From positions 1 to 64,000 of the forward strand of contig JARWZO010000004.1 in NCBI GenBank assembly GCA_029866325.1: DNA of 64,000 nucleotides, given 5' to 3'. How positions within the stretch are numbered: position 1 is the stretch's first letter; every line of letters begins with the position of its first letter. A program made the translations under genes and the position numbers. Below, piece after piece: positions 1-64,000 of this stretch. Under the pieces are notes generated by a model. The model was not told the origin of the DNA. It made no database searches and saw nothing but the letters and a program-made list of their open reading frames with translations. The DNA comes from Fluviicola sp. Its GTDB lineage: Bacteria > Bacteroidota > Bacteroidia > Flavobacteriales_D > Crocinitomicaceae.

Positions 1-11
1 TATTAAACGTT

Positions 12-122
<111 letters not shown>

Positions 123-133
123 CTTTTAAAACG

Positions 134-168
134 AAAGCCGTTCCCAAAAGGAGCGGCTTTTTTTTTTG
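134..168 (+). terminator. rRNA operon terminator
   Basis: A 10-bp stem (AAGCCGTTCC paired with GGAGCGGCTT, one G-U pair) with a short A-rich loop is followed by a run of about ten T. It directly follows the 5S gene, as expected for the end of an rRNA operon. Confidence 0.9.
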
Positions 169-178
169 TACCTATTAC

Positions 179-290
179 TTATGGTACGCGTGTCAGCCTG
201 AGGCTGATGGGAGAGTTTAAGTTCCGCCACAGCGGACCATTTTTAAAACGAAACCCTGGTCCGTCTCAGACGGATCAGGTTTTTTTTATT
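179..290 (+). pseudogene. 5S rRNA 3'-end relic with terminator (relic A)
   Basis: This stretch repeats the order of elements in the 3' half of the intact 5S gene: ATGGTAC, a variable arm, GATGGGAGAG, a degenerate end, then the ACTTTTAAAACGAAA-like junction and a terminator hairpin with a T tract (252-287). The 5' half of 5S is absent. The variable arm has become a perfect TCAGCCTGAGGCTGA palindrome (193-207), and TCCGC-CACA-GCGGA (223-236) forms a second hairpin. I read it as a decayed partial duplication of the 5S-terminator unit. An open frame that runs across it is not believable as a gene. Confidence 0.6.
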
Positions 291-309
291 TACACCTGTT
301 ACTCAAAAC

Positions 310-430
310 CAAACGACGATCGCGCTACGTGTCTCATCCTTAGGCTGATGGGAGAGCTTAAGTTCCGCCTCGACGAACCACTTTTAAAACGAAAGCCTTA
401 CCAGTCTCAGACCAATCAGGTTTTTTTGTT
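310..430 (+). pseudogene. 5S rRNA 3'-end relic with decayed terminator (relic B)
   Basis: This is a second copy of the same unit: CTTAGGCTGATGGGAGAG, then TTAAGTTCCGCC, then CCACTTTTAAAACGAAAGCC and a T run. The terminator stem (about 392-420) now has several mismatches, so it probably no longer works well. Spacing of the CGAAA junctions from the intact gene through relics A and B is about 117 and 141 bases, consistent with tandem duplication followed by decay. Confidence 0.55.
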
Positions 431-450
431 TGTACTAATCATCACTACAA

Positions 451-520
451 ATCCCGAACAATGAAGTTAAGCCCTCTAGCGCCGATGGTACCTGTGTCAG
501 ACTCATACTGATGGGAGAGA
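451..520 (+). pseudogene. 5S rRNA core relic (relic C)
   Basis: The segment contains a recognisable 5S core: ATCCCGAACAATGAAGTTAAG, then CCCTCTAGCGCCGATGGTAC and a terminal GATGGGAGAG. It aligns with the intact gene at positions 45-112 but has lost both ends. Unlike relics A and B it keeps the central loop region. The sequence from 521 to 727 holds no gene I can support, only a short ATCGTT-GAC-AACGAT hairpin at 597-611. Confidence 0.65.
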
Positions 521-727
521 ATAATTAATTAGAGATTCATTGGTAGACTCAGTAAATATCATAGCCATAAAGCGCAGTTGTATTATAGGACTGGTAATCG
601 TTGACAACGATAGTTTCGGCTAATCATAAACCCTGAGATAGACCACCGGTTTCTCAAAAATCAATTCAATTAAGTAAAATATTCCAAAAGAAGATTTACG
701 GACATTATTCTTAAAGTTGGACAGAAA

Positions 728-3589
728 CTATTCCTTCACAAATCGAACCAGTTGATTTCCAGTCGAAACAAAATAAGTAGCACTTTGCCAATTGGAAATA
801 TCGATAACATTAACTCCTTTTATAAGTAACTGTTCAGATACCAATTTGCCTTCCGTGGATATGATTCTTACTGTTCCGTTTAATGGCGAATCGATCGTTA
901 AGATGTCTTTGCAAGGATTCGGATAAAGGATGAACTGCATAGCTGATTGATCTAATCCGACATTCTCCAATGTATTCAGGTAAATGAAACCATCACTGTT
1001 CAATGTGTCGCTGGCCAATCCTGCACCATTTAGAGAACGAACGAAGATCCTATATTCTTCCCCGGATGATAATCCTGCAAGCGTTTGAAATAATTCACTT
1101 GAACTGACAGGTGTTTCGGATAAAATAACGGTTCCGTCTAAGTGCTCAACCCATGCTACAAATACAGAAATCCCCGAGTTTGTATCGCTGCTCAGTAGAT
1201 TTGCCAACTGCAGCGAGGTTGTGTTCAATAAGGTATCAATATCTACGATTTCTTCAGTTGGAGTAGCGATCACAGGTTGGGTGAAATCAACATCAAACAA
1301 TGCTTCGTTAAAACCTACATTCTTTGCCGCATCCAGTAGAATGGTACTTATACTGCCTGCCGAAACAGGAATGGACGGATTACAAGTTGTGAAATGTCCG
1401 GTTGGACCAACATATAATGATTCCATCATCGTTCTTGAAGGATAAACAGCAACCTGATCAACCGCAAAAGAAGCATTTGCCGAACGAAGGGAAATTCCCA
1501 CACTTTGCGTGAGCGGTGTCGAATCAACCCAAGAACCAACATAAAAGTCATCTACAAATACTTCCATTTTTCCGGTGAGAGTGGAATAGGTGACCTTGCA
1601 ATCATATAAACTTGAAGGATCAATTGTGTAAGGAAAGCTGGCAGTCAAGCTGAAAACATCATTGGTAACTTCGTACAATTGAATGACGTCCGTATCAACC
1701 CTGAACCAGACAAAATAAGAGTTCCCTCTGTTAGGAAGTGTCAAATCACTGCACATAAAATGCATTCCTGCTCGCCGATTTACTCCCGCTCCTGCAATAC
1801 TTCCTTTCCAATGAAAAAGATAGGAATCGGCTCCGGTAAGCGGAGTTGTCAGATATGCATTGGTGTTGGTGTTGTTTTCATCAATCTGAACAACACTGCC
1901 GGAATTTAACTCCCACGTTCCTACTGATGTGTTCCAGTTACCCAATGTTGAAAAAGGATCAAACACATGGCCGGTTTGTTCATTACCCAGCCATTCGCTG
2001 TTTACAAGACTGTGAGCGTTCCAATAGCTTTCCGTAACACCGATATTATCCGAATCGGTGAATTGAACAGTGGTGTTTTCCGTTTGCCAGGTGCTTGCCA
2101 TTGAAACAACAGATGTAGGAGCTTCATCATCCTGAATACAGGCATAAGCCATTTTCCATCCGGAAGCGCGGGTAGATCCATCCGATTTAAACCGTAACGT
2201 AAGATCACCACCAGTTGTGGTAAATTGCCCAGGACTGTTAGCACCTTCGTAAAACCCGATCAATGGAGCTGAAACAGAAGCACCATCATACAACCATAGT
2301 GTATCAAATCCTGCTTCGGTGGCAAATTCCAGGAAGTTGACAGAAATAGAGGTTGCGTTCGGTGGACTGATCGTATATTCTACCAATTCATTGTTGTAAT
2401 AATTTACTTCAGGACCACCTTCATCATACAAGGTATCCGAGCATGCCCAAGTGGTACAGGAAGTTAACTTTTGATCGATCGCATCCCACAATTCGGTGTA
2501 TCCGTCATCATAACCAAGTGTCCAGATTCCGATTCCTTTTAAATTCCGACGCTTTACCAAGTCATACCGGTCTTTCAGATTGTCTTCTTTCGAAATCCAA
2601 CACTGACGCCACGTTCCTGCATTCTGAAAAATGTAATCCAAACTCGATGAACGGGTATTGAAAGTTGGATTCACATAATTTCCCGAGGCATTGTCTCGAA
2701 CAAACTTATAGGTTCTGCTGTAAACATTGGCTCCGGTAGTTGTTCCGGGGATAGTATTCGTTGTAGTTTCCCATTCGCGCCCATAATAAGGTAAACCCAA
2801 TACCAATTTAGATGTCGGAATACCCGCGTTCAAATAATAAGAAACACTTCTCGATAGCGAATAATCGTAACCGGACGTAAATCCATACAACGGATCTGTG
2901 GGGCCGGCTTGACTACTTCCTGAGTAGTAATAATCGTATCCCATGACAGTGTAAAAATCCACTGAATTGTTTAGGGTTGGCTCATCAAAGAGGTTGCTCC
3001 AATCAACGGCATACAAACAAAGCGAAAGTTTATAGTTGGGATTTGCCGTATGCAACGCAGTGCCAAGGTTGGTCATAAAGGCTGATAAATTAGCAGATTG
3101 AGACGAAGGAACACCTTCAAAATCAATATTAACACCATGAGCACCACGCGTTTGCAATAAGTTGACCAGGTTGTTGATCAAGGTCGTCTGAGCAGCACTA
3201 TTCCCAAAGAAAGTGGCGTGCTGACTAAAAAGCGTCACACATAAATGAACTTCCTTACCATGAGCCAATGCGGTATCTATGACAGCTGCTGTGGCCCAAT
3301 TATGCGTGGAAGTTGCCGTGCCGTTAGCCGCATTGACTTCATACGAAAAATAACACAAATCGCTGATAAGGTTCCAGTCGTAATTGGCTTCAAGACCATT
3401 TACCCAATAAGGATGCCAGCCGAAAACCATTTTGTTGAGATCACAAGTAGAACGAGTGCTGGTCTGTATGACTTGCGCAGGCACTTGTATGATTCCCGAG
3501 TCGGGATGATTCAATAATTCTTCCTGATGAATCGATTGCGAAAATCCTGTAAAGGAAACGATGACCAAAAGTAGAGGTAGTAATTTCAT
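728..3589 (-). CDS. T9SS-secreted GH18 family glycoside hydrolase with CUB domain
   Basis: A 953-residue exported enzyme probably acting on chitin, peptidoglycan-like or other GlcNAc polymers. A signal peptide (about 1-18, ending FSQ) is followed by a GH18 barrel (about 55-375). The catalytic strand reads HGVNIDFEG, giving Asp156 and the acid/base Glu158; the first two positions of the usual DxxDxDxE motif are His and Asn. A CUB-like domain spans about 383-485, a concanavalin-like sheet region follows, and the last ~70 residues (FILYPNPCKDILTI onward) are a T9SS type A sorting domain, so the protein should be released or anchored by the PorSS. I use the ATG at 3589 because the frame continues 21 codons upstream without signal-peptide character. 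Substrate is not determined. Confidence 0.85.
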   Translation of the reverse strand: MKLLPLLLVIVSFTGFSQSIHQEELLNHPDSGIIQVPAQVIQTSTRSTCDLNKMVFGWHPYWVNGLEANYDWNLISDLCYFSYEVNAANGTATSTHNWATAAVIDTALAHGKEVHLCVTLFSQHATFFGNSAAQTTLINNLVNLLQTRGAHGVNIDFEGVPSSQSANLSAFMTNLGTALHTANPNYKLSLCLYAVDWSNLFDEPTLNNSVDFYTVMGYDYYYSGSSQAGPTDPLYGFTSGYDYSLSRSVSYYLNAGIPTSKLVLGLPYYGREWETTTNTIPGTTTGANVYSRTYKFVRDNASGNYVNPTFNTRSSSLDYIFQNAGTWRQCWISKEDNLKDRYDLVKRRNLKGIGIWTLGYDDGYTELWDAIDQKLTSCTTWACSDTLYDEGGPEVNYYNNELVEYTISPPNATSISVNFLEFATEAGFDTLWLYDGASVSAPLIGFYEGANSPGQFTTTGGDLTLRFKSDGSTRASGWKMAYACIQDDEAPTSVVSMASTWQTENTTVQFTDSDNIGVTESYWNAHSLVNSEWLGNEQTGHVFDPFSTLGNWNTSVGTWELNSGSVVQIDENNTNTNAYLTTPLTGADSYLFHWKGSIAGAGVNRRAGMHFMCSDLTLPNRGNSYFVWFRVDTDVIQLYEVTNDVFSLTASFPYTIDPSSLYDCKVTYSTLTGKMEVFVDDFYVGSWVDSTPLTQSVGISLRSANASFAVDQVAVYPSRTMMESLYVGPTGHFTTCNPSIPVSAGSISTILLDAAKNVGFNEALFDVDFTQPVIATPTEEIVDIDTLLNTTSLQLANLLSSDTNSGISVFVAWVEHLDGTVILSETPVSSSELFQTLAGLSSGEEYRIFVRSLNGAGLASDTLNSDGFIYLNTLENVGLDQSAMQFILYPNPCKDILTIDSPLNGTVRIISTEGKLVSEQLLIKGVNVIDISNWQSATYFVSTGNQLVRFVKE

Positions 3590-3650
3590 TGTTGTGTAGT
3601 ATGACCCTAAAAGTAAGAATAGCGCTTCTTCTTCCGAAACAAAACCGCAC

Positions 3651-3680
3651 AAAAAAGCCCTACTTGTTAATAAGTAAGGC
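3651..3680 (-). terminator. Terminator downstream of ndk
   Basis: Read on the minus strand, a 9-bp stem (GCCTTACTT with AAGTAGGGC, one G-U) and a 6-base loop are followed by TTTTTT. It separates ndk from the GH18 gene, which is therefore expected to have its own promoter. Confidence 0.8.
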
Positions 3681-3706
3681 TCTTAGTATCAGCTAAATCG
3701 TTTTAA

Positions 3707-4126
3707 CTAGAATACTTCTGAATCTGCAAAATGAAATTTACCTTCAATAGCTGCATTTTCATCAGAATCAGAACCGTGAACCGCATTGCGACCTTTCGAT
3801 TCTGCATAATATTTACGAATTGTTCCTTCAGCAGCTTCTGCCGGATCAGTTGCTCCAATCAATGCTCTGAAATCGGCAACCGCGTTATCTTTTTCCAAAA
3901 TAGCAGCAACGATAGGACCAGAAGTCATGTACTCAACCAATTCGCCATAAAACGGACGCTCAGAGTGAACTTCGTAAAATGCTTTTGCTTGATCTTCCGA
4001 TAAACGTGTGTATTTCATCGCTTTGATCGAAAAACCAGCTTGAATAATCATATCGATGATTTTGCCCATGTGACCGTTTTCGATCGCATCCGGCTTTAAC
4101 ATGGTGAATGTTCTGTTACCTGACAT
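3707..4126 (-). CDS. ndk: Nucleoside diphosphate kinase
   Basis: A 139-residue cytoplasmic enzyme that transfers the gamma-phosphate of ATP to nucleoside diphosphates through a phosphohistidine. The active-site segment GRNAVHGSD carries the catalytic His117, and the N-terminal [10 protein letters not shown] strand with Lys11 and the ERPFY segment are all family hallmarks. The length is normal for the short bacterial form. It is monocistronic by context: a terminator follows it and a divergent regulator gene lies upstream. Confidence 0.97.
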
Positions 4127-4153
4127 TGTTCTTTTTTTAGTTGAATTTCACCG

Positions 4154-4161
4154 CAAAAGTA
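4154..4161 (-). promoter_or_regulatory. -7 promoter element of ndk
   Basis: On the minus strand the sequence reads TACTTTTG, an exact match to the Bacteroidota TAnnTTTG element, 27 bases before the ndk start codon. No convincing -33 TTG was seen at the usual 17-23 base spacing. Confidence 0.55.
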
Positions 4162-4244
4162 CTGAATTTAAAACGATCTATTGGCCATGAAATCAAATTT
4201 CCGTAAAGATTTGATGGATCGTGAAACAAAAATCGTTTCTAAAA

Positions 4245-4276
4245 TTTTAGACGTGTCTAAAAAATAGTTATATTTG
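4245..4276 (+). promoter_or_regulatory. Promoter and candidate MntR/DtxR operator
   Basis: A perfect 8-bp inverted repeat with a two-base centre, TTTTAGAC-GT-GTCTAAAA (4245-4262), lies just before TATATTTG (4269-4276), an exact -7 element. The palindrome covers the -33 region, so a bound repressor would block RNA polymerase. Its size and symmetry fit a DtxR-family dimer site. The first gene downstream encodes such a repressor, which suggests autoregulation of the whole metal-import operon. Binding is inferred, not shown. Confidence 0.65.
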
Positions 4277-4293
4277 TTCTGAAAAATACGTTC

Positions 4294-4977
4294 ATGCAAC
4301 TAGAAAAGCGACAGTTATCCCAAAGCGAAGAAAATTACATCAAGGCAATTTATGCGTTATCGGAGACGTGTGAGGATACCATTTCAACCAATCTTTTGGC
4401 CGAACGTATGTCCACAAAAGCATCGTCGGTAACGGATATGTTGAAAAAACTCACCGATAAAGAACTGCTTACTTACCAGAAATACCAAGGCTGTGGTTTG
4501 ACTCCTAAAGGTCGCGCCATTGCTTTATCCATTGTGCGTAAACACCGTTTGTGGGAAGTTTTTTTGGTGGACAAACTACAGTTCGGTTGGGATGAAGTAC
4601 ACGAAATTGCCGAACAACTCGAACACATACAATCGACACAATTAACCAATCGCCTAGAAGCTTTTTTGGGATATCCAAAAGTCGATCCGCACGGCGATCC
4701 TATTCCTAATGATGAAGGTGTTTTTGATACACCGGCCGTTCGTGTAAGTTTGGCTTCGTGCGAAACAGGCTCAAAAGGAATTGTGATGGGCGTGGATGAC
4801 GGATCTCCCGAATTTCTGCAATACCTCAATAAAATTGATTTGAAATTGGGTTCAGAAATTGAGATTTTGGAAAAATTGTCATTTGACGGTTCGTTATTGA
4901 TCGCCATGGAAAAAAGGACCATTCAGTTTTCGCATGTGGTAGCAGCCCGAATCTTTATTCAACCATATCAATCATGA
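4294..4977 (+). CDS. DtxR/MntR-family metal-dependent transcriptional regulator
   Basis: A 227-residue repressor expected to sense Mn(II) or Fe(II) and control the importer encoded downstream. An N-terminal winged helix (about 9-75) starts with the family motif SEENYIKAIY. The dimerisation/metal domain has His84 and the EQLEH segment (Glu107, Glu110, His111); Glu rather than Cys at 107 resembles MntR more than iron-sensing DtxR/IdeR. The residue matching MntR Asp8 is Asn14, so the site is not a classic MntR site. A C-terminal FeoA/SH3-like domain (about 150-225) is present, which Bacillus MntR lacks. Its stop codon overlaps the next start by four bases. Metal specificity is inference. Confidence 0.88.
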   Translation: MQLEKRQLSQSEENYIKAIYALSETCEDTISTNLLAERMSTKASSVTDMLKKLTDKELLTYQKYQGCGLTPKGRAIALSIVRKHRLWEVFLVDKLQFGWDEVHEIAEQLEHIQSTQLTNRLEAFLGYPKVDPHGDPIPNDEGVFDTPAVRVSLASCETGSKGIVMGVDDGSPEFLQYLNKIDLKLGSEIEILEKLSFDGSLLIAMEKRTIQFSHVVAARIFIQPYQS

Positions 4978-5882
4978 AACAAGTCGTATTCGTTTGTTTC
5001 ATCTTGATGCTTTTCGCCGGTTGCAAGATCGATGCAAAAAAGCAACAGGAATTGCACATCGTTTGCTCTACCTCGATCATCAGAGATTGTGTTCAGGAAA
5101 TTGTGGGTGATGCCTGCGAAGTGAAAACCCTCATGGGACCCGGAATCGATCCGCATTCGTACAATCCGCGACCATCTGATGTTTCATTGCTAAACGACGC
5201 AACAGTGGTTATTTACAACGGGCTTCATCTCGAAGGTAAAATGGCGCAATTGTTTCACCAATTAGGCGAACGAAAAACAGTATTCTGTGTAGCTGATGGG
5301 ATCAGTAAAAGGAGTTTGATTTATACCGATCCGTCTTCCGGAGCTATTGATCCGCACATTTGGTTTGATACCGAAAGTTGGTTGCAAGGACTCGAACAGG
5401 TAACCGAAGATTTGTGTAAGGCATATCCGCAATACAGAACAAAATTCGAAGCTAATTTTAAACGGTTCAGTGAAGAAACAAAACAACTGACCGTGCAATT
5501 AAAGACTGAAATGCAAGCCGTTCCGCGCCAACAACGCGTGTTGATTACTTCACACGATGCGTTTCATTACTTCAGCCGTTGCTTCGATATAGAAGTGAGT
5601 GCCTTGCAGGGAATTTCCACCACACAGGAACCCGGCGTTCAGGACGTCGTTAATTTGGTGAATTTTATTGTTAGCCGACGAGTGAAAGCATTGTTTGTAG
5701 AACATTCCGTTAGCCCAAAAGCGATCAATACCGTGATGGAATCATGTCAGCGAAAAGGACACAATGTACGTGTTGGTGGAACGCTTTATTCGGATGCGCT
5801 AGGCGATCAACAAAGTAAAGGAAATACGTATTTGAACATGCTTCGGCACAATGTTCACACAATTATCAAGGGATTAAACTAA
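4974..5882 (+). CDS. Metal ABC transporter substrate-binding lipoprotein (TroA/ZnuA family)
   Basis: A 302-residue periplasmic metal-binding lipoprotein of the cluster A-I family; the signal ends LFAGC with the lipidated Cys17. The four expected ligands are visible: His61 (GIDPHSYNP), His128 (IDPHIWFD), His194 (TSHDAFHYF) and Asp274 (LYSDALG). Three His plus Asp matches TroA rather than the His-His-Glu-Asp set of PsaA-type Mn binders, and the His-rich loop of ZnuA is absent. Together with the upstream MntR-like gene this favours Mn, with Zn possible. It overlaps the regulator gene by four bases and the ATPase gene by one. Confidence 0.9.
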   Translation: MKQVVFVCFILMLFAGCKIDAKKQQELHIVCSTSIIRDCVQEIVGDACEVKTLMGPGIDPHSYNPRPSDVSLLNDATVVIYNGLHLEGKMAQLFHQLGERKTVFCVADGISKRSLIYTDPSSGAIDPHIWFDTESWLQGLEQVTEDLCKAYPQYRTKFEANFKRFSEETKQLTVQLKTEMQAVPRQQRVLITSHDAFHYFSRCFDIEVSALQGISTTQEPGVQDVVNLVNFIVSRRVKALFVEHSVSPKAINTVMESCQRKGHNVRVGGTLYSDALGDQQSKGNTYLNMLRHNVHTIIKGLN

Positions 5883-6622
5883 TGGAAAATCACTGCATTA
5901 CGGTCGAAAATCTTCAGGTCAATTACCACCAGCAAGTGGCGTTGGAATCAGTGTCTGTGGAATTGCCTGCTGGGAAAATTACCGGAATTATCGGACCAAA
6001 TGGTTCAGGAAAAACAACTTTTTTGAAAGCCGTGCTTGGAATTGTAACACCTGCGACTGGAATAGTTCGCTTTTTCGGGGAAGAACTTGATAAAGTAAGG
6101 CAACAGGTTGCTTACGTTCCACAACGCGAGTCGGTCGATTGGGATTTTCCAATTTCCGTATACGATGTCGTTTCAATGGGACGTTTAAATCCAAAGCGTT
6201 GGTGGCAACGTGTGGCTGCAGAAGATCTTCGCATTATTCAGGATGCGTTGGCACAAGTTAGTCTTACCGAATTACAACACCGGCAAATCGGTCAGCTTTC
6301 GGGCGGACAGCAACAACGGGTTTTCTTAGCGCGCGCTTTAGCACAGCAAGCATCGCTCATTGTGATGGATGAACCGTTTGTGGGCGTCGATGTAGCTTCG
6401 CAGGATTCTATTCTGAAAGTGCTACAAACCTTGCGCGATGAAGGAAAATCAATCGTAATTGTTCATCATGATCTTTCAACTGTTGCCAACTATTTTGATT
6501 ATGTGGTGCTGCTCAACAATAAACTGGTAGCCGCGGGTGATACGAAAGTCATGTTGAAACCTGAAACATTGGCAAAAGCTTACGGCCATTCCTTGTTGTT
6601 TCAATCAACTTCGGAATCATGA
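5882..6622 (+). CDS. Metal ABC transporter ATP-binding protein (TroB/MntB type)
   Basis: The 246-residue ATPase energises the Mn/Zn importer at the inner membrane. Walker A GPNGSGKT is at 38-45, the LSGGQQQR signature at 139-146, Walker B LIVMDEP at about 159-165, and the switch His lies in IVHHDLS. The segment SVDWDFP after the Q-loop (about 84-90) is characteristic of the Mn/Zn subfamily. Its start codon shares one base with the preceding stop and its end overlaps the next start, so translation is probably coupled. Confidence 0.93.
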   Translation: MENHCITVENLQVNYHQQVALESVSVELPAGKITGIIGPNGSGKTTFLKAVLGIVTPATGIVRFFGEELDKVRQQVAYVPQRESVDWDFPISVYDVVSMGRLNPKRWWQRVAAEDLRIIQDALAQVSLTELQHRQIGQLSGGQQQRVFLARALAQQASLIVMDEPFVGVDVASQDSILKVLQTLRDEGKSIVIVHHDLSTVANYFDYVVLLNNKLVAAGDTKVMLKPETLAKAYGHSLLFQSTSES

Positions 6623-7491
6623 ATTATTTCACCGATCCGACAATACAACGCATGTTCCTTGGGACGATTGTGATAGGCGTAACAGCTTCTGCTGTAGGCG
6701 TTTTTGCCTTTCTGCGTAAAAAAGCATTGGTGGGTGATGCCATTTCGCATGCCATTCTTCCCGGTGTAGCAGTGGCTTACATTGCTACTGAAACCCGTGA
6801 AACTTGGGTATTGATGTTGGGCGCGGTGATTGCCGGATGGCTGGCAACTCAATTCATGGACACACTTTCCAGAACCACCAAACTGAAAGCCGATGCAGTT
6901 GTAGCCATTGTGTTGAGCATTTTCTTCGCCATCGGATTGGTACTCATATCCTGGATTCAAGGTACCGGGAAAGATGCGCAAGCCGGATTAAGCGATTTTC
7001 TCTTCGGTAAAATCGCAGCCATTTCTACACAAGATATTTATGCGTTTGCCGTGTTGGCGGTTTGTCTCCTATTTCTTCTTCTTTGGAAATACAAAACCTT
7101 TTATTTTCTGGCCTTTAATGCCGAATACCTCAAAGTGCGGGGCTTTTCGATTCGGTGGAACGATATGCTGATTTCAACAGCTTCCATTCTAGCCATTGCG
7201 ATGGGAATTCAGGCTGTTGGTGTGGTCTTAATGTCTGCTTTGTTGATTATTCCTGTTGCCGGTGCACGCATGCTTACGTTTCGCATTTTGCCACTCATGG
7301 CGATTTCGGTATTGTTTGGTGTAGTGGGAGCGGTTGGTGGTGCTTTTAGTTCTACGCTTGCACCGAATATGCCAACAGGACCGTGGATCATCGTGGTCTT
7401 ATTTTTTATCGTAATCGTATGCCTTGTGATTCGTTATTTTTCTGAGCGAACAAAACGAAAAACAATTCCTAAAACACAACCAAATGGGTAA
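6619..7491 (+). CDS. Metal ABC transporter permease, first subunit (TroC/ZnuB type)
   Basis: A 290-residue polytopic inner-membrane protein with about eight hydrophobic segments. It has the family features LRKKALVGDAISHAILPGV near residue 35 and the GVVLMSALLIIPVAGAR segment late in the protein that forms the ATPase-coupling region. It overlaps the ATPase gene by four bases and the next permease gene by eight. Two consecutive permease genes suggest a heterodimeric channel as in TroCD or MntCD. Confidence 0.92.
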   Translation: MNYFTDPTIQRMFLGTIVIGVTASAVGVFAFLRKKALVGDAISHAILPGVAVAYIATETRETWVLMLGAVIAGWLATQFMDTLSRTTKLKADAVVAIVLSIFFAIGLVLISWIQGTGKDAQAGLSDFLFGKIAAISTQDIYAFAVLAVCLLFLLLWKYKTFYFLAFNAEYLKVRGFSIRWNDMLISTASILAIAMGIQAVGVVLMSALLIIPVAGARMLTFRILPLMAISVLFGVVGAVGGAFSSTLAPNMPTGPWIIVVLFFIVIVCLVIRYFSERTKRKTIPKTQPNG

Positions 7492-8359
7492 CGGATTAAT
7501 CATTATTACCGCATTATTGGTGGCATTGCCGGCTTCTTTATTGGGCGTATTTCTCATGATGCGCAGGTTGGTAATGGTAGGAGATGCCATTTCTCATGCG
7601 GTATTACCCGGAATCGTAGTGGCCTATTTGATAACCGAAAGCAGAGATTCTTTTCCGATGTTGTTAGGTGCGGCTGTTATGGGTGTTTTAACAACCATGT
7701 TCATCGACTTTCTCAACCGACGTATTCGTATTCAGCAAGATGCAGCCATTGGCACGGCATTTACCTTTTTGTTTGCGGTGGGCGTTTTGCTCATTGCTTT
7801 TTTTGCAGGAACCAATACCGATCTCGATCAGGAATGTGTGCTCTACGGTGATTTGGAAACATCTTTCTTGGATCAGCGTATTTGGGGCGGATATCTAGTT
7901 GGAACGGGGGCTATTTTCCAGTTATTACCACTCAACATTCTTGTGTTAACTGTAATTGTGTTTGCATTTCGACCGCTTACGGTATGGGCCTTTAACAGTG
8001 ATTTCGGTAAGTTGCTCGGCATGAAAACCGGAAGGTGGCAATTACTGATGATGTCGTTGGTGAGTATTCACGCTGTTTTTAGTTTTGAAAGCGTAGGAGC
8101 GATCATGGTGGTTGGAATGTTGGTGCTTCCGGCATCGGCTGCGTATTTAATTTCGAATAAATTATCGGTTGTTTTATTCCTTTCTGCCACCATAGGAATA
8201 CTAGGATGCGTGGTCGGATTCTTTGTTGCGCTTTGGTTAAACGTTTCGATTGCTCCCACAATTGTTTCGATTTGTGGACTATTCTTTACGACGATTTGGC
8301 TGGTGCAATGGCTGCGAGGAGAACGGAAGGTTATTCAAACCGGTGCGGTCACCAATTAG
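7484..8359 (+). CDS. Metal ABC transporter permease, second subunit (TroD type)
   Basis: A 291-residue paralogue of the preceding permease with the same MRRLVMVGDAISHAVLPGIV segment near the N-terminus and GAIMVVGMLVLPASAAYL near the C-terminus. The insert after about residue 105 (TDLDQECVLYGDLE) occurs in TroD-like proteins. It closes the five-gene regulator-importer operon. The next transcription signals lie about 50 bases downstream. Confidence 0.92.
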   Translation: MGNGLIIITALLVALPASLLGVFLMMRRLVMVGDAISHAVLPGIVVAYLITESRDSFPMLLGAAVMGVLTTMFIDFLNRRIRIQQDAAIGTAFTFLFAVGVLLIAFFAGTNTDLDQECVLYGDLETSFLDQRIWGGYLVGTGAIFQLLPLNILVLTVIVFAFRPLTVWAFNSDFGKLLGMKTGRWQLLMMSLVSIHAVFSFESVGAIMVVGMLVLPASAAYLISNKLSVVLFLSATIGILGCVVGFFVALWLNVSIAPTIVSICGLFFTTIWLVQWLRGERKVIQTGAVTN

Positions 8360-8407
8360 GAACCCAATTCATCATAATTTTATTACCTTTTTTTAACAGA
8401 AAAACAA

Positions 8408-8437
8408 TTGCACTTCCTAAAAACCATCGTATCTTTG
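8408..8437 (+). promoter_or_regulatory. Promoter of a candidate non-coding transcript
   Basis: TTG (8408-8410), a 19-base spacer and TATCTTTG (8430-8437) match the Bacteroidota promoter TTG-N(17-23)-TAnnTTTG. No reading frame of useful length follows before the terminator at 8501-8538. Confidence 0.55.
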
Positions 8438-8441
8438 TCTC

Positions 8442-8538
8442 ACAAAACACAATTCATAGTTGTTGTTTTTGGGTTTTATAGTTTTAGCATGGTTTAGCAG
8501 AAAGAGGAGTGAGTTACACAGAATTTACTCCTCTTTTT
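8442..8538 (+). ncRNA. Candidate small RNA between the metal importer and an OMP gene
   Basis: A well-formed promoter (8408-8437) and a strong intrinsic terminator (8501-8538) bracket about 95 bases with no believable ORF; the only ATG (around 8490) is followed almost at once by a stop. The predicted RNA would be AU-rich with one GC-containing terminal hairpin. It could be a trans-acting sRNA or a 3'-UTR-derived RNA of the Mn/Zn operon. It could also just be terminated read-through or a leader attenuator for the 8704 gene. No similarity to a named RNA family was recognised. Confidence 0.4.
8501..8538 (+). terminator. Intrinsic terminator
   Basis: A perfect 10-bp stem (AAAGAGGAGT with ACTCCTCTTT), a 16-base loop and a T tract. 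It ends either the metal-importer operon or the candidate small RNA. The remaining sequence from 8539 to 8703 is AT-rich and holds only a weak promoter-like AACTTTTG four bases before the next ATG. Confidence 0.8.
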
Positions 8539-8703
8539 GTTTTTAATTCCTTTTTGCTATTAAAGTCTTTCTTAACCTTCCCAATCACTTAAAAATCTTC
8601 ATCTTTCGATCATTCGTTTTATTTGTTCATCAATCGTTACAGAATTTACAATAATGCTTTTTATATTGCATTTTTTCCGTTTATTTGATGCAACTTTTGA
8701 TCG

Positions 8704-10197
8704 ATGAAAAAAATTTACGCCTCTCTTGTTTTAGCACTTTTAACTGTCGGAACTGTTCAGTCTCAGACTCAAAGTGTTGCCTTTCCAGCTGTTGGTAAAG
8801 GAGTTGCTACTCCATTCGTAACAGACTACCATTGTTTGGGAATTAATGTTTCAGGACTTGGTTGGGGAACAGGTTACAAAGGAAAGAGTTTCACTATGGG
8901 GTCAAGTGAATTTGGATTTGGAATGTACAGTGATGCGCTTACGGCCGACAAATTAAAAAATCTCACGCGTACAATTTGGTCGCAAGCTACTAGTAACGAT
9001 AGTGTTCCAATAGACTATGAACAACAATTAGAGGCAGCAGGCGATTATGCAGAAGCAGGTATTTCCCTTTTTGTTGATTTCAACTGGGCCGGGTTTGCTT
9101 ACCAAAACGAAAAATTTGGAGGAATTGCATTCAATGTGCGTGAAAATTATCAGTGGGACTCCAAATTAAATCAGCAAACTTCTGACTTGCTTTTTAGAGG
9201 GCAACTCTCATCTTATTTTGATTCGCTTACGGTGGTTTTTGGTACGGATACATCCGTCATTGCCAATAACACAACTATTTCAACAGACACATTAAATGCT
9301 GTTATTAGCGGTTCAGTGGGAATTCCACTTAAATTGAGTGATATTACGAAAGGATCTACTATGCGCATGGTTTGGAATCGCTCGTATAACTTCGGATACG
9401 GAAGAAAATTATTTGGTAACGATTCAACATTTGCTGTGTATGCCGGAATTGGAGGTCGATTTATTCAATCAATGGCGATGTTCAACCTTGTGTCGGATGA
9501 TGAAGGGGTACGTATGTATTCATCTATTACTCCTTCTTTTGATATTAATTATGGAAACGTTTCCGGTGCCAATGTGCTTGATTACAAAGGGCGCGGAATC
9601 CCACCAGCTGTAGGAAATGGTTATGGTATTGATTTCGCCGTAAGTGCCAAATTGTTTGGGAAATTGAATGTCTCGGCTGCCGTCAACAACATCGGTTCTG
9701 TGACCTATAAAAGCAATGTTTATACAGTGAAAGATACCTTAGTTGGTAATTTTAGCCTTTCCGGGTTGGATGAGGCAAATATTACCAATTCTGTCAATCA
9801 AATGCTCACAGATGGCGGTTTATTGACACTAAGAGGAGAGGAAAAATACACCGTCAACAATGCAGCGGATTTTCGTCTTGGAGCTAGTTTTGAGCCGTTT
9901 AAAGTATTGCGAGTTGGCTTTGATATGGTTGCGCCATTCAACAAAGAGAACCCTGGCTCTGTTCAAAATGCCATTTTCTCTTTTGGTGGTGATATTCGTC
10001 CGGTGAAATGGTTGCAATTAAGTGCAGGTTACTACGGCGGTGGAATTTACAAAAGCAATATCCCTGTTGGAATCACATTTATCTTGAAAGATGGTGCTTA
10101 TGAATGCGGAATTTCTTCTCGTGATGCGCTGACTTTCTTTACAAAGAATTCCAATAGCGTTTCAACTGCATTCGGTTTCGCTCGATTCCGTTTCTAA
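8704..10197 (+). CDS. Probable outer-membrane beta-barrel protein (DUF5723-like)
   Basis: A 497-residue exported protein with a clear signal peptide (about 1-20, ending VQSQ). The mature part alternates aromatic and polar residues and ends in the strand VSTAFGFARFRF, typical of an outer-membrane barrel. Overall composition and the early FVTDYHCLGINVSGLGW segment resemble the DUF5723 family of Bacteroidota; that family has no assigned function that I know of. It stands alone between a terminator and a convergent Nudix gene. Confidence 0.7.
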   Translation: MKKIYASLVLALLTVGTVQSQTQSVAFPAVGKGVATPFVTDYHCLGINVSGLGWGTGYKGKSFTMGSSEFGFGMYSDALTADKLKNLTRTIWSQATSNDSVPIDYEQQLEAAGDYAEAGISLFVDFNWAGFAYQNEKFGGIAFNVRENYQWDSKLNQQTSDLLFRGQLSSYFDSLTVVFGTDTSVIANNTTISTDTLNAVISGSVGIPLKLSDITKGSTMRMVWNRSYNFGYGRKLFGNDSTFAVYAGIGGRFIQSMAMFNLVSDDEGVRMYSSITPSFDINYGNVSGANVLDYKGRGIPPAVGNGYGIDFAVSAKLFGKLNVSAAVNNIGSVTYKSNVYTVKDTLVGNFSLSGLDEANITNSVNQMLTDGGLLTLRGEEKYTVNNAADFRLGASFEPFKVLRVGFDMVAPFNKENPGSVQNAIFSFGGDIRPVKWLQLSAGYYGGGIYKSNIPVGITFILKDGAYECGISSRDALTFFTKNSNSVSTAFGFARFRF

Positions 10198-10439
10198 ATT
10201 ATGTAATCTTCCAATGAATTGTGGTTGACGTTTTTCTCCCACAGATGCACAGATTTTGGCGTGCCTAACGGACACGCTTTATGTTTACAACTTTACGGCA
10301 TATGATCTGTTATAATTGTTGACGAGTGCCCGCCTGAGGTGGAAGCTTTAATTCGTGCATTCGTGGGAAACAGAACCTACATCCGCTGTGACGGATGGCA
10401 ATAATACTATTTCAAGAAATTATTTTGTGTGATTCGTTG
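10198..10439. other. Intergenic region with REP-like short palindromes
   Basis: No gene is visible. Two short palindromes stand out: CCGCCTGAGGTGG (10330-10342) and CATCCG-N6-CGGATG (10380-10397). They resemble palindromes seen elsewhere in the window (193-207, 41466, 56452). Neither has a T tract, so they are not good terminators for the convergent genes on each side. Confidence 0.4.
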
Positions 10440-11069
10440 CTACAAAGACTGAAATACCAACTTCAATTCACTTAGAATCAAAGCTGTTGCGCCCCATATT
10501 TTTACTTCACCCAATGCAAAGTGAGGAACTTCTTTTAATATAATTCCGTTTTTGAGTGGAATGTTGTGATGTTCAATGGCGTTTTCATTCAAGAGATCAG
10601 CTACGGAAAGCGAGTAGACAGCCGCCACTTCGCGTTCTGATACCGTAAATTGGTTGTGAGGGTTTTTCCAATGAAAAATATGAGGTTCAATGATAAACGA
10701 ACTCACCACAGTAAACACATCTGTGAGTTTTCCGACATAGCTTAATTCGTCTGCTGTGACACCGATTTCTTCTTCGCATTCGCGTAAGGCTGTCGCTAAA
10801 AGTGATGCGTCATTCTGTTCCCATTTTCCACCCGGAAAAGCAATCTGACCGCTATGTGTACCATCGTATTCTGATCGTTGAATCACGATGAACTGAAGCA
10901 CGCCATCTGTTTCGAATAACAGAATAGCAACCGATGATAAACGTGCGTCTGAAGCATCATAGTTGTCACTACTCTTAGCTCCTTTGCGCGGATACATCAA
11001 TGCATGCGCAGCTGTGCCCGGAAGTGGCTCTAGAAGACGTTTTGCCAATAAATCAATCGTGGGTGTCAT
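10440..11069 (-). CDS. Nudix hydrolase, probable CoA pyrophosphatase (NudL-like)
   Basis: A 209-residue cytoplasmic Nudix enzyme. The segment HSGQIAFPGG is the upstream motif that marks the CoA/acyl-CoA pyrophosphatase subgroup, and the Nudix box follows as GGKWEQNDASLLATALRE then CEEEIGV, with the metal-binding REcEEEiG. The likely reaction is hydrolysis of CoA to 3',5'-ADP and 4'-phosphopantetheine. Its ATG overlaps the stop of the upstream lipoprotein gene by four bases (ATGA), so the two are co-transcribed. Confidence 0.85.
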   Translation of the reverse strand: MTPTIDLLAKRLLEPLPGTAAHALMYPRKGAKSSDNYDASDARLSSVAILLFETDGVLQFIVIQRSEYDGTHSGQIAFPGGKWEQNDASLLATALRECEEEIGVTADELSYVGKLTDVFTVVSSFIIEPHIFHWKNPHNQFTVSEREVAAVYSLSVADLLNENAIEHHNIPLKNGIILKEVPHFALGEVKIWGATALILSELKLVFQSL

Positions 11070-11674
11070 TTGTGGCGAACCGTTGCCAACATTCGTTCGA
11101 AATCGTCGTAAACGTAGTCCATCATTTCGTGCTTTGAAATGAATTGAAAGACATAGTATTCTTTTCGCACTTTCAGCGTGGCCATTACGTAGTAAATATC
11201 GTCGGCGTAATCAGAACTTCTACCTGAAATCGTTTGCGTCACGCCTTTAAACTTGATGTTTTTCTTGGTATCCTTTTTAAACGAAATACTTGCATTGGTA
11301 AGTGATTCATACCGACGGTCGGCATACGCATCGTGAAAGCTATTCAACAAATCGTCGTCTACCAAGTAGAAATCTTCCATGAGTTCCGATTCCAAATCAT
11401 CTTCCGTAAAACGTTCAACGGTGAAAATAACGCCCAATGCATAATCACGTCTGCTCAGAGCCGAAGGTTTATAACAATAGTTATTGCCGTAATCGACCTC
11501 AAACGATTTGGGCATTTTGAATCGGATGTTTTTGTACCCTTGTTTTTTGAATTCGCTGAAATTGTATCCGTTTTCGCGAAATGCCTTTAGGGTATCTTCG
11601 TTTTCTTCGTTGCCACCGTCAGGACAAGCAGTCAGAAGGGGTAGAAGAAAGATCATGACGATTAGACGCTTCAT
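11066..11674 (-). CDS. Hypothetical lipoprotein
   Basis: A 202-residue protein with a lipobox (LLTAC, Cys16) after a hydrophobic signal, so it is probably membrane-anchored. The mature part is charged and soluble-looking, with paired strand-like segments near the C-terminus (DIYYVMATLKVRKEYYVFQFIS). No family was recognised. It is the first gene of a two-gene unit with the Nudix hydrolase, downstream of the gyrB terminator. Confidence 0.7.
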   Translation of the reverse strand: MKRLIVMIFLLPLLTACPDGGNEENEDTLKAFRENGYNFSEFKKQGYKNIRFKMPKSFEVDYGNNYCYKPSALSRRDYALGVIFTVERFTEDDLESELMEDFYLVDDDLLNSFHDAYADRRYESLTNASISFKKDTKKNIKFKGVTQTISGRSSDYADDIYYVMATLKVRKEYYVFQFISKHEMMDYVYDDFERMLATVRHK

Positions 11675-11730
11675 AGTGCCAATTTACAAGTAAAATTTAA
11701 AACTGAATGCCAATCGGCGGGTAAAAACAC

Positions 11731-11764
11731 AAAAAAAGCTGTCGACCAATGGAAGACAGCTTTT
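11731..11764 (-). terminator. gyrB terminator
   Basis: A perfect 10-bp stem (AAAAGCTGTC with GACAGCTTTT) with an 11-base loop; on the minus strand it ends in a run of seven T. It lies 19 bases after the gyrB stop codon. Confidence 0.88.
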
Positions 11765-11782
11765 CGTAAGTTGATCGACTGT

Positions 11783-13741
<1,959 letters not shown>

Positions 13742-13775
13742 TCAATAGAATTTTAGGCGATTTTTCATCGCAGAG

Positions 13776-13783
13776 CAAATATA
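13776..13783 (-). promoter_or_regulatory. -7 promoter element of gyrB
   Basis: Minus-strand TATATTTG, an exact TAnnTTTG match, 40 bases before the gyrB ATG. A -33 TTG at standard spacing is not obvious. Confidence 0.55.
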
Positions 13784-13861
13784 GCCAAAAGACAAGGGTT
13801 ATCGACCGAAAATAATAGCTGAACTACCTGTATTTATTAACAAAATATCAACGTTTCACTA

Positions 13862-14491
13862 CTATTTTGATTCAATCCAAGAAATAACACTTGCGTCGTC
13901 AGGGAGCACTTTGGGCGACACCACGCGAACCAGTTTTCCGTCGGTACCGATCAGGTATTTTTGGAAGTTCCATTGCACGTCGCTATCTTCCAATCCGTTC
14001 TGACTTTTTTGGGTCAAAAACTGATAAATCGGGTGCATGTCTTTTCCTTTTACCGAGATTTTACTCATCATTGGGAACGTGACGCCGTAGTTGGCTTTAC
14101 AGAATGTGGCAATCTCTTCATTGCTGCCCGGTTCTTGTCCCATGAAGTTATTGGCCGGAAAACCAATAATCACAAAGTTCTGATCTTTGTATTTCTCGTA
14201 AACGGCTTGCAACTGCTCGTACTGTGGTGTTAATCCGCATTCGGAAGCCGTGTTGACCACCATTATTTTTTTGCCTTTCAGCGAAGCAAAGTCAAATTCT
14301 ACGTTTTTAATGTCTGTAACCTTGAACTCAAATATCGTTTTGATGACAGGATTTACGTCTGCACTTGTTGAAGTTGTGGCATCACTAGAAGTCGTTAAAC
14401 CATCCGCGGAAGTTGTTGCCGAAGATTTTGACGTGACGTTGCAACTTGCGATAAGCAGTGTTAGTAGGGTAAACGAGAGTAACTGTTTCAT
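13862..14491 (-). CDS. Glutathione peroxidase-family lipoprotein
   Basis: A 209-residue thiol peroxidase of the glutathione peroxidase fold, probably thioredoxin-linked and anchored in the envelope. The signal ends LIASC, giving a lipidated Cys17, followed by a Ser/Thr-rich spacer to about residue 45. The catalytic tetrad is visible as Cys85 (NTASECGLTPQ), Gln119 (FMGQEPG), Trp174 and Asn175 (VQWNFQKYL). The active residue is Cys, not selenocysteine. A second Cys at 131 may resolve the sulfenic acid. The ATG at 14491 is chosen because it starts the signal peptide; the frame extends 21 codons further without support. Confidence 0.9.
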   Translation of the reverse strand: MKQLLSFTLLTLLIASCNVTSKSSATTSADGLTTSSDATTSTSADVNPVIKTIFEFKVTDIKNVEFDFASLKGKKIMVVNTASECGLTPQYEQLQAVYEKYKDQNFVIIGFPANNFMGQEPGSNEEIATFCKANYGVTFPMMSKISVKGKDMHPIYQFLTQKSQNGLEDSDVQWNFQKYLIGTDGKLVRVVSPKVLPDDASVISWIESK

Positions 14492-14617
14492 AAAAAGCTG
14501 TTGTTGTGAGAACGAATGTGTAAAATTTAATTGAAAGATACGCAGTATAAACAACTGTGGATGTTAAAAAGTTGAGCGGAAAAGCAACTTTTTACGCTCA
14601 ATTACGAATAGTAGGAT

Positions 14618-15475
14618 ATGAAGTTGGTATTCACATTGATTGGAATGTTATTCATGCAGCTTGTGGTTGCGCAAACTGCGTTGAAAGGAACTTGGCAAGG
14701 GCTCATGATTCGCGACGGACAATCGTATGATCAGGCTTCAATCATCTATTTTGATTTTAATGAGTCGGGTGATTTTATCGGTAAAAGCCGCGAGGAAGTA
14801 ACCGGAAAAGATGCTTTTATGGTGAAGAAGCTGAAAGGTGAAAAAAAAGCCGGAAGTGTTCAGCTTAAACAGTTTGTGGTCGAAAAAAAGAAAGAGGTTT
14901 CGGGTGTGAAATGGTGTAATATGGAAGCGACATTGACCTTTATTGATTCAACAGGTTATTTGCAAGGAACGTATAAAAGCAGCGAATGTCGCGGTTATTC
15001 AGGAAAGATCATTTGTTTTCGGTCAAGTTTGCCTTTGTCAATAGAACCAACAGTTAAAGAGGTGCAATCTTGGCGACCGATCTTTGTTGACGATTTGAAA
15101 AAAGGACGAAAAGCACCCGAAATCCGCGATTTGGAACGGAAGAACTTCAAATTTCAACCCATCTTTTTTGATTACGACAAAGCCGAGATTAAAACGGAGT
15201 ACAAAAACTTTTTGATTTCACTGCTCAAGGTTGTCAACGGACATTCCGACCTGCGGATAAAAGTGGTTGGTTACACCGATGCCGATGGTTCTGATGCGTA
15301 TAACATCGATTTGTCTAAACGCCGTGCGCAGGCAATCATTGACTTTTTTGTCGCATTGGGATTGTCGAGAGACCGTATTGAGATTGATTTCAAAGGTGAA
15401 GCTGACCCCATTGGCGATAATTCCACCAGCGAAGGCAAGCAACTCAACCGGCGGGTCGATTTCTCGTTTATTTGA
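14618..15475 (+). CDS. OmpA-family protein
   Basis: A 285-residue exported protein: a signal peptide (about 1-18, ending VVAQ), an N-terminal lipocalin-like or unassigned domain beginning LKGTWQGLMIRDG, and a C-terminal OmpA-like peptidoglycan-binding domain (about 180-285). The OmpA domain shows FDYDKAEIK, VVGYTDADGSDAYNIDLSKRR and the terminal NRRVDFSF. It probably links an envelope component to the peptidoglycan. It is convergent with the next gene, six bases away, with no terminator between. Confidence 0.85.
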   Translation: MKLVFTLIGMLFMQLVVAQTALKGTWQGLMIRDGQSYDQASIIYFDFNESGDFIGKSREEVTGKDAFMVKKLKGEKKAGSVQLKQFVVEKKKEVSGVKWCNMEATLTFIDSTGYLQGTYKSSECRGYSGKIICFRSSLPLSIEPTVKEVQSWRPIFVDDLKKGRKAPEIRDLERKNFKFQPIFFDYDKAEIKTEYKNFLISLLKVVNGHSDLRIKVVGYTDADGSDAYNIDLSKRRAQAIIDFFVALGLSRDRIEIDFKGEADPIGDNSTSEGKQLNRRVDFSFI

Positions 15476-15481
15476 ACCTTT

Positions 15482-16120
15482 TTAATCGATAACTGAAGTG
15501 TCTTTGAGTTGATCTCCTTGAACGATGCGATTGACACGTGGTTGAATGAACCAAACGCCTACCGGAAAGAACCAAATCAGGAAAAATTCTCCGATGTAAT
15601 CCGAAAAATGTGCTTCGCGTTGCAACTCTACACTTTTAAGTGTTTTGGCAATGAAATAGAGCACATAGATGATACAAAACATGGCGAAAAAGTGCATCAA
15701 AAATAGGAGTATAAACAAAGGAATTGCCCACGTCAGATTAGGTGGTTCTCCATTAGTTGTCATTGCCGGTTGAATCTGCGTAGTAATGATAAGCCCGACC
15801 AAAGAGAATATTCCTAAATAAATCAGTGGGATAAAGAAGAAAATCTTAAACCGTTTTACCCGAAGTTTCGTGTCTGGGTGTAAATAGGGTTGTAAACCGG
15901 TTGCTACCGACCAATGCCAGTATAGTTGAATTACGGTCGCAAACAAACCGATTACCGGAAAAATAAACATCACCGGAAGCATTGTCTCCGGTTGTGGATT
16001 GTGCTGGCCAATCAATAGTGAAACTGCGGTGATCATTGTGATGATCATTCCTACAAAAGGAATTCCAACAACAAGAATAAACAGTTTCCAATGAGGTGTT
16101 TTCAGAATTTTGGGCGTCAT
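15482..16120 (-). CDS. Hypothetical multi-pass membrane protein
   Basis: A 212-residue protein with about five hydrophobic segments (near 10-32, 45-70, 92-115, 130-158 and 180-200). The C-terminal region FSDYIGEFFLIWFFPVGVWFIQPRVN recurs, to my memory, in uncharacterised Bacteroidota membrane proteins. No catalytic motif was seen and no function is assigned. The 80 bases upstream contain the terminator of the neighbouring TPR lipoprotein gene. Confidence 0.7.
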   Translation of the reverse strand: MTPKILKTPHWKLFILVVGIPFVGMIITMITAVSLLIGQHNPQPETMLPVMFIFPVIGLFATVIQLYWHWSVATGLQPYLHPDTKLRVKRFKIFFFIPLIYLGIFSLVGLIITTQIQPAMTTNGEPPNLTWAIPLFILLFLMHFFAMFCIIYVLYFIAKTLKSVELQREAHFSDYIGEFFLIWFFPVGVWFIQPRVNRIVQGDQLKDTSVID

Positions 16121-16148
16121 AGTGCAGTGTAAAAGGTTTCAAAATAAA

Positions 16149-16180
16149 AATCCCTCGTTAGCCGAAGCAAACGAGGGATT
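16149..16180 (-). terminator. Terminator of the TPR lipoprotein gene
   Basis: A perfect 11-bp stem (AATCCCTCGTT with AACGAGGGATT), a 10-base loop, and on the minus strand a following T-rich tract. It lies directly after the stop at 16201. Confidence 0.88.
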
Positions 16181-16200
16181 CTAATATTGTTTAAAGTGGA

Positions 16201-17901
16201 TTACTTGATGAAAGACAACGCAGCGTTATCTTCGTATTTCAAGAACTCACGATCTTTAGCAGCTTTTGCTTTCAAAGAACCGTCTTTAGCGATGGCGCTT
16301 TTCAAGTTGCTAACAACTGCATCCAATTTATCTTCACGAGCAGCAGCTACAGCTTTCAAGTAGTAACCTTGAGCGCTTTCTTTGTCTGCAGAAGCATCGA
16401 TTGTTTTAGCAGCAGCATCAGCACTTCCGTTCAACAATTGAGCAAGAGCTTTGTTGAAAGATGCATCAGAACCGAAGTTAGATACAGCGTCAGCGTATTT
16501 ACCATTTTGAATCGCGATGATTCCTTTGTTGTAGCTTACCTCTGAACCAGCACCGTTTGCTTGTCCGAACAATTGAGCTGCTTTCGCACGATCACCGTTT
16601 ACACCGGCAACTGCACCCAAGTTGTTTTTAGAGATAGGATTGTCTTTTTTACCGTTAGCTTTCTCAAACTGAGCTTTTGCTTCGTTGATTTTACCTTGTT
16701 TGTACAAAGCAGCACCTACGTTGTTAGCAGCTCTCCAATCAGATGGATCTTTGATTTCAGCTTCTTTGTAAAGACGCAATTTCTCGTTCAAGTCTTCAGT
16801 CAATGAAGCAGTGAACAACAATTCTTCCAATGTCAATTTTTGTGGTTCAGCTTTAGAGATCGTTTTCAACTCTTCGTCAGAATAACCTGTCAAATCGTAA
16901 ACAACTTTGATCTCAGCACGACGCAATTTAGGGAAGATGTTTTTATCCAATTCGGTAAATGATTTACCCAAGTTACGCATCTCAGTTTCACGAGTTGCAG
17001 GATCAGGGTACATTTTCAAAACACGAAGGATCAAATCTTTGTCTTCTTGTTTCATGGTTGTGTTCTTAGCCAATTCAGCTTCGAAACCAGCGAAATCCTC
17101 ACCTTTACCTTGAAGGCTGTAAACTTCTGTTTGCGCTTTATCGTTTTTCGCTTTTTTCGCTACTTCGATAGAAGCTGCTTTTGCAGAAGTTGAACGATCA
17201 TTAGACAACGTGTTGTTTTTGTCTTCTTCACCTTCAGGAGATGCAAAACCTGTAATGTTGATTGATTTGATAGCAATCTTAGGATTAGCTTGAGCAGCTG
17301 TCAACCAAGCACCGAAATCTACGATGTCTTTGTCTTTGAACTCAATTGCTTTTACTTCAGATTTACCTTTATCGTAATTGATTTGAGCGGCATAACCTTG
17401 CTCAGTAACGCGTTTGAACTCGTCTTTCGCGAAAATTACCATAAAGTTTTTATTCACCCAATATGGAGTGATGATGGTACCTTTTGCAATTTCAGTATCC
17501 TGAAATTTGTCTTTTTTCTCTTTACCACCTTTGTAAACCTTACCGGTTACTTTAAGTTCTGTGTATTCAAACTCAGGTTTGTAAGCTACAACATCTGTGT
17601 AGACCATAGTTCCACCGGGCTTGTATTGGATAACAGTTCCGTTTCCACTTGCTTTTTCTCCTTGAACAGTTACTGTTTTTAGAGCTGTGCTTCCAATCAT
17701 AGGTGTGATTTCAGCAGACGCTTTCTTCTTAATACCTTTTTCAGGGAATTTCACTTCAACTTTTACACGTACACTGTCAGCGTGCATCTCAAGCGGGCTA
17801 GGAGTTACCTTGTACTCCAAATCCTTCAAGAGGTCACAACTAGCAACAAGCGAACCAGCTACCGCTATAAAAGCCAAACCTTTGATACTTTGCTTTTTCA
17901 T
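16201..17901 (-). CDS. Envelope lipoprotein with OmpA-like segment and TPR repeats
   Basis: A 566-residue lipoprotein (LVASC, Cys22). The N-terminal third is beta-rich (about 30-200). An OmpA-like segment around residues 205-250 contains NITGFASPEGEEDKN and LSNDRS, resembling the peptidoglycan-associated motif. The C-terminal part from about 385 is made of TPR helices (WRAANNVGAALYKQGKINEAKAQFEKA and similar) and ends in Ala-rich helices. The high Lys/Ala content suggests an abundant protein. It is probably an envelope scaffold; a link to gliding or T9SS machinery is possible but not shown. Confidence 0.75.
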   Translation of the reverse strand: MKKQSIKGLAFIAVAGSLVASCDLLKDLEYKVTPSPLEMHADSVRVKVEVKFPEKGIKKKASAEITPMIGSTALKTVTVQGEKASGNGTVIQYKPGGTMVYTDVVAYKPEFEYTELKVTGKVYKGGKEKKDKFQDTEIAKGTIITPYWVNKNFMVIFAKDEFKRVTEQGYAAQINYDKGKSEVKAIEFKDKDIVDFGAWLTAAQANPKIAIKSINITGFASPEGEEDKNNTLSNDRSTSAKAASIEVAKKAKNDKAQTEVYSLQGKGEDFAGFEAELAKNTTMKQEDKDLILRVLKMYPDPATRETEMRNLGKSFTELDKNIFPKLRRAEIKVVYDLTGYSDEELKTISKAEPQKLTLEELLFTASLTEDLNEKLRLYKEAEIKDPSDWRAANNVGAALYKQGKINEAKAQFEKANGKKDNPISKNNLGAVAGVNGDRAKAAQLFGQANGAGSEVSYNKGIIAIQNGKYADAVSNFGSDASFNKALAQLLNGSADAAAKTIDASADKESAQGYYLKAVAAAREDKLDAVVSNLKSAIAKDGSLKAKAAKDREFLKYEDNAALSFIK

Positions 17902-17983
17902 TATTCAATTGTTAGTTTCTACCTTAAAATAAATTACGTGCAATATTAAACAATTTTTTTTACTCCAAATCGTTTAATTACAA

Positions 17984-18505
17984 TTAATGATTGATGGATA
18001 ACGCTTTAGCGTGGATAAACACTTCACTTTCATCGATACAGCTCTTTAAAAGTTCTGAAAGCCGTTGGTGGTTTATCGGGTGGATATAGCTTGGAATCAA
18101 TTCGTTTAGTGGTTCCAGTACAAACCTTCTTTCCAGCATTCGTGGGTGCGGAACAACCAGTTGGTCACTGTTGATAACTTCTTGTCCGAAAAGCAATAAA
18201 TCAAGGTCGATGGTACGCGATGAGTAACGTTCAGATTCACTTCTTGTTCTGCCCAATTGTGTTTCAATAGACAATAAAAGGGTTAATAAATCTGTTGCTT
18301 TTCCAGTCCAGCGAATACCGATTACTGCATTCAGGAACAGATCAGACGAATCAAATCCCAAAGGTTCGGTTTCTACTACTTTCGAAACGGCAATAAGTTG
18401 TATTTCAGAATGCGACAACAAAACATTGATCGCCGATTGCAAATACGCAAATCGATCACCTTCATTGCTGCCCATTCCAATCCATACCTCTTTTCCCTCG
18501 TTCAT
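17984..18505 (-). CDS. folK: 2-amino-4-hydroxy-6-hydroxymethyldihydropteridine pyrophosphokinase
   Basis: A 173-residue folate-biosynthesis enzyme that pyrophosphorylates hydroxymethyl-dihydropterin using ATP. Diagnostic segments are GMGSNEGDRFAYLQSA, VVETEPLG, the SSRTIDLDLLLFG metal/pterin motif and VPHPRMLERRFVLEPL. The start at 18505 is fixed by homology (MNEGKEVWIGMGSN) and by the promoter element four bases upstream. The gene faces away from sppA, and the two start codons are about 190 bases apart. Confidence 0.95.
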   Translation of the reverse strand: MNEGKEVWIGMGSNEGDRFAYLQSAINVLLSHSEIQLIAVSKVVETEPLGFDSSDLFLNAVIGIRWTGKATDLLTLLLSIETQLGRTRSESERYSSRTIDLDLLLFGQEVINSDQLVVPHPRMLERRFVLEPLNELIPSYIHPINHQRLSELLKSCIDESEVFIHAKALSINH

Positions 18506-18517
18506 CCGGCAAAAGTA
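18506..18517 (-). promoter_or_regulatory. -7 element of folK, predicting a leaderless mRNA
   Basis: On the minus strand TACTTTTG is followed by CCGG and then the folK ATG. A -7 element so close to the start codon implies transcription starting at or within a few bases of the ATG. Confidence 0.55.
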
Positions 18518-18662
18518 ACGGAAAACAGATGTCATTTATCACCAATCGGTATTGTCTGCAGTATAGTAGTCAAACCTGTTACCATTCATACCGAAATCTC
18601 ACCTTTTTTCAGTCGAATAGTTGCTCCATACGTAGTTTGGTAAAGCCCTCTATGATTCAGGT

Positions 18663-18670
18663 TATATTTG
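18663..18670 (+). promoter_or_regulatory. Promoter of sppA
   Basis: TATATTTG is an exact -7 element, with TTTG at 18636-18639 as a -33 element and a 23-base spacer. It lies inside an upstream extension of the sppA frame, which shows that translation begins at the ATG at 18694. Confidence 0.6.
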
Positions 18671-18693
18671 TTGTCCATTTAATTCTAATTTAT

Positions 18694-20475
18694 ATGTCTG
18701 AGAAAAAAGTTTCTTTCTGGCGCGTTTTCTGGCCTTCTCTTATTGCTACACTGGTCATTTCATTCATAGGATGGATTATCGCTTTTTCTGTAATCGGTGG
18801 AATATTCAGTAGCGAGCCTGAAGTAAAAGATAAAACTGTTTTACACCTTACTTTATCCGGAGAAATCGGTGAATCATCAGATGCTTCGCTCAATGGTTCT
18901 TCATTTAGTATCAATAAAGTAACGGGCTTAAGTGACTTGTTACTTGGTTTTGAACGTGCAGCAGATGACGATGATGTAAAAGGAATTTTTATTGATCTTC
19001 AATCTGTTCAATGCGGTTATGCTACCGCTCAGGAATTGCGTGATGCCATCCATCGTTTTCGCAAATCGGGGAAATTTGTAGTAGCTTATTTGAGTGGTGA
19101 AGTAGTAACTCAAAAACAATACTACATCAGTTCTGCAGCAAACAAGGTCTATGGTTTCCCAACTTCAACAATGGAGTTTATGGGATTGGGAACCGAAATG
19201 ACTTATTTCAAACGCACATTTGATAAAATGGGGGTTGAAATGCAGGTGATCCGCGGTTCGAATAATGATTTTAAAAGTGCTGTTGAACCGTTTTTCAGAG
19301 AAAACATGAGTGACTCTAGTCGCTTGCAAACGGAGCGATTACTGGGGTCGATTTGGAAAGATTTACGTTCACAAATTGCAAAAGACCGCAAGGTTTCCTC
19401 AGAGACATTAAATGCGATTGCTGATGGATTGAAAATAAAACGAGTGGAAGACGCGCTGAAATACAAACTGATCGATGGCGTGAAATACCGCGACGAAGTA
19501 ATTGATATGGTGCGCAAAAAAGCAGGTGGAAAAGCGGATATGACCAACTTACTTGCATTTGAAAAGTATTCGAAAACCAAATTCAAGAATGATCAGTTGA
19601 TCAATGGCGGAAAAAGCACTTCGGCCAATATCGCGGTGATTGTTGCAGAAGGTGCAATTACTGTTGACGGCGACGAGATGACTTCGGTGAAGATTTGTAA
19701 GTATTTCCGTGAAGCCCGTGAAACGAAATCAATCAAAACGGTTGTGTTTCGAGTGAATAGTCCGGGTGGTAGTGCGCTTGCCTCTGAAGAAATCTGGCGG
19801 GAAGTGATGCTGACTGCGAAGAAGAAAAAGGTGGTAGTTTCGATGGGTGATGTAGCTGCATCAGGTGGTTACTACATCGCGACACCGGCAAGTACCATTT
19901 TTGCTGAACCTACAACGATCACCGGATCGATTGGTGTTTTTGGTGTTATTCCGTTTACCGGAAAATTATTTGAAGACAACTTCGGAATTACGTTTGATCG
20001 CGCTCAAACCAACTCGCATGCTATGTTGTCGACCAATCGAAGATTAACCGAAGAAGAATTGAAAACCATTCAGGCTGAAATCGATCAGATTTATACACAG
20101 TTCAAAAAACGTGTTGCTGACGGTCGTGGGTTGACACAGAAACAGGTCGAAGTATTGGCTCGTGGCCGTGTGTGGACCGGAACGGATGCGTTGAAGCATG
20201 GTTTGGTAGATAAAATCGGTGGACTTTCGGATGCCATTGCTTATGCGCAGAAAAAAGCCGGAATTAGCAATCCTAAAATCAAATACTGGCCGGAAGTAAA
20301 AGAAGATCCTGTAGCCGATTTGTTAGAGCAGTTGAGTGAGGAAGAAAGTGTTCGCTCCAGTCTCAAACAAACAGAGCTTCCGAAAATCATGACCGATTCG
20401 TATAAAATGCTGCGACAGTTGGATCAAATGACCGGGATTCAAATGCGTATGCCTTTTGAAATGGTGATACATTAA
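18694..20475 (+). CDS. sppA: Signal peptide peptidase SppA, 67-kDa type
   Basis: A 593-residue inner-membrane serine protease that degrades cleaved signal peptides. An N-terminal membrane anchor (about 7-35, FWRVFWPSLIATLVISFIGW) precedes two tandem ClpP-fold S49 domains. The catalytic Lys194 lies in the N-terminal repeat (DFKSAVEPF) and the nucleophile Ser390 in the C-terminal repeat (GDVAASGGYYIATPA), as in E. coli SppA. The ATG at 18694 is used because it begins the membrane anchor and follows a good promoter; 55 upstream codons in frame are not supported. A terminator follows. Confidence 0.95.
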   Translation: MSEKKVSFWRVFWPSLIATLVISFIGWIIAFSVIGGIFSSEPEVKDKTVLHLTLSGEIGESSDASLNGSSFSINKVTGLSDLLLGFERAADDDDVKGIFIDLQSVQCGYATAQELRDAIHRFRKSGKFVVAYLSGEVVTQKQYYISSAANKVYGFPTSTMEFMGLGTEMTYFKRTFDKMGVEMQVIRGSNNDFKSAVEPFFRENMSDSSRLQTERLLGSIWKDLRSQIAKDRKVSSETLNAIADGLKIKRVEDALKYKLIDGVKYRDEVIDMVRKKAGGKADMTNLLAFEKYSKTKFKNDQLINGGKSTSANIAVIVAEGAITVDGDEMTSVKICKYFREARETKSIKTVVFRVNSPGGSALASEEIWREVMLTAKKKKVVVSMGDVAASGGYYIATPASTIFAEPTTITGSIGVFGVIPFTGKLFEDNFGITFDRAQTNSHAMLSTNRRLTEEELKTIQAEIDQIYTQFKKRVADGRGLTQKQVEVLARGRVWTGTDALKHGLVDKIGGLSDAIAYAQKKAGISNPKIKYWPEVKEDPVADLLEQLSEEESVRSSLKQTELPKIMTDSYKMLRQLDQMTGIQMRMPFEMVIH

Positions 20476-20495
20476 TAAAGTATAGTTGATATATA

Positions 20496-20524
20496 AAAGC
20501 TCGGTTTACACCGGGCTTTTTTTG
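20496..20524 (+). terminator. sppA terminator
   Basis: A 9-bp stem (AAAGCTCGG with CCGGGCTTT, one G-U), a 6-base loop and a T tract, 20 bases after the sppA stop. Confidence 0.85.
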
Positions 20525-20553
20525 TGAATAGATTTCTATTCTACCGAAAAATG

Positions 20554-20565
20554 TAATTTTGCCAC
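20554..20565 (+). promoter_or_regulatory. -7 element of murB, predicting a leaderless mRNA
   Basis: TAATTTTG followed by CCAC and then the murB ATG. The spacing to the start codon is the same four bases as at folK, the PaiB-like gene, mnmD and the MFS gene. Confidence 0.55.
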
Positions 20566-21576
20566 ATGATCCAATCAAACGTTTCGCTTCAGCCCTACAA
20601 TACGTTCGGAATTGACGTTTCAGCAACTGCTTTTGCCCGGTTTTCAACTGTTTCAGAATTGGAAGCTATCTTGCTTGAAAACAATGGGAAGCTGCCGCTT
20701 TTTATTTTAGGTGGAGGAAGTAATGTCTTGTTTACCAAATCGGTTGATGCTTTAGTTCTCAGGAACGAATTGAAAGGTTTTGAGCAGGTGAATGAAACCG
20801 GCGACACTATTGATATTCGCGTTGGTGCCGGAGAAGAATGGCATGCTTTTGTTTGTTATTGTGTCGAAAAAGGTTGGGGAGGCGTTGAAAACCTGAGTTT
20901 GATTCCGGGAAGCGTTGGTGCAAGTCCCATGCAAAACATTGGTGCTTACGGTGCTGAGATCAAAGATTGTTTTGTTGAATTGACAGCCTTTCACATTGAA
21001 AAACGCGAGTTACATACATTTTCTGCAGAAGATTGCGCATTTGGTTACCGTGAAAGTGTGTTCAAGCGCGCTCTGAAAGGTCAATACATAATCGTTTCGG
21101 TGACCTATCGTTTGCAGAAACATCCGCAATTCAATACGGCATACGGAGCCATACAAACCGAGTTGGAGGCAATGAATGTTGCTGAATTATCCGTTTCGGC
21201 GATTAGTCAGGCTGTAATGAATATTCGCAATAGCAAACTGCCGAATCCGAAGGAACTCGGAAATGCAGGAAGTTTTTTCAAGAATCCGGTTGTCGATACG
21301 GCTATCGCTGAGGCATTAAAAGAGCGTTTTCCGGAAATGCCAAATTATCCCCAAGCTGACGGATCGGTGAAATTGGCCGCAGGTTGGTTGATTGAGCAAG
21401 CAGGTTGGAAGGGTAAGCGCATCGGGAATTGCGGCGTTCATGCGCGCCAGGCACTAGTTTTGGTGAATTACGGCGGAGCTTCAGGTGATGAGATTTATGC
21501 GCTTTCTCAGGCGGTTTTGGATGATGTTCAACACCAATTCGGGGTTTTGTTGGAGCGCGAAGTAAATATCCTTTAG
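20566..21576 (+). CDS. murB: UDP-N-acetylenolpyruvoylglucosamine reductase
   Basis: A 336-residue cytoplasmic flavoenzyme that reduces UDP-GlcNAc-enolpyruvate to UDP-MurNAc with NADPH in peptidoglycan synthesis. FAD-binding motifs LFILGGGSNVLFT and LIPGSVGASPMQNIGAYGAEI are clear. FGYRESVFK carries the catalytic Arg, and GNAGSFFKNP contains the proton-donor Ser236. Length and the CGVHARQALVLVNYG segment fit the type I (E. coli-like) enzyme. It is transcribed on its own. Confidence 0.96.
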   Translation: MIQSNVSLQPYNTFGIDVSATAFARFSTVSELEAILLENNGKLPLFILGGGSNVLFTKSVDALVLRNELKGFEQVNETGDTIDIRVGAGEEWHAFVCYCVEKGWGGVENLSLIPGSVGASPMQNIGAYGAEIKDCFVELTAFHIEKRELHTFSAEDCAFGYRESVFKRALKGQYIIVSVTYRLQKHPQFNTAYGAIQTELEAMNVAELSVSAISQAVMNIRNSKLPNPKELGNAGSFFKNPVVDTAIAEALKERFPEMPNYPQADGSVKLAAGWLIEQAGWKGKRIGNCGVHARQALVLVNYGGASGDEIYALSQAVLDDVQHQFGVLLEREVNIL

Positions 21577-21903
21577 TTCAAAACGTTTGTTTTTTAGTGC
21601 CTCAACTGTTAAAAAACACCTTTTTAGCCATTTTCTTCTTTAAATGAACAAATAATCTGTTCCGTCGAATATTTTATTATGCACGCTGAATAAAAAGCTG
21701 TTTTTAGTGTGTTTATTCCTATGCATGCAGAATGGTTCGAGTTAGTCTTAACGTCTTGATTTTCTTGTGATTCCCCCTTGTTTTTTAGTCAACGAAAAGA
21801 ATGTTTTGAATCTTAACATTTTTGGTAGTAACGCAAGTTTATCTTAACTTCTAGATACTTTGACAGTGGTAGTCAAGGAGGCGTTCATTTAAATTCAGGT
21901 GTT
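21577..21903. other. AT-rich intergenic region upstream of a secreted-protein gene
   Basis: No gene is visible. A short inverted repeat TTGAC-N7-GTCAA (21860-21876) lies about 30 bases before the next ATG, next to TACTTTG, which is one base short of a -7 element. An AGGAG-like Shine-Dalgarno sequence (21876-21880) is present, although somewhat far from the start codon. No terminator with a clear T tract follows murB. Confidence 0.4.
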
Positions 21904-22317
21904 ATGAAAAAGGTTACTTTGATCGTGTGTCTTTTAGCAAGTGCACATCTCACATTTGGACAATTAGCACAAACATTGATTCAGCAAAAATCGGATTGTG
22001 CAGCCGTTACCCAACGCATTATGGAACAAACATTCTCTGTCGAGCGCCAAATGGAGCTTGAAAACTCTCCTGAAGATTTGGCTTGCTTAAATTATATCTG
22101 CGCACAATCGTATGAATTTGAAAAAGGTCAAACCATGTTACGCTCTCAAAAAGCATTATTCAATATAGAAGCTTACAAACATTTACGCAGAGTTGATCAG
22201 CGAATTACCATTTACGATGAGCGATCAGGATTATCCGTAGTCTTGTATTCGTGGAATGAAGTAGAGGCGGCTTTAAGTGATTTAAAAGCTTCTTACCAAT
22301 TGGCTAGCAGTAAGTAA
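21904..22317 (+). CDS. Hypothetical secreted protein
   Basis: A 137-residue protein with a signal peptide (about 1-19, ending LTFGQ). The mature part is helical, with three Cys near residues 36, 60 and 66 (SDCAAV, LACLNYICAQ) that could form a disulfide or bind metal. No family was recognised. It is followed by a perfect hairpin at 22403-22434 and is apparently a single-gene unit. Confidence 0.65.
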   Translation: MKKVTLIVCLLASAHLTFGQLAQTLIQQKSDCAAVTQRIMEQTFSVERQMELENSPEDLACLNYICAQSYEFEKGQTMLRSQKALFNIEAYKHLRRVDQRITIYDERSGLSVVLYSWNEVEAALSDLKASYQLASSK

Positions 22318-22402
22318 TGTGTAGAATTGAACGAATGGTTGTTTAAAAAACAACAATTGAAACATTTGTTAAAATAAATACGATTATTGAATTGGATATC
22401 TA

Positions 22403-22434
22403 TTAGGGTAAATCTGGATTCGGATTTACCCTAA
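22403..22434. terminator. Perfect hairpin, possible terminator
   Basis: A perfect 12-bp inverted repeat (TTAGGGTAAATC with GATTTACCCTAA) and an 8-base loop. The following sequence is only partly T-rich, so it may act as a weak terminator or an RNA-stability element. Confidence 0.55.
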
Positions 22435-22550
22435 ATCGTTTTATCAATTATCAAAACAGACTTTCTATCGAACATTTCTTGATTAGACAAATAATAACGC
22501 GTGTTGATCGCCTCGCAACGAGTGTTTTTTTAACAGCTGTGCGTTGAAAC

Positions 22551-22585
22551 TTTGTTAGAATATTCGCGTCTTAGTGTTAAATTTG
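22551..22585 (+). promoter_or_regulatory. Promoter of the secreted-protein/T9SS cargo unit
   Basis: TTTG (22551-22554), a 23-base spacer and TAAATTTG (22578-22585) form a good Bacteroidota promoter 21 bases before the ATG at 22607. Confidence 0.6.
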
Positions 22586-22606
22586 AAACGCTAAAACTAA
22601 CAAAAA

Positions 22607-22921
22607 ATGAAGGGATTGATTTTATTCATAACTTTTCTTGCGTGCTCTACTCTTTACGGACAAATGAGCGAAAATAAAGTTCATTATTCGTTTAAAATAA
22701 CGGAGATCACCAACGAAGAAAATGCGAAAAATCTAAATGCTGAAATCAGCAACTATTTTGACGCGATGCCAATTTTCAATGAAGCGGATAATCTATTTGT
22801 GGTTAACTCACATGTTTTGATCAGCAAAGAACAGTTTGAAGAACGAATGACGGCAAAAGGGTTACATGTTGAGCTTTTTGAGCAAACAAGTGGGGTTTCT
22901 AACGCAACAACCAAATACTAA
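22607..22921 (+). CDS. Hypothetical small secreted protein
   Basis: A 104-residue protein with a signal peptide (about 1-19, ending TLYGQ). The rest looks like a small alpha/beta fold (YSFKITEITNEENAKNLNAEIS). No family was recognised. It lies three bases before the T9SS cargo gene and shares its promoter, so it may be needed with that protein, for example as a partner in secretion or at the surface. That is inference from position alone. Confidence 0.6.
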   Translation: MKGLILFITFLACSTLYGQMSENKVHYSFKITEITNEENAKNLNAEISNYFDAMPIFNEADNLFVVNSHVLISKEQFEERMTAKGLHVELFEQTSGVSNATTKY

Positions 22922-22924
22922 ACC

Positions 22925-24889
22925 ATGAAAAAGATTTTACTGCTTTTAGGTCTTAGTACCACTTTGTTTGCCAATGCTCAGAATTCGTGCAGTGGAGCCG
23001 TTGCAATTTCTGGGCTTCCAACTACTGATTATGCACAAGGATGCGTGAGCGCCACAACAAGTGATGGTACATTAAGTACAGTAAACGGAACGACTTCCGG
23101 TGGATGTGGAGTTGTTGTAGAAGAATACTGGTGGAGTTTTACCATCGGTGCTGGCACGCCAAACTATCAAATTGATTTGGTAAATGGTACTGTTAATCGC
23201 GATATTGGTTTCCAGTTATTATCAGGTTCAACAACTTGTTCTACCACTGCATTTGTGGGAACGGTTGTTACGTGTCAGAATGCTACCGGAAACGGGGGTA
23301 ATGAGACCTATATAGCCAATAACCTCGCTGCTGGTACTTATTATGTGAGAATTTTATCCTATCAAACAAATAACGTAGCATTCGATTTGTGTTTTACCTA
23401 TATGCCCGATCCTCCGGCAAATGATAATCCTTGTTCTGCTATTGCAGTTCCTGTTGGGGCAAATGGTGTTTGTACCTCGGTAGTAGCTTCCAATGGGGGT
23501 GCAACCGCAACTTCAGGAGTAACCACTCCGAGCTGTACACTTGGTTATTCAGGTGGAGATGTTTGGTATTCTGTGGTTGTTCCGGCATCAGGAAATATCA
23601 CTTTTGCAACAGAGGTTGCTTCGCCGGCTACCGTTACAGATAATGGAATAGCAGTTTATTCAGGAGCTTGTGGTTCATTGACCGAAATAGGTTGTGATGA
23701 CGATGGAGGGAATGGTTTAATGGCAAGTTTGTCAATGACAGGTTTAACACCAGGGTCGACGCTTTATGTTAGAACATGGGAATATGGTAACAATACATTT
23801 GGAACCTTTAATCTTTGTTTTAGTGAACCACCTGTTTCAGACGTAAATCAAGATTGTAATACCGCCAACCAACTTTGTTCTGATGCAAGTTTAAGTGGTG
23901 CGAGTAATGGTGTTGGGTCGGTGACAGATTTAAATGGAACCAATCAAGATTGTTTATCTACAGAACATCAATCAAATTGGTATTTCATGGTTGTTACAAC
24001 TGCCGGTTTACTTCAGTTTAGTATCGTTCCGTCAAATGGATCTGATGACTACGATTTTGCAGTATGGAGATACCCCGGAGGTGTTGGGCAAACTTGTCCG
24101 CCATCAGCAACCCCAGCACGTTGTTCTTTTGCAGCAGGTGCCGGTCTTGCGGGAAGTTACAATACCGGATTGGGCTCAGGAGCAACTGATGCGTCTGAAG
24201 ATGTATTTGGAGATAACTGGGTGCAGGGTATTAATTGTGCTGTTGGTGATATCGTGGTGATGTTGATTGATAACTTCTCATCAACTACTTCACCATTTAC
24301 GCTTGATTTCACAGGAACCGTTGGTTTGAGTTGTGTACCGGTTTCATTGCCTGTAACCTTATTAAATTTCAATGGCTTACAAGAAAATGGCGTGAATAAA
24401 ATCAGCTGGTCAACCGAAGCTGAAATCAACAGTGATTATTACATCGTTGAGCGCAAAGTAGGGCAGGAATGGATTGCAATTGCCAAAGATTTTAGTAAAT
24501 CTGGCGCTGGAGTGAATGACTACGTTATTTACGATTCGGAATTTGATCGTATGGCGACGAACTATTACCGTTTGAAACAAGTTGATTTGGATGGAGAAGT
24601 AACCGATTTAGGGTTGGTTTCCATTCAATCCGAATATGATTTTTCAGATGTTACACTTTCGCCAAATCCTGCAAAAGATCAGCTGAATATTGGCTTGAAT
24701 GCGAGTAAAAAGGCGGTTTATACCCTTTCTGTTTTAGACATGTCGGGTAAAGTGATTTCGTCTGCTGAAGTAACAGCTCAAGAAGGTTCCAATTCATTCC
24801 AATTGAATGTGGATGCGTTGAAACAAGGTTCGTATCTGTTGGTTGTGAATGGAGAAACTACGGTTTACCGAAAAGCTTTTATGAAATAA
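22925..24889 (+). CDS. T9SS-secreted surface protein
   Basis: A 654-residue exported protein with a signal peptide (about 1-19, ending ANAQ). It has three consecutive Cys-rich beta-sandwich modules of the pre-peptidase (PPC) type; the second shows GDVWYSVVVPASGNITF and the third WYFMVVTTAGLLQFSIVPS. A linker with VSLPVTLLNFNG and WSTEAEINSDYYIVER, commonly seen before T9SS tails, follows. The last ~75 residues (VTLSPNPAKDQLNI to the end) are a type A sorting domain. No catalytic domain was seen; an adhesive or structural role is plausible. Confidence 0.8.
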   Translation: MKKILLLLGLSTTLFANAQNSCSGAVAISGLPTTDYAQGCVSATTSDGTLSTVNGTTSGGCGVVVEEYWWSFTIGAGTPNYQIDLVNGTVNRDIGFQLLSGSTTCSTTAFVGTVVTCQNATGNGGNETYIANNLAAGTYYVRILSYQTNNVAFDLCFTYMPDPPANDNPCSAIAVPVGANGVCTSVVASNGGATATSGVTTPSCTLGYSGGDVWYSVVVPASGNITFATEVASPATVTDNGIAVYSGACGSLTEIGCDDDGGNGLMASLSMTGLTPGSTLYVRTWEYGNNTFGTFNLCFSEPPVSDVNQDCNTANQLCSDASLSGASNGVGSVTDLNGTNQDCLSTEHQSNWYFMVVTTAGLLQFSIVPSNGSDDYDFAVWRYPGGVGQTCPPSATPARCSFAAGAGLAGSYNTGLGSGATDASEDVFGDNWVQGINCAVGDIVVMLIDNFSSTTSPFTLDFTGTVGLSCVPVSLPVTLLNFNGLQENGVNKISWSTEAEINSDYYIVERKVGQEWIAIAKDFSKSGAGVNDYVIYDSEFDRMATNYYRLKQVDLDGEVTDLGLVSIQSEYDFSDVTLSPNPAKDQLNIGLNASKKAVYTLSVLDMSGKVISSAEVTAQEGSNSFQLNVDALKQGSYLLVVNGETTVYRKAFMK

Positions 24890-24918
24890 AAACAAGTAAG
24901 TTACTACTACGCTGTTTT

Positions 24919-24948
24919 AAAGCCGTTTCAATTGTGAGACGGCTTTTT
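24919..24948 (+). terminator. Terminator of the T9SS cargo gene
   Basis: A 12-bp stem (AAAGCCGTTTCA with TGAGACGGCTTT, one G-U), a 4-base loop and a T tract, 29 bases after the stop codon. Confidence 0.88.
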
Positions 24949-24953
24949 ATTTT

Positions 24954-24982
24954 AACGTGAATTCTTATACCGAACTCACGTT
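24954..24982. repeat. Small dispersed hairpin, copy 1
   Basis: AACGTGAATTC - seven bases - GAACTCACGTT, an 11-bp inverted repeat with one mismatch. A perfect version lies at 56821-56849, and its right arm (with one change) precedes the second copy of the long hairpin at 32048-32058. Confidence 0.6.
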
Positions 24983-24999
24983 ATTTTAGGTAAGATATA

Positions 25000-25062
25000 C
25001 GTTCGTAATATTGCGAAATCACATCCATTTATTTGATATGCCAATTTGCAATATTACGAACG
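25000..25062. repeat. Long conserved hairpin element, copy 1
   Basis: Left arm CGTTCGTAATATTGC then GAAAT; right arm ATTTGCAATATTACGAACG. The arms pair over 19 positions with one bulged G. The last 30 bases, from TTGATATGCC to the end of the right arm, are identical to the copy at 32074-32135. It sits between two convergent genes and is followed by GGTTTTTTG, so it could serve as a terminator here. Confidence 0.75.
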
Positions 25063-25086
25063 GTTTTTTGACTTAATAATGATGCT

Positions 25087-26310
25087 TTACCACTTATCCG
25101 AAGTGCCATCCTCTTCATTCGCTTGATCCAGCAGTTTTTGCCAGTTGTAGGTCACATCTTCCGTATCTTCCAGAATGGCTTTGTAATCGTGTTTGTTGAT
25201 TTCCAATTCTTCAATCTCTGTTTCGATGTAGACTTGAATAGCATCCAGTAACGGACGTTCTTCAGGACTGCAAAAAGCCAAAGCCTGACCTTTGCTAGTA
25301 CCTCGACCTGTTCTACCAACCCGGTGAACGTATTGTTCTTCCATGTCGGGTATGTCATAGTTGATTACATAATCAACACCTGGAATATCGATTCCACGGG
25401 CGGCAACATCTGTGGTAACTAGAATTTTGTTCTCTCCATTCCGGAAACGATCAAGGATATCAAATCGATCTTGTTGTTCTTTTCCACCATGAAGAGCTTC
25501 GCTTTTTATGCCAACACGTTCCATAGCCGCTACAACACGTTCACAACGAACTTTTGTGCGCACAAATACCACAAATTTATAGTCGGGATATTCCTGAATC
25601 ATGTTTTCCAAAAAGAAACGCTTATCGTCCATTTCAACCGTAATAAAAGCATGATCTACATTCTTTGTGATCAGGTCTTTTGGCGAAATCTGGATACGAA
25701 TGGCCTCGCGTACCACGTCGTAAGCCAACGATTTAATCTTCTTGGTAATAGTTGCCGAGAAAAACAACGTTTGCCTGTTTTTCTTGGGTGAAAGCTTATG
25801 AATGGCTTTGATGTCTTCGTCAAAACCAAGGTCAAGCATACGGTCGGCTTCATCCAACACCAAATAACGCAATTCGTCAAGCACCAAAAATCCTTGAGAA
25901 CGAAGGTCAAAAACACGTCCGGGCGTTGCTACAATTACATCAACGCCTTTGCGGAGTTGTTGAATTTGATTTTCTTGTTCAACACCTCCCATTACCGAAG
26001 CAATGCGTACGTCGGTCTTTTTTCCGATTTCCTTAAAAACTTCGGTTATCTGATGCGCCAATTCTCGCGTCGGAGCAAGAACCAGACAGCGTGGAGCTTT
26101 CGAATGTGCCTTGTGTTTCATCAAATCATTGAGAATAGGAATCACAAAGGCTGCCGTTTTTCCCGTTCCGGTTTGCGCAATGGCAAACACATCTTCGCCT
26201 TTCATGATGGGCTGAATGGCTTTGAATTGAATATCGGTAGGGCGTTTGAATCCCAGATAAGCAAGTTGTTGCTTGATCAAATCATGTATCGGATATTCTT
26301 CAAAACGCAT
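25087..26310 (-). CDS. DEAD-box ATP-dependent RNA helicase (RhlE-like)
   Basis: A 407-residue helicase that unwinds RNA duplexes, with roles in ribosome assembly or mRNA turnover. Motifs in order: the Q motif (LGFKRPTDIQ, 19-28), Walker A AQTGTGKT (45-52), APTRELA, TPGR, DEAD, SAT, then in the second RecA domain VTTDVAARGIDIP and HRVGRTGR. The C-terminal extension is short and acidic rather than basic. The ATG at 26310 begins the conserved N-terminus and lies 14 bases after a -7 element; the frame extends 59 codons upstream across the divergent promoter, which I reject. Confidence 0.94.
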   Translation of the reverse strand: MRFEEYPIHDLIKQQLAYLGFKRPTDIQFKAIQPIMKGEDVFAIAQTGTGKTAAFVIPILNDLMKHKAHSKAPRCLVLAPTRELAHQITEVFKEIGKKTDVRIASVMGGVEQENQIQQLRKGVDVIVATPGRVFDLRSQGFLVLDELRYLVLDEADRMLDLGFDEDIKAIHKLSPKKNRQTLFFSATITKKIKSLAYDVVREAIRIQISPKDLITKNVDHAFITVEMDDKRFFLENMIQEYPDYKFVVFVRTKVRCERVVAAMERVGIKSEALHGGKEQQDRFDILDRFRNGENKILVTTDVAARGIDIPGVDYVINYDIPDMEEQYVHRVGRTGRGTSKGQALAFCSPEERPLLDAIQVYIETEIEELEINKHDYKAILEDTEDVTYNWQKLLDQANEEDGTSDKW

Positions 26311-26324
26311 GGTTGTAATTTTAG

Positions 26325-26332
26325 CAAAGGTA
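26325..26332 (-). promoter_or_regulatory. -7 promoter element of the helicase gene
   Basis: Minus-strand TACCTTTG, an exact TAnnTTTG match, 14 bases before the ATG at 26310. It supports the short start of the helicase. Confidence 0.5.
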
Positions 26333-26438
26333 CTGTTTTTCGGGTGGTGTAAGGACGAATCTTGCCTTCTTGTTTGGTTTATGGCAGTTTTCCGGTCATT
26401 TGTAAACCAATGGTGAATGCAGATTTGTACGATACCGT

Positions 26439-26450
26439 TATATTTGCCGT
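26439..26450 (+). promoter_or_regulatory. -7 element of the PaiB-like gene, predicting a leaderless mRNA
   Basis: TATATTTG followed by CCGT and then the ATG at 26451. The four-base gap and the CC after TTTG match folK, murB and the MFS gene. Confidence 0.55.
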
Positions 26451-27074
26451 ATGTATGTACCTGAGGCATTTCAAGTAACAGACCCATCCACGATTCGCCG
26501 TTTTTTGGAACAGCATTCGTTTGGTATGTTAATGATCAACGGGCATAACGGTTTTCCAATAGTGACTCATTTGCCTTTTTTGATACAATTCGAAGATGAA
26601 CGGATTACGGTAGAAGGGCATTTGGCGAAAGCGAATCCAATGGTTGAGTATTTCAACAATGGTAAGCCGGCAAAAATTGTCATTAATGGAGCTCACGGTT
26701 ATGTTTCATCGAGTGTTTACGGACATGTAAACGTGCCGACTTACAATTACCAAACAGCTCATCTTTCAGGAACAATCGATCTGCTTTCAGCTGAAGAATT
26801 GCAAGTTCACCTCACGAAAACGGTTCAGCAGTATGAGGCAAATCGCAAAAATCCTATTCAAATCAATGAATTGCCCCGCGAAATGTTAAATGCTTACATG
26901 AATGAGATTAGCGGCTTTCGGTTAACCGTTTTTAAAACCGAGGTGGCGTTTAAATTGTCGCAAAATAGAAATGAGGACGATTTTCAGCGAATCATTGATG
27001 ATTTAAAACTAGGAAATAAGGATCAACAACAATTGGCGGCCGCAATGCTGCAATGGGAGAAAAAGAATCAATGA
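26451..27074 (+). CDS. PaiB-family FMN-binding protein
   Basis: A 207-residue protein of the PaiB/FMN-binding split-barrel family. It starts with the family N-terminus MYVPEAF, and has FPIVTHLPFLI, GHLAKANPM, GAHGYVSSSVYG and VPTYNYQTAHLSG; the last two are conserved in the flavin or heme pocket of relatives. In Bacillus PaiB is called a negative regulator, but related proteins may be heme- or flavin-dependent enzymes. Here it is the first gene of a unit with a BtuF/FecB-type importer, overlapping the next gene by four bases. A role in heme, cobalamin or siderophore handling is therefore possible; this is inference. Confidence 0.85.
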   Translation: MYVPEAFQVTDPSTIRRFLEQHSFGMLMINGHNGFPIVTHLPFLIQFEDERITVEGHLAKANPMVEYFNNGKPAKIVINGAHGYVSSSVYGHVNVPTYNYQTAHLSGTIDLLSAEELQVHLTKTVQQYEANRKNPIQINELPREMLNAYMNEISGFRLTVFKTEVAFKLSQNRNEDDFQRIIDDLKLGNKDQQQLAAAMLQWEKKNQ

Positions 27075-28168
27075 AAGTAGTTGGATTGTTGTTAGTGTGT
27101 TTTTTCTTACTGAAATGTACACAACCCTCTGAAAATAAGAAACAAATTGAAGGTGCTGTTGAGGTCCGCTACGCAAAGCATTTTAAACTCTCACAACATG
27201 AACATTATGTGGTGTTGAGCATTCTGCAACCCGAAACCGGAAAGGTGGAGCGTGAATATGCCTTGGTGAAAAAAGCAGAGAAATCCTTTGCGCCTGCTGG
27301 AATGGATCAGATAGAAGTACCGGTGAAGCGAATGGCTGTACTTTCTACCACACACATCGGTATGTTGGATGCTATAGATGGGCTGAGTTTTGTGAAAGGA
27401 GCAACGGATAAAAACTTCATTGCGAATAAAACGATTCTCAAAGGAATTGAAGCAGGTGAAATAGTTGGGTTTTCAGATGAAACAACCATTACTCCAGAAC
27501 AATTGCTCGGAAACGAGATTTCACTGGTTGTTTACAGCGGATTTGGAAAAGGTTTTCCCAACGAAGAAAAACTAAAACAATTGGATGTCCTTGCCTTAGC
27601 CGATTATGATTGGCGCGAAGAACATCCGCTCGGAAAAGCAGAATGGATCAAGGTTTTTGGCTTTTTAACCGGTAAGGAAAAGGAAGCGATGGACTATTTT
27701 TCAACCGTTGAGAAAACGTACAACAAGACCAAAAAGAAGTTGAAAAACGTTAAGAATCGTCAGGAAGTTCTGGTAGGTTCACTCATTGGTGAAAGCTGGT
27801 TTGCGCCGGCCGGTGAGAGTTACATGGCTCAATTATTGCGCGATGCGGGTTCAGATTATATCTACAAAGACATGAAAGGTACCGGTAGTTGTGAACGAAC
27901 ATTGGAGCAGGTGTTCAAAGATCAACAATCAACAAAACTGTGGATCAACGCCGGAGCTACATCACTTCCGGATTTATTGAAACAGCAGCAGAAATACGGT
28001 TTGTTCACTTCTTTCAAAGAAGGTAAGGTGTATTGTTATACCCACAACAGCAACTATTTCTGGGAAATGGGAGCCGTGAATCCGCATTGGATTTTAAGTG
28101 ATTTGGCCACCATTTGCGGACAGCAAAAAGGAACCCCGTTGCATTTCTACAAGCAACTTGAACAATAA
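27071..28168 (+). CDS. ABC transporter substrate-binding protein (BtuF/FecB family)
   Basis: A 365-residue envelope protein of the cluster A-II family that captures a metal chelate such as cobalamin, heme or an iron siderophore. A hydrophobic signal ends FFLLKC; Cys16 is probably lipidated although Lys at -1 is atypical. Conserved segments are VPVKRMAVLSTTHIGMLDAI, the VLVGSLIGESWFAPAGESYMAQLLRDAG strand-helix in the second lobe, and the C-terminal FWEMGAVNPHWILSDLATI. The ATG at 27071 overlaps the PaiB stop (ATGA); six earlier codons in frame are ignored. The ligand is not identifiable from sequence alone. Confidence 0.85.
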   Translation: MKVVGLLLVCFFLLKCTQPSENKKQIEGAVEVRYAKHFKLSQHEHYVVLSILQPETGKVEREYALVKKAEKSFAPAGMDQIEVPVKRMAVLSTTHIGMLDAIDGLSFVKGATDKNFIANKTILKGIEAGEIVGFSDETTITPEQLLGNEISLVVYSGFGKGFPNEEKLKQLDVLALADYDWREEHPLGKAEWIKVFGFLTGKEKEAMDYFSTVEKTYNKTKKKLKNVKNRQEVLVGSLIGESWFAPAGESYMAQLLRDAGSDYIYKDMKGTGSCERTLEQVFKDQQSTKLWINAGATSLPDLLKQQQKYGLFTSFKEGKVYCYTHNSNYFWEMGAVNPHWILSDLATICGQQKGTPLHFYKQLEQ

Positions 28169-28171
28169 ACA

Positions 28172-29158
28172 ATGAAGCGACTCCATGTATTTCTCTTGTT
28201 GTTTTTAGTAGGGTTGGTTATTCTAACCCTTGGCTTTCCGCATCAAGAAGAAGCGTGGTTTGAATCGTTTTTTCCTGCGGAAGGAAAAGAAAAGTTTCAG
28301 TACATTTTACTCACCGAATTTCGCATTCCGCGTTTGGTGATAGCACTTGTAGCAGGTGCGTCGCTTTCGGTTTGCGGGCTGTTATTACAAACATTGCTCA
28401 ACAATCCATTGGCAGGTCCCTCCATTCTAGGACTGACTTCCGGAGCACATTTGTTCGTGGCGCTCACCATTCTTGCCGCGGGATATCTTTCGGGAACCTT
28501 ATTAGATCTGAGTATCACCGTTGCCTCGGCTGTCGGTTCATTGTTGTTTGGGTTGATCATTTTACTCATGGCAAACCGTGTGAAATCACAGGTTTCGCTC
28601 TTGTTAGTAGGTATGATGCTTGGAACGTTTGTTTCTGCCGTGACCGGAATTTTACTTTCCAAATCAGATCCAACGGCATTGAAAGCCTTTACTTTATGGA
28701 GTTTCGGGTCGTTGCAGCAAGTGAGTTTAAATCAACTGCCACTGATTGTAGTAATCTCTTTATTGGGGATTTCGGCAACTTTTTTTCTGGTAAAACCACT
28801 TAATGGGTTGGTACTTGGAGAACGTCAGGCTACCGTACTCGGTGTTCATTTACGCAGATCTCAATGGCAGATTTTAGCCGTTGTCTCGGTATTAACGGGT
28901 TTGGTAACGGCCTTTTGCGGACCAATCGCCTTTGTAGGTTTGATTGTTCCCAACATCGTGAAAATCTTCTATAAAACAGCAAACCATCGGGTATTGTTAA
29001 TCGGAACTATCATCATCGGTGCCGGTTTCATGTTGCTGTGCGATTTACTGATTGTAGTAATGGAACCAGTTATTGTTTTACCTATCAACAGTCTTACTTC
29101 CCTTATTGGAGCTCCGGTAGCGGTGGCATTGCTGTTAAAAAAGATGCGCCATGCTTGA
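28172..29158 (+). CDS. FecCD/BtuC-family ABC transporter permease
   Basis: A 328-residue inner-membrane permease with about ten hydrophobic segments. Family marks: RIPRLVIALVAGASLSVCGLLLQTLLNNPLAGPSILGLTSGA near residues 50-90, GERQATVLGVHLRRSQW in the middle, and FCGPIAFVGLIVPNIVK, the ATPase-contact region. It follows the binding-protein gene by three bases and overlaps the ATPase gene by eight. Confidence 0.93.
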   Translation: MKRLHVFLLLFLVGLVILTLGFPHQEEAWFESFFPAEGKEKFQYILLTEFRIPRLVIALVAGASLSVCGLLLQTLLNNPLAGPSILGLTSGAHLFVALTILAAGYLSGTLLDLSITVASAVGSLLFGLIILLMANRVKSQVSLLLVGMMLGTFVSAVTGILLSKSDPTALKAFTLWSFGSLQQVSLNQLPLIVVISLLGISATFFLVKPLNGLVLGERQATVLGVHLRRSQWQILAVVSVLTGLVTAFCGPIAFVGLIVPNIVKIFYKTANHRVLLIGTIIIGAGFMLLCDLLIVVMEPVIVLPINSLTSLIGAPVAVALLLKKMRHA

Positions 29159-29861
29159 GATGCGTCAGGTAAACATCGGTCGGACCAAAACGCTCTATTC
29201 CATTGATGAGGTAACGCTGCATCCGGGTAAACTGTATGCACTTATCGGAGCCAATGGAGCCGGAAAATCGACTTTGTTAGATGCGATAGCACTTGGTGAT
29301 TACAGAAGTGGCGAAATCCGGTTGAATAATTCCTCTATCGCCAATCTTTCATTGCGTGAACGGGCTTTGTCGGTTGCCTTGGTAGAAAGCCGTTTTCATG
29401 GTTCGGAATACCTCTCAACGCAAGAGTATCTTGATTTGGGGCGTTTCCCGCACACCGGTTTTCAGGGTTTGCTTAGTGATTCGGATAAAGCCGTTGTCAA
29501 TCGCGTGGTTGAACAATTGCAATTAGAGCATTTGCTGAAACAATCTACCTCCACACTAAGTGATGGTGAACGTCAGCGAGCGAGTATAGCTCGGGCATTG
29601 ATTCAGGAAACGGTTGTCATCTTGCTTGATGAACCAACTTCTTTTTTGGATTATCCCAACAAACGAGCCATCATGCAGCTGCTGAAAACCATCGCGCACG
29701 AGCAGCAGAAAATGATTTTACTCGCTTCGCACGATTTGGAGCTATGCCTCGATTATTGCGATGAAAGTTTGGTAATCAACCCTGAAACGAAGCAATTGGA
29801 ACAATATCAAGTAGCTGGTTTACCCTTAAATGAACTCATCACGAAGGCTTTTGGGGCTTAG
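29151..29861 (+). CDS. ABC transporter ATP-binding protein (BtuD/FecE type)
   Basis: A 236-residue ATPase for the preceding permease. Walker A GANGAGKS is at 33-40, the signature LSDGERQR at 136-143, Walker B VVILLDEP at about 155-162, and the switch His in LASHDLEL. LSDGERQR is frequent in the Bacteroidota B12/siderophore-type ATPases. Its 3' end overlaps the convergent ORF6N gene by 23 bases, which is unusual but plausible for convergent genes. Confidence 0.93.
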   Translation: MLEMRQVNIGRTKTLYSIDEVTLHPGKLYALIGANGAGKSTLLDAIALGDYRSGEIRLNNSSIANLSLRERALSVALVESRFHGSEYLSTQEYLDLGRFPHTGFQGLLSDSDKAVVNRVVEQLQLEHLLKQSTSTLSDGERQRASIARALIQETVVILLDEPTSFLDYPNKRAIMQLLKTIAHEQQKMILLASHDLELCLDYCDESLVINPETKQLEQYQVAGLPLNELITKAFGA

Positions 29862-30375
29862 ACTTCTGTTGCTTAAACCCAATAGCTGGTCGGTCTACAA
29901 TCGATTCACGAAGTAGTTCTTTCATACACTCAAATACCGTCATTATTTTTTCATCATGATCGGCCATTCGGTCTTCTAGTTCGTTGACTTTCTTTAGTAA
30001 TTCATGCTGACTGGAAAGCAGTTCACGCATTCCGGAGAAAACACGAATAATCTGAATGTTTACTTGAATGGCAATGCCACTGTTCAATACACTTGAAAGC
30101 ATTGCTACTCCTTGTTCGGTGAAAGCCATGGGTGTATAACGCGATCCTCCCCAACTTGAGGTGCCAATTTGGCACCTCAAGATTTCGACTTCTTCAGGTG
30201 TGAGTTCAAACATGAAATCATCCGGAAAACGTTCAATGTTGCGTTTTACCTGCCGTTTTAAATACTTGGTTTCGACGCGATAAAGTTGAGCCAAATCGCT
30301 GTCGAGCATGATTTTTTGTTGACGAATGACGATGATTTTCTGTACAATTGTTTCGTTGGGTATAAGTGTTTCCAT
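29839..30375 (-). CDS. ORF6N domain-containing protein
   Basis: A 178-residue DNA-binding-like protein with an N-terminal ORF6N (KilA-N superfamily) domain: METLIPNETIVQKIIVIRQQ, LDSDLAQLYRVETKYLKRQVKRN and RFPDDFMFELT, followed by AFTEQGVAMLSSVLNS. A coiled-coil (about 115-160) and a Lys/Gln-rich tail follow. ORF6N is common in phage antirepressors but also occurs as isolated chromosomal genes in Bacteroidota. It lies 23 bases after the YifB/ComM gene and may be co-transcribed. Partner and target are unknown. The ATG at 30375 begins the domain; 12 more codons upstream are possible. Confidence 0.82.
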   Translation of the reverse strand: METLIPNETIVQKIIVIRQQKIMLDSDLAQLYRVETKYLKRQVKRNIERFPDDFMFELTPEEVEILRCQIGTSSWGGSRYTPMAFTEQGVAMLSSVLNSGIAIQVNIQIIRVFSGMRELLSSQHELLKKVNELEDRMADHDEKIMTVFECMKELLRESIVDRPAIGFKQQKSKPQKPS

Positions 30376-30398
30376 GTGTGATTGAATTAGTGAATGAT

Positions 30399-31937
30399 TT
30401 ATCCCGCCCACGTTTCGCGATCCAAACTACGTAACTGAATAGCTTCTGAAATATGAACGGTTTGAATAGTGGCGGCTTGTTCCAAATCGGCTATAGTGCG
30501 TGCCACTTTCAGAATGCGATCATAGGCGCGGGCAGAAAGACCTAATCGATCCATGGCGTGTTTCAACAATTGTCGGCAAGTATCGTCAATCACACAGAAA
30601 CGTTCCAAATCAACACGTTCCATTTGTGCATTGCAATGAATTCCAGTATGCTCTTTGAAGCGATTCAGCTGCAATAAGCGTGTTTGCATCACCCGATGAC
30701 GAATTTCACTGCTTCCTTCGGATGGAATATCATACGCCAGATCATCGAACGAAACCGGAGTAACTTCTACATGCAGATCGATACGGTCCAACAACGGTCC
30801 TGAGATACGATTGAGGTATTTCTGTACCACTCCCGGACCACAAACACACTCTTTTTCAGGATGGTTGTGGTAGCCGCACGGGCATGGGTTCATGGCAGCA
30901 ATCAGCATAATTCCCGCCGGATAGTCAACCGTAAATCGTGCACGAGAAATGGTTACCGTTCTGTCTTCTAGCGGTTGGCGCATCACTTCTAAGACCTGAC
31001 GTTTGTATTCAGGAAGTTCATCTAAAAACAAAACACCGTTGTGCGCCAATGAAATTTCGCCGGGTTGAGGATAAGTTCCACCACCAACCAAGGCTACATC
31101 GCTGATTGTGTGATGCGGTTTTCGGAAAGGACGTTGTGTAATCAGTCCGACACGTTTACCGATTTTCCCGGCAACAGAGTGAATCTTGGTGGTTTCCAAG
31201 GATTCTTCCAAACTCATTGGTGGTAAAATGGTTGGCAAACGTTTGGCAAGCATTGATTTTCCGGCTCCGGGCGGACCAATCAAAATCACGTTGTGACCAC
31301 CGGCAGCTGCAATTTCAAACGCTCGTTTGATAGTGGTTTGCCCTTTTACATCTTTAAAATCAACATCAGCATGAATGAGTTGTCGTTCAAATTCAGCCTG
31401 AATGTTAAAGCGGGTGGGAGCAATCTCCGATTCGCCATTGAGCAATTGCACCACTTCCTGCATGGTTTTTAATCCATACACATCAATTCCTTCCACAATG
31501 GCTGCTTCTTCAGCGTTGAGTTCAGGCAAAATGATTCCTTTGAATCCTTCCTGTTTGGCTTGCATGGCAATGGGAAGTACTCCTTTTATGGGTTGCAGTC
31601 CGCCGTCGAGGGAAAGCTCACCCAGCAGAATGTATTCTTCCAACCGTTCCAGGTGAATTTGTCCGCTAGCTGCTAAAATTCCCATTGCAATTGCAAGATC
31701 GAACGTCGATCCTTCCTTGCGGATGTCGGCCGGGGCCATGTTGACGGTGATTTCTTTTCCCGGATAACTGAAATCATTGTTTTTGAGCGCCGCTTTAATC
31801 CGCTGGTGGCTTTCGCGCACCGCATTGTCGGGCAGTCCGACCAATATAAAATTCACGCCATTGGCAATGTTTACTTCGATGGTAATAGTAGTGGCGTCGA
31901 TACCGAAAACGGCACTTCCGTAAGTTTTGACAAGCAT
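30399..31937 (-). CDS. comM: YifB/ComM-family Mg chelatase-like AAA+ ATPase
   Basis: A 512-residue AAA+ protein. An N-terminal LonC-like domain (about 1-170, GIDATTITIEVNIANGVNFILVGLPD) precedes the Mg-chelatase AAA+ core with Walker A GPPGAGKSMLAK and Walker B VLFLDELPEY. A Cys-rich zinc-binding insert NPCPCGYHNHPEKECVCGP and a C-terminal helical domain (GLSARAYDRILKVARTIADL) follow. ComM acts as a branch-migration helicase in natural transformation of Vibrio; whether this organism is competent is not known. It heads a unit with the ORF6N gene. Confidence 0.93.
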   Translation of the reverse strand: MLVKTYGSAVFGIDATTITIEVNIANGVNFILVGLPDNAVRESHQRIKAALKNNDFSYPGKEITVNMAPADIRKEGSTFDLAIAMGILAASGQIHLERLEEYILLGELSLDGGLQPIKGVLPIAMQAKQEGFKGIILPELNAEEAAIVEGIDVYGLKTMQEVVQLLNGESEIAPTRFNIQAEFERQLIHADVDFKDVKGQTTIKRAFEIAAAGGHNVILIGPPGAGKSMLAKRLPTILPPMSLEESLETTKIHSVAGKIGKRVGLITQRPFRKPHHTISDVALVGGGTYPQPGEISLAHNGVLFLDELPEYKRQVLEVMRQPLEDRTVTISRARFTVDYPAGIMLIAAMNPCPCGYHNHPEKECVCGPGVVQKYLNRISGPLLDRIDLHVEVTPVSFDDLAYDIPSEGSSEIRHRVMQTRLLQLNRFKEHTGIHCNAQMERVDLERFCVIDDTCRQLLKHAMDRLGLSARAYDRILKVARTIADLEQAATIQTVHISEAIQLRSLDRETWAG

Positions 31938-32047
31938 ATCTTTTCGTGTTTTTTACTTTAAGATATGCAGAAAGTTGATTTGAAACAAGTTTTTTGATTA
32001 TTAATTAATCAAAATAAGACTAGAAATAGCGCTTTTTAATTGGGTCG

Positions 32048-32135
32048 AACTCTCGTTATTTAGGCTAAAATAGCGTTCGTAATATTGCGAAATTACAACG
32101 GTTGTTTGATATGCCAATTTGCAATATTACGAACG
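32048..32135. repeat. Long conserved hairpin element, copy 2
   Basis: The left arm starts at 32074 and the right arm ends at 32135; both arms and the loop segment TTTGATATGCCA match the copy at 25000-25062. It is preceded by GAACTCTCGTTATTTAGG (32048-32065), matching GAACTCACGTTATTTTAGG upstream of copy 1, so the shared unit is about 90 bases. It sits between tpx and the YifB/ComM gene, both on the minus strand. The rest of the 31938-32209 intergenic region shows no gene. Confidence 0.75.
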
Positions 32136-32209
32136 CTTGTATCTCTTGTTTTTGAGTGTCGGTATTTCAAACCAAATGATGATGTAGAATACTACACCTG
32201 TATTGGTGA

Positions 32210-32707
32210 TTACAACACTGCCAACGCCGCCTCATAATTCGGTTCATCCTTAATATCAGGAACCAGTTCCACGTATGTTACTGTGTGATTCTCATCCAAC
32301 ACAATCACAGCGCGGGCATGCAACCCTTTCATTTTACCGTCGATTAACTCCAATCCGTAATCTTTACCGAAATCACCGGTATTGAAGTCAGAAAGGGTTA
32401 ATACATTGTTCAATCCTTCGGCACCGCAAAAACGTTTTTGTGCAAAAGGTAAATCGCGCGAAATGCACAAGACTTTTGTGTTTTCAAGATTAGAAGCCAA
32501 TTGATTGAATTGTCTTACCGAAGTGGCACATGTACTTGTATCGATGCTTGGAAAGATATTCAGGATCAAACGAGTTCCTGAAAAAGCATCAAGTGAAGCA
32601 TTGCTTAAATCTGTTTGAACCAAGTTAAAATTGTGTGCGGTTGAACCGACAGTGGGTAAATCCCCGTTCGTGTGAAGCGGATTTCCGCCAAGTGCTACTG
32701 AAGCCAT
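32210..32707 (-). CDS. tpx: Thiol peroxidase
   Basis: A 165-residue cytoplasmic atypical 2-Cys peroxiredoxin that reduces hydroperoxides with thioredoxin. It has the N-terminal VALGGNPLHTNGDLP segment, the peroxidatic Cys60 in PSIDTSTCATSVRQF and the resolving Cys94 in KRFCGAEG. The length is standard. A minus-strand TACTTTTA just before the ATG is one base from a -7 element. Confidence 0.96.
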   Translation of the reverse strand: MASVALGGNPLHTNGDLPTVGSTAHNFNLVQTDLSNASLDAFSGTRLILNIFPSIDTSTCATSVRQFNQLASNLENTKVLCISRDLPFAQKRFCGAEGLNNVLTLSDFNTGDFGKDYGLELIDGKMKGLHARAVIVLDENHTVTYVELVPDIKDEPNYEAALAVL

Positions 32708-32779
32708 AAGATCTGTGTTTTGTTGGTAAAAGTAACAATCAATGAGAGCTTAAGTTCGAAAGTAATAGCCAAAAATTGT

Positions 32780-33439
32780 TTAAACAACCTCCAATTTCCA
32801 TTTGATGCTTCGCCGTTTATGGGGCTGATTTTTCAAGCGATACGTTTTGGGATAAAAGAAAAAACTGGCTCCACCTGCTCCTAAAGCAATTCCGGTAGAA
32901 ATTACTAAGTTTTTACCTGAAACAAGGCTTTTGTTTTTCTTCGGAACGATGAAAGCAACGGCCAGCACTACCATGTTGCCGATCATATTGAGGTAAGCCG
33001 TAGATTGCAGAATTCCTACCACTTGCTTATAGGTAGTTCTGTTTAGTTGCAAGGTATGAATCTCTGAAAACGGAACTGTAATAATCCGCGGAACAGCCAA
33101 ACTGTCTTCTGATTTCCAATAATGTGAATCATCGATGGTACCATTGTACCAATAGGAAAGTACATGTTCTTGTTGCACTTCCAACCGAATGGTACTATCT
33201 GAATAACCGATCAGTTTTCCAATCGCGTTTCGTTGCTGTTGCCGGATGAGTGAATCATGAAAATCAATAAACTGAATGGTCAACAAGCTGCCTGTGTCAA
33301 GAATCAAGTGATTTTTGGCCTTAGAAAGCGATCGTATTGCTAATCTGTTAGGGAGCAAAATACTGGTATCACCCGATTGACCGAATGTCATCGTACCAAA
33401 GAAAAGCCCCAGAATCAGCAATAAAATGCGTGTTGACAT
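32780..33439 (-). CDS. Hypothetical envelope protein, tandem paralogue 2
   Basis: A 219-residue exported protein: a signal peptide (about 1-20, ending TFGQ), a beta-rich middle with repeated short strands, and one or two membrane segments near the C-terminus (GNMVVLAVAFIVP and ISTGIALGAGGASFFFYP). The closing segment YPKTYRLKNQPHKRRSIKWKLEV matches the upstream neighbour's closing segment, and DTSILLPNRLAIRS matches its N-terminal DSSILLPNRLVISS. No family was recognised. The start at 33439 begins the signal peptide. Confidence 0.65.
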   Translation of the reverse strand: MSTRILLLILGLFFGTMTFGQSGDTSILLPNRLAIRSLSKAKNHLILDTGSLLTIQFIDFHDSLIRQQQRNAIGKLIGYSDSTIRLEVQQEHVLSYWYNGTIDDSHYWKSEDSLAVPRIITVPFSEIHTLQLNRTTYKQVVGILQSTAYLNMIGNMVVLAVAFIVPKKNKSLVSGKNLVISTGIALGAGGASFFFYPKTYRLKNQPHKRRSIKWKLEVV

Positions 33440-33477
33440 AATTTCAATTTGTTGTGGCAAAAGATTTTCTGTAAACG

Positions 33478-34131
33478 TTACAGCACCTCAATCTTCCATT
33501 TAATGTTTCTTTTTTTCTTGAGTTGGTTATTTACTTTATATAGCTTCGGATAAAAAAGGTAACTCCCACCTCCGGCAGCCATAGATGTTGATGTTACAAT
33601 GAGTGCATGTTTGCCATCTGTCAGAATGGGTGATTTTGGAAATGCCAATGACGTCACCACAACACCTACACAAGCAAACATAAACATATAAACGGTAGAT
33701 TGCATGATGCCTATTACTTTACGATACTTTTCTTTATCATGTCGAATGGTGTGGATTTCAGAAAAAAGTAAGGTATCAAAATGCTGTTTCAGCGAATCGT
33801 ATTTCTGGTAATAATAAAACTGACTGGAAGTACCATCATGTTTATAGGTCGAGATACTTTCATCAACCACATGCAGGGCAAGAGAGCTGTCTGTAAAATA
33901 CACCAATTTACCTCTGAGTTCTCGATGCTGCATGCGGATGATTGAATCGGTTTTATTCACACATACTACCGAAATGCGACCGTTGGAGTCTAAAACATGG
34001 TGTTTTTTGGGATTATTGACAGAAGATATAACCAGACGATTCGGTAATAAAATACTACTATCTGCGTGTTGTGCATATGCAACCGGTATGAGGCTAGTCA
34101 GCACAATCACTAATACGATCCATCTGTACAT
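33478..34131 (-). CDS. Hypothetical envelope protein, tandem paralogue 1
   Basis: A 217-residue exported protein with a signal peptide (about 1-20, ending AYAQ). It shares with the next gene the order ILLPNRL, SIIRMQHRE, FSEIHT, GIMQSTVY, GGGSYLFYPKLYKVNNQ and RNIKWKIEV, so the pair arose by tandem duplication. The two membrane segments near the C-terminus are conserved, whereas the middle has diverged. The duplicates are 38 bases apart and co-directional. Function is unknown. Confidence 0.65.
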   Translation of the reverse strand: MYRWIVLVIVLTSLIPVAYAQHADSSILLPNRLVISSVNNPKKHHVLDSNGRISVVCVNKTDSIIRMQHRELRGKLVYFTDSSLALHVVDESISTYKHDGTSSQFYYYQKYDSLKQHFDTLLFSEIHTIRHDKEKYRKVIGIMQSTVYMFMFACVGVVVTSLAFPKSPILTDGKHALIVTSTSMAAGGGSYLFYPKLYKVNNQLKKKRNIKWKIEVL

Positions 34132-34262
34132 ACGTGCGAAATTTGCATCTGGTAATCCTACATAAAGTTAACCGTTTCGTCTTAGCATTGCCAGTTTCGG
34201 TAAAAAATAGTTACTACAATAGGGGTAATTCCTCTTCTAACTGTCATATACTAGAAAGATGA

Positions 34263-34270
34263 TAACTTTG
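34263..34270 (+). promoter_or_regulatory. -7 promoter element of the ECF sigma gene
   Basis: TAACTTTG, an exact TAnnTTTG match, 25 bases before the GTG start at 34296. Being a housekeeping-type element, it suggests basal expression of the sigma factor. Confidence 0.45.
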
Positions 34271-34295
34271 TCCAACGAAATTACAAGAAACTCGG

Positions 34296-34859
34296 GTGGA
34301 CGAACAACAACTGATAACGCTATTTGTGGCAGGTGATTTAACAACATTTGAGATGGTATTTCGTGACTATTATACCCCCCTTGTCCGATATGGAAACACG
34401 TTCCTGAAAGACTCGGATGAAACCGAAGACGTGGTGCAGCAGGTTTTTGTATCGCTGTGGGAAAAACGCACCCAACTGGACATTCATACTTCCGTACGAG
34501 CCGTATTGTACCGAGCGGTGCACAACGCCTGTTTGAACCGGTTGAAGCACCATAAAGTGCGCAGAGATTATGCCGGGGATTTTAAAAACACACAGTCCGA
34601 TTCGGAACAAACCGACGCGTTGGAAGCAGCCGAACTGCAAGAGCGAATTAATTCTGCGATAGAAGGTATGCCCGAACAATGTGCGCGAATTTTCAAAATG
34701 AGCCGGTTCGAACAACTCAAATACCAGGAAATTGCTGATCAATTGGGGCTTTCAATCAAAACAGTTGAAAACCAAATGGGGAAAGCACTTAAAATCATCC
34801 GCGAGGCATTGAAAGATTATTTGCCCTTATTCATTCTTTTTTTGTTGCAACAGCTATGA
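34296..34859 (+). CDS. ECF-family RNA polymerase sigma factor
   Basis: A 187-residue extracytoplasmic-function sigma factor. Region 2 (about 8-80) shows FEMVFRDYYTPLVRYGNTFLKDSDETEDVVQQVFVSLWEKR; region 4 (about 125-178) shows MPEQCARIFKMSRFEQLKYQEIADQLGLSIKTVENQMGKALK. It is of the Bacteroidota FecI-like type. A GTG start gives this N-terminus; no in-frame ATG is nearby. It overlaps the FecR gene by four bases, which fits a sigma/anti-sigma pair. Confidence 0.93.
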   Translation: MDEQQLITLFVAGDLTTFEMVFRDYYTPLVRYGNTFLKDSDETEDVVQQVFVSLWEKRTQLDIHTSVRAVLYRAVHNACLNRLKHHKVRRDYAGDFKNTQSDSEQTDALEAAELQERINSAIEGMPEQCARIFKMSRFEQLKYQEIADQLGLSIKTVENQMGKALKIIREALKDYLPLFILFLLQQL

Positions 34860-35815
34860 AAACAATTCACGACATAGATGCATTGATCGGCAAATACTTG
34901 CTGGGAGAAGCCTCGCCAGAAGAAGCGATGTTGCTGGAAGATTGGAAAGCGGAGTCGCAAGAAAACCAAACCTATTACGCGCAAACTGTGGCCGCACTCG
35001 GCTTGGTGGAACAATCTTTCTCTACTGAAAATGCCTGGCAAAAAGTGCAGCCCCAACTTACTGAAAATCAAGTTCCGATTAGAACACTTAACACGCGCAG
35101 GTTCTATCAGATTGCTGCTTCGATAGCAGTGCTGCTTGCGGTAGGAAGCTTTGCGGCCTATTTCTTTACCCAAACAAGCGAACAACAGTTGTTTGCTACG
35201 CAGGATATTTCAAGCAAGGTCATTCTGAAAGACGGAACGCAGGTAACGATTGCCAAAAATTCCTCCATCGAGTTACAAAATGGTTACGGTACCAATCATC
35301 GTCACTTGAAATTGAAAGGATCAGGCTATTTTTCGGTGAAACACAGTGATCAAATGCCGTTTGTGATTGATGCTGGACCACTTCATATCAAAGATTTAGG
35401 GACGAAGTTTGATGTGAATGCTGTCGGAGATACCATTTTTGTGCGTGTAGACGAAGGTGTGGTGATGATCTACAACAACGCAGGAATGAAAATCACGCTG
35501 AAAGCTACGCAAAGTGCTTATTATGTGGTTTCTACCGGCGAAATGGAGTTTGAGATTGAAACCAATGCACCAAACGGTCAGGGAAAAACCTTTGTGTTCG
35601 ACAATCAACGACTTGAAACGGTTGTGGCGCGATTGAACCAGGTCTACCAAACCGATATTCGCATCGAAACACCGGCTGTGAAAAATTGCCTCATTACCAC
35701 GCAATTTACAGACGAAGAACTCGATATGGTGCTTTCTGTGATTGCCGAAACCCTCGGGCTGACCGTCGAAAAACAAGGATCTGTTTATTGGTTAAAAGGT
35801 ACGTCATGCGAATAG
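34856..35815 (+). CDS. FecR-family anti-sigma factor
   Basis: A 319-residue inner-membrane regulator. The cytoplasmic N-terminal part (1-80, DIDALIGKYLLGEASPEE) would hold the sigma factor, one membrane helix spans about 84-104, and the periplasmic part has the FecR domain (about 115-215, KVILKDGTQVTIAKNSSI, LKLKGSGYFSVKH) and a DUF4974-like C-terminus (about 246-315). Such proteins receive a signal from the STN domain of an outer-membrane protein. The next gene encodes an STN protein and overlaps this one by ten bases. Confidence 0.93.
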   Translation: MKTIHDIDALIGKYLLGEASPEEAMLLEDWKAESQENQTYYAQTVAALGLVEQSFSTENAWQKVQPQLTENQVPIRTLNTRRFYQIAASIAVLLAVGSFAAYFFTQTSEQQLFATQDISSKVILKDGTQVTIAKNSSIELQNGYGTNHRHLKLKGSGYFSVKHSDQMPFVIDAGPLHIKDLGTKFDVNAVGDTIFVRVDEGVVMIYNNAGMKITLKATQSAYYVVSTGEMEFEIETNAPNGQGKTFVFDNQRLETVVARLNQVYQTDIRIETPAVKNCLITTQFTDEELDMVLSVIAETLGLTVEKQGSVYWLKGTSCE

Positions 35816-37731
35816 TCACTCAAATTGCCGCAGTGGTGATTTGTTGTTCTTTTTTGGCAATACGTGCTCTCGGACAACAAACACCCTATTTGGAAAAAAC
35901 GGTATCCGTGCGTCAGTCAACACTTTCGTATGCCGAATTATTCAAACAACTTTCCACTCAAACCGGAGTGGTATTCTCGTATACGAACTTCGACGATAGC
36001 CGAAAAGTAACCGTACAATACAACCGAAAACCCTTACGGGTGGTGCTCAATGAAGTGTTAAATGAAGGTAATTGTACTTATAAAATGAAGGGCAAATACG
36101 TGATCTTGACTTGTAAACCTGTTCCGAAAAAAGTGGCAGAAAACAATGATGTCATGGTGAATGGATATGTTTATAGTGCTGTTGATTCTACTTTAATGCC
36201 ACAAACGAGTGTGTACTTGAAGCAATACCGTCAGTCGGCCATAACGAATGAATACGGCTATTTTTCATTGAGTTTCCCGAAGTCATCGGATGTATTATCG
36301 ATATCGGTTGCGAAGGAAAATTTTGAAGATACAACAGTGGTAATTCTTTCCAAAAAACGCAACACGATTGTCATTTACCTGCAACCGAAAGCACCACCAA
36401 CCAAGATCACGATAGACGATGCGGTTGTGATTGAACATCAACCGAATGTAGATACATTACCGGTTGCAAGCATGGATACGTTGCCTGAACAACCCTTCAG
36501 TTTTTGGGATCGTTTCCGAAATCGTCAATCAAACTTGCGCAATATCAGTGATACGTTTTTTACCAATTATTCTTTTTCATTCGTTCCACCCCTCAGCACC
36601 AATCATTTGTTGGCTATAAATACGGTAAATCGTTATTCGTTTAACGCGATTGCTGGTTTTTCTCACGGAGTTGATGTGATGGAGATAGGTGGGGTTGTCA
36701 ACCTCGATTACGGAAACGTGCAATACATGCAGTTGGCAGGCGTTGCAAACGTGGTTTCAGGAAATGTGAAAGGTGTTCAGATGGGCGGGATTTTGAACAC
36801 TGTTGGCGGAAACACGGATGGCGTGCAAATGGCCGGAATTGTAAACCTAGTGGGGAAAGATGTTCACAAGATACAGGCGGCCGGAATTGGAAATGTGGTA
36901 TTGGGGAATGTTTACGGAATTCAGGCTGCAGGTATTTATAATTTCAACTGGAAACGCACCGAAGGAATTCAGTTAGCTGGAATTGCCAATTATACACGTT
37001 CGTTTTACGGCATTCAAGCAGCCGGAATTGTCAACACGGTTTTGAAAAAATCGGAAGGAATGCAATTGGCAGGAATCATCAATGCAGCCGATTCCTTGGA
37101 AGGAATGCAAGTAGCCGGAATAACCAACGTAGCAAGCTATGTAAAAGGATTACAGCTTTCAGGTATTCTCAACGTTGCAAAACGAGTAGATGGAACGCAG
37201 GTCGGTTTCATCAATGTGGCTGATACCGTTTCGGGTGTTCCCATTGGTTTCCTCAGTTTTGTGCGCAAAGGTTACCACAAAATCGAATTGTCGACTGACG
37301 AAAACCTGTTGAATACGGTAAGTTTTAGAACCGGAGTCAATCGTTTCCACAACATTTTTACGGCGAGTACACAGTTTATTCCGAACAACCGAATCTGGTC
37401 AGCAGGTTACGGTATCGGAACCACATTTAAACTTTCCAATCGCCTGAACCTTGATATTGACGCCACCGGACAACAGTTGCAGGTGGCAGGAAACAATAGT
37501 TTCGATTACAACTTACTTAGTAAATTTTATGTTGGTGTCGAATGGCAATTTGCCCGAAAAATAAGCCTTGCCGCCGGACCAACATTAAACTGGTTGAACT
37601 CAGACGTAAACGGTGACGATTTTCTACTCATTGAAGAGCAACTAACCGTTCCATCTTTTTACCGAAACGAAGGTGCTGCATTCGTGAATCAATTGTGGGT
37701 TGGCGGGAAAGTAGCGATACGTTTTCTGTAG
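35806..37731 (+). CDS. STN-domain outer-membrane protein with GxQxAGIxN surface repeats
   Basis: A 641-residue exported protein. A signal peptide (about 1-24) is followed by an STN (secretin/TonB short N-terminal) domain (about 28-102, with LSYAELFKQLSTQTGVVFSY) and a carboxypeptidase-regulatory-like domain (about 116-190). Then come at least eleven ~20-residue repeats with the core G-(I/V/M)-Q-(L/A/M)-A-G-(I/V)-x-N (about 289-488), like the LA_2272-type surface repeat. A barrel-like C-terminus (about 500-641, ending KVAIRF) follows. There is no TonB plug. STN next to FecI/FecR implies trans-envelope signalling. The ATG at 35806 begins the signal peptide; the frame runs 40 codons further upstream inside the FecR gene. 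Confidence 0.8.
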   Translation: MRIVTQIAAVVICCSFLAIRALGQQTPYLEKTVSVRQSTLSYAELFKQLSTQTGVVFSYTNFDDSRKVTVQYNRKPLRVVLNEVLNEGNCTYKMKGKYVILTCKPVPKKVAENNDVMVNGYVYSAVDSTLMPQTSVYLKQYRQSAITNEYGYFSLSFPKSSDVLSISVAKENFEDTTVVILSKKRNTIVIYLQPKAPPTKITIDDAVVIEHQPNVDTLPVASMDTLPEQPFSFWDRFRNRQSNLRNISDTFFTNYSFSFVPPLSTNHLLAINTVNRYSFNAIAGFSHGVDVMEIGGVVNLDYGNVQYMQLAGVANVVSGNVKGVQMGGILNTVGGNTDGVQMAGIVNLVGKDVHKIQAAGIGNVVLGNVYGIQAAGIYNFNWKRTEGIQLAGIANYTRSFYGIQAAGIVNTVLKKSEGMQLAGIINAADSLEGMQVAGITNVASYVKGLQLSGILNVAKRVDGTQVGFINVADTVSGVPIGFLSFVRKGYHKIELSTDENLLNTVSFRTGVNRFHNIFTASTQFIPNNRIWSAGYGIGTTFKLSNRLNLDIDATGQQLQVAGNNSFDYNLLSKFYVGVEWQFARKISLAAGPTLNWLNSDVNGDDFLLIEEQLTVPSFYRNEGAAFVNQLWVGGKVAIRFL

Positions 37732-38066
37732 GTCACAGAACCAAACTTGTTAAGATCACAAAGATGTTCTGCCTGGATCACTTTTGCGGGCTTAAGATGC
37801 TTGTAAAATAGTGTTTTCATGCAAGTCCCGGAGGGACGAAATAGGATAACAAAAGCAACCACCGCTAAACATCACCCCGTAGGGGTGAGACCGTGCATAT
37901 AGATCATTTACCTTGACGCATAATATCTTACCCCTACGGGGCAAAATGACAAATGGATGATTTAGTCTAACACATTTTGTCCCTACAGGACAACAAAAAT
38001 AGTTGTCCGTATAGGGGTAAATGATTCATCAGTTGTCATAGAGATATAACACAAATACAAACGATA
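37732..38066. repeat. Cluster of REP-like palindromes
   Basis: This gene-free stretch holds GTCCCGGAGGGAC (37825-37837), CACCCCGTAGGGGTG (37873-37887), CCCCTACGGGG (37931-37941) and TTGTCC-N5-GGACAA (37977-37993), plus GTCCGTATAGGGGTAAATGAT (38004-38024, read in parts), which can pair with the ATCATTTAC copy near 37903. Variants of GTCCC/GGGAC and CCCCTACGGGG are common intergenic repeats in Bacteroidota. No REP-associated tyrosine transposase gene is in the window. Transcripts crossing this region would be highly structured. Confidence 0.65.
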
Positions 38067-38786
38067 ATGAAATCTCTAAAAATGATCTTGCCAATTGGCT
38101 TACTATTCTTAGCTGCAACCTCTTGCAACAAACACTTTGGTGCCATTAAAGGAAAAGGTGAAACCGTTACTGAAATTCGCGCCATTACCAATTTCAACAA
38201 AATCAAACTAGACATGGACGCCGATGTGACTTATGTAAAAGATTCGACTTTTTACGTGGAAATTTCGGCTCAATCAAATTTAATGGGCGTCATCAAAACA
38301 TCGGTTAGTGCAGGAGAGTTGAAAATTGAAGCGACCAAATGGATTCGCAAACACAAAACCATTACAGTAACCGTTCACTCGCCAACCATCGTTGGATTTA
38401 CGGTTAGCGGAAGCGGGAATATCAATGCCAATTCTCCTGTTTCGACCGGTTCTATGGACTTAAAAATCAGTGGATCGGGAAATATTTCTCTGTATTCGTT
38501 GCAATCGGGAGAACTGGACGCTACTATCAGTGGATCGGGAAATATCTCGGTCGTAAACGGAACAGTGACCAATCAACGAGTAACTATCAGTGGTTCGGGA
38601 AACATTGAAACACTCAACCTGACTGCGGTCAATGCAAATGCCAAAATCAGTGGTTCAGGCGATATTTCGATTCGCGTCGCGCAATTACTCGATGCTGTTA
38701 TTTCGGGCAGCGGAAATATTATTTATGCCGGTTCGGCAGCCGTTAATGCTACTATTTCTGGCTCAGGTTCTGTAACACATATCTAA
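38067..38786 (+). CDS. Head-GIN domain (DUF2807) lipoprotein
   Basis: A 239-residue lipoprotein (LAATSC, Cys20) of the putative auto-transporter adhesin / head-GIN family. The protein is a parallel beta-helix built from repeats of ISGSGNI (clear copies at about residues 111-220), preceded by the typical FNKIKLDMDADVTYVKDSTFYVEI segment. Such proteins are surface or periplasmic and of unknown ligand. Its position between the STN-repeat gene and a TonB receptor gene suggests a common envelope role, although the REP cluster separates it from the former. Confidence 0.88.
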   Translation: MKSLKMILPIGLLFLAATSCNKHFGAIKGKGETVTEIRAITNFNKIKLDMDADVTYVKDSTFYVEISAQSNLMGVIKTSVSAGELKIEATKWIRKHKTITVTVHSPTIVGFTVSGSGNINANSPVSTGSMDLKISGSGNISLYSLQSGELDATISGSGNISVVNGTVTNQRVTISGSGNIETLNLTAVNANAKISGSGDISIRVAQLLDAVISGSGNIIYAGSAAVNATISGSGSVTHI

Positions 38787-38799
38787 AAAAATTATGTTG

Positions 38800-38840
38800 G
38801 TGATCGGGCTTTAGAAGCCAGGCGACTATTGCCCGATCAC
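38800..38840 (+). terminator. Perfect hairpin between the GIN and TonB receptor genes
   Basis: GTGATCGGGC and GCCCGATCAC form a perfect 10-bp stem with a 21-base loop. There is no T tract after it, so it is more likely an RNA-processing, stability or attenuation structure than an efficient terminator. Confidence 0.5.
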
Positions 38841-38930
38841 ATTTCTATAACCACGTTATAATTCATGATTCAAGCTTGCATTCAGCGCAACAAAGTAGAG
38901 TCGAAATGCTCCAATAAAAATTCTAAAAAA

Positions 38931-41282
38931 ATGAAAACGAAATCTCTCGTAATGGCATTATTAGGCCTGTTAAGTATGAATCTTTCGGCCCAAACGCAAA
39001 CAGTTCGCGGAGTTGTGGTCGATAAAATTGCACAGTCGCCCATTCCGGGAGCAACAGTTGTGGTGTTGAATCTTGATCCGGTCATTCATTCTATGAGTGA
39101 CGAGGAAGGCAAATTCAACTTGCAGAACGTGCCTGTCGGCAATCAATCTTTTTTGATCACCTATTCTGGTTACAAGGAAGTGGTTTTGCAAAACATTCCC
39201 GTAAACGCCGGAAAAGAATTGGTGCTCAACGTAAACATGGAAGAAGAAATCGACGACTTGGATGAGGTGGTTGTAACCGCGAAAGTGGAGAAAAACAAAC
39301 CGCTCAACGAACTTTCAACTGTGAGCACGCGCACGTTTTCGGTAGAAGAAACCCAGCGTTTTGCAGCTGCGGTAAATGATCCGGCTCGAATGGCTTCATC
39401 TTTTGCCGGTGTTGTAACAGCCGGCGATGGCAACAACCATATTTCAATTCGCGGTAATTCACCCAACGGTTTGCTTTGGCGCATGGAAGGTGTGGAAATT
39501 CCAAATCCCAATCATTTCTCCAATGTGGGAACATCAGGCGGTGGAATTTCCATACTCAGTTCGCAATTATTAAGCAATTCCGACTTTTCAACAGGTGCGT
39601 TTGCGTCGGAATACGGTAATGCGCTGTCGGGAGTGTTTGACCTGCGCTTGCGAAAAGGAAACAACGAAAAGCGCGAATACACGGTGCAACTCGGGTTGCT
39701 CGGGATGGACGTAGCAGCCGAAGGTCCGTTCAAAAAAGGTTACGATGGTTCCTACTTGATCAATTACCGCTATTCGACACTGAGTTTATTGGGAAAAGTG
39801 GGAGTTCCGCTCGGCGATGCAATCACCAATTTTCAGGATCTGTCGTTTAATCTTTCATTGCCAACAAAGCGTCTTGGGAAATTCACCGTTTTCGGATTTG
39901 GAGGATTAAGTTATCAAACTACCGAATCATCACAAGATTCATTGCGCTGGAAAGAAGACGCCTTTTACCGTCTGAACACCAATTTTTATAGCAATACCGG
40001 CGCTGTCGGAGTTACGAATATGAAACTCTTCAAGAACCAATCGTACCTCAAAACCGCCCTGGTATTTTCAGGAACCGAAAACGGATACGAACAAGACGAA
40101 TTGCAAACCGATCTCACGACCTTAAAACGTGATTACGAGCAGCGATTCCTGCAAAATAAGATGACACTTTCTTCGGTATATACCTGGAAAATGAATGCGA
40201 AAAGTAACATTCGCACCGGGTTTATTCTTAATCAGCTAGGGTATGAATTGAAACAACGCTCGATGGAAGATACCAACGTGCTCATTACCCAAATTGCTGA
40301 AAGTGGCAGCACCCAAACCTTTCAGGCATTTTTCCAATGGAATTATCGCCTTACGGAGAAATTGACCACCAATGTGGGGATGCACTATTTGCAATTACTG
40401 CTCAACAATTCAACCGCCTTTGAACCGCGTGCTTCGCTGAAATACGACTTCAATCAGAAGCACCATGTAACTTTAGGGTATGGACTTCACAGTCAACTAC
40501 AACCGATTGGGATTTATTTCACGGAACAAGATCAAAACGGAGTGGCGACGCGTCCAAATGAAAACTTGAAACTGAGCAAGGCACATCACCTGGTAGTTGG
40601 ATACGATTGGGTATTCAGTGAGCATTCACATGTGAAAACAGAAGTCTATTACCAACATTTGTTTAATGTACCGATTAGTGCCAATCCTATGAGTACGTAT
40701 TCCATCCTCAATTCCACTGACGGCTTTCCGGATGAGCAATTGACCAACAAAGGTTTTGGTCGAAACTACGGGCTGGAATTGACCTACGAACGTTTCATGT
40801 TCAAGAACTTTTATTACCTGCTCTCATCGTCGTTGTATGAATCAAAATTCAAAGCTGCCGATGGTAATTGGTACAATACGCGTTTCAATACCAATTATGC
40901 TGTAACGCTTACGATGGGGAAAGAATGGCCAATAGATCGAAAGGGGAAAAACCGAACACTTGGGTTTAATATCAAATCGGTTTACGTTGGTGGTTTCCGT
41001 TATACACCAATCGATTTGAATGCTTCAATTGCCGCTGGAGAAACGAAATTCGTGGATGCTCAAACCTATGGCAAACGCACACCGGATTATTACCGCTTGG
41101 ATATTCGTTTTAGCCTGAAACGTAATTACAAGAAACTGACTTCTACATTCGCCATCGACATTCAAAATACCACCAATCGCAAAAATGTAGGTGGGCAGTA
41201 TTTTGATGAAAATACCGGCGAAGTGAAGTATTTATACCAAACACCGTTGATTCCGATTGTGAGCTATCGTTTGGAGTTTTGA
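38931..41282 (+). CDS. TonB-dependent receptor with carboxypeptidase-like N-terminal domain
   Basis: A 783-residue outer-membrane receptor. A signal peptide (about 1-21, ending LSAQ) is followed by a CarboxypepD_reg-like domain (about 24-105, VRGVVVDKIAQSPIPGATVVV), a plug domain (about 125-230, with HISIRGNSPNGLLWRMEGVEIPNPNHF) and a 22-strand-type barrel. It ends PIVSYRLEF with the aromatic terminal residue expected for the BAM signal. It lacks an STN domain. The substrate is unknown. The ATG at 38931 begins the signal peptide; 22 earlier codons in frame are not supported. Confidence 0.9.
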   Translation: MKTKSLVMALLGLLSMNLSAQTQTVRGVVVDKIAQSPIPGATVVVLNLDPVIHSMSDEEGKFNLQNVPVGNQSFLITYSGYKEVVLQNIPVNAGKELVLNVNMEEEIDDLDEVVVTAKVEKNKPLNELSTVSTRTFSVEETQRFAAAVNDPARMASSFAGVVTAGDGNNHISIRGNSPNGLLWRMEGVEIPNPNHFSNVGTSGGGISILSSQLLSNSDFSTGAFASEYGNALSGVFDLRLRKGNNEKREYTVQLGLLGMDVAAEGPFKKGYDGSYLINYRYSTLSLLGKVGVPLGDAITNFQDLSFNLSLPTKRLGKFTVFGFGGLSYQTTESSQDSLRWKEDAFYRLNTNFYSNTGAVGVTNMKLFKNQSYLKTALVFSGTENGYEQDELQTDLTTLKRDYEQRFLQNKMTLSSVYTWKMNAKSNIRTGFILNQLGYELKQRSMEDTNVLITQIAESGSTQTFQAFFQWNYRLTEKLTTNVGMHYLQLLLNNSTAFEPRASLKYDFNQKHHVTLGYGLHSQLQPIGIYFTEQDQNGVATRPNENLKLSKAHHLVVGYDWVFSEHSHVKTEVYYQHLFNVPISANPMSTYSILNSTDGFPDEQLTNKGFGRNYGLELTYERFMFKNFYYLLSSSLYESKFKAADGNWYNTRFNTNYAVTLTMGKEWPIDRKGKNRTLGFNIKSVYVGGFRYTPIDLNASIAAGETKFVDAQTYGKRTPDYYRLDIRFSLKRNYKKLTSTFAIDIQNTTNRKNVGGQYFDENTGEVKYLYQTPLIPIVSYRLEF

Positions 41283-41657
41283 GCAACTCGTGCACGATTT
41301 AGAGAGTCCCTCATCTGATTGAATCGGGTGGGGGATTTTTGGTTTTTGGCGAGGAAAGTGGAAACATTCCAAATTTGCCATATGGTAAATTCGGAAATCG
41401 GAAAATTCCTCTGAGAAAATTCTAAAAGTTTAGATGTTTAGAATTGGCCAATTTTAGAATTTTACATCCGCCTTAGGCAAAAAGCCCGTTTTTACTGGCT
41501 TTTAGATTAATTGATAGATACTCTTCTAAGGAATTGTTTTATAGAAGCGAATGTTCCTCCAATCGGTTTCAACTAAATTTCTTATTATTGAAACTATAAC
41601 TACAAACTGTTACAAGGAATTGTAACGATGAATGGCTAAATTAGAAGAACAAACTGT
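41283..41657. other. Intergenic region with terminator and AT-rich palindromes
   Basis: No gene is visible. A terminator for the receptor gene lies at 41307-41340. A perfect 12-bp inverted repeat AAAATTCTAAAA / TTTTAGAATTTT (41416-41427 and 41452-41463) encloses a perfect palindrome AATTGGCCAATT (41442-41453). A short stem AAAAGCC / GGCTTTT (41480-41503), preceded by a CCGCCTTAGGC palindrome fragment, is a possible second terminator. Confidence 0.5.
41307..41340 (+). terminator. Terminator of the TonB receptor gene
   Basis: A long stem pairing TCCCTCATCTGATT with AATCGGGTGGGGGA through three G-U pairs, followed by TTTTT. Confidence 0.7.
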
Positions 41658-42395
41658 ATGAAAAACCGAATCTACTTTGTGATGTTGCTGGTGTTGCTTC
41701 AATCGTGCAATAATTCACCTGAAAATCAACAAGCAACAAACAATACAACTGCTTCAACTACCGATGAAACTACAGAAAGCTCTTCTGTTCCCGAAACAAG
41801 AAAAAAGCCGCAAGATTTTTTACCATCGGGATATATTGTTTTTGATGAGATGCACGGAGACTTAAACAAAGATGGATTGGATGACTGCATTCTAATTATC
41901 AAAGGCACTGCCGAAGAGAACATCGTTGAAGATGAGAACCATGGGAAATTAGACCGAAATCGCCGAGGTATACTGATTCTCCTGAATAAAAAAGGGAATT
42001 ATGAGTTAGCTGTAAAAAACACAAATTGTTTCTCATCTGAAAATGAAGATGGTGGAGTTTACTTTCCACCCGAATTATCCCTAGAGATAAAAAAAGGAAA
42101 GCTGTTCGTTCAGTATTCTCACGGCAGGTATGGTTATTGGAATTATATGTTTCGATTCAACAACAACGATTTCGAGTTGATTGGTTATGATGCCAGTGAT
42201 AACTATGGTCCGGTAGTTAACCGTGAAGTAAGTATTAATTACTTAACCAAAAAGAAATCGGTAAAAGTAAATGTGAATGAAAGTGCCGAAGCTGGCGATG
42301 AAGTATTTGAAGAAACGTGGGAAGATATCAAAATTGAAAAACCGATTAAACTTTCTGAGGTTAAAGATTTTGACGAGTTGGGTGAGGGGAACTAA
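41658..42395 (+). CDS. Hypothetical lipoprotein with Ca-binding-like loop
   Basis: A 245-residue lipoprotein (LLQSC, Cys17) with a low-complexity Asn/Thr/Ser/Glu linker (about 18-50). The motif GDLNKDGLDDCILI (about 67-80) is a DxNxDGxxD loop as in FG-GAP/VCBS or dockerin-like Ca sites. Later segments (LSLEIKKGKLFVQYSHGRYGYWNYMFRFNNNDFELIGYD) recur in similar Bacteroidota lipoproteins I remember only as uncharacterised. It ends six bases from the convergent hydrolase gene. Confidence 0.65.
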   Translation: MKNRIYFVMLLVLLQSCNNSPENQQATNNTTASTTDETTESSSVPETRKKPQDFLPSGYIVFDEMHGDLNKDGLDDCILIIKGTAEENIVEDENHGKLDRNRRGILILLNKKGNYELAVKNTNCFSSENEDGGVYFPPELSLEIKKGKLFVQYSHGRYGYWNYMFRFNNNDFELIGYDASDNYGPVVNREVSINYLTKKKSVKVNVNESAEAGDEVFEETWEDIKIEKPIKLSEVKDFDELGEGN

Positions 42396-42401
42396 AGGTG
42401 C

Positions 42402-43550
42402 TCAAAAATCTGCCCCAACAACCGACAACCACATCCACAGAAAATTACTTACTGTTTCTAACTCTTTGTTTTGCGTATAACACCTTAATGAATGGCATTT
42501 CCCCAATGAAGTTTTGTCAAGTAATGATATACTCGATTTTGGGAAGTTTTTTTCAAAGTAAGCCTTCAACTTTTTAGCCTGATTGCGATGGTTGCAACCC
42601 AAGCCCGTTTTGCCGTAGCTATTCGCTCCCGGACCAAAAACACCCATTTTGGGATCTTTTTTCTTGAGTACAAAGTCGTCTTCGTTGTACACAATCATCA
42701 GGCGGTAATTATCGGTGTTATCGGCTTTCACAGGCGTTGACCGGTTGTAATAATCATGAAACACACGTGCGTGAATTGCCGGAGCGATCAGGCAGATCGA
42801 TAGTTGGTGATTGGCTTGATTGGGAGTAGGAATGGTGTTTAACGAGCCTTTCGGATTAAATAACGAATAAGTAATTACCTGTGCACCAAGACTATGACCA
42901 ACAACTTGTAACTGTTGTTTTTTGGTCAGATTCAGAACTTCCCGAAGACCAAGCGCCACCTTTTTAGCGTTTTCTTGTGCCTCTAAGAATAACTCAAACA
43001 ATTGCTTGTTTTTTTTGTGGTTGGTCGAAAAACAACAGTCGTAGGTTCCGTCCCAATAAACTTCCACTTCATACACTTTCGGATTGCGATATGTGCTTAG
43101 GTTTTCTTTGAGCAGCTGAAATTCTTCCACCGAAGTTGATACATTTTCAGCTGGCTTAAATGATTTCCGGAATCCGTGCACGTAATAGGCTACTGCAAAA
43201 AAGTTCTTCGATTCAGTGTTAATGCGCGTCATCCAACCACCAATAATCGAGTCACTTAGCTGGTCAATGGTTTCTTTGTTGATGGTTTCAGGAAAATAAT
43301 TGTAATCTGTGCAGATTGAAATAAATTCTTCACCGTGATACTGATACCACGTAAACAACGAACCGAGTGAATGTTGGAGTGAACTATCGGCAATAAACCG
43401 ATTCGGGTAGGGGTAGCCGTCTTTGTCAAAATGAATCGACATCGCCGGATTGTTTAAGGTTCGTTCCCCGAAAAAAACATGCTGCGCGTTGAGCGAATGA
43501 CTGAAATGCGTCATCACGATCAAAAAGCAACAGTGGAAAAATCGTTTCAT
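42402..43550 (-). CDS. Exported alpha/beta-hydrolase (esterase/lipase-like)
   Basis: A 382-residue exported protein with a signal peptide (about 1-22, ending LNAQ). The nucleophile elbow GHSLGAQ has Ser220, and the YYVHGFR strand near residue 123-129 supplies the oxyanion region. An Asp in IVYNEDDFVL and the late His in GLGCNHRNQAK or GKCHSL may complete the triad. It resembles DUF900-type hydrolases. Substrate is unknown. It follows mnmD by four bases and is probably co-transcribed with it. Confidence 0.75.
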   Translation of the reverse strand: MKRFFHCCFLIVMTHFSHSLNAQHVFFGERTLNNPAMSIHFDKDGYPYPNRFIADSSLQHSLGSLFTWYQYHGEEFISICTDYNYFPETINKETIDQLSDSIIGGWMTRINTESKNFFAVAYYVHGFRKSFKPAENVSTSVEEFQLLKENLSTYRNPKVYEVEVYWDGTYDCCFSTNHKKNKQLFELFLEAQENAKKVALGLREVLNLTKKQQLQVVGHSLGAQVITYSLFNPKGSLNTIPTPNQANHQLSICLIAPAIHARVFHDYYNRSTPVKADNTDNYRLMIVYNEDDFVLKKKDPKMGVFGPGANSYGKTGLGCNHRNQAKKLKAYFEKNFPKSSISLLDKTSLGKCHSLRCYTQNKELETVSNFLWMWLSVVGADF

Positions 43551-43554
43551 GGAA

Positions 43555-44220
43555 TCACCGTTTAAATGCGCGAGTCATTTCACGTTTTCCCGGAGGACCG
43601 GGCAACGATTCCACCAAAAAACCCACCGACTTTAAATCGCGCTTTACCTGACCTTTGGCGCAGTAGGTCACCAAAATTCCACCCGGAACGAGCCAATCAT
43701 AGATACGCTGAAAAACCTCCGGCGTCCACAATTCGGGTTGTACTCTAGGCCCGAAAGCATCGAAATAAACCAAATCAACTGTTTCAGGAGCTACCGTTGC
43801 GTTTTGAAGGTCACACAACTGCTTTTCCAACACAAAATGTTCCGAAATAGGAGCAGGAGTGTTCCACGAAGTGGCATGCATGTGTTCGTAAATGGCACCG
43901 GATGTCGGGTCTGAAGCAAACGAAGCATAATCCATCGCGGCAATTTCTTCTTCACTCGGCGGAAAAGCTTCTATGCCGATGTAATGCACATATTGATTGC
44001 GTTTTTCCGATGAAAAGAAGGTCAACAACGCATTCAACCCTGTTCCAAACCCCATTTCAAGCACGGTAATGTAATCGGAAGTGAGCAGGTGTAAGCCATG
44101 ACGAATAAAGACATGCTGGGCTTCCTGCAAAGCTCCATGCGAAGAATGATAATGTTCATTCCACTCGGGAAGAAAGATGGTTTTTGAACCGTCGGCTGTT
44201 GTTACAATTTGTCGCTCCAC
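43555..44220 (-). CDS. mnmD: tRNA 5-methylaminomethyl-2-thiouridine methyltransferase (MnmD)
   Basis: A 221-residue SAM-dependent methyltransferase equal to the N-terminal domain of E. coli MnmC; it makes mnm5s2U34 from nm5s2U34 in tRNA. Signature segments are EHYHSSHGALQEAQHVF, the SAM loop VLEMGFGTGLNALL and VYFDAFGPRVQPELWTPEVF, then the late GPPGKREMTRAF. No FAD domain is attached, as usual outside Proteobacteria. A GTG start is used; it follows a TAACTTTG element by four bases on the minus strand. Confidence 0.9.
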   Translation of the reverse strand: MERQIVTTADGSKTIFLPEWNEHYHSSHGALQEAQHVFIRHGLHLLTSDYITVLEMGFGTGLNALLTFFSSEKRNQYVHYIGIEAFPPSEEEIAAMDYASFASDPTSGAIYEHMHATSWNTPAPISEHFVLEKQLCDLQNATVAPETVDLVYFDAFGPRVQPELWTPEVFQRIYDWLVPGGILVTYCAKGQVKRDLKSVGFLVESLPGPPGKREMTRAFKR

Positions 44221-44232
44221 ATTCCAAAGTTA
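44221..44232 (-). promoter_or_regulatory. -7 element of mnmD, predicting a leaderless mRNA
   Basis: Minus-strand TAACTTTG followed by GAAT and then the GTG start. The spacing is four bases, as at the four ATG-starting genes of the same type. Confidence 0.5.
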
Positions 44233-44370
44233 CACAAGCATTTCGTATCGAATAGCCGATACTCTTTTTATTTCAAACGTAAAGGCATCTGTGAGAGTTC
44301 ATGAGTATCATTTCACCTATTCCCAACCACCATTCACCGAAAATTCCAAAGCCCGATTAGACGAAATCAC

Positions 44371-44382
44371 TACTTTTGCCCC
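44371..44382 (+). promoter_or_regulatory. -7 element of the MFS gene, predicting a leaderless mRNA
   Basis: TACTTTTG followed by CCCC and then the ATG at 44383. Confidence 0.55.
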
Positions 44383-45684
44383 ATGACAACACAGCAATTT
44401 TCTAAAAACGCACTCATTTTTGTACTGATCACCATTGCAATGGACGCAATAGGTCTGGGAATCATTATTCCCTCGCTTCCTTCGCTTATTGCAGATGCTT
44501 CGGGATTAAGCATTACTGAATCTTCCAAATATTCAGGTCCGGTTTTAGCAACCTATGCATTGATGCAATTTTTGTTTTCTCCGCTAATCGGGAATTTGAG
44601 TGATCGATATGGAAGAAAGCCGGTAATATTGATTTCATTGTTTGGTTTAGGTATTGACTATGTGTTCATGTATTTTGCACCAAGTTTGATATGGTTGGTT
44701 ATAGGACGTGGTATTTCTGGAATGTTTGGAGCAAGTTTTACTACTGCTGCAGCCTACATAGCAGATATTTCAACGAATGAAAACCGCGCTAGAAATTTCG
44801 GAATGATAGGGGCAGCTTTTGGCGTTGGATTTATTGTGGGACCTGCAATTGGTGGTTTGGTTTCAGATTGGGGCGTTCGTGTACCTTTTTTAGTCGCGGC
44901 TTTTTTCTCGTTGGCTAATTTTATTTACGGCCTCTTTTTCCTGAAAGAGTCTTTGCCGGTTGAACAGCGAAGAAAGTTCGAGTGGAAACGAGCAAATCCG
45001 ATTGGTGCATTGATTCAAATACAGCGATTTAAGCGCAATAAATACTTGTTTTTAGTAGTCTTCATGGTGCTGATGGCAAATATGTCTGTTCATGCATTAT
45101 GGAGTTATTATAACATGGCCCGTTACGGATGGTCAGCAAAAGAAGTCGGGTTGTCACTTGCCGTAGTTGGTGTTTCATTCGGGCTCATTCAAGGCGTGTT
45201 CGCGGGTGTTGTAGTAAAGAAAATTGGTGAGAAAGGTGCTGCCATTTTGGGTGTCATAACATTAACCATCGTTACCGCTGCAATTGGAGTATTACCCTAC
45301 GGATGGATGATGTACTTAATCATCGTTCCTTATGCGTTTTCAGGTATTTTTGATCCAAGTGTAAGATCAATCATTTCAGCTCAAACTGCTCGAAATGAAC
45401 AGGGAGAATTACAGGGGATTTTTACAAGTTTAATGAGTGTTGCTGAAGTAATCGGCCCGATTGTAATGATGTGGTTGTTTTACAAATCTACACCTTATGC
45501 TGCCGAACAGCCTGTTTTTTATGGTATTCCGTTTTTTGTAGCAGCAATTATTGGATTGGGAGCTTTTTTCTTGTTGCGTTGGGTCTTCAAAGCACAAAGC
45601 GAGTTCAATACTCCTGAAGTTTTGTATGAAAATCCGGAGACCACAGCAGTTGAAGTGGAAAATGTGGAAGATACGCTAAAGTAG
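44383..45684 (+). CDS. MFS transporter, TCR/Tet family
   Basis: A 433-residue inner-membrane protein with 12 predicted membrane helices and a proton-antiporter arrangement. Motif A, GNLSDRYGRKP (70-80), lies between helices 2 and 3, and the charged AMDAIGLGIIIPSLP in helix 1 and GAAFGVGFIVGPAIGG (motif C) in helix 5 place it near TetA-like drug:H+ antiporters. Similarity to TetA does not establish tetracycline resistance; many chromosomal relatives export other compounds. The C-terminal tail (about 410-433) is acidic. Confidence 0.85.
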   Translation: MTTQQFSKNALIFVLITIAMDAIGLGIIIPSLPSLIADASGLSITESSKYSGPVLATYALMQFLFSPLIGNLSDRYGRKPVILISLFGLGIDYVFMYFAPSLIWLVIGRGISGMFGASFTTAAAYIADISTNENRARNFGMIGAAFGVGFIVGPAIGGLVSDWGVRVPFLVAAFFSLANFIYGLFFLKESLPVEQRRKFEWKRANPIGALIQIQRFKRNKYLFLVVFMVLMANMSVHALWSYYNMARYGWSAKEVGLSLAVVGVSFGLIQGVFAGVVVKKIGEKGAAILGVITLTIVTAAIGVLPYGWMMYLIIVPYAFSGIFDPSVRSIISAQTARNEQGELQGIFTSLMSVAEVIGPIVMMWLFYKSTPYAAEQPVFYGIPFFVAAIIGLGAFFLLRWVFKAQSEFNTPEVLYENPETTAVEVENVEDTLK

Positions 45685-45785
45685 TTGTCCTTACAAGCGT
45701 TTAAAAAAGGAGCATTGCTTCCCGAGGAAGAATTAGTGGATCAAAACGAAGTTTAAGGTCTTGTTTAGCTCAACGTGATTCAGTT

Positions 45786-47738
45786 TTATAGCTTATCAAA
45801 TACCAGCACGATTTTATTAAAATCCGCAGCAGCATTCATTACTTTTTCATAAAGCGGATATTCCTCTACCGTATAAGACGTGCGCTTGTAATATTCCTTT
45901 ACATGAATGATCAATTGATTTCCCTTTATTTCATAAGAGGAGATGAACCCACATGAATTGCCGACAACATCCGGTTCAACATTAATGGTTAATTCTTCAG
46001 GGTTTTTGATGGTTTGACCTTCAGGAATGGTGATGGTAATCGTGCGGTTATACTCGCGCTGATACCCCGATTCAACAGGTAGTTTACGCTCCTCTTGGTT
46101 ATACAACTCAGCTTGCGGACCGATCAATAAACCAACTTTTAAGAGTGTTTTCTCACCCGCTTTTTCCATAAACGTAGCACCGCTCATGGTGGCTCTTCCG
46201 ATAAATGGTTTAATGCCCATCAAATCGCTGTTGTCGTTCTCGTAAACTTCGTTTTGCAATTTGGCGTCTTTGTCAAAATAAAGTAGAAACTCCGAACATT
46301 CTTTTTTCTTGGCTTCAGGGTTAAGCAGGTTGAGAATGGCTTGCGGAAATTGAGCTTTGTATCCGGTCACTTCGCGCTCCAAGTTAATCGTACAGTCGGA
46401 AATATCATCGTTGAATTGCACCCCGATTGTGATGACATCCATTGATTCTTCACTTTTCGTACCATGAATATCTTTTATCTTGCCAACAGCAGTTATCAAC
46501 TCATTTAAGGCGATTTCTTTGATGAAAAGTCCTTTGTTGTTGGTAAGGTAAAATGGCGGGAATCCCAATCGCGAAACAAGATCGGGAGACATAAAAAGAT
46601 CTAGGTCATTGATGTAAATGAGGTTTTCTTCCAGAAAGTTATACGCCTCATAATCCCAAAGAAAAGGATTCTCGGTTTTATCGCTGGTCAATACAAATTC
46701 ATGTTTGATCTTCATTTCACGCAACAATTGCAGCATGAGTTTGGTCATTCCCTCTTCATCGGTCAGTTTTTTTGACAGAATCATATCAATGTCAAACGAA
46801 CCTTCAAAACCACCGTCGAGGATTCTGATTTCGGCTTTTAGTTTATTTTCCAATGCACGTATCCGATCTTCCAGAGGAGCATCTTCCGCAACTCCGGTAG
46901 ATGCAATAAACTTCGCCATTGCCTTCTGTGTTTTTTTAGAAGGTTGTTCGTACATATTCCCGTGAATGATTTTAGTGATTTTTTCATACGTATAGAATTG
47001 TGAAATACCACTTTCAGTATTTTTATCGACCTTGTAATACGCTTTTTTGAGACTGGCTTCGTAAGGCGACCAACTTTCATCTTTTACCCCCGCAACGTCG
47101 GTTACATGAACAAACATACGTCTGATGAAACCCGAGGTAGAGTCTCGCGTAAAACGCGGCATTCCATTGACAGGATGAATGAGGTATTCGAGGTGTTTCG
47201 GACAAATGATATCCAAATCAACCTCTTTTTTCAGCGTACCACTTTCAAGTGTCATAACGTTTCCGCTAAAAACCGGACTGCGCTGAATGTAGTGTAGGTA
47301 CTCGATGTAACTGCCTTTTTCGATACCGTCAAAGGCAAAGTAACGATACTCTACATACCCATCTTCGTCTTTTGATTCCTGAATATCATCTTTGTCTAAC
47401 TCAATGATTTTTCCGTCTGGTTTTATAACACGGGCTTTCAACGTAATGATACTTGCTTCCGAACCCGATGGCACATACATTTTGTTGTTGTTCTCGATGG
47501 CTGCGTCTGTATTCAAAAGCGTAATTGTGTGAACAAGGTTGAATTGAACCATGTCTTCGGTTTTAGGATTCAATTCCACGCTGCGCTTTTCGTAAACGAT
47601 GACTTCATCTTCGAGCAATTCCTCTTCGGTAAACGTATATTTTTTAGGACTTTTTTCCCAGTCATAGTCTTCGTAGAATCCTTGCGAAAAAAGGCTGCCT
47701 GCAGAAAGTAGCAGCATAACTATAAGTGTCAATTTCAT
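45786..47738 (-). CDS. DUF3857 protein with degenerate transglutaminase domain
   Basis: A 650-residue exported protein: a signal peptide (about 1-19, ending LFSQ), a DUF3857 beta-sandwich (about 45-215) and a transglutaminase-like region (about 250-400). The place of the catalytic Cys motif (GDCKD in the neighbour) reads DEEGMTKL, and the His and Asp segments also lack the triad residues. The protein is therefore probably a non-catalytic binding or scaffold version of its partner. It follows the intact paralogue by six bases and is the third gene of the operon. Confidence 0.8.
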   Translation of the reverse strand: MKLTLIVMLLLSAGSLFSQGFYEDYDWEKSPKKYTFTEEELLEDEVIVYEKRSVELNPKTEDMVQFNLVHTITLLNTDAAIENNNKMYVPSGSEASIITLKARVIKPDGKIIELDKDDIQESKDEDGYVEYRYFAFDGIEKGSYIEYLHYIQRSPVFSGNVMTLESGTLKKEVDLDIICPKHLEYLIHPVNGMPRFTRDSTSGFIRRMFVHVTDVAGVKDESWSPYEASLKKAYYKVDKNTESGISQFYTYEKITKIIHGNMYEQPSKKTQKAMAKFIASTGVAEDAPLEDRIRALENKLKAEIRILDGGFEGSFDIDMILSKKLTDEEGMTKLMLQLLREMKIKHEFVLTSDKTENPFLWDYEAYNFLEENLIYINDLDLFMSPDLVSRLGFPPFYLTNNKGLFIKEIALNELITAVGKIKDIHGTKSEESMDVITIGVQFNDDISDCTINLEREVTGYKAQFPQAILNLLNPEAKKKECSEFLLYFDKDAKLQNEVYENDNSDLMGIKPFIGRATMSGATFMEKAGEKTLLKVGLLIGPQAELYNQEERKLPVESGYQREYNRTITITIPEGQTIKNPEELTINVEPDVVGNSCGFISSYEIKGNQLIIHVKEYYKRTSYTVEEYPLYEKVMNAAADFNKIVLVFDKL

Positions 47739-47744
47739 AAACGT

Positions 47745-49694
47745 TTATTTTTTTTGTAGAACCACCGATTCGTTGGTTGCCGCTTTTTTAAGTGCGAAAA
47801 AACGATTCCAGTCAGCGAATTTATCAGCCGTTAATAGTAGAAAATCAAGTTTCAGGGTTAAGGTCATTACTACACGATCTTCAAAGACAGCATAAGCGAC
47901 ATCAAAGCGGAGAATGTCTGAACTGAATGAAACGTCTTTTGGAACCGATTTCACTTGATATCCTTCCGGAATTTTCAAAATTGTAGTATAAGAATCGAGC
48001 GATTTGTTGTTCAATTCCAGCGGTATTGTACGCTCCGGTTTTATTTCGCCGAATTCAACAAGTTCTTTTTCCAAAATCATGTTGAAGTAGGTTTCATTTT
48101 GGAAACTTGTCACGTAATTATTCACAGTAAATTCCTGTTCAATGATTAATGTGGAATCACGTTCGCCTAAATTGCCGACTTTACTGCTTTTTACGAGGTA
48201 TGAATTATTGCCACGTCTGCCTATCGATTCAACGGCCTTTGAAAGGTCCTTTTCCGGAACATCTTTGAGGTATTGGCCAATTTCAACTTGGTAATATCCG
48301 GTCAACCCTGCTTTGGAACGAGCACTGATGTTTTTACCGTCGATTGTGATAGTAGTCGTATCGGTATAACGTGTTGCCTCTGCAGCTGGAACCGGAACAT
48401 CAATAAGCTCAAAGTTCGATTGATCAATGTGCACCATTGCTTGTTTTCCCTGAATAAATCCGGTAGGTATGACATATTGCTGAAATGGGTTGGTGGCATC
48501 AAGAAAATAATACCGGTCGTTTTCTTTATAAACGGCAATCATGTGATCGTCGCAGTAAGAACTCGGAAATTCGGTGTATTTGTAAGGCAACGCACGCGAA
48601 CCGATCCAGGTAAGATAACTGGTGATGTTGATCGATTTGAGCATGCTGTAAATGAGTGAAGCCATGTCTTTGCAATCGCCGTATCGTTTTCCGATCACTT
48701 TTGAGGGTTGTCGGGGAACAAATCCTCCCATTCCTTCCTCAAACGCAATGTACTTGATGTTGTTTTGAACCCAATAATACACAGCCTTTACCTTTTCGAT
48801 ATCGGAAGTAATGCCCGCCGTGATTGAATCGGCAATCATCTTCAATTCAGTTGAAGGTTTTTCGTTGACCACTTCAGCCACATTGCCGCTGTAATAATCG
48901 TGCAGCTCCTTAGGTGTTCCAAGCACATTGACGGTTTGTTGCTTCGTGCGGAAATAATCGATTTGCGCCAGAATATGCGGCGCGTAATAACGATTGGTCG
49001 GCGCGAAATCTTCTTTTTTGCGTGTTGTGGGTTGTTTCATCACCCATGTTTGAATGCGCACGCCTTTCACGATTTTCTCGGTATATTCCAATTCCGATTC
49101 GGAAACGTTGAACAGTTTGTAGCTAATATGAATAGCGCTGTCTGCTTCAATAATAAAGGTTGTGTTTTCACTTGGAATTGAACTGTTGAAGGTAAATCCG
49201 AACGGAAAATGATATTCGGTGGTTATCGTTTCGTAGTTCAACACCCGCAAAGCTCCTTCGCAAATGGATGGATACAGAAATGCCGTTTCCTTGGTGTCAT
49301 CATGAAATACGCTTCCTTCGGCACCCACATCTCTAGTAGTGAAGCCTGTTGCGGGAATTTTTTTCGATCCTTTTTCGGTTGGAATCAGTGAATAAGCTAC
49401 CAGATTGTCGATCTTTTCAAAGCTCGTAAATTGCACATTGTCTTCACTCAAGGGTAGAATACCGCTTTTATCCAAAACCAAATGCGCCACATCAACCTGA
49501 TGCGTTACCACAGGAACATCCTTTACCAGTTTTATCTTAACTGTCAAACAGTTTTTCGCGAACAAAATCGATTCATTCGGATAGTTGAGTTTGCTTGCTT
49601 CAAGAATTTCAGTTGTTTGCGCGTTGATAAAACCCGGACAAAGAACCAGTGCCAGCAATAGTTTAAAAACGTTCAACCGAGATGATATTATCAT
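47745..49694 (-). CDS. DUF3857 and transglutaminase-domain protein, intact triad
   Basis: A 649-residue exported protein with a signal peptide (about 1-25, ending INAQ), a DUF3857 domain (about 50-225) and a transglutaminase/protease-like core (about 285-405). The triad is visible as Cys341 (KRYGDCKDMASL), His384 (YCDDHMIAVY) and Asp399 (YFLDATNP). A C-terminal DUF2569/beta domain follows. It may cleave or cross-link peptides at the surface. The start at 49694 overlaps the end of the MORN gene by 32 bases, implying coupling. Confidence 0.85.
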   Translation of the reverse strand: MIISSRLNVFKLLLALVLCPGFINAQTTEILEASKLNYPNESILFAKNCLTVKIKLVKDVPVVTHQVDVAHLVLDKSGILPLSEDNVQFTSFEKIDNLVAYSLIPTEKGSKKIPATGFTTRDVGAEGSVFHDDTKETAFLYPSICEGALRVLNYETITTEYHFPFGFTFNSSIPSENTTFIIEADSAIHISYKLFNVSESELEYTEKIVKGVRIQTWVMKQPTTRKKEDFAPTNRYYAPHILAQIDYFRTKQQTVNVLGTPKELHDYYSGNVAEVVNEKPSTELKMIADSITAGITSDIEKVKAVYYWVQNNIKYIAFEEGMGGFVPRQPSKVIGKRYGDCKDMASLIYSMLKSINITSYLTWIGSRALPYKYTEFPSSYCDDHMIAVYKENDRYYFLDATNPFQQYVIPTGFIQGKQAMVHIDQSNFELIDVPVPAAEATRYTDTTTITIDGKNISARSKAGLTGYYQVEIGQYLKDVPEKDLSKAVESIGRRGNNSYLVKSSKVGNLGERDSTLIIEQEFTVNNYVTSFQNETYFNMILEKELVEFGEIKPERTIPLELNNKSLDSYTTILKIPEGYQVKSVPKDVSFSSDILRFDVAYAVFEDRVVMTLTLKLDFLLLTADKFADWNRFFALKKAATNESVVLQKK

Positions 49695-52600
49695 TGTAAT
49701 AGGTTATAATGGTGGTGACTTTTCCGTCCGGTGCATACTCGATTAATTTTCCGTGTAATTTGCCCATCAGGTAGCTTGTTTCCGATTTGATTTTCCCCGA
49801 ATCGTAGTAATAAACATCCTTGCCGTTCAGCATCCCATACAGGTAATCACTTTCGTTGATTTTTACTCCGCTTGCATTGTATTCGTAGGTTTTTCCATGT
49901 GCGTTTCCGTTTTTGTAGCTCTCTTCTTCCCATTTCACACCGTTTTCATGGTATGACAAATAAGTTCCTTCTACTAATCCGTTCACACGCGTGTGTTCGT
50001 TCGATTTTTTACCATTTTTGAAGTAAGAAGTAAAGGTCTGTTTTTTGTTATCAATGGTAATCGGTGCAACCTCATTACCTGTTTTGTCAAGATAAGCGTA
50101 TTTAGTAATGACATCCTGATCGTAGTATCGGATCATCAGAACATCTCCTTCAGTTGTATAATACGTAACTTTTCCTTCGCGATTTCCATTCAGGTAGATG
50201 CCGGTTACTTTCAACTGACCGTTTTCGAAATAGTATTTATAGGTTCCCTGTGTTTCGTCGTTTACATAGTTGACTTCACTTTTGAGTTTTCCGTTACTGA
50301 AATAGTCTTTTTGCAAGCCTTCGCGGTTTCCGTTTACATAATTCACCACGCGCGATAATTTGCCATTGAGGTAGTACCATTTCCATTCTCCGGCACGTTC
50401 CGAATTGACAAATTTACCGGATGTCTCAACCTTACCGTCAGGATAAAACCAGGTATAATCACCATCGGCATTTCCGTTTTTGTAATTCCCGGATGATATG
50501 ATATAGGTGTTTCCCGGGTCTTTTGCTTCTATTTTTCCGTTGTATTCTCCAAACTCATGAATCACGTTTTCATTGGTATCTAAGAACACATTTCTGACAA
50601 TACGGCCAAGATCCCATTCTTCCCATGAAACCAGTTTTCCATTCACGGCATATTCTTTCTGAATACCATTTTTGCTGCCGTTCACAAAATAACTTTCCGA
50701 TTTCGGAGAACCGTCGTCGTAGTAATTAAACCACTCTTTGTCTAAATTACCATTGCTATAAAAACCTTCATTGATCAACATGCCGAATTCGTTGTATTCG
50801 AGGTACAAACCGTTAGGTTCATCATCTTCATACATGCAACTACTTTTCACTTGTCCGTTTGAGAAATACCGAATAAGTGTATCTGTAATCTGACCATTTT
50901 TATAAGTCATTGTTGATTCCGGATTGCCGTACTGATCAAAATAATTCCACTTTCCATCTCGGATATCGTCTTTGATCAATCCTTTAATATTTAGTTTTCC
51001 ACTAGGGTAATTCAGAATGTATTCAATCTGTTTTCCTTTTTTGGTCGCCAATTCTGTTGCAACACCCTTGGTATCGAAATAAATGATTTTAGTTAGTCCA
51101 CCTTTTGAAAATGAAAATTCATGGTATTTCGTTCCGTTTTGATCGTAAAAGATACTCGATCCGTTTTCTTTACCGTTTTCATCCAATGTCACGAAATTGC
51201 TTTTGGTTCCATTGGTGTTGAATTCAGTCATTTCACTAATGCGTTTACCATCGCTGTAAGTACCTTGTTCGCTAACTGTTCCGGTTGAATAATATTCGGT
51301 GTAAGGACCATTATAAAGACCGTTGGTACCGTAAACATAGCTTGCTCCAAGCTGACCATTCGGATGGTATTTTTTCTGTTCTCCCACAACTTTGTCGTCT
51401 TTCAGTTCAAATTCCTGAGACAGTTGTCCGTTTAGGTGATACGATTTAAAGTTGCCGTTGGGCACATCGTGAATGTAGTTGACATCGTATTCCAATGCAC
51501 CGTTCGGATAATAGGATTTATAATTTCCTTCCTTCATGCCTTTACTCAGCGTATAATCTTCTTTGAGTGTACCGTCACGGTAATACGCTTTCACATTTCC
51601 TTCGGCCAAATCATTCACAATCGTGCGTACTTCGTACAATTCACCCGAGAAATAATATTCGCTTCGGGTGATCTTTTCCATCGATTCGTCAAACTCGATT
51701 TTGACCTCAATGTTACCGTTGTACATGTTGAAAAACTGCCAGCTGTCTGACGGTTTTCCGGTTTTGTCAAAATGAGCGATCAAGCGTTTTGATCCGTTGG
51801 GATGGTAGTAGTAAAAGTTCCCAATCGGGGTTACACCATCTGCCATAACCTTTCCGTAACCGTCAAAATACTTTGAATCGTATTCTACGTAAACTTCTTG
51901 TTCCTGACCTTCAAATTCCATGAACTGGCGTGTAATTGTTTTGCGCAACACCGGATTTGCCCATTCAACAAAGGCATCTATCTTGCCTTTCTTCGGTTTT
52001 AGTTTCGATTGCACAAATTCATTGTCAACGTTCACGAAACTATACATGAGCATGGCGTCATACTGTTTTTCGTCCCATACTTTCAGAAGAAACGGCAGGT
52101 AGTGATGGTTCCAAAATTCGAAACTCGATTTGTCATACGTCACATTCTTCAGAATCATGTGCAACTGTCGCCCGTAATTGGATGGAATGGTCAGTTTGAC
52201 CTTGTAATTTTTCTGTAGAGCGATTTTGTTTTTATAAATGAGGTTCAATTCTTCAAAATTATCACCTCCTTCTGTGATGGAAACACCCACAGGTTCTTCT
52301 TCATAAGTTCCATCGCCGATACTTTCCAGAATGTTTACAACGTAACCGGCTCTATCGCTAAACGGTTCAAGAATGAGGCAAGTAGCTAATGAAAGCGTTG
52401 CTTGTACAGACATTCCTTCGTTTGCGGCCATTATACCGATTTTGTAATGACTGGCAGCACTGTAGAAATTACACTGAATGGCGCGCTTAAAATCTTCCAG
52501 TGCCTTGTCGTACATCTTGTTTCGCTCGTACGTCATTCCGCGACTGTGATACAGTGCATGTTGCATAGGAAACAAACGAATTCCTTCTTCATAGGTTTTA

Positions 52601-52950
52601 AGAGCGTCTTCCAAACGGTTGTTTTGATCATAACACGATCCCAGCAACGAGTAAACTAAGTGCTTGAAGTCAAACCGAAGGTCGAAATCAATTAAGTCGG
52701 TTAACACACGTTGAGCATCCTCGTAAGATTCCAATTTATAATAGCTGCGTGCGATTTCGTATTGAGCCGTCGGATAATTGGTATCATTGATCGTAACCTT
52801 TTGGTATTCTTCGATAGCGCGATCAAATTTTTCTTCACTAAAGTATTCGAATCCTTTACCGATTGATGTAGCAGAGTTTTCAAGGCTGAGGTTTTTTTGT
52901 CCCCAACAAATTACCGGAAGGAACAACAATAAAAGGTGGAAAATTTTCAT
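49663..52950 (-). CDS. TPR and MORN-repeat (YwqK-type) exported protein
   Basis: A 1095-residue protein: a signal peptide (about 1-18, ending CWGQ), an N-terminal TPR array (about 25-190; FDRAIEEYQKV, ALKTYEEGIRLFP, YDKALEDFKRAIQ), a connecting domain (about 200-350), and then roughly 26 repeats of ~23-25 residues with the core YYxNGxL/K (about 370-1085). The repeats are of the MORN_2/YwqK type, which form extended beta-sheets. A protein-interaction scaffold in the periplasm or outer membrane is likely. The ATG at 52950 starts the signal peptide; 40 earlier codons in frame are rejected. Confidence 0.82.
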   Translation of the reverse strand: MKIFHLLLLFLPVICWGQKNLSLENSATSIGKGFEYFSEEKFDRAIEEYQKVTINDTNYPTAQYEIARSYYKLESYEDAQRVLTDLIDFDLRFDFKHLVYSLLGSCYDQNNRLEDALKTYEEGIRLFPMQHALYHSRGMTYERNKMYDKALEDFKRAIQCNFYSAASHYKIGIMAANEGMSVQATLSLATCLILEPFSDRAGYVVNILESIGDGTYEEEPVGVSITEGGDNFEELNLIYKNKIALQKNYKVKLTIPSNYGRQLHMILKNVTYDKSSFEFWNHHYLPFLLKVWDEKQYDAMLMYSFVNVDNEFVQSKLKPKKGKIDAFVEWANPVLRKTITRQFMEFEGQEQEVYVEYDSKYFDGYGKVMADGVTPIGNFYYYHPNGSKRLIAHFDKTGKPSDSWQFFNMYNGNIEVKIEFDESMEKITRSEYYFSGELYEVRTIVNDLAEGNVKAYYRDGTLKEDYTLSKGMKEGNYKSYYPNGALEYDVNYIHDVPNGNFKSYHLNGQLSQEFELKDDKVVGEQKKYHPNGQLGASYVYGTNGLYNGPYTEYYSTGTVSEQGTYSDGKRISEMTEFNTNGTKSNFVTLDENGKENGSSIFYDQNGTKYHEFSFSKGGLTKIIYFDTKGVATELATKKGKQIEYILNYPSGKLNIKGLIKDDIRDGKWNYFDQYGNPESTMTYKNGQITDTLIRYFSNGQVKSSCMYEDDEPNGLYLEYNEFGMLINEGFYSNGNLDKEWFNYYDDGSPKSESYFVNGSKNGIQKEYAVNGKLVSWEEWDLGRIVRNVFLDTNENVIHEFGEYNGKIEAKDPGNTYIISSGNYKNGNADGDYTWFYPDGKVETSGKFVNSERAGEWKWYYLNGKLSRVVNYVNGNREGLQKDYFSNGKLKSEVNYVNDETQGTYKYYFENGQLKVTGIYLNGNREGKVTYYTTEGDVLMIRYYDQDVITKYAYLDKTGNEVAPITIDNKKQTFTSYFKNGKKSNEHTRVNGLVEGTYLSYHENGVKWEEESYKNGNAHGKTYEYNASGVKINESDYLYGMLNGKDVYYYDSGKIKSETSYLMGKLHGKLIEYAPDGKVTTIITYYNDNIISVERF

Positions 52951-53066
52951 GTAGTACGCTTTAAAAAACAAGATTAGTTTGAGTGTTAGAAATCTATAAA
53001 CGAAAATAATCATTAATTTGTTCAGTAAGCTTTCGCAGAAGTAGATTTTCAGAATGAGTGCCGAAA

Positions 53067-53531
53067 TCAACGAATCACATAACCGATGATCCCGTCTTTC
53101 TTTTTGAAATAGGTATCAAATTGTTTTGGAGATATGCTGGTGGTTTGTGTGCCGTGGAGGATTTCAATGGTCTTAAGGTTAAACATTCTGCCGTTGATGA
53201 ATGGCTGATCGTAACGGGAATAATGATCGTTGCTCAATTCACCGATGATGAGTGAGGCGTTCTCGGGTAAAATTACCGTTACGGTGTTTTTTAACGTATC
53301 CGTATCGACCAATTGTAAGGGTTTATTCCAGTCAATTTCGTTGTTCTGATCAGTTGAATAGGCACTGTAGGATGTGTTAAACAACGGAAAGCCGGTATAG
53401 GTAGAATCAATTTCATACCGAACTTGTATGGAAGCACCCGAAACGTTGAATAACGCAAAGTATTCATTCCATGAACAAGAGGATAAACAGCTTGTAAGTA
53501 GTAATAGAATGATTATCCGTATTCGTTTCAT
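53067..53531 (-). CDS. Hypothetical lipoprotein
   Basis: A 154-residue lipoprotein with two candidate lipidation sites (LTSC15 and LSSC19; the second fits the lipobox better). The mature protein is beta-rich (YFALFNVSGASIQVRYEIDSTY) and may be an Ig-like or small adhesin-type fold. No family was recognised. It lies 116 bases before the MORN gene on the same strand and could share its transcript. Confidence 0.65.
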   Translation of the reverse strand: MKRIRIIILLLLTSCLSSCSWNEYFALFNVSGASIQVRYEIDSTYTGFPLFNTSYSAYSTDQNNEIDWNKPLQLVDTDTLKNTVTVILPENASLIIGELSNDHYSRYDQPFINGRMFNLKTIEILHGTQTTSISPKQFDTYFKKKDGIIGYVIR

Positions 53532-53856
53532 GCTCTAATTTAAACATTACTTGATAAATAGCTGATGAAATGTTAGATGTGTTAGTCCGCCACGAATCAT
53601 CCTAAGGCTGACACGTAAACGAATAACAAACCGGGTGTGATAAACTGCGAATAACCGCAATGTGGTTTCACAAATACGTGATTCGTGAGGAAGAGAAACG
53701 AAGTTTCTCATATGCGTAAAGAATAGTACAAAGCACGTCATTAGTGAATTCGTGGCTAAAAAAAGCGCGCCGCAAGGTGCAGTGAGCGTTGCACAAGCAC
53801 AGTTCGTGAAACAAAAATCCCCCGGAAGCTAGAACATCACCGGGGGATTCCGGTCT
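53532..53856. other. Intergenic region with palindromes and a terminator
   Basis: No gene is visible. GAGAAAC-GAA-GTTTCTC (53693-53709) is a perfect hairpin, a fragment CCTAAGGCTGA (53593-53603) resembles the CCTNAGGC palindromes elsewhere, and the terminator of the receptor gene lies at 53812-53849. Confidence 0.45.
53812..53849 (-). terminator. Terminator of the beta-barrel receptor gene
   Basis: A perfect 10-bp stem (AATCCCCCGG with CCGGGGGATT), a 14-base loop and, on the minus strand, a following TTTTTG tract, directly after the gene at 53857. Confidence 0.85.
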
Positions 53857-56283
53857 TTAACCTACTCCCGAGTTATTGACCCGGCTCTTGAGATCGTCGG
53901 CGCCACCTGCTCGGCGTCTGTTTGCGGCAACACTTGTTTTGCCAAATTTATAGGTAAGCGATAATGTTGCTACCCGTGTTTCGCGCCTCACATCAAAGTA
54001 TTCTGTATAATCGGTAAACTTCACGTTGGCCGTCGTTATATTGGTATAAAACAAATCGGTAACATTTAACCGGATCGAACCTCTGTTTTGAAGGATCTTT
54101 TTCTGCGCTCCTATCCCGAACGACCAAATGTCGTTGATTCGGTCAAACGCGTATAGTTCTTTTGAACGGTAGTCTGCATTCACTTCCAATGTCCAGGTTT
54201 TACCAATGGTAAATTGGTTAGAGGTTTGTACGTTAAAAGCAAAACTTCCTTGTCGAGTGATGCTTGTATTGGCAACATTCCCCGAATACAATGCCACATA
54301 AGAATTAAGGTTGTTGGTGGTTGTCCACCATTTCGTAATCGGAATGGGAACCGAAGCGTTGAAGTAAATAATTTCAGCACTTTTCAGGTTGGTATTGGTT
54401 TGTACCGTAATGTTTTGCTGCGTTAAGGAAGGTGCAATCACTTCCGTAATGTTGTCCAATGTTTTTCCGACACCCAGCTGCGTATAGATCGAATTGTTCC
54501 ACAAATGCGCAATCTCTATGACATGTGTGGTTTGAGGGCGCAGGTATGGATTTCCTTCCTTGTAAGTGGATGGATCGAGGTAGAATTTAAACGGATTGAG
54601 TTGGTCATAACCGGGACGGTCAATGCGTCGTGCGTAAGAGATTTCAAAGGAATTTTTTTCATTCAATTGATAGGTCAGATAAGCAGTAGGAAACAATTGA
54701 AGGTAATTGGTGTCGTTGGTGATATTATAAACCAATTGTTCACCACTTACAGCCGTGTGTTCGGCGCGTAATCCGAGCTGAATCATCCATTTCCCCAGTT
54801 TTTGCGTGTAACTGACATATCCTGCGTTGATGTTTTCCTTGTAAATAAAGTGATTGCTTTTGGTAGAATCGTAAATAGAAACACCCGTACTTTGATCAAA
54901 GAACTGAAGGTTGTTATCAGCAATCACGTAACTCGATTTTAAACCGGCATCCAAACTTCGGTCTTTACCAAGTTCTTTGTGAACGTCGGTTTTGATGGAA
55001 TATATCGACAGGTTGCCAACAATATCGCCACCAAGTAAATAAGCGGGCTGGTATTCGATGTGATCGAGGTTGTAATACCGTGTAGTAAACAATTGCTGGG
55101 TATTGTTTCCGTAAGCAGCATAATCCAAATCGACCGTCCATTCCGAGCCCAAGGTATCCAGCAGGCGCTTGTAGTTGAAGTTCGCACTTCCGCTATACCA
55201 GATGTCTTTGGAATCATTTGTTGTTTCAAAAGCAGAAACGGTGGTAGCGTTGGGTCCCTGAACATCGGAAGAATTAAAACCTTGTTGCTTGAATTGATTG
55301 GTGATTCCGTTGACTACGAAACCGATGGAGTTTTTCTTGTTGATATTGAAATCCACTCCGGCCCGCACAATGTGATTGTTGAACGGAAACTTGAGGTAAT
55401 TGTCTTGAATATAAGCTCCCTGAAAGGTGTCGTTTTTGAAAAATCGTCGTTCCAAAACCAAGTGATTGAATGCTTTGCGGTAGGCGTAGTTGTAAGAACC
55501 GTAAACATTGAACCGTTTTGTTCGGTGGTTCAAACTTATACCGCTATTCATTTTCGGGTAAACGCCTTGTCCGTAACCCGCTGCTATTGTCCCGTTTGTC
55601 CCCAAACGCGTGTCTTTTTTCAATTTGATGTTGATGATGGCACTTCCGGCAGCATCGTATTTTGAAGACGGATTACTGATTAATTCTATTTTTTCAATGG
55701 AACTGGAGGGTATTCCGCGCAAGTAATTTCCCAAATCGGTACCCGACATCGGTAATGATTTCCCGTCTATCTGCACCACAATCCCGCTTTTTCCGCTGAG
55801 TGTAATGACGTCATTGTTATTGATTCTAACTGCAGGTGCTTTCTCTAACAGTTCGAATGCAGAAGATCCGGTAGAATTGATCGAACTTTCTACATTTAGA
55901 ATCAATTTTCCGGGTTGCCGCTCCAAATACGGTTTTTTGGCAACCACTTCCACTTCGCCCAGGTTACTTTCTTTGGTCAGAAGTTTGATTTCTGCCATTG
56001 GAGTAGTTCCGTTAACCTGAATCAATTCTGAAAAATAAGTGATGTAATCATCTGCAGTAATTTGCAGGTAATAACGTTGATTATCTTCCACCTGAAATTG
56101 GAATAATCCGGCTTCGTCGACTACCTCAGTTTTGATCAGAACGGTGTCGCTTGAATACAGCAAGATCAGCGCTTCAAATGCAGGCTTGTTGTCTTTTCCT
56201 GTCACTGATCCTGATAAAGTTACTTGCCCTAATAAAGAGCCGGAGCAAATAAGCAGGATTACACAAAGAAGGATTCGTTTCAT
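53857..56283 (-). CDS. Outer-membrane beta-barrel/TonB-receptor-like protein
   Basis: An 808-residue outer-membrane protein with a signal peptide (about 1-20, ending LLGQ), a carboxypeptidase-regulatory-like domain (about 22-105), a plug-like domain (about 120-225, with LLEKAPAVRINNNDVITLSG, VQIDGKSLPMSG and DAAGSAIINIKLKK) and a barrel of the outer membrane beta-barrel 3 type ending before a short Gly/Arg-rich tail (RRRAGGADDLKSRVNNSG). Such proteins are related to TonB receptors but often have unknown ligands. The ATG at 56283 begins the signal peptide. It is divergent from the AraC-like gene. Confidence 0.85.
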   Translation of the reverse strand: MKRILLCVILLICSGSLLGQVTLSGSVTGKDNKPAFEALILLYSSDTVLIKTEVVDEAGLFQFQVEDNQRYYLQITADDYITYFSELIQVNGTTPMAEIKLLTKESNLGEVEVVAKKPYLERQPGKLILNVESSINSTGSSAFELLEKAPAVRINNNDVITLSGKSGIVVQIDGKSLPMSGTDLGNYLRGIPSSSIEKIELISNPSSKYDAAGSAIINIKLKKDTRLGTNGTIAAGYGQGVYPKMNSGISLNHRTKRFNVYGSYNYAYRKAFNHLVLERRFFKNDTFQGAYIQDNYLKFPFNNHIVRAGVDFNINKKNSIGFVVNGITNQFKQQGFNSSDVQGPNATTVSAFETTNDSKDIWYSGSANFNYKRLLDTLGSEWTVDLDYAAYGNNTQQLFTTRYYNLDHIEYQPAYLLGGDIVGNLSIYSIKTDVHKELGKDRSLDAGLKSSYVIADNNLQFFDQSTGVSIYDSTKSNHFIYKENINAGYVSYTQKLGKWMIQLGLRAEHTAVSGEQLVYNITNDTNYLQLFPTAYLTYQLNEKNSFEISYARRIDRPGYDQLNPFKFYLDPSTYKEGNPYLRPQTTHVIEIAHLWNNSIYTQLGVGKTLDNITEVIAPSLTQQNITVQTNTNLKSAEIIYFNASVPIPITKWWTTTNNLNSYVALYSGNVANTSITRQGSFAFNVQTSNQFTIGKTWTLEVNADYRSKELYAFDRINDIWSFGIGAQKKILQNRGSIRLNVTDLFYTNITTANVKFTDYTEYFDVRRETRVATLSLTYKFGKTSVAANRRRAGGADDLKSRVNNSGVG

Positions 56284-56383
56284 GGAGGTAATTTTAGTCA
56301 AAGGTTGATCAGAGTGAAAGATAAATCGTTGTCTTTTTTTTCACGCATTTCTGAATGGCTCTAAAACAGTGGTGAGTGGTTCT

Positions 56384-56442
56384 ATTATTTGATGAAAAAA
56401 ATATAATTGATATATCAAATAATGATAAAGCAACTATATTTG
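56384..56442 (+). promoter_or_regulatory. AraC gene promoter with nested palindromes
   Basis: A perfect 10-bp inverted repeat ATTATTTGAT (56384-56393) / ATCAAATAAT (56414-56423) encloses part of a 12-base perfect palindrome TTGATATATCAA (56407-56418). TATATTTG (56435-56442) is an exact -7 element for the AraC-like gene. The region lies between divergent genes and may hold the operator for both. Confidence 0.5.
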
Positions 56443-56481
56443 TAAAGTGTATCCGCTTGAGGCGGAATAAAAATTGCGGCT

Positions 56482-56817
56482 ATGAATAAAATGGAAAATG
56501 ACCGAGACAGACTTGCTATTGAACGCTTGTTGCGTTATATGCATGAGCACTGCACAGAACCTTTTGATGCGAAGAAACATGCGAGTATGATTTTTTTCTC
56601 TGAGTCAAAACTCAACAAGGTATTTAAGTTGTATGTAGGAGTAGGGCCGGGGGCTTACTTTCGACGTTTGCGCATTCAAAAAGCGATGGAGTTGTATCAG
56701 CAAGGAATTAAGAGCTGGACGGAAGTAAGTCATATTGTCGGATATGCCGATCTTCCTTCGTTTAGCAAGGCATTCAAAAAGATTACCGGAACAACTCCCA
56801 ATTCCTTTGCGCCATAA
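56482..56817 (+). CDS. AraC-family HTH regulator (DNA-binding domain only)
   Basis: A 111-residue protein made of one AraC/XylS double helix-turn-helix domain (about 14-109): LLRYMHEHCTEPFDAKKHASMIFFSESKLNKVFK then GPGAYFRRLRIQKAMELYQQGIKSWTEVSHIVGYADLPSFSKAFKKITGTTP. There is no ligand-binding domain, so it resembles MarA/SoxS in size and would be controlled by its own level or by a partner. It probably regulates the divergent receptor gene or the MarR/receptor genes downstream. The perfect hairpin at 56821-56849 follows its stop codon. Confidence 0.88.
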   Translation: MNKMENDRDRLAIERLLRYMHEHCTEPFDAKKHASMIFFSESKLNKVFKLYVGVGPGAYFRRLRIQKAMELYQQGIKSWTEVSHIVGYADLPSFSKAFKKITGTTPNSFAP

Positions 56818-56820
56818 TTC

Positions 56821-56849
56821 AACGTGAGTTCGAGATAAGAACTCACGTT
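56821..56849. repeat. Small dispersed hairpin, copy 2 (perfect)
   Basis: AACGTGAGTTC - GAGATAA - GAACTCACGTT, a perfect 11-bp inverted repeat with a 7-base loop, matching 24954-24982. It begins four bases after the AraC stop codon. No T tract follows, only an AT-rich stretch. Confidence 0.6.
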
Positions 56850-56889
56850 AAATTAATAGGAATATAGACGGTTTTCGGCTTTCTGTTTG

Positions 56890-56897
56890 TAAATTTG
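56890..56897 (+). promoter_or_regulatory. -7 promoter element of the MarR gene
   Basis: TAAATTTG, an exact match, 18 bases before the ATG at 56916. It overlaps an upstream in-frame ATG at 56895, which argues for the later start. Confidence 0.5.
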
Positions 56898-56915
56898 GTT
56901 CAAACTACTCGCAAT

Positions 56916-57362
56916 ATGGAAAAACTGGAAAATATCGTTTTCTATTCAATGGACCGTGCCATCAGGAGCTACCGCCAATACGCACAGCAACAATTGAAGA
57001 AAAACGGTTTTGCCATCACAATCGACCAATGGTTGGTCATTAAATGCCTGATCGAAAACCCTAATGTTACACAGGTGGAATTATCCGAACGTGTATTCAA
57101 AGACAATGCTTCCGTTACCCGAATCCTTGGGTTACTCGTAAAAGCCAAATTTGTTAAACGTCGCGTAAGCAAAGCCGACCGCCGCCGATTTGAACTCACC
57201 GTCACCGAACTCGGCCTGCAAACCATCGCAGCCGTTGACCAATTGGTGATTCAAAATCGCGCTTTTGCGTTGGAAGGAATTGATCCGCAGGAAATTGCAA
57301 TCGCCAGAAAGGTAATGATGGCAATTACGGATAATTGTACAGCATTGCCCGATATTCCATAG
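56916..57362 (+). CDS. MarR-family transcriptional regulator
   Basis: A 148-residue winged-helix regulator. The DNA-binding core reads ITIDQWLVIKCLIENPNVTQVELSERVFKDNASVTRILGLLVKAKFVKRRVSKADRRRFELTVTELG over about 33-97, with the wing Asp/Arg residues (KADRRR) intact. The flanking helices form the dimer interface. It may regulate the TonB receptor gene that starts 79 bases downstream. The inducer is unknown. Confidence 0.9.
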   Translation: MEKLENIVFYSMDRAIRSYRQYAQQQLKKNGFAITIDQWLVIKCLIENPNVTQVELSERVFKDNASVTRILGLLVKAKFVKRRVSKADRRRFELTVTELGLQTIAAVDQLVIQNRAFALEGIDPQEIAIARKVMMAITDNCTALPDIP

Positions 57363-57441
57363 TCGTTGTTTAGGCACTGATTAACACGCGGATGAACGTT
57401 TATTTGTCTAGTTTTATACCCCAATCAACATTACGATTGCT

Positions 57442-60018
57442 ATGATGAATAAGTTGAGATTTTTTTTGGGGATCTTACTTGGAGTTTTTTTTGTTCCGTT
57501 AATTGGTTTAGCCCAATCAAATGATACGTTAAAAAAAAACAGTGATACACTAGCATATCAAGATTTACAAGAATTCGTTGTTTCCTCTTCGCGTATTTCG
57601 GAAAGCCTATTACGCTCTCCGGTGAGCATTGTTCAATTGCAAGCGAATGATGCAAAAAACATGGGGAGTTTATCCTGTTTTGATGCCATTGAAAACACAA
57701 AGGGTGTGCAGGTGATTACGCCAAGTTTAGGTTTTAGGGTGATCAATACCAGGGGATTTTCCAATACCACAAACGTTCGGTTTACACAGTTGGTCGACGG
57801 GATTGATAATCAAGCACCGCATATTGGTGCACCCATTGCCAATTCTTTGGGAGCGAATGATTTGGATATCGATAAAATTGAATTAGTGCCCGGAACAGCA
57901 TCTGCGCTTTATGGGATGAATGCAATCAACGGCTTGGCAAATATCCGAACAAAGGACCCGTTTATACACCAAGGATTCAGTGTGCAACAACTAACCGGTG
58001 TGAATCATCTCGGTAGGTCGGATCAAGATGCAAAACTGTTTAGTCAAACCAACCTGCGTTATGCAAAAGCATACAAATCGAAGTTGGCATTTAAAATCAC
58101 AATTGGATATACTGATGGATCTGACTGGGTAGCAGATGATCGCACAGATCTTGCTCCAACCCTCAATGCCTCTACAGGTCTTCTTGGAACAGACAATCCG
58201 GCGTATGATGAGGTAAATGGTTACGGCAATGAATCATCCAATCGAAAGACATTATCATTAAACGGGAAGAACTATGTTGTTGCTCGTACCGGTTATCTCG
58301 AACGAGAGATAACGGATTATTCCATCAATAATTTTAAAGGTGATATTGGGGTTTATTACCGACCGAAAAAAGGACATGAATTGTCGTTGAGTTACAAAGA
58401 CGCACTTATTAATAGTCAGTATCAGCGGTCGAACAGATTCAGAATGGAGAATTATACTCTACAGCAGTTTTCGTTGGATTATCAATCTGAAATTGTTCAG
58501 ATAAAAGCCTATCTGACGCTAGAAAATACCGGTAAATCCTACAATCTACGCTCCTTAGCTGAAAACATGGATAGATCGTTTAAATCGGATAATCAATGGT
58601 TTTCAGATTACACCACCGCCTTCAACAATGCTACAGCCGGTGGATTGAGTGTAGTAGAAGCACATTCTACTGCCCGAAACAATGCGGATAATGGTCGTTA
58701 TGAACCTGGATCGGCCGGTTTCGAACAGAAAAAAAACGAATTGATTGAAATCAACAATTGGGATTATGGAGCAGCACTTCGCGTAAAAGCAAATCTTGCT
58801 CACACCGAAGGATTGATTCATTGGGATAAGTTGTTTCCTGAATTGTTCACTAAATGGAAAGCGCAATTGTTAAGTGGGTTCGATTATCGCTCTTATTTTA
58901 TTGTGCCCGACGGCAATTATTTTATCAATCCCGGAGATTCTACCCATAACCTTATCTATTCCAAAGCTGGAGGTTTTGTGCAACTCAGTAAAGATTTATG
59001 CAAGAATAAGCTGCGCTTAAGTGCTACTTTACGGGCAGATAAAGCTGATTATTTTGATTGGAAACTAAACCCGAGGTTCACCATTGTTTATTCTCCAACA
59101 GAACTACTTCATGTTCGTTCATCCTATCAAAGTGGATACCGGTTTCCGAGCATTTTTGAAGGTTTTTCAAATGTCAACAGTGGTGGCGTAAAACGTGTCG
59201 GTGGATTAAAAATAATGTCGGATGGAATTTTTGAAAACTCCTATACCAAAGCGTCAATCGATGCTTTTCAAGCGCAAGTGACTACCGATATCAATACAAA
59301 CGGACTTACACAATCACAAGCGATAGAACAAAACAAAGCACTTCTAAAGAAAAATCCGTACACGTATTTGAAACCGGAATACGTTCGTTCCTTTGAAATC
59401 GGGGTACGTGGATTGGCGCTAAAAAAGAGTCTGTTCCTAGATGCGGATTTTTATTTTAACAGCTACGATAACTTTATTGCGCAAGTAGAAGCCAGTGTTC
59501 CAAACACGACAGATCAAGACTCCATACCGACCTACTTGTACACAAAATCGAAGCAAAGCCGTTATCGTCTTTGGACCAACTCGCAAAGTAAAATTTACAG
59601 CTATGGGGCGAGCCTTGGTTTAAAATATGCGTGCAACAGCAACATTTCTATTGCTTTTAATATGACGTATACGAAACTTCAACGAACCGATAATAAAGAC
59701 GGTTTGGAAGATGGATTTAATACTCCGGCTTTAGCTTTCAATAGTACGATTGTAGCTAAGAATATATGGAATAAAATAGGCGGCAGTGTTACAGGTCGTT
59801 ACCAAACCAAATTTGATTATGTTTCATTCTTGGTAAGTGGTGAAGTGCCGGCTTATTGGTCACTTGATGCCCAACTCAATTATACCTTCGATAAACCCGG
59901 AATAATTGCTAAAGCAGGTGCCACCAACTTATTAAATAAGTATTATGCTACGATCCTTGGTGGACCTTCAATCGGAGCGATGTATTATCTTTCGCTTACT
60001 TGGAAATTGAAAGACTAG
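57442..60018 (+). CDS. TonB-dependent receptor without N-terminal extension
   Basis: An 858-residue outer-membrane receptor. A signal peptide (about 1-25, ending GLAQ) leads directly to the plug (about 45-165): VVSSSRISESLLRSPVSIVQL, NTRGFSNTTNVRFTQLVDGIDNQAP and DKIELVPGTASALYGMNAINGLANIRTKDP. The barrel ends AMYYLSLTWKLKD. The absence of a carboxypeptidase-like domain makes it resemble siderophore or vitamin receptors more than SusC proteins. The substrate is unknown; the nearby AraC and MarR genes may control it. Confidence 0.9.
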   Translation: MMNKLRFFLGILLGVFFVPLIGLAQSNDTLKKNSDTLAYQDLQEFVVSSSRISESLLRSPVSIVQLQANDAKNMGSLSCFDAIENTKGVQVITPSLGFRVINTRGFSNTTNVRFTQLVDGIDNQAPHIGAPIANSLGANDLDIDKIELVPGTASALYGMNAINGLANIRTKDPFIHQGFSVQQLTGVNHLGRSDQDAKLFSQTNLRYAKAYKSKLAFKITIGYTDGSDWVADDRTDLAPTLNASTGLLGTDNPAYDEVNGYGNESSNRKTLSLNGKNYVVARTGYLEREITDYSINNFKGDIGVYYRPKKGHELSLSYKDALINSQYQRSNRFRMENYTLQQFSLDYQSEIVQIKAYLTLENTGKSYNLRSLAENMDRSFKSDNQWFSDYTTAFNNATAGGLSVVEAHSTARNNADNGRYEPGSAGFEQKKNELIEINNWDYGAALRVKANLAHTEGLIHWDKLFPELFTKWKAQLLSGFDYRSYFIVPDGNYFINPGDSTHNLIYSKAGGFVQLSKDLCKNKLRLSATLRADKADYFDWKLNPRFTIVYSPTELLHVRSSYQSGYRFPSIFEGFSNVNSGGVKRVGGLKIMSDGIFENSYTKASIDAFQAQVTTDINTNGLTQSQAIEQNKALLKKNPYTYLKPEYVRSFEIGVRGLALKKSLFLDADFYFNSYDNFIAQVEASVPNTTDQDSIPTYLYTKSKQSRYRLWTNSQSKIYSYGASLGLKYACNSNISIAFNMTYTKLQRTDNKDGLEDGFNTPALAFNSTIVAKNIWNKIGGSVTGRYQTKFDYVSFLVSGEVPAYWSLDAQLNYTFDKPGIIAKAGATNLLNKYYATILGGPSIGAMYYLSLTWKLKD

Positions 60019-60076
60019 GGTTAAGAACACGATTCATCTCTTTTGAGAGACTGTAAAAATCAAACCGAAATTAAAT

Positions 60077-60424
60077 TCATTTTTTAAAGATAAAATAGGC
60101 CGCTCCGAATAAGCAAAAGGCTGCCCATAAATAGTCCATCTTAATAGGTTTGTTCATCACAAAAATCGAGAATGGAATAAAAAGCAATAACGACATTCCG
60201 ATTTGAAGAACTTGCAGTTGAGTTAAGCTAAGTTCCTGACTTCCAATTCTATTTGCAGGAATGTGGAAGTTGTATTCTAAAAATGCAATGCCCCAGCTAA
60301 TCAAGGTGGCAATGATCATGTGTTTGTCATCAAGCCACTTGAATTTTAGGTGCAGATACCACGCGCAAAGCATAAAGAAATTTGAAGCAGTCAATAACAG
60401 AATTGTTTTCCAAAGTACCGACAT
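60077..60424 (-). CDS. DMT-superfamily small membrane protein (DUF486)
   Basis: A 115-residue protein with four membrane helices (about 5-25, 35-52, 70-90 and 97-113). Segments SNFFMLCAWYLHLKF, SWGIAFLEYNFHIPANRIGS and LTQLQVLQ match the DUF486 family, which belongs to the drug/metabolite transporter superfamily. No substrate is known. It is convergent with the receptor gene. Confidence 0.88.
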   Translation of the reverse strand: MSVLWKTILLLTASNFFMLCAWYLHLKFKWLDDKHMIIATLISWGIAFLEYNFHIPANRIGSQELSLTQLQVLQIGMSLLLFIPFSIFVMNKPIKMDYLWAAFCLFGAAYFIFKK

Positions 60425-60571
60425 TGTAGTTATGTATTAATTAGTTGAAAACAAAGAATCAAAACCATGGAACCACCTTTTTTATATTGTTCCAGTATCG
60501 CAAATCTACTTATATTTACCAATCCGTAAAGGATTCATGGAGATGGATAATCTTCTGCATAAAACTACTTT

Positions 60572-61714
60572 GTGAAGAATACGCTAAAAATCGGGTACAT
60601 ATTTCTAGCTGGTATTGGCATTTTTTTTGTCAATAATATATACGTTTTACTGGCGGTTATTGCCGTACATCTTGTACTTTTTTTCACTATTAAAAACGAC
60701 CAAAAGAATTTTAACTTCCTATACAAAGTAAGGTGGTTCGTGTTACTTATCTTGTTGTTTGATGCATTTACCGGTCCAAATGATTTTGATCTGATTAAAA
60801 TCAAGAAATGGACACTTTCGCTGAGTTACGAAGGAATGCTCAATGGGGCAATCATGTCATGCAAGCTCATTTCAATGTTGTTTATCACCCAAGTGGTGCG
60901 CCTTTCTATGAAAGGAAAGGATTTTGTGAATGGCATGACCGGTTTGGGACTCAGTAGATCGTCTGCTGAAATCATTGACGAAATCATTGTCATTTTAGCC
61001 GATGAAAAAGGACGCGAAAAAAGTCCGGAAAAAGGAAAAGGAAATGGCGGCGGCGGAGGAGGAGGCAAAGGCCGAAATCAAGAAAAACAAGCCTCCGAAA
61101 TCGAAGTGCAAGAAACAGAAGAACAGACCGTGCAATCGAAAGATGTGCTGTTTCGAGGAAAAATAGGGAGTATTCCCAAAAAACTCTTGGCACGAATTAG
61201 TTTTGCCAAGTCGAAATTTGAAAACAACCCCAATGCTGTAATAGCCTCAGCTTCATTAGCTGTAACATTGATCAGAATGGTCAAAATTGCTCCCGGTTTA
61301 CCATTGGCGCCAGGCCATAAAAACATTCTGTTTATTCCGGTGTTTATACAAGGAATTACAAAGTCAGACAAGAAATTTGCGGGAACCCAGATTGGCTTTA
61401 TTTCAGGAATACTGCATTTTTCGTTAGGATTTGGTAAATACGGTCCGCTTGGTATTTTTGAATTTGTGACATTGGGTTTGGTGTTCGATTTGCTCCTCAA
61501 GTTACCGGTCAATCACTCAAAGCTGTGGTTTCTCATGCTTATTGGTGGAATTGGTGGTTTGATTCGCATATCCACAGAAATGCTGATCGCACTGATTCTG
61601 GGTTTACCCGATACATTTTACTTGATTTACATACCGTATGTAATTTCACAAATCGCTTTCGGAGCTGCCTCCGGATTTATTTCAAAAGCAATCATTAATT
61701 CAAAAGACGAATGA
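60572..61714 (+). CDS. Membrane protein resembling a fused ECF-transporter T and S component
   Basis: A 380-residue polytopic protein. The N-terminal half (about 1-142) has four hydrophobic segments and the EcfT/CbiQ-like stretch LSYEGMLNGAIMSCKLISMLFITQVVRLSMKGKDFVNGMTGLGL. A charged cytoplasmic linker (about 143-205) contains seven consecutive Gly (159-165). The C-terminal half (about 220-375) has about six segments and resembles an S component (VTLIRMVKIAPGLPLAPGHKNILFIP, GTQIGFISGILHFSLG). The paired Ala-Arg-Gly coupling motifs of EcfT were not found, and no ECF ATPase gene is in the window. A GTG start is used; stops in frame exclude an earlier one. Its stop overlaps the next gene by four bases. 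Alternative: an unrelated transporter. Confidence 0.65.
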   Translation: MKNTLKIGYIFLAGIGIFFVNNIYVLLAVIAVHLVLFFTIKNDQKNFNFLYKVRWFVLLILLFDAFTGPNDFDLIKIKKWTLSLSYEGMLNGAIMSCKLISMLFITQVVRLSMKGKDFVNGMTGLGLSRSSAEIIDEIIVILADEKGREKSPEKGKGNGGGGGGGKGRNQEKQASEIEVQETEEQTVQSKDVLFRGKIGSIPKKLLARISFAKSKFENNPNAVIASASLAVTLIRMVKIAPGLPLAPGHKNILFIPVFIQGITKSDKKFAGTQIGFISGILHFSLGFGKYGPLGIFEFVTLGLVFDLLLKLPVNHSKLWFLMLIGGIGGLIRISTEMLIALILGLPDTFYLIYIPYVISQIAFGAASGFISKAIINSKDE

Positions 61715-62556
61715 GTCGATTTATTAAAGACACAGAAGATAAGGGAAGAACGCACATGGACTCGCGGTTCATGCGTGAATCGTTGGTTGACAAAGCAGTA
61801 TTGTCTTCAGCAGTGGTAGAACATGAAATAGCCATTCTACCTTACCTAAACATTATCAATGTTGGTGGTAAAAGCATTATAGATCGTGGCAAAGCCGGTG
61901 TGTATCCTGTGCTCGATGAATTGATCGAACTGAAAGGGAAACACAAGTTTGTCGTTGGAGTCACAGGAGGTGCTCGAGTGCGTCATTCAATGGCCATTGG
62001 ACTTGATTTCGGACTACCAACCGGTGGTTTGGCGATGGTAGTTGGAGCTATAGAAGAGCAAAACGCTACCATGATTTATTCCTTGATGGCAAAACATGGA
62101 GCAGTGCGTGTACCAAAAGATCACTACACTGATTTGCCTCATTACCTCGACAACGGAATGATTCCGATTCTTACCTCCAATCCACCACACCACTATTGGG
62201 AAAAACCACCGAAGAAAGGTGTTTTGCCTGAAAGTGGCGCCGATTTTGGAGCGTATATGACTGCCGAAGGTTTGGGAGCCCGTTCAATGATTTTTGTAAA
62301 AGATCAGGATGGACTTTACGACAAAGATCCTGCTCGTCATGCGGATGCGAAACACATTGAACGCATTTCTGCTCAGGAAATCTTAAACGGAGATTTTGAA
62401 GACTTGATCGTAGACAGAATGGTCATTGAAATGTTGGCAAAGGCGCGTCACGTAAAAGAAATCCATATCGTTAACGGCTTAAAGTATGGAAACATTACCA
62501 AAGCGATCAACGGTGAAAATGCAGGTACAATTATCTATAAAGACGAACAAAAATGA
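61711..62556 (+). CDS. Amino acid kinase-fold protein, molybdenum storage protein MosA-like
   Basis: A 281-residue cytoplasmic protein with the amino acid kinase fold: YLNIINVGGKSIIDRGKAGVYPVLDELIEL, VGVTGGARVRHSMAIGLDFGLPTGGLA, a mid-protein TSNPPHHYWEK loop and MIFVKDQDGLYDKDPARH. The order and wording match the molybdenum storage protein subunits of Azotobacter as I recall them (the alpha subunit has a His-rich loop at the same place) better than UMP or aspartate kinase. It overlaps its neighbours on both sides by four bases. A metal-oxide storage role is inference; a nucleotide-binding regulator is possible. Confidence 0.7.
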   Translation: MSRFIKDTEDKGRTHMDSRFMRESLVDKAVLSSAVVEHEIAILPYLNIINVGGKSIIDRGKAGVYPVLDELIELKGKHKFVVGVTGGARVRHSMAIGLDFGLPTGGLAMVVGAIEEQNATMIYSLMAKHGAVRVPKDHYTDLPHYLDNGMIPILTSNPPHHYWEKPPKKGVLPESGADFGAYMTAEGLGARSMIFVKDQDGLYDKDPARHADAKHIERISAQEILNGDFEDLIVDRMVIEMLAKARHVKEIHIVNGLKYGNITKAINGENAGTIIYKDEQK

Positions 62557-63344
62557 GTAATAGAGAAGAGTTGGCCAACTACATGGAAAATTCCATGGAA
62601 GAAGCAGCCTTAAATTATAAGAATGATTTGCGCATCCTGCCTGATGTAAAAGTGATGAAGCTGGGTGGACAAAGTGTGATGGATCGCGGGCGCAAAGCAG
62701 TGTTTCCAATTTTGGACGAGATAGTTGAGAACAGTAAAAAACACGGAATTATCATCACAACCGGTGGTGGTACGCGTGCTCGACATACTTATCAGGTTGC
62801 CATTGACTTAGGAATGCCTGTTGGTGTTTTGGCCGAAATGGGCGGATCGATTACTGTGCAGAATGCGCGTATGTTACAAATGGTAATGGCCAAGCACGGT
62901 GGGATTTTTCTCGATCACTTGGAGTTTGAAAAAATACCCTTGTTTTTGAAGCTAGGTTGCATTCCAATCATGCCGGGTATGCCTCCATACAGCTTTTGGG
63001 AAGACATTCCGGATCATGGTTCCATTCCATTAAATAGAACCGATGTTGGTGCATTTTTTACTGCTGAAGCATTAGGTGCCGATACTGTTTATTACATTAA
63101 AGATGAAAAAGGACTTTACACGGATGATCCCAAAAAGAACCCGGATGCAACCTTTATTCCACGCATTCATGTAGATGAATTGATCGCCAAAGATTTGGGC
63201 GATTTGATTGTTGAACGTGTGGTACTCGATTATTTGAAACGTTCAAAATTTGTGGAACGATTAGTGATAATAAACGGAATGGAAAGCGGAGCCTTAACAA
63301 AAGCATTGAACGGTGAGGAAACCGGAACTGTGATTTACCGTTAA
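62553..63344 (+). CDS. Amino acid kinase-fold protein, molybdenum storage protein MosB-like
   Basis: A 263-residue paralogue of the preceding protein and closer to Azotobacter MosB: RILPDVKVMKLGGQSVMDRGRKAVFPILDEIVE, GGGTRARHTYQVAIDLGMPVGVLAEMG, MPGMPPYSFWE, RTDVGAFFTAEALGAD, IKDEKGLYTDDPKKNPDATFIPRIHVDE and NGMESGALTKALNGEETGTVI all match in order. In Azotobacter MosA and MosB form a hexamer (alpha3 beta3) that holds polyoxomolybdate or tungstate in an ATP-dependent way. A heteromer with the MosA-like protein is likely given their adjacency and overlapping genes. The ligand here is not proven. Confidence 0.75.
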   Translation: MSNREELANYMENSMEEAALNYKNDLRILPDVKVMKLGGQSVMDRGRKAVFPILDEIVENSKKHGIIITTGGGTRARHTYQVAIDLGMPVGVLAEMGGSITVQNARMLQMVMAKHGGIFLDHLEFEKIPLFLKLGCIPIMPGMPPYSFWEDIPDHGSIPLNRTDVGAFFTAEALGADTVYYIKDEKGLYTDDPKKNPDATFIPRIHVDELIAKDLGDLIVERVVLDYLKRSKFVERLVIINGMESGALTKALNGEETGTVIYR

Positions 63345-63388
63345 GAAACCTCATTCTTTTATATAGTTGTAAACGAACAAGATACATT

Positions 63389-63949
63389 ATGAAAAAACTA
63401 CTTTTACTAGTAATTATTCTTTCAAGCTTTGGTGCAAAAGCTCAAGATTCTACAGTTGTTTATCAGCATGAAAACGTCTATTTTCTCACAACCGTTCCAG
63501 GTTTAGGCGAAAAAAAAGTAGAACGTTTGGCTGTAATGCTTTCAACGTATTTAAGTGCAATAGAAGACAATAAATACGATACGTGGTATGCAAGTTTGTC
63601 TGATAGTACAATTGCTCGCATTAATCCGGCTTTAAATGCGAAGAAATTTCAGACCAAGTTTAATCGCTTTAGAGAATACGGTATTGATTGTGATTCGATT
63701 CGTGTCTTGTCGGTTAAAAAATTACCGAAAGCGTTAGATAATGAAGTCGGAACGCAATACGAGTTGATCATTGACTTTGGGAAGGATTTGACTATTACCA
63801 ACCGAGTTAGTCACGATAGTGTGAAGGCAAGTAAAGATCGAACCAATCCGCGGTTGTTTGGAGTAGATGTGATCGTTTCAGAGAAGGATTTCAAAATTTG
63901 CCTGCATCAATACGAGGTTGAGAAAGAAAACAAGAACAAAAATGACTGA
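63389..63949 (+). CDS. Hypothetical secreted protein
   Basis: A 186-residue exported protein with a signal peptide (about 1-19, ending AKAQ). The mature part looks alpha/beta, with a helix pair (KVERLAVMLSTYLSAIEDNKYDTWYASLS) followed by strands (TQYELIIDFGKDLTITNRV); it might be an NTF2-like fold, but this is a guess. It follows the MosB-like gene by 44 bases and may be the last gene of that operon, ending at the terminator at 63973. Confidence 0.6.
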   Translation: MKKLLLLVIILSSFGAKAQDSTVVYQHENVYFLTTVPGLGEKKVERLAVMLSTYLSAIEDNKYDTWYASLSDSTIARINPALNAKKFQTKFNRFREYGIDCDSIRVLSVKKLPKALDNEVGTQYELIIDFGKDLTITNRVSHDSVKASKDRTNPRLFGVDVIVSEKDFKICLHQYEVEKENKNKND

Positions 63950-63972
63950 TAATCAGTTTTAAAGCATAAAAG

Positions 63973-64000
63973 AAAAGCATTCGAAAGGATGCTTTTTTTT
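63973..64000 (+). terminator. Terminator at the end of the MosAB-like operon
   Basis: A 10-bp stem (AAAAGCATTC with GGATGCTTTT, one G-U), a GAAA tetraloop and a T tract that runs to the window end. Confidence 0.88.

Follow-up and report, generated by a model that had tools for sequence, protein, structure and literature searches.

Three overlapping genes and their surroundings

Near the end of the window, as we call the whole 64,000-nucleotide stretch of Fluviicola sp. DNA analysed here, three consecutive genes lie on the plus strand. They encode a fusion membrane protein of 380 amino acids with a GTG start (60572..61714), in which a Gly-rich linker connects an EcfT-like half with an S-component half, a Mos-like alpha subunit of 281 amino acids (61711..62556) and a Mos-like beta subunit of 263 amino acids (62553..63344). 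As indicated by the ORF coordinates, consecutive genes share 4 bases at each junction, just as the original prediction had read them, and it was equally right that no ABC ATPase is encoded among the three genes of the unit itself. Upstream of the triplet, a TonB-dependent receptor is encoded at 57442-60018, itself preceded by a MarR-type regulator, and a 186-aa protein with a signal-like start and no Pfam match at 1e-3 follows at 63389-63949, relatives of which are found near the triplet in loci L039 and L040.

The composition of the window fits the rest of its own genome: tetranucleotide correlations between parts of the window and five other stretches of this genome range from 0.946 to 0.986, those of the five stretches among themselves from 0.938 to 0.979, and the value for the related genome G042 is 0.826. 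Contamination from the same genus may nevertheless be compatible with this match.

To the question of neighbourhood conservation raised by the original prediction, the answer was positive. Among 80 loci retrieved by similarity to the third gene (some of them ended by contig edges, L040 and L042 deriving from one MAG and L044 being the locus of G042), the fusion, alpha and beta genes occur together in 53, which cover seven named phyla; since the same three genes adjoin in so many loci, their grouping is more than chance. With the own locus added, gene spacing could be evaluated in 52 of the 54 fusion loci. The closest candidate alpha start is at most 30 bases away from the fusion stop in 41/52 and overlaps by exactly 4 bases in 25/52, by a method which picks the nearest candidate start and is thus biased towards short distances. 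A reverse search with the fusion gene as query found it in 9 of 235 genomes of one phylum, comprising the seed, two loci already in the set (G551 and G638) and six others, and in five of these six a Mos-like gene directly adjoins the fusion gene. In G745, the fusion locus stops at a contig edge and its assembly holds no Mos-like match. Using the membrane protein alone as query against genome contigs and against plasmids was unproductive.

In a sample of 395 genomes of the phylum around the own genome, Mos-like genes were detected at E 1e-20 in the own genome only, and of 99 relatives four carry a Mos-like pair (the own genome G000, G042, G097 and G021). No fusion gene stands beside the MoSto pairs of G097, G021 or Azospirillum. 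Eight alpha/beta pairs were retrieved without a fusion gene in the retrieved stretch; two or more of these lie at a contig end. Four loci from Myxococcota (L080, L085, L108 and L113) hold alpha/beta pairs with no fusion gene in the retrieved DNA and share other neighbours with one another. Upstream of the fusion gene, L047 (6916-7794) and L048 (6869-7741) each carry a third Mos-like gene. Overall, the parts of the unit and their conservation are well supported.

A predicted ECF-type membrane core in a single chain

Analysed alone, the window protein gives a weak CbiQ signal over its N-terminal half (residues 1-149, 60572..61018), with TIGR02454 at E 6.1e-5, which is under the cut-off, and PF02361 at E 0.015; in Pfam, a VirB3 match that is likewise below cut-off (E 8e-4) outranks the latter. 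Alignments of the fusion family comprised 44 members, the others being truncated at contig ends or unusually long, apart from one alignment of full-length members that holds 45. At this family level, TIGR02454 was matched by 41 and PF02361 by 24 of the 44 members (E 1e-3), and a profile built from all 44 matched the EcfT structures 4huq, 4hzu and 5d3m with E-values of 8e-9 to 1.8e-7, reaching EcfT residue ~162 of 280, which bears out the EcfT-like N-terminal half that had been proposed. VirB3, seen in one of 44 members at E 1e-3 and below cut-off, was rejected as an identity for the membrane protein. Beyond EcfT, the profile search of the PDB returned nothing useful, with two matches to Tet4 variants (2.4e-5) falling on the linker region. 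All 45 full-length members in the alignment retain the T half. AlphaFold modelled the fusion protein with a mean pLDDT of 85 and a pTM of 0.82, and in a Foldseek search with the whole model EcfT chains and one S component ranked top by probability, at weak E-values (best 0.22).

The C-terminal half (residues 216-380, 61217..61711), for which an S-component fold had been anticipated, was modelled alone as six helices (pLDDT 88.9, pTM 0.84), and its five best Foldseek matches are all S components, with probabilities of 0.96-1.00 and TM-scores of 0.50-0.74, at E-values of only 0.23-0.37. Eleven residues are invariant in the 44 members, namely P244, G248 and K250 of the motif PGLPLAPGHK (residues 241-250, 61292..61321), P256, G275, G279, G286, G291, D306, R332 (61565..61567) and G364. 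A search for an AXXXA pattern in S helix 1 found residues 222 and 226 both to be A, G or S in 35/44 members, the window protein reading AxxxS. No Pfam family fits this half, with weak matches to Trep_Strep in 2/44 members and to DUF4345 in 1/44. On sequence and modelling grounds, the first gene encodes an ECF transporter's membrane core as a single polypeptide.

Between the two halves, a Gly-rich linker of low pLDDT (residues 150-188, 61019..61135) stands where the first Arg-motif region of EcfT would be. In an alignment with five canonical T proteins, the linker of the fusion family occupies the position of this first motif, and opposite the second Arg motif the family shows a gap. After the linker, R or K is found at position 195 in 33/45 members, G196 in 41/45 and Asp at the third place in 29/45, the motif reading R195-G196-K197 in the window protein (61154..61162) and ARG in some members. 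In triplet genomes, PF02361 is matched only to about model position 142 unless a second, canonical gene is present; a canonical CbiQ match extending to about model position 210 was found in 7/37 other triplet genomes, and no PF02361 match at all in 9/37. Judging from these alignments, the fusion T half has likely lost ATPase docking; the loss is likely rather than proven because the conserved basic-Gly-Asp motif may be a remnant of an EcfT Arg motif. The original prediction had regarded the missing ATPase as an anomaly. It is indeed missing, although less oddly than had been claimed, because part of the region on which an ATPase would dock is missing from the T half.

The second and third genes encode relatives of the molybdenum storage protein

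The best matches of the second and third gene products to MoSto (E 1.5e-59 and 2.6e-70, respectively) are far stronger than those to UMP kinase structures (9.5e-6 and 1.9e-7), which makes both of them relatives of MoSto and not of UMP kinase; UMP or aspartate kinases were rejected as their identity. The further step of reading them as alpha and beta subunits of MoSto held in part: the pair does not appear to be simply MosA and MosB.

The lysine of the first kinase motif was scored over 155 Mos-like rows and 4 UMP kinases. It is present in 54/54 triplet beta subunits (K36 in the window, 62658-62660) and in 0/56 triplet alpha subunits (N50 in its place in the window, 61858-61860), whereas classic MosA (4/4) and classic MosB (4/4) both have it. 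It was also found in 17/17 single-gene proteins and, in loci without a fusion gene, in 12/12 beta-type or duplicate proteins and in 0/8 alpha subunits of pairs. PDB chain 6ris_B, which we take to be an engineered variant, has a Ser at this place in the alignment. In a tree of 114 of the 159 rows, from which near-copies had been dropped by locus, the triplet alpha subunits form one group (98/94) and classic MosA groups with MosB in another (98/78). Although the best tree separates them, an AU test did not reject a placement of the triplet alpha subunits with MosA (p 0.227).

Molybdate and tungstate uptake genes often adjoin the unit

Within the retrieved DNA, modA, modB or tupA genes are present in 41 of the 53 fusion loci compared with 2 of the 27 loci without the fusion (Fisher p 1.3e-9, a test which ignores the relatedness of loci). 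This contrast is partly one of lineage, as the loci without the fusion come mostly from Bacillota and Chloroflexota. Among fusion loci, such genes occur in 19/25 from Myxococcota, 6/7 from Bacteroidota, 6/6 from Pseudomonadota, 4/6 from Planctomycetota, 1/1 each from Gemmatimonadota, Glassiibacteriota and Nitrospirota, and 3/7 without a named phylum. The own genome carries modABC immediately beyond the window end, on the minus strand (about 64019-66100 in window numbering); ModA (121.9 bits, cut-off 62.5) and ModB (196.5 bits, cut-off 182.6) score over their cut-offs, and the ModC-like ATPase under its own (195 bits, cut-off 285). Some loci carry both sets in a single run of genes, in the order modA-alpha-beta-modB-ATPase-fusion in L052 and beta-alpha-fusion-tupA-modB/tupB-like permease-ATPase in L088. 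Molybdate and/or tungstate as substrate, which the original prediction had named along with the alternative of another ion, is supported by these neighbouring genes, which were out of its sight.

In Bacillota and Chloroflexota, single Mos-like genes were also observed near genes for molybdenum cofactor synthesis (L082 and L107). In L107 (4001-13849), the single gene is flanked by a moaA-moaC-moaE-moeA-mog run on one side and by an ECF A-A-T fusion with a PF09819 S protein on the other, and in L101 (5447-10744) a single Mos-like gene shares its stretch with MobB, a canonical EcfT and two EcfA-like ATPases. MOT1-type molybdate transporters (PF16983) were found near the single Mos-like genes of L078, L087 and L118, the three tested, and by clustering L102 and L111 hold relatives.

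ECF ATPases and molybdenum use in triplet genomes

A survey of the own genome for orphan ECF ATPases, as suggested at the outset, used the single model TIGR04520 and gave 17 matches at E 1e-30, none of them over cut-off, the best scoring 157 of 315 bits. The same genome has no CbiQ match and no canonical EcfT. ATPases encoded beside three triplets scored best with models of ModC (two) and PstB/sulfate/WtpC (one), and not with ECF models.

Despite modABC and the triplet, and in an assembly rated 100% complete, the own genome gave no MoaA or MoeA match. MoaA was found in 0/14 searched genomes of the own genus and in 34/98 relatives. A search for molybdopterin oxidoreductases in the own genome returned none over cut-off; the one sub-cut-off PF00384 match is a 1106-aa protein, presumably ActB of alternative complex III. 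Given that MoeA is present in 37/38 other triplet genomes searched (G042 and G494 being one MAG), this lack of MoaA and MoeA is a puzzle. An assembly gap could hide one moa-moe cluster.

A possible import-and-store unit and its alternatives

The reading we favour, at a probability of roughly 45%, is that the three genes form a membrane-linked unit that imports and stores molybdate and/or tungstate. The alpha/beta pair would form a cage like the (alpha beta)3 of MoSto, in which ATP hydrolysis would fall to the beta subunits and the shaping or holding of the deposit to the alpha subunits. The S half may take up the oxyanion via its invariant Lys and Arg, and the T half with the linker would hold the cage docked at the cytoplasmic side of the membrane, at the place of an ABC ATPase, so that ATP-driven deposition would pull the anion in and trap it. 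ModABC or TupABC would provide high-affinity uptake in parallel. PMC6448029 states that loading of MoSto requires ATP hydrolysis and that tungsten is also accepted. In the triplet, we infer, the cage would spend ATP to drive import. Counting against an import-and-store role, ModABC could do all of the import alone.

Each part of the unit resembles a known system and departs from it. MoSto of Azotobacter vinelandii is encoded by a homologous tandem alpha/beta gene pair with full-length similarity, and its ATP-site motifs are kept in the triplet beta-like subunit; in contrast to MoSto, the kinase lysine is absent from the triplet alpha, and so, for the most part, is the RT of RTDxG, and the triplet pair sits elsewhere in the best tree and is coupled to a membrane gene. 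ECF transporters, composed of EcfT, an S component and EcfA/EcfA', share the T half by sequence and the S half by structure, whereas the triplet has both in one chain with a Gly-rich linker, an altered docking region and no EcfA in the unit. BioY and BtuM offer S-component folds able to work without an ECF ATPase, but in the triplet a T half and storage proteins accompany the S fold. ModABC and TupABC share the probable substrate and, in some loci, a single gene run; they are, however, ordinary ABC importers of another family. In the accessible part of PMC11980592, Tub/Mop proteins are described as cytoplasmic stores of Mo and W oxyanions built from TOBE domains, unlike the kinase fold of the triplet pair, and no membrane partner is mentioned there.

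Several other explanations have to be weighed. The fusion might be an ATP-independent facilitator like solitary BioY or BtuM, the cage merely lowering the free anion inside without contact; solitary S components transporting without an ECF module are reported in PMC11109136, and the own genome lacks an ECF ATPase over cut-off. This would leave the retention of the T half in all 45 full-length members and the frequent gene overlaps unexplained, and we regard it as somewhat unlikely. Alternatively, an ABC ATPase, either a distant EcfA or a neighbouring ModC/TupC, might drive the fusion by docking on the basic-Gly-Asp motif. The conservation of R/K195 and G196, the ARG found in some members, the ModC- or Tup-type ATPases that are frequent neighbours and the canonical CbiQ genes of 7/37 triplet genomes are compatible with this, but the second Arg motif is absent, EcfA is lacking over cut-off in the own genome and the neighbouring ATPases tested resemble ModC or PstB/sulfate/WtpC rather than ECF models, making such a drive unlikely.

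That the fusion instead acts as an outlet or sensor, releasing excess or stored anion or reporting its level, seems improbable to us. ModABC already gives high-affinity import, and the S-component fold also occurs in sensor kinases and MreD (PMC11109136); against it, the alignment reveals no signalling domain, and S helix 1 has the small-xxx-small pattern of docking S components at 222/226 in 35/44 members. The lack of MoaA, MoeA and a molybdopterin oxidoreductase over cut-off in the own genome might point to an oxyanion other than molybdate or tungstate, which we consider very unlikely with Mod/Tup neighbours in 41/53 fusion loci and MoeA in nearly all other triplet genomes. An accidental grouping of ordinary nucleotide or amino-acid kinases, to which the AA_kinase fold of both proteins would lend itself, is barely credible in view of MoSto matches at 1e-59 and 1e-70, far beyond those to UMP kinase, and of a triplet spread over seven named phyla. 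None of the contrary outcomes named in advance came true, in that the membrane protein does not lack EcfT and S folds as predicted here, the kinases do not fall within the UMP/aspartate kinases and the neighbourhood is not lost.

Returning to import coupled to storage, a bolder form of it would describe an ECF-descended transporter whose ABC ATPases have been swapped for a docked, ATP-hydrolysing cage of the amino-acid-kinase type. Molybdate or tungstate, drawn in via the S half, would pass directly into the solid-state store of a heteromer that arose separately from MosA/MosB and assigns catalysis to beta and deposition to alpha; in this full form we hold the proposal to be doubtful. The accessible parts of the literature searched, which covers few subscription journals, contain no description of the triplet.

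Taken together, a MoSto-like pair with a membrane partner lies beside Mo/W uptake genes in many phyla. If the coupling proposed here is true, storage would be part of import, and the ECF fold would be drivable by a non-ABC engine. The triplet operons offer a ready set for testing how cells load metal-oxide stores.
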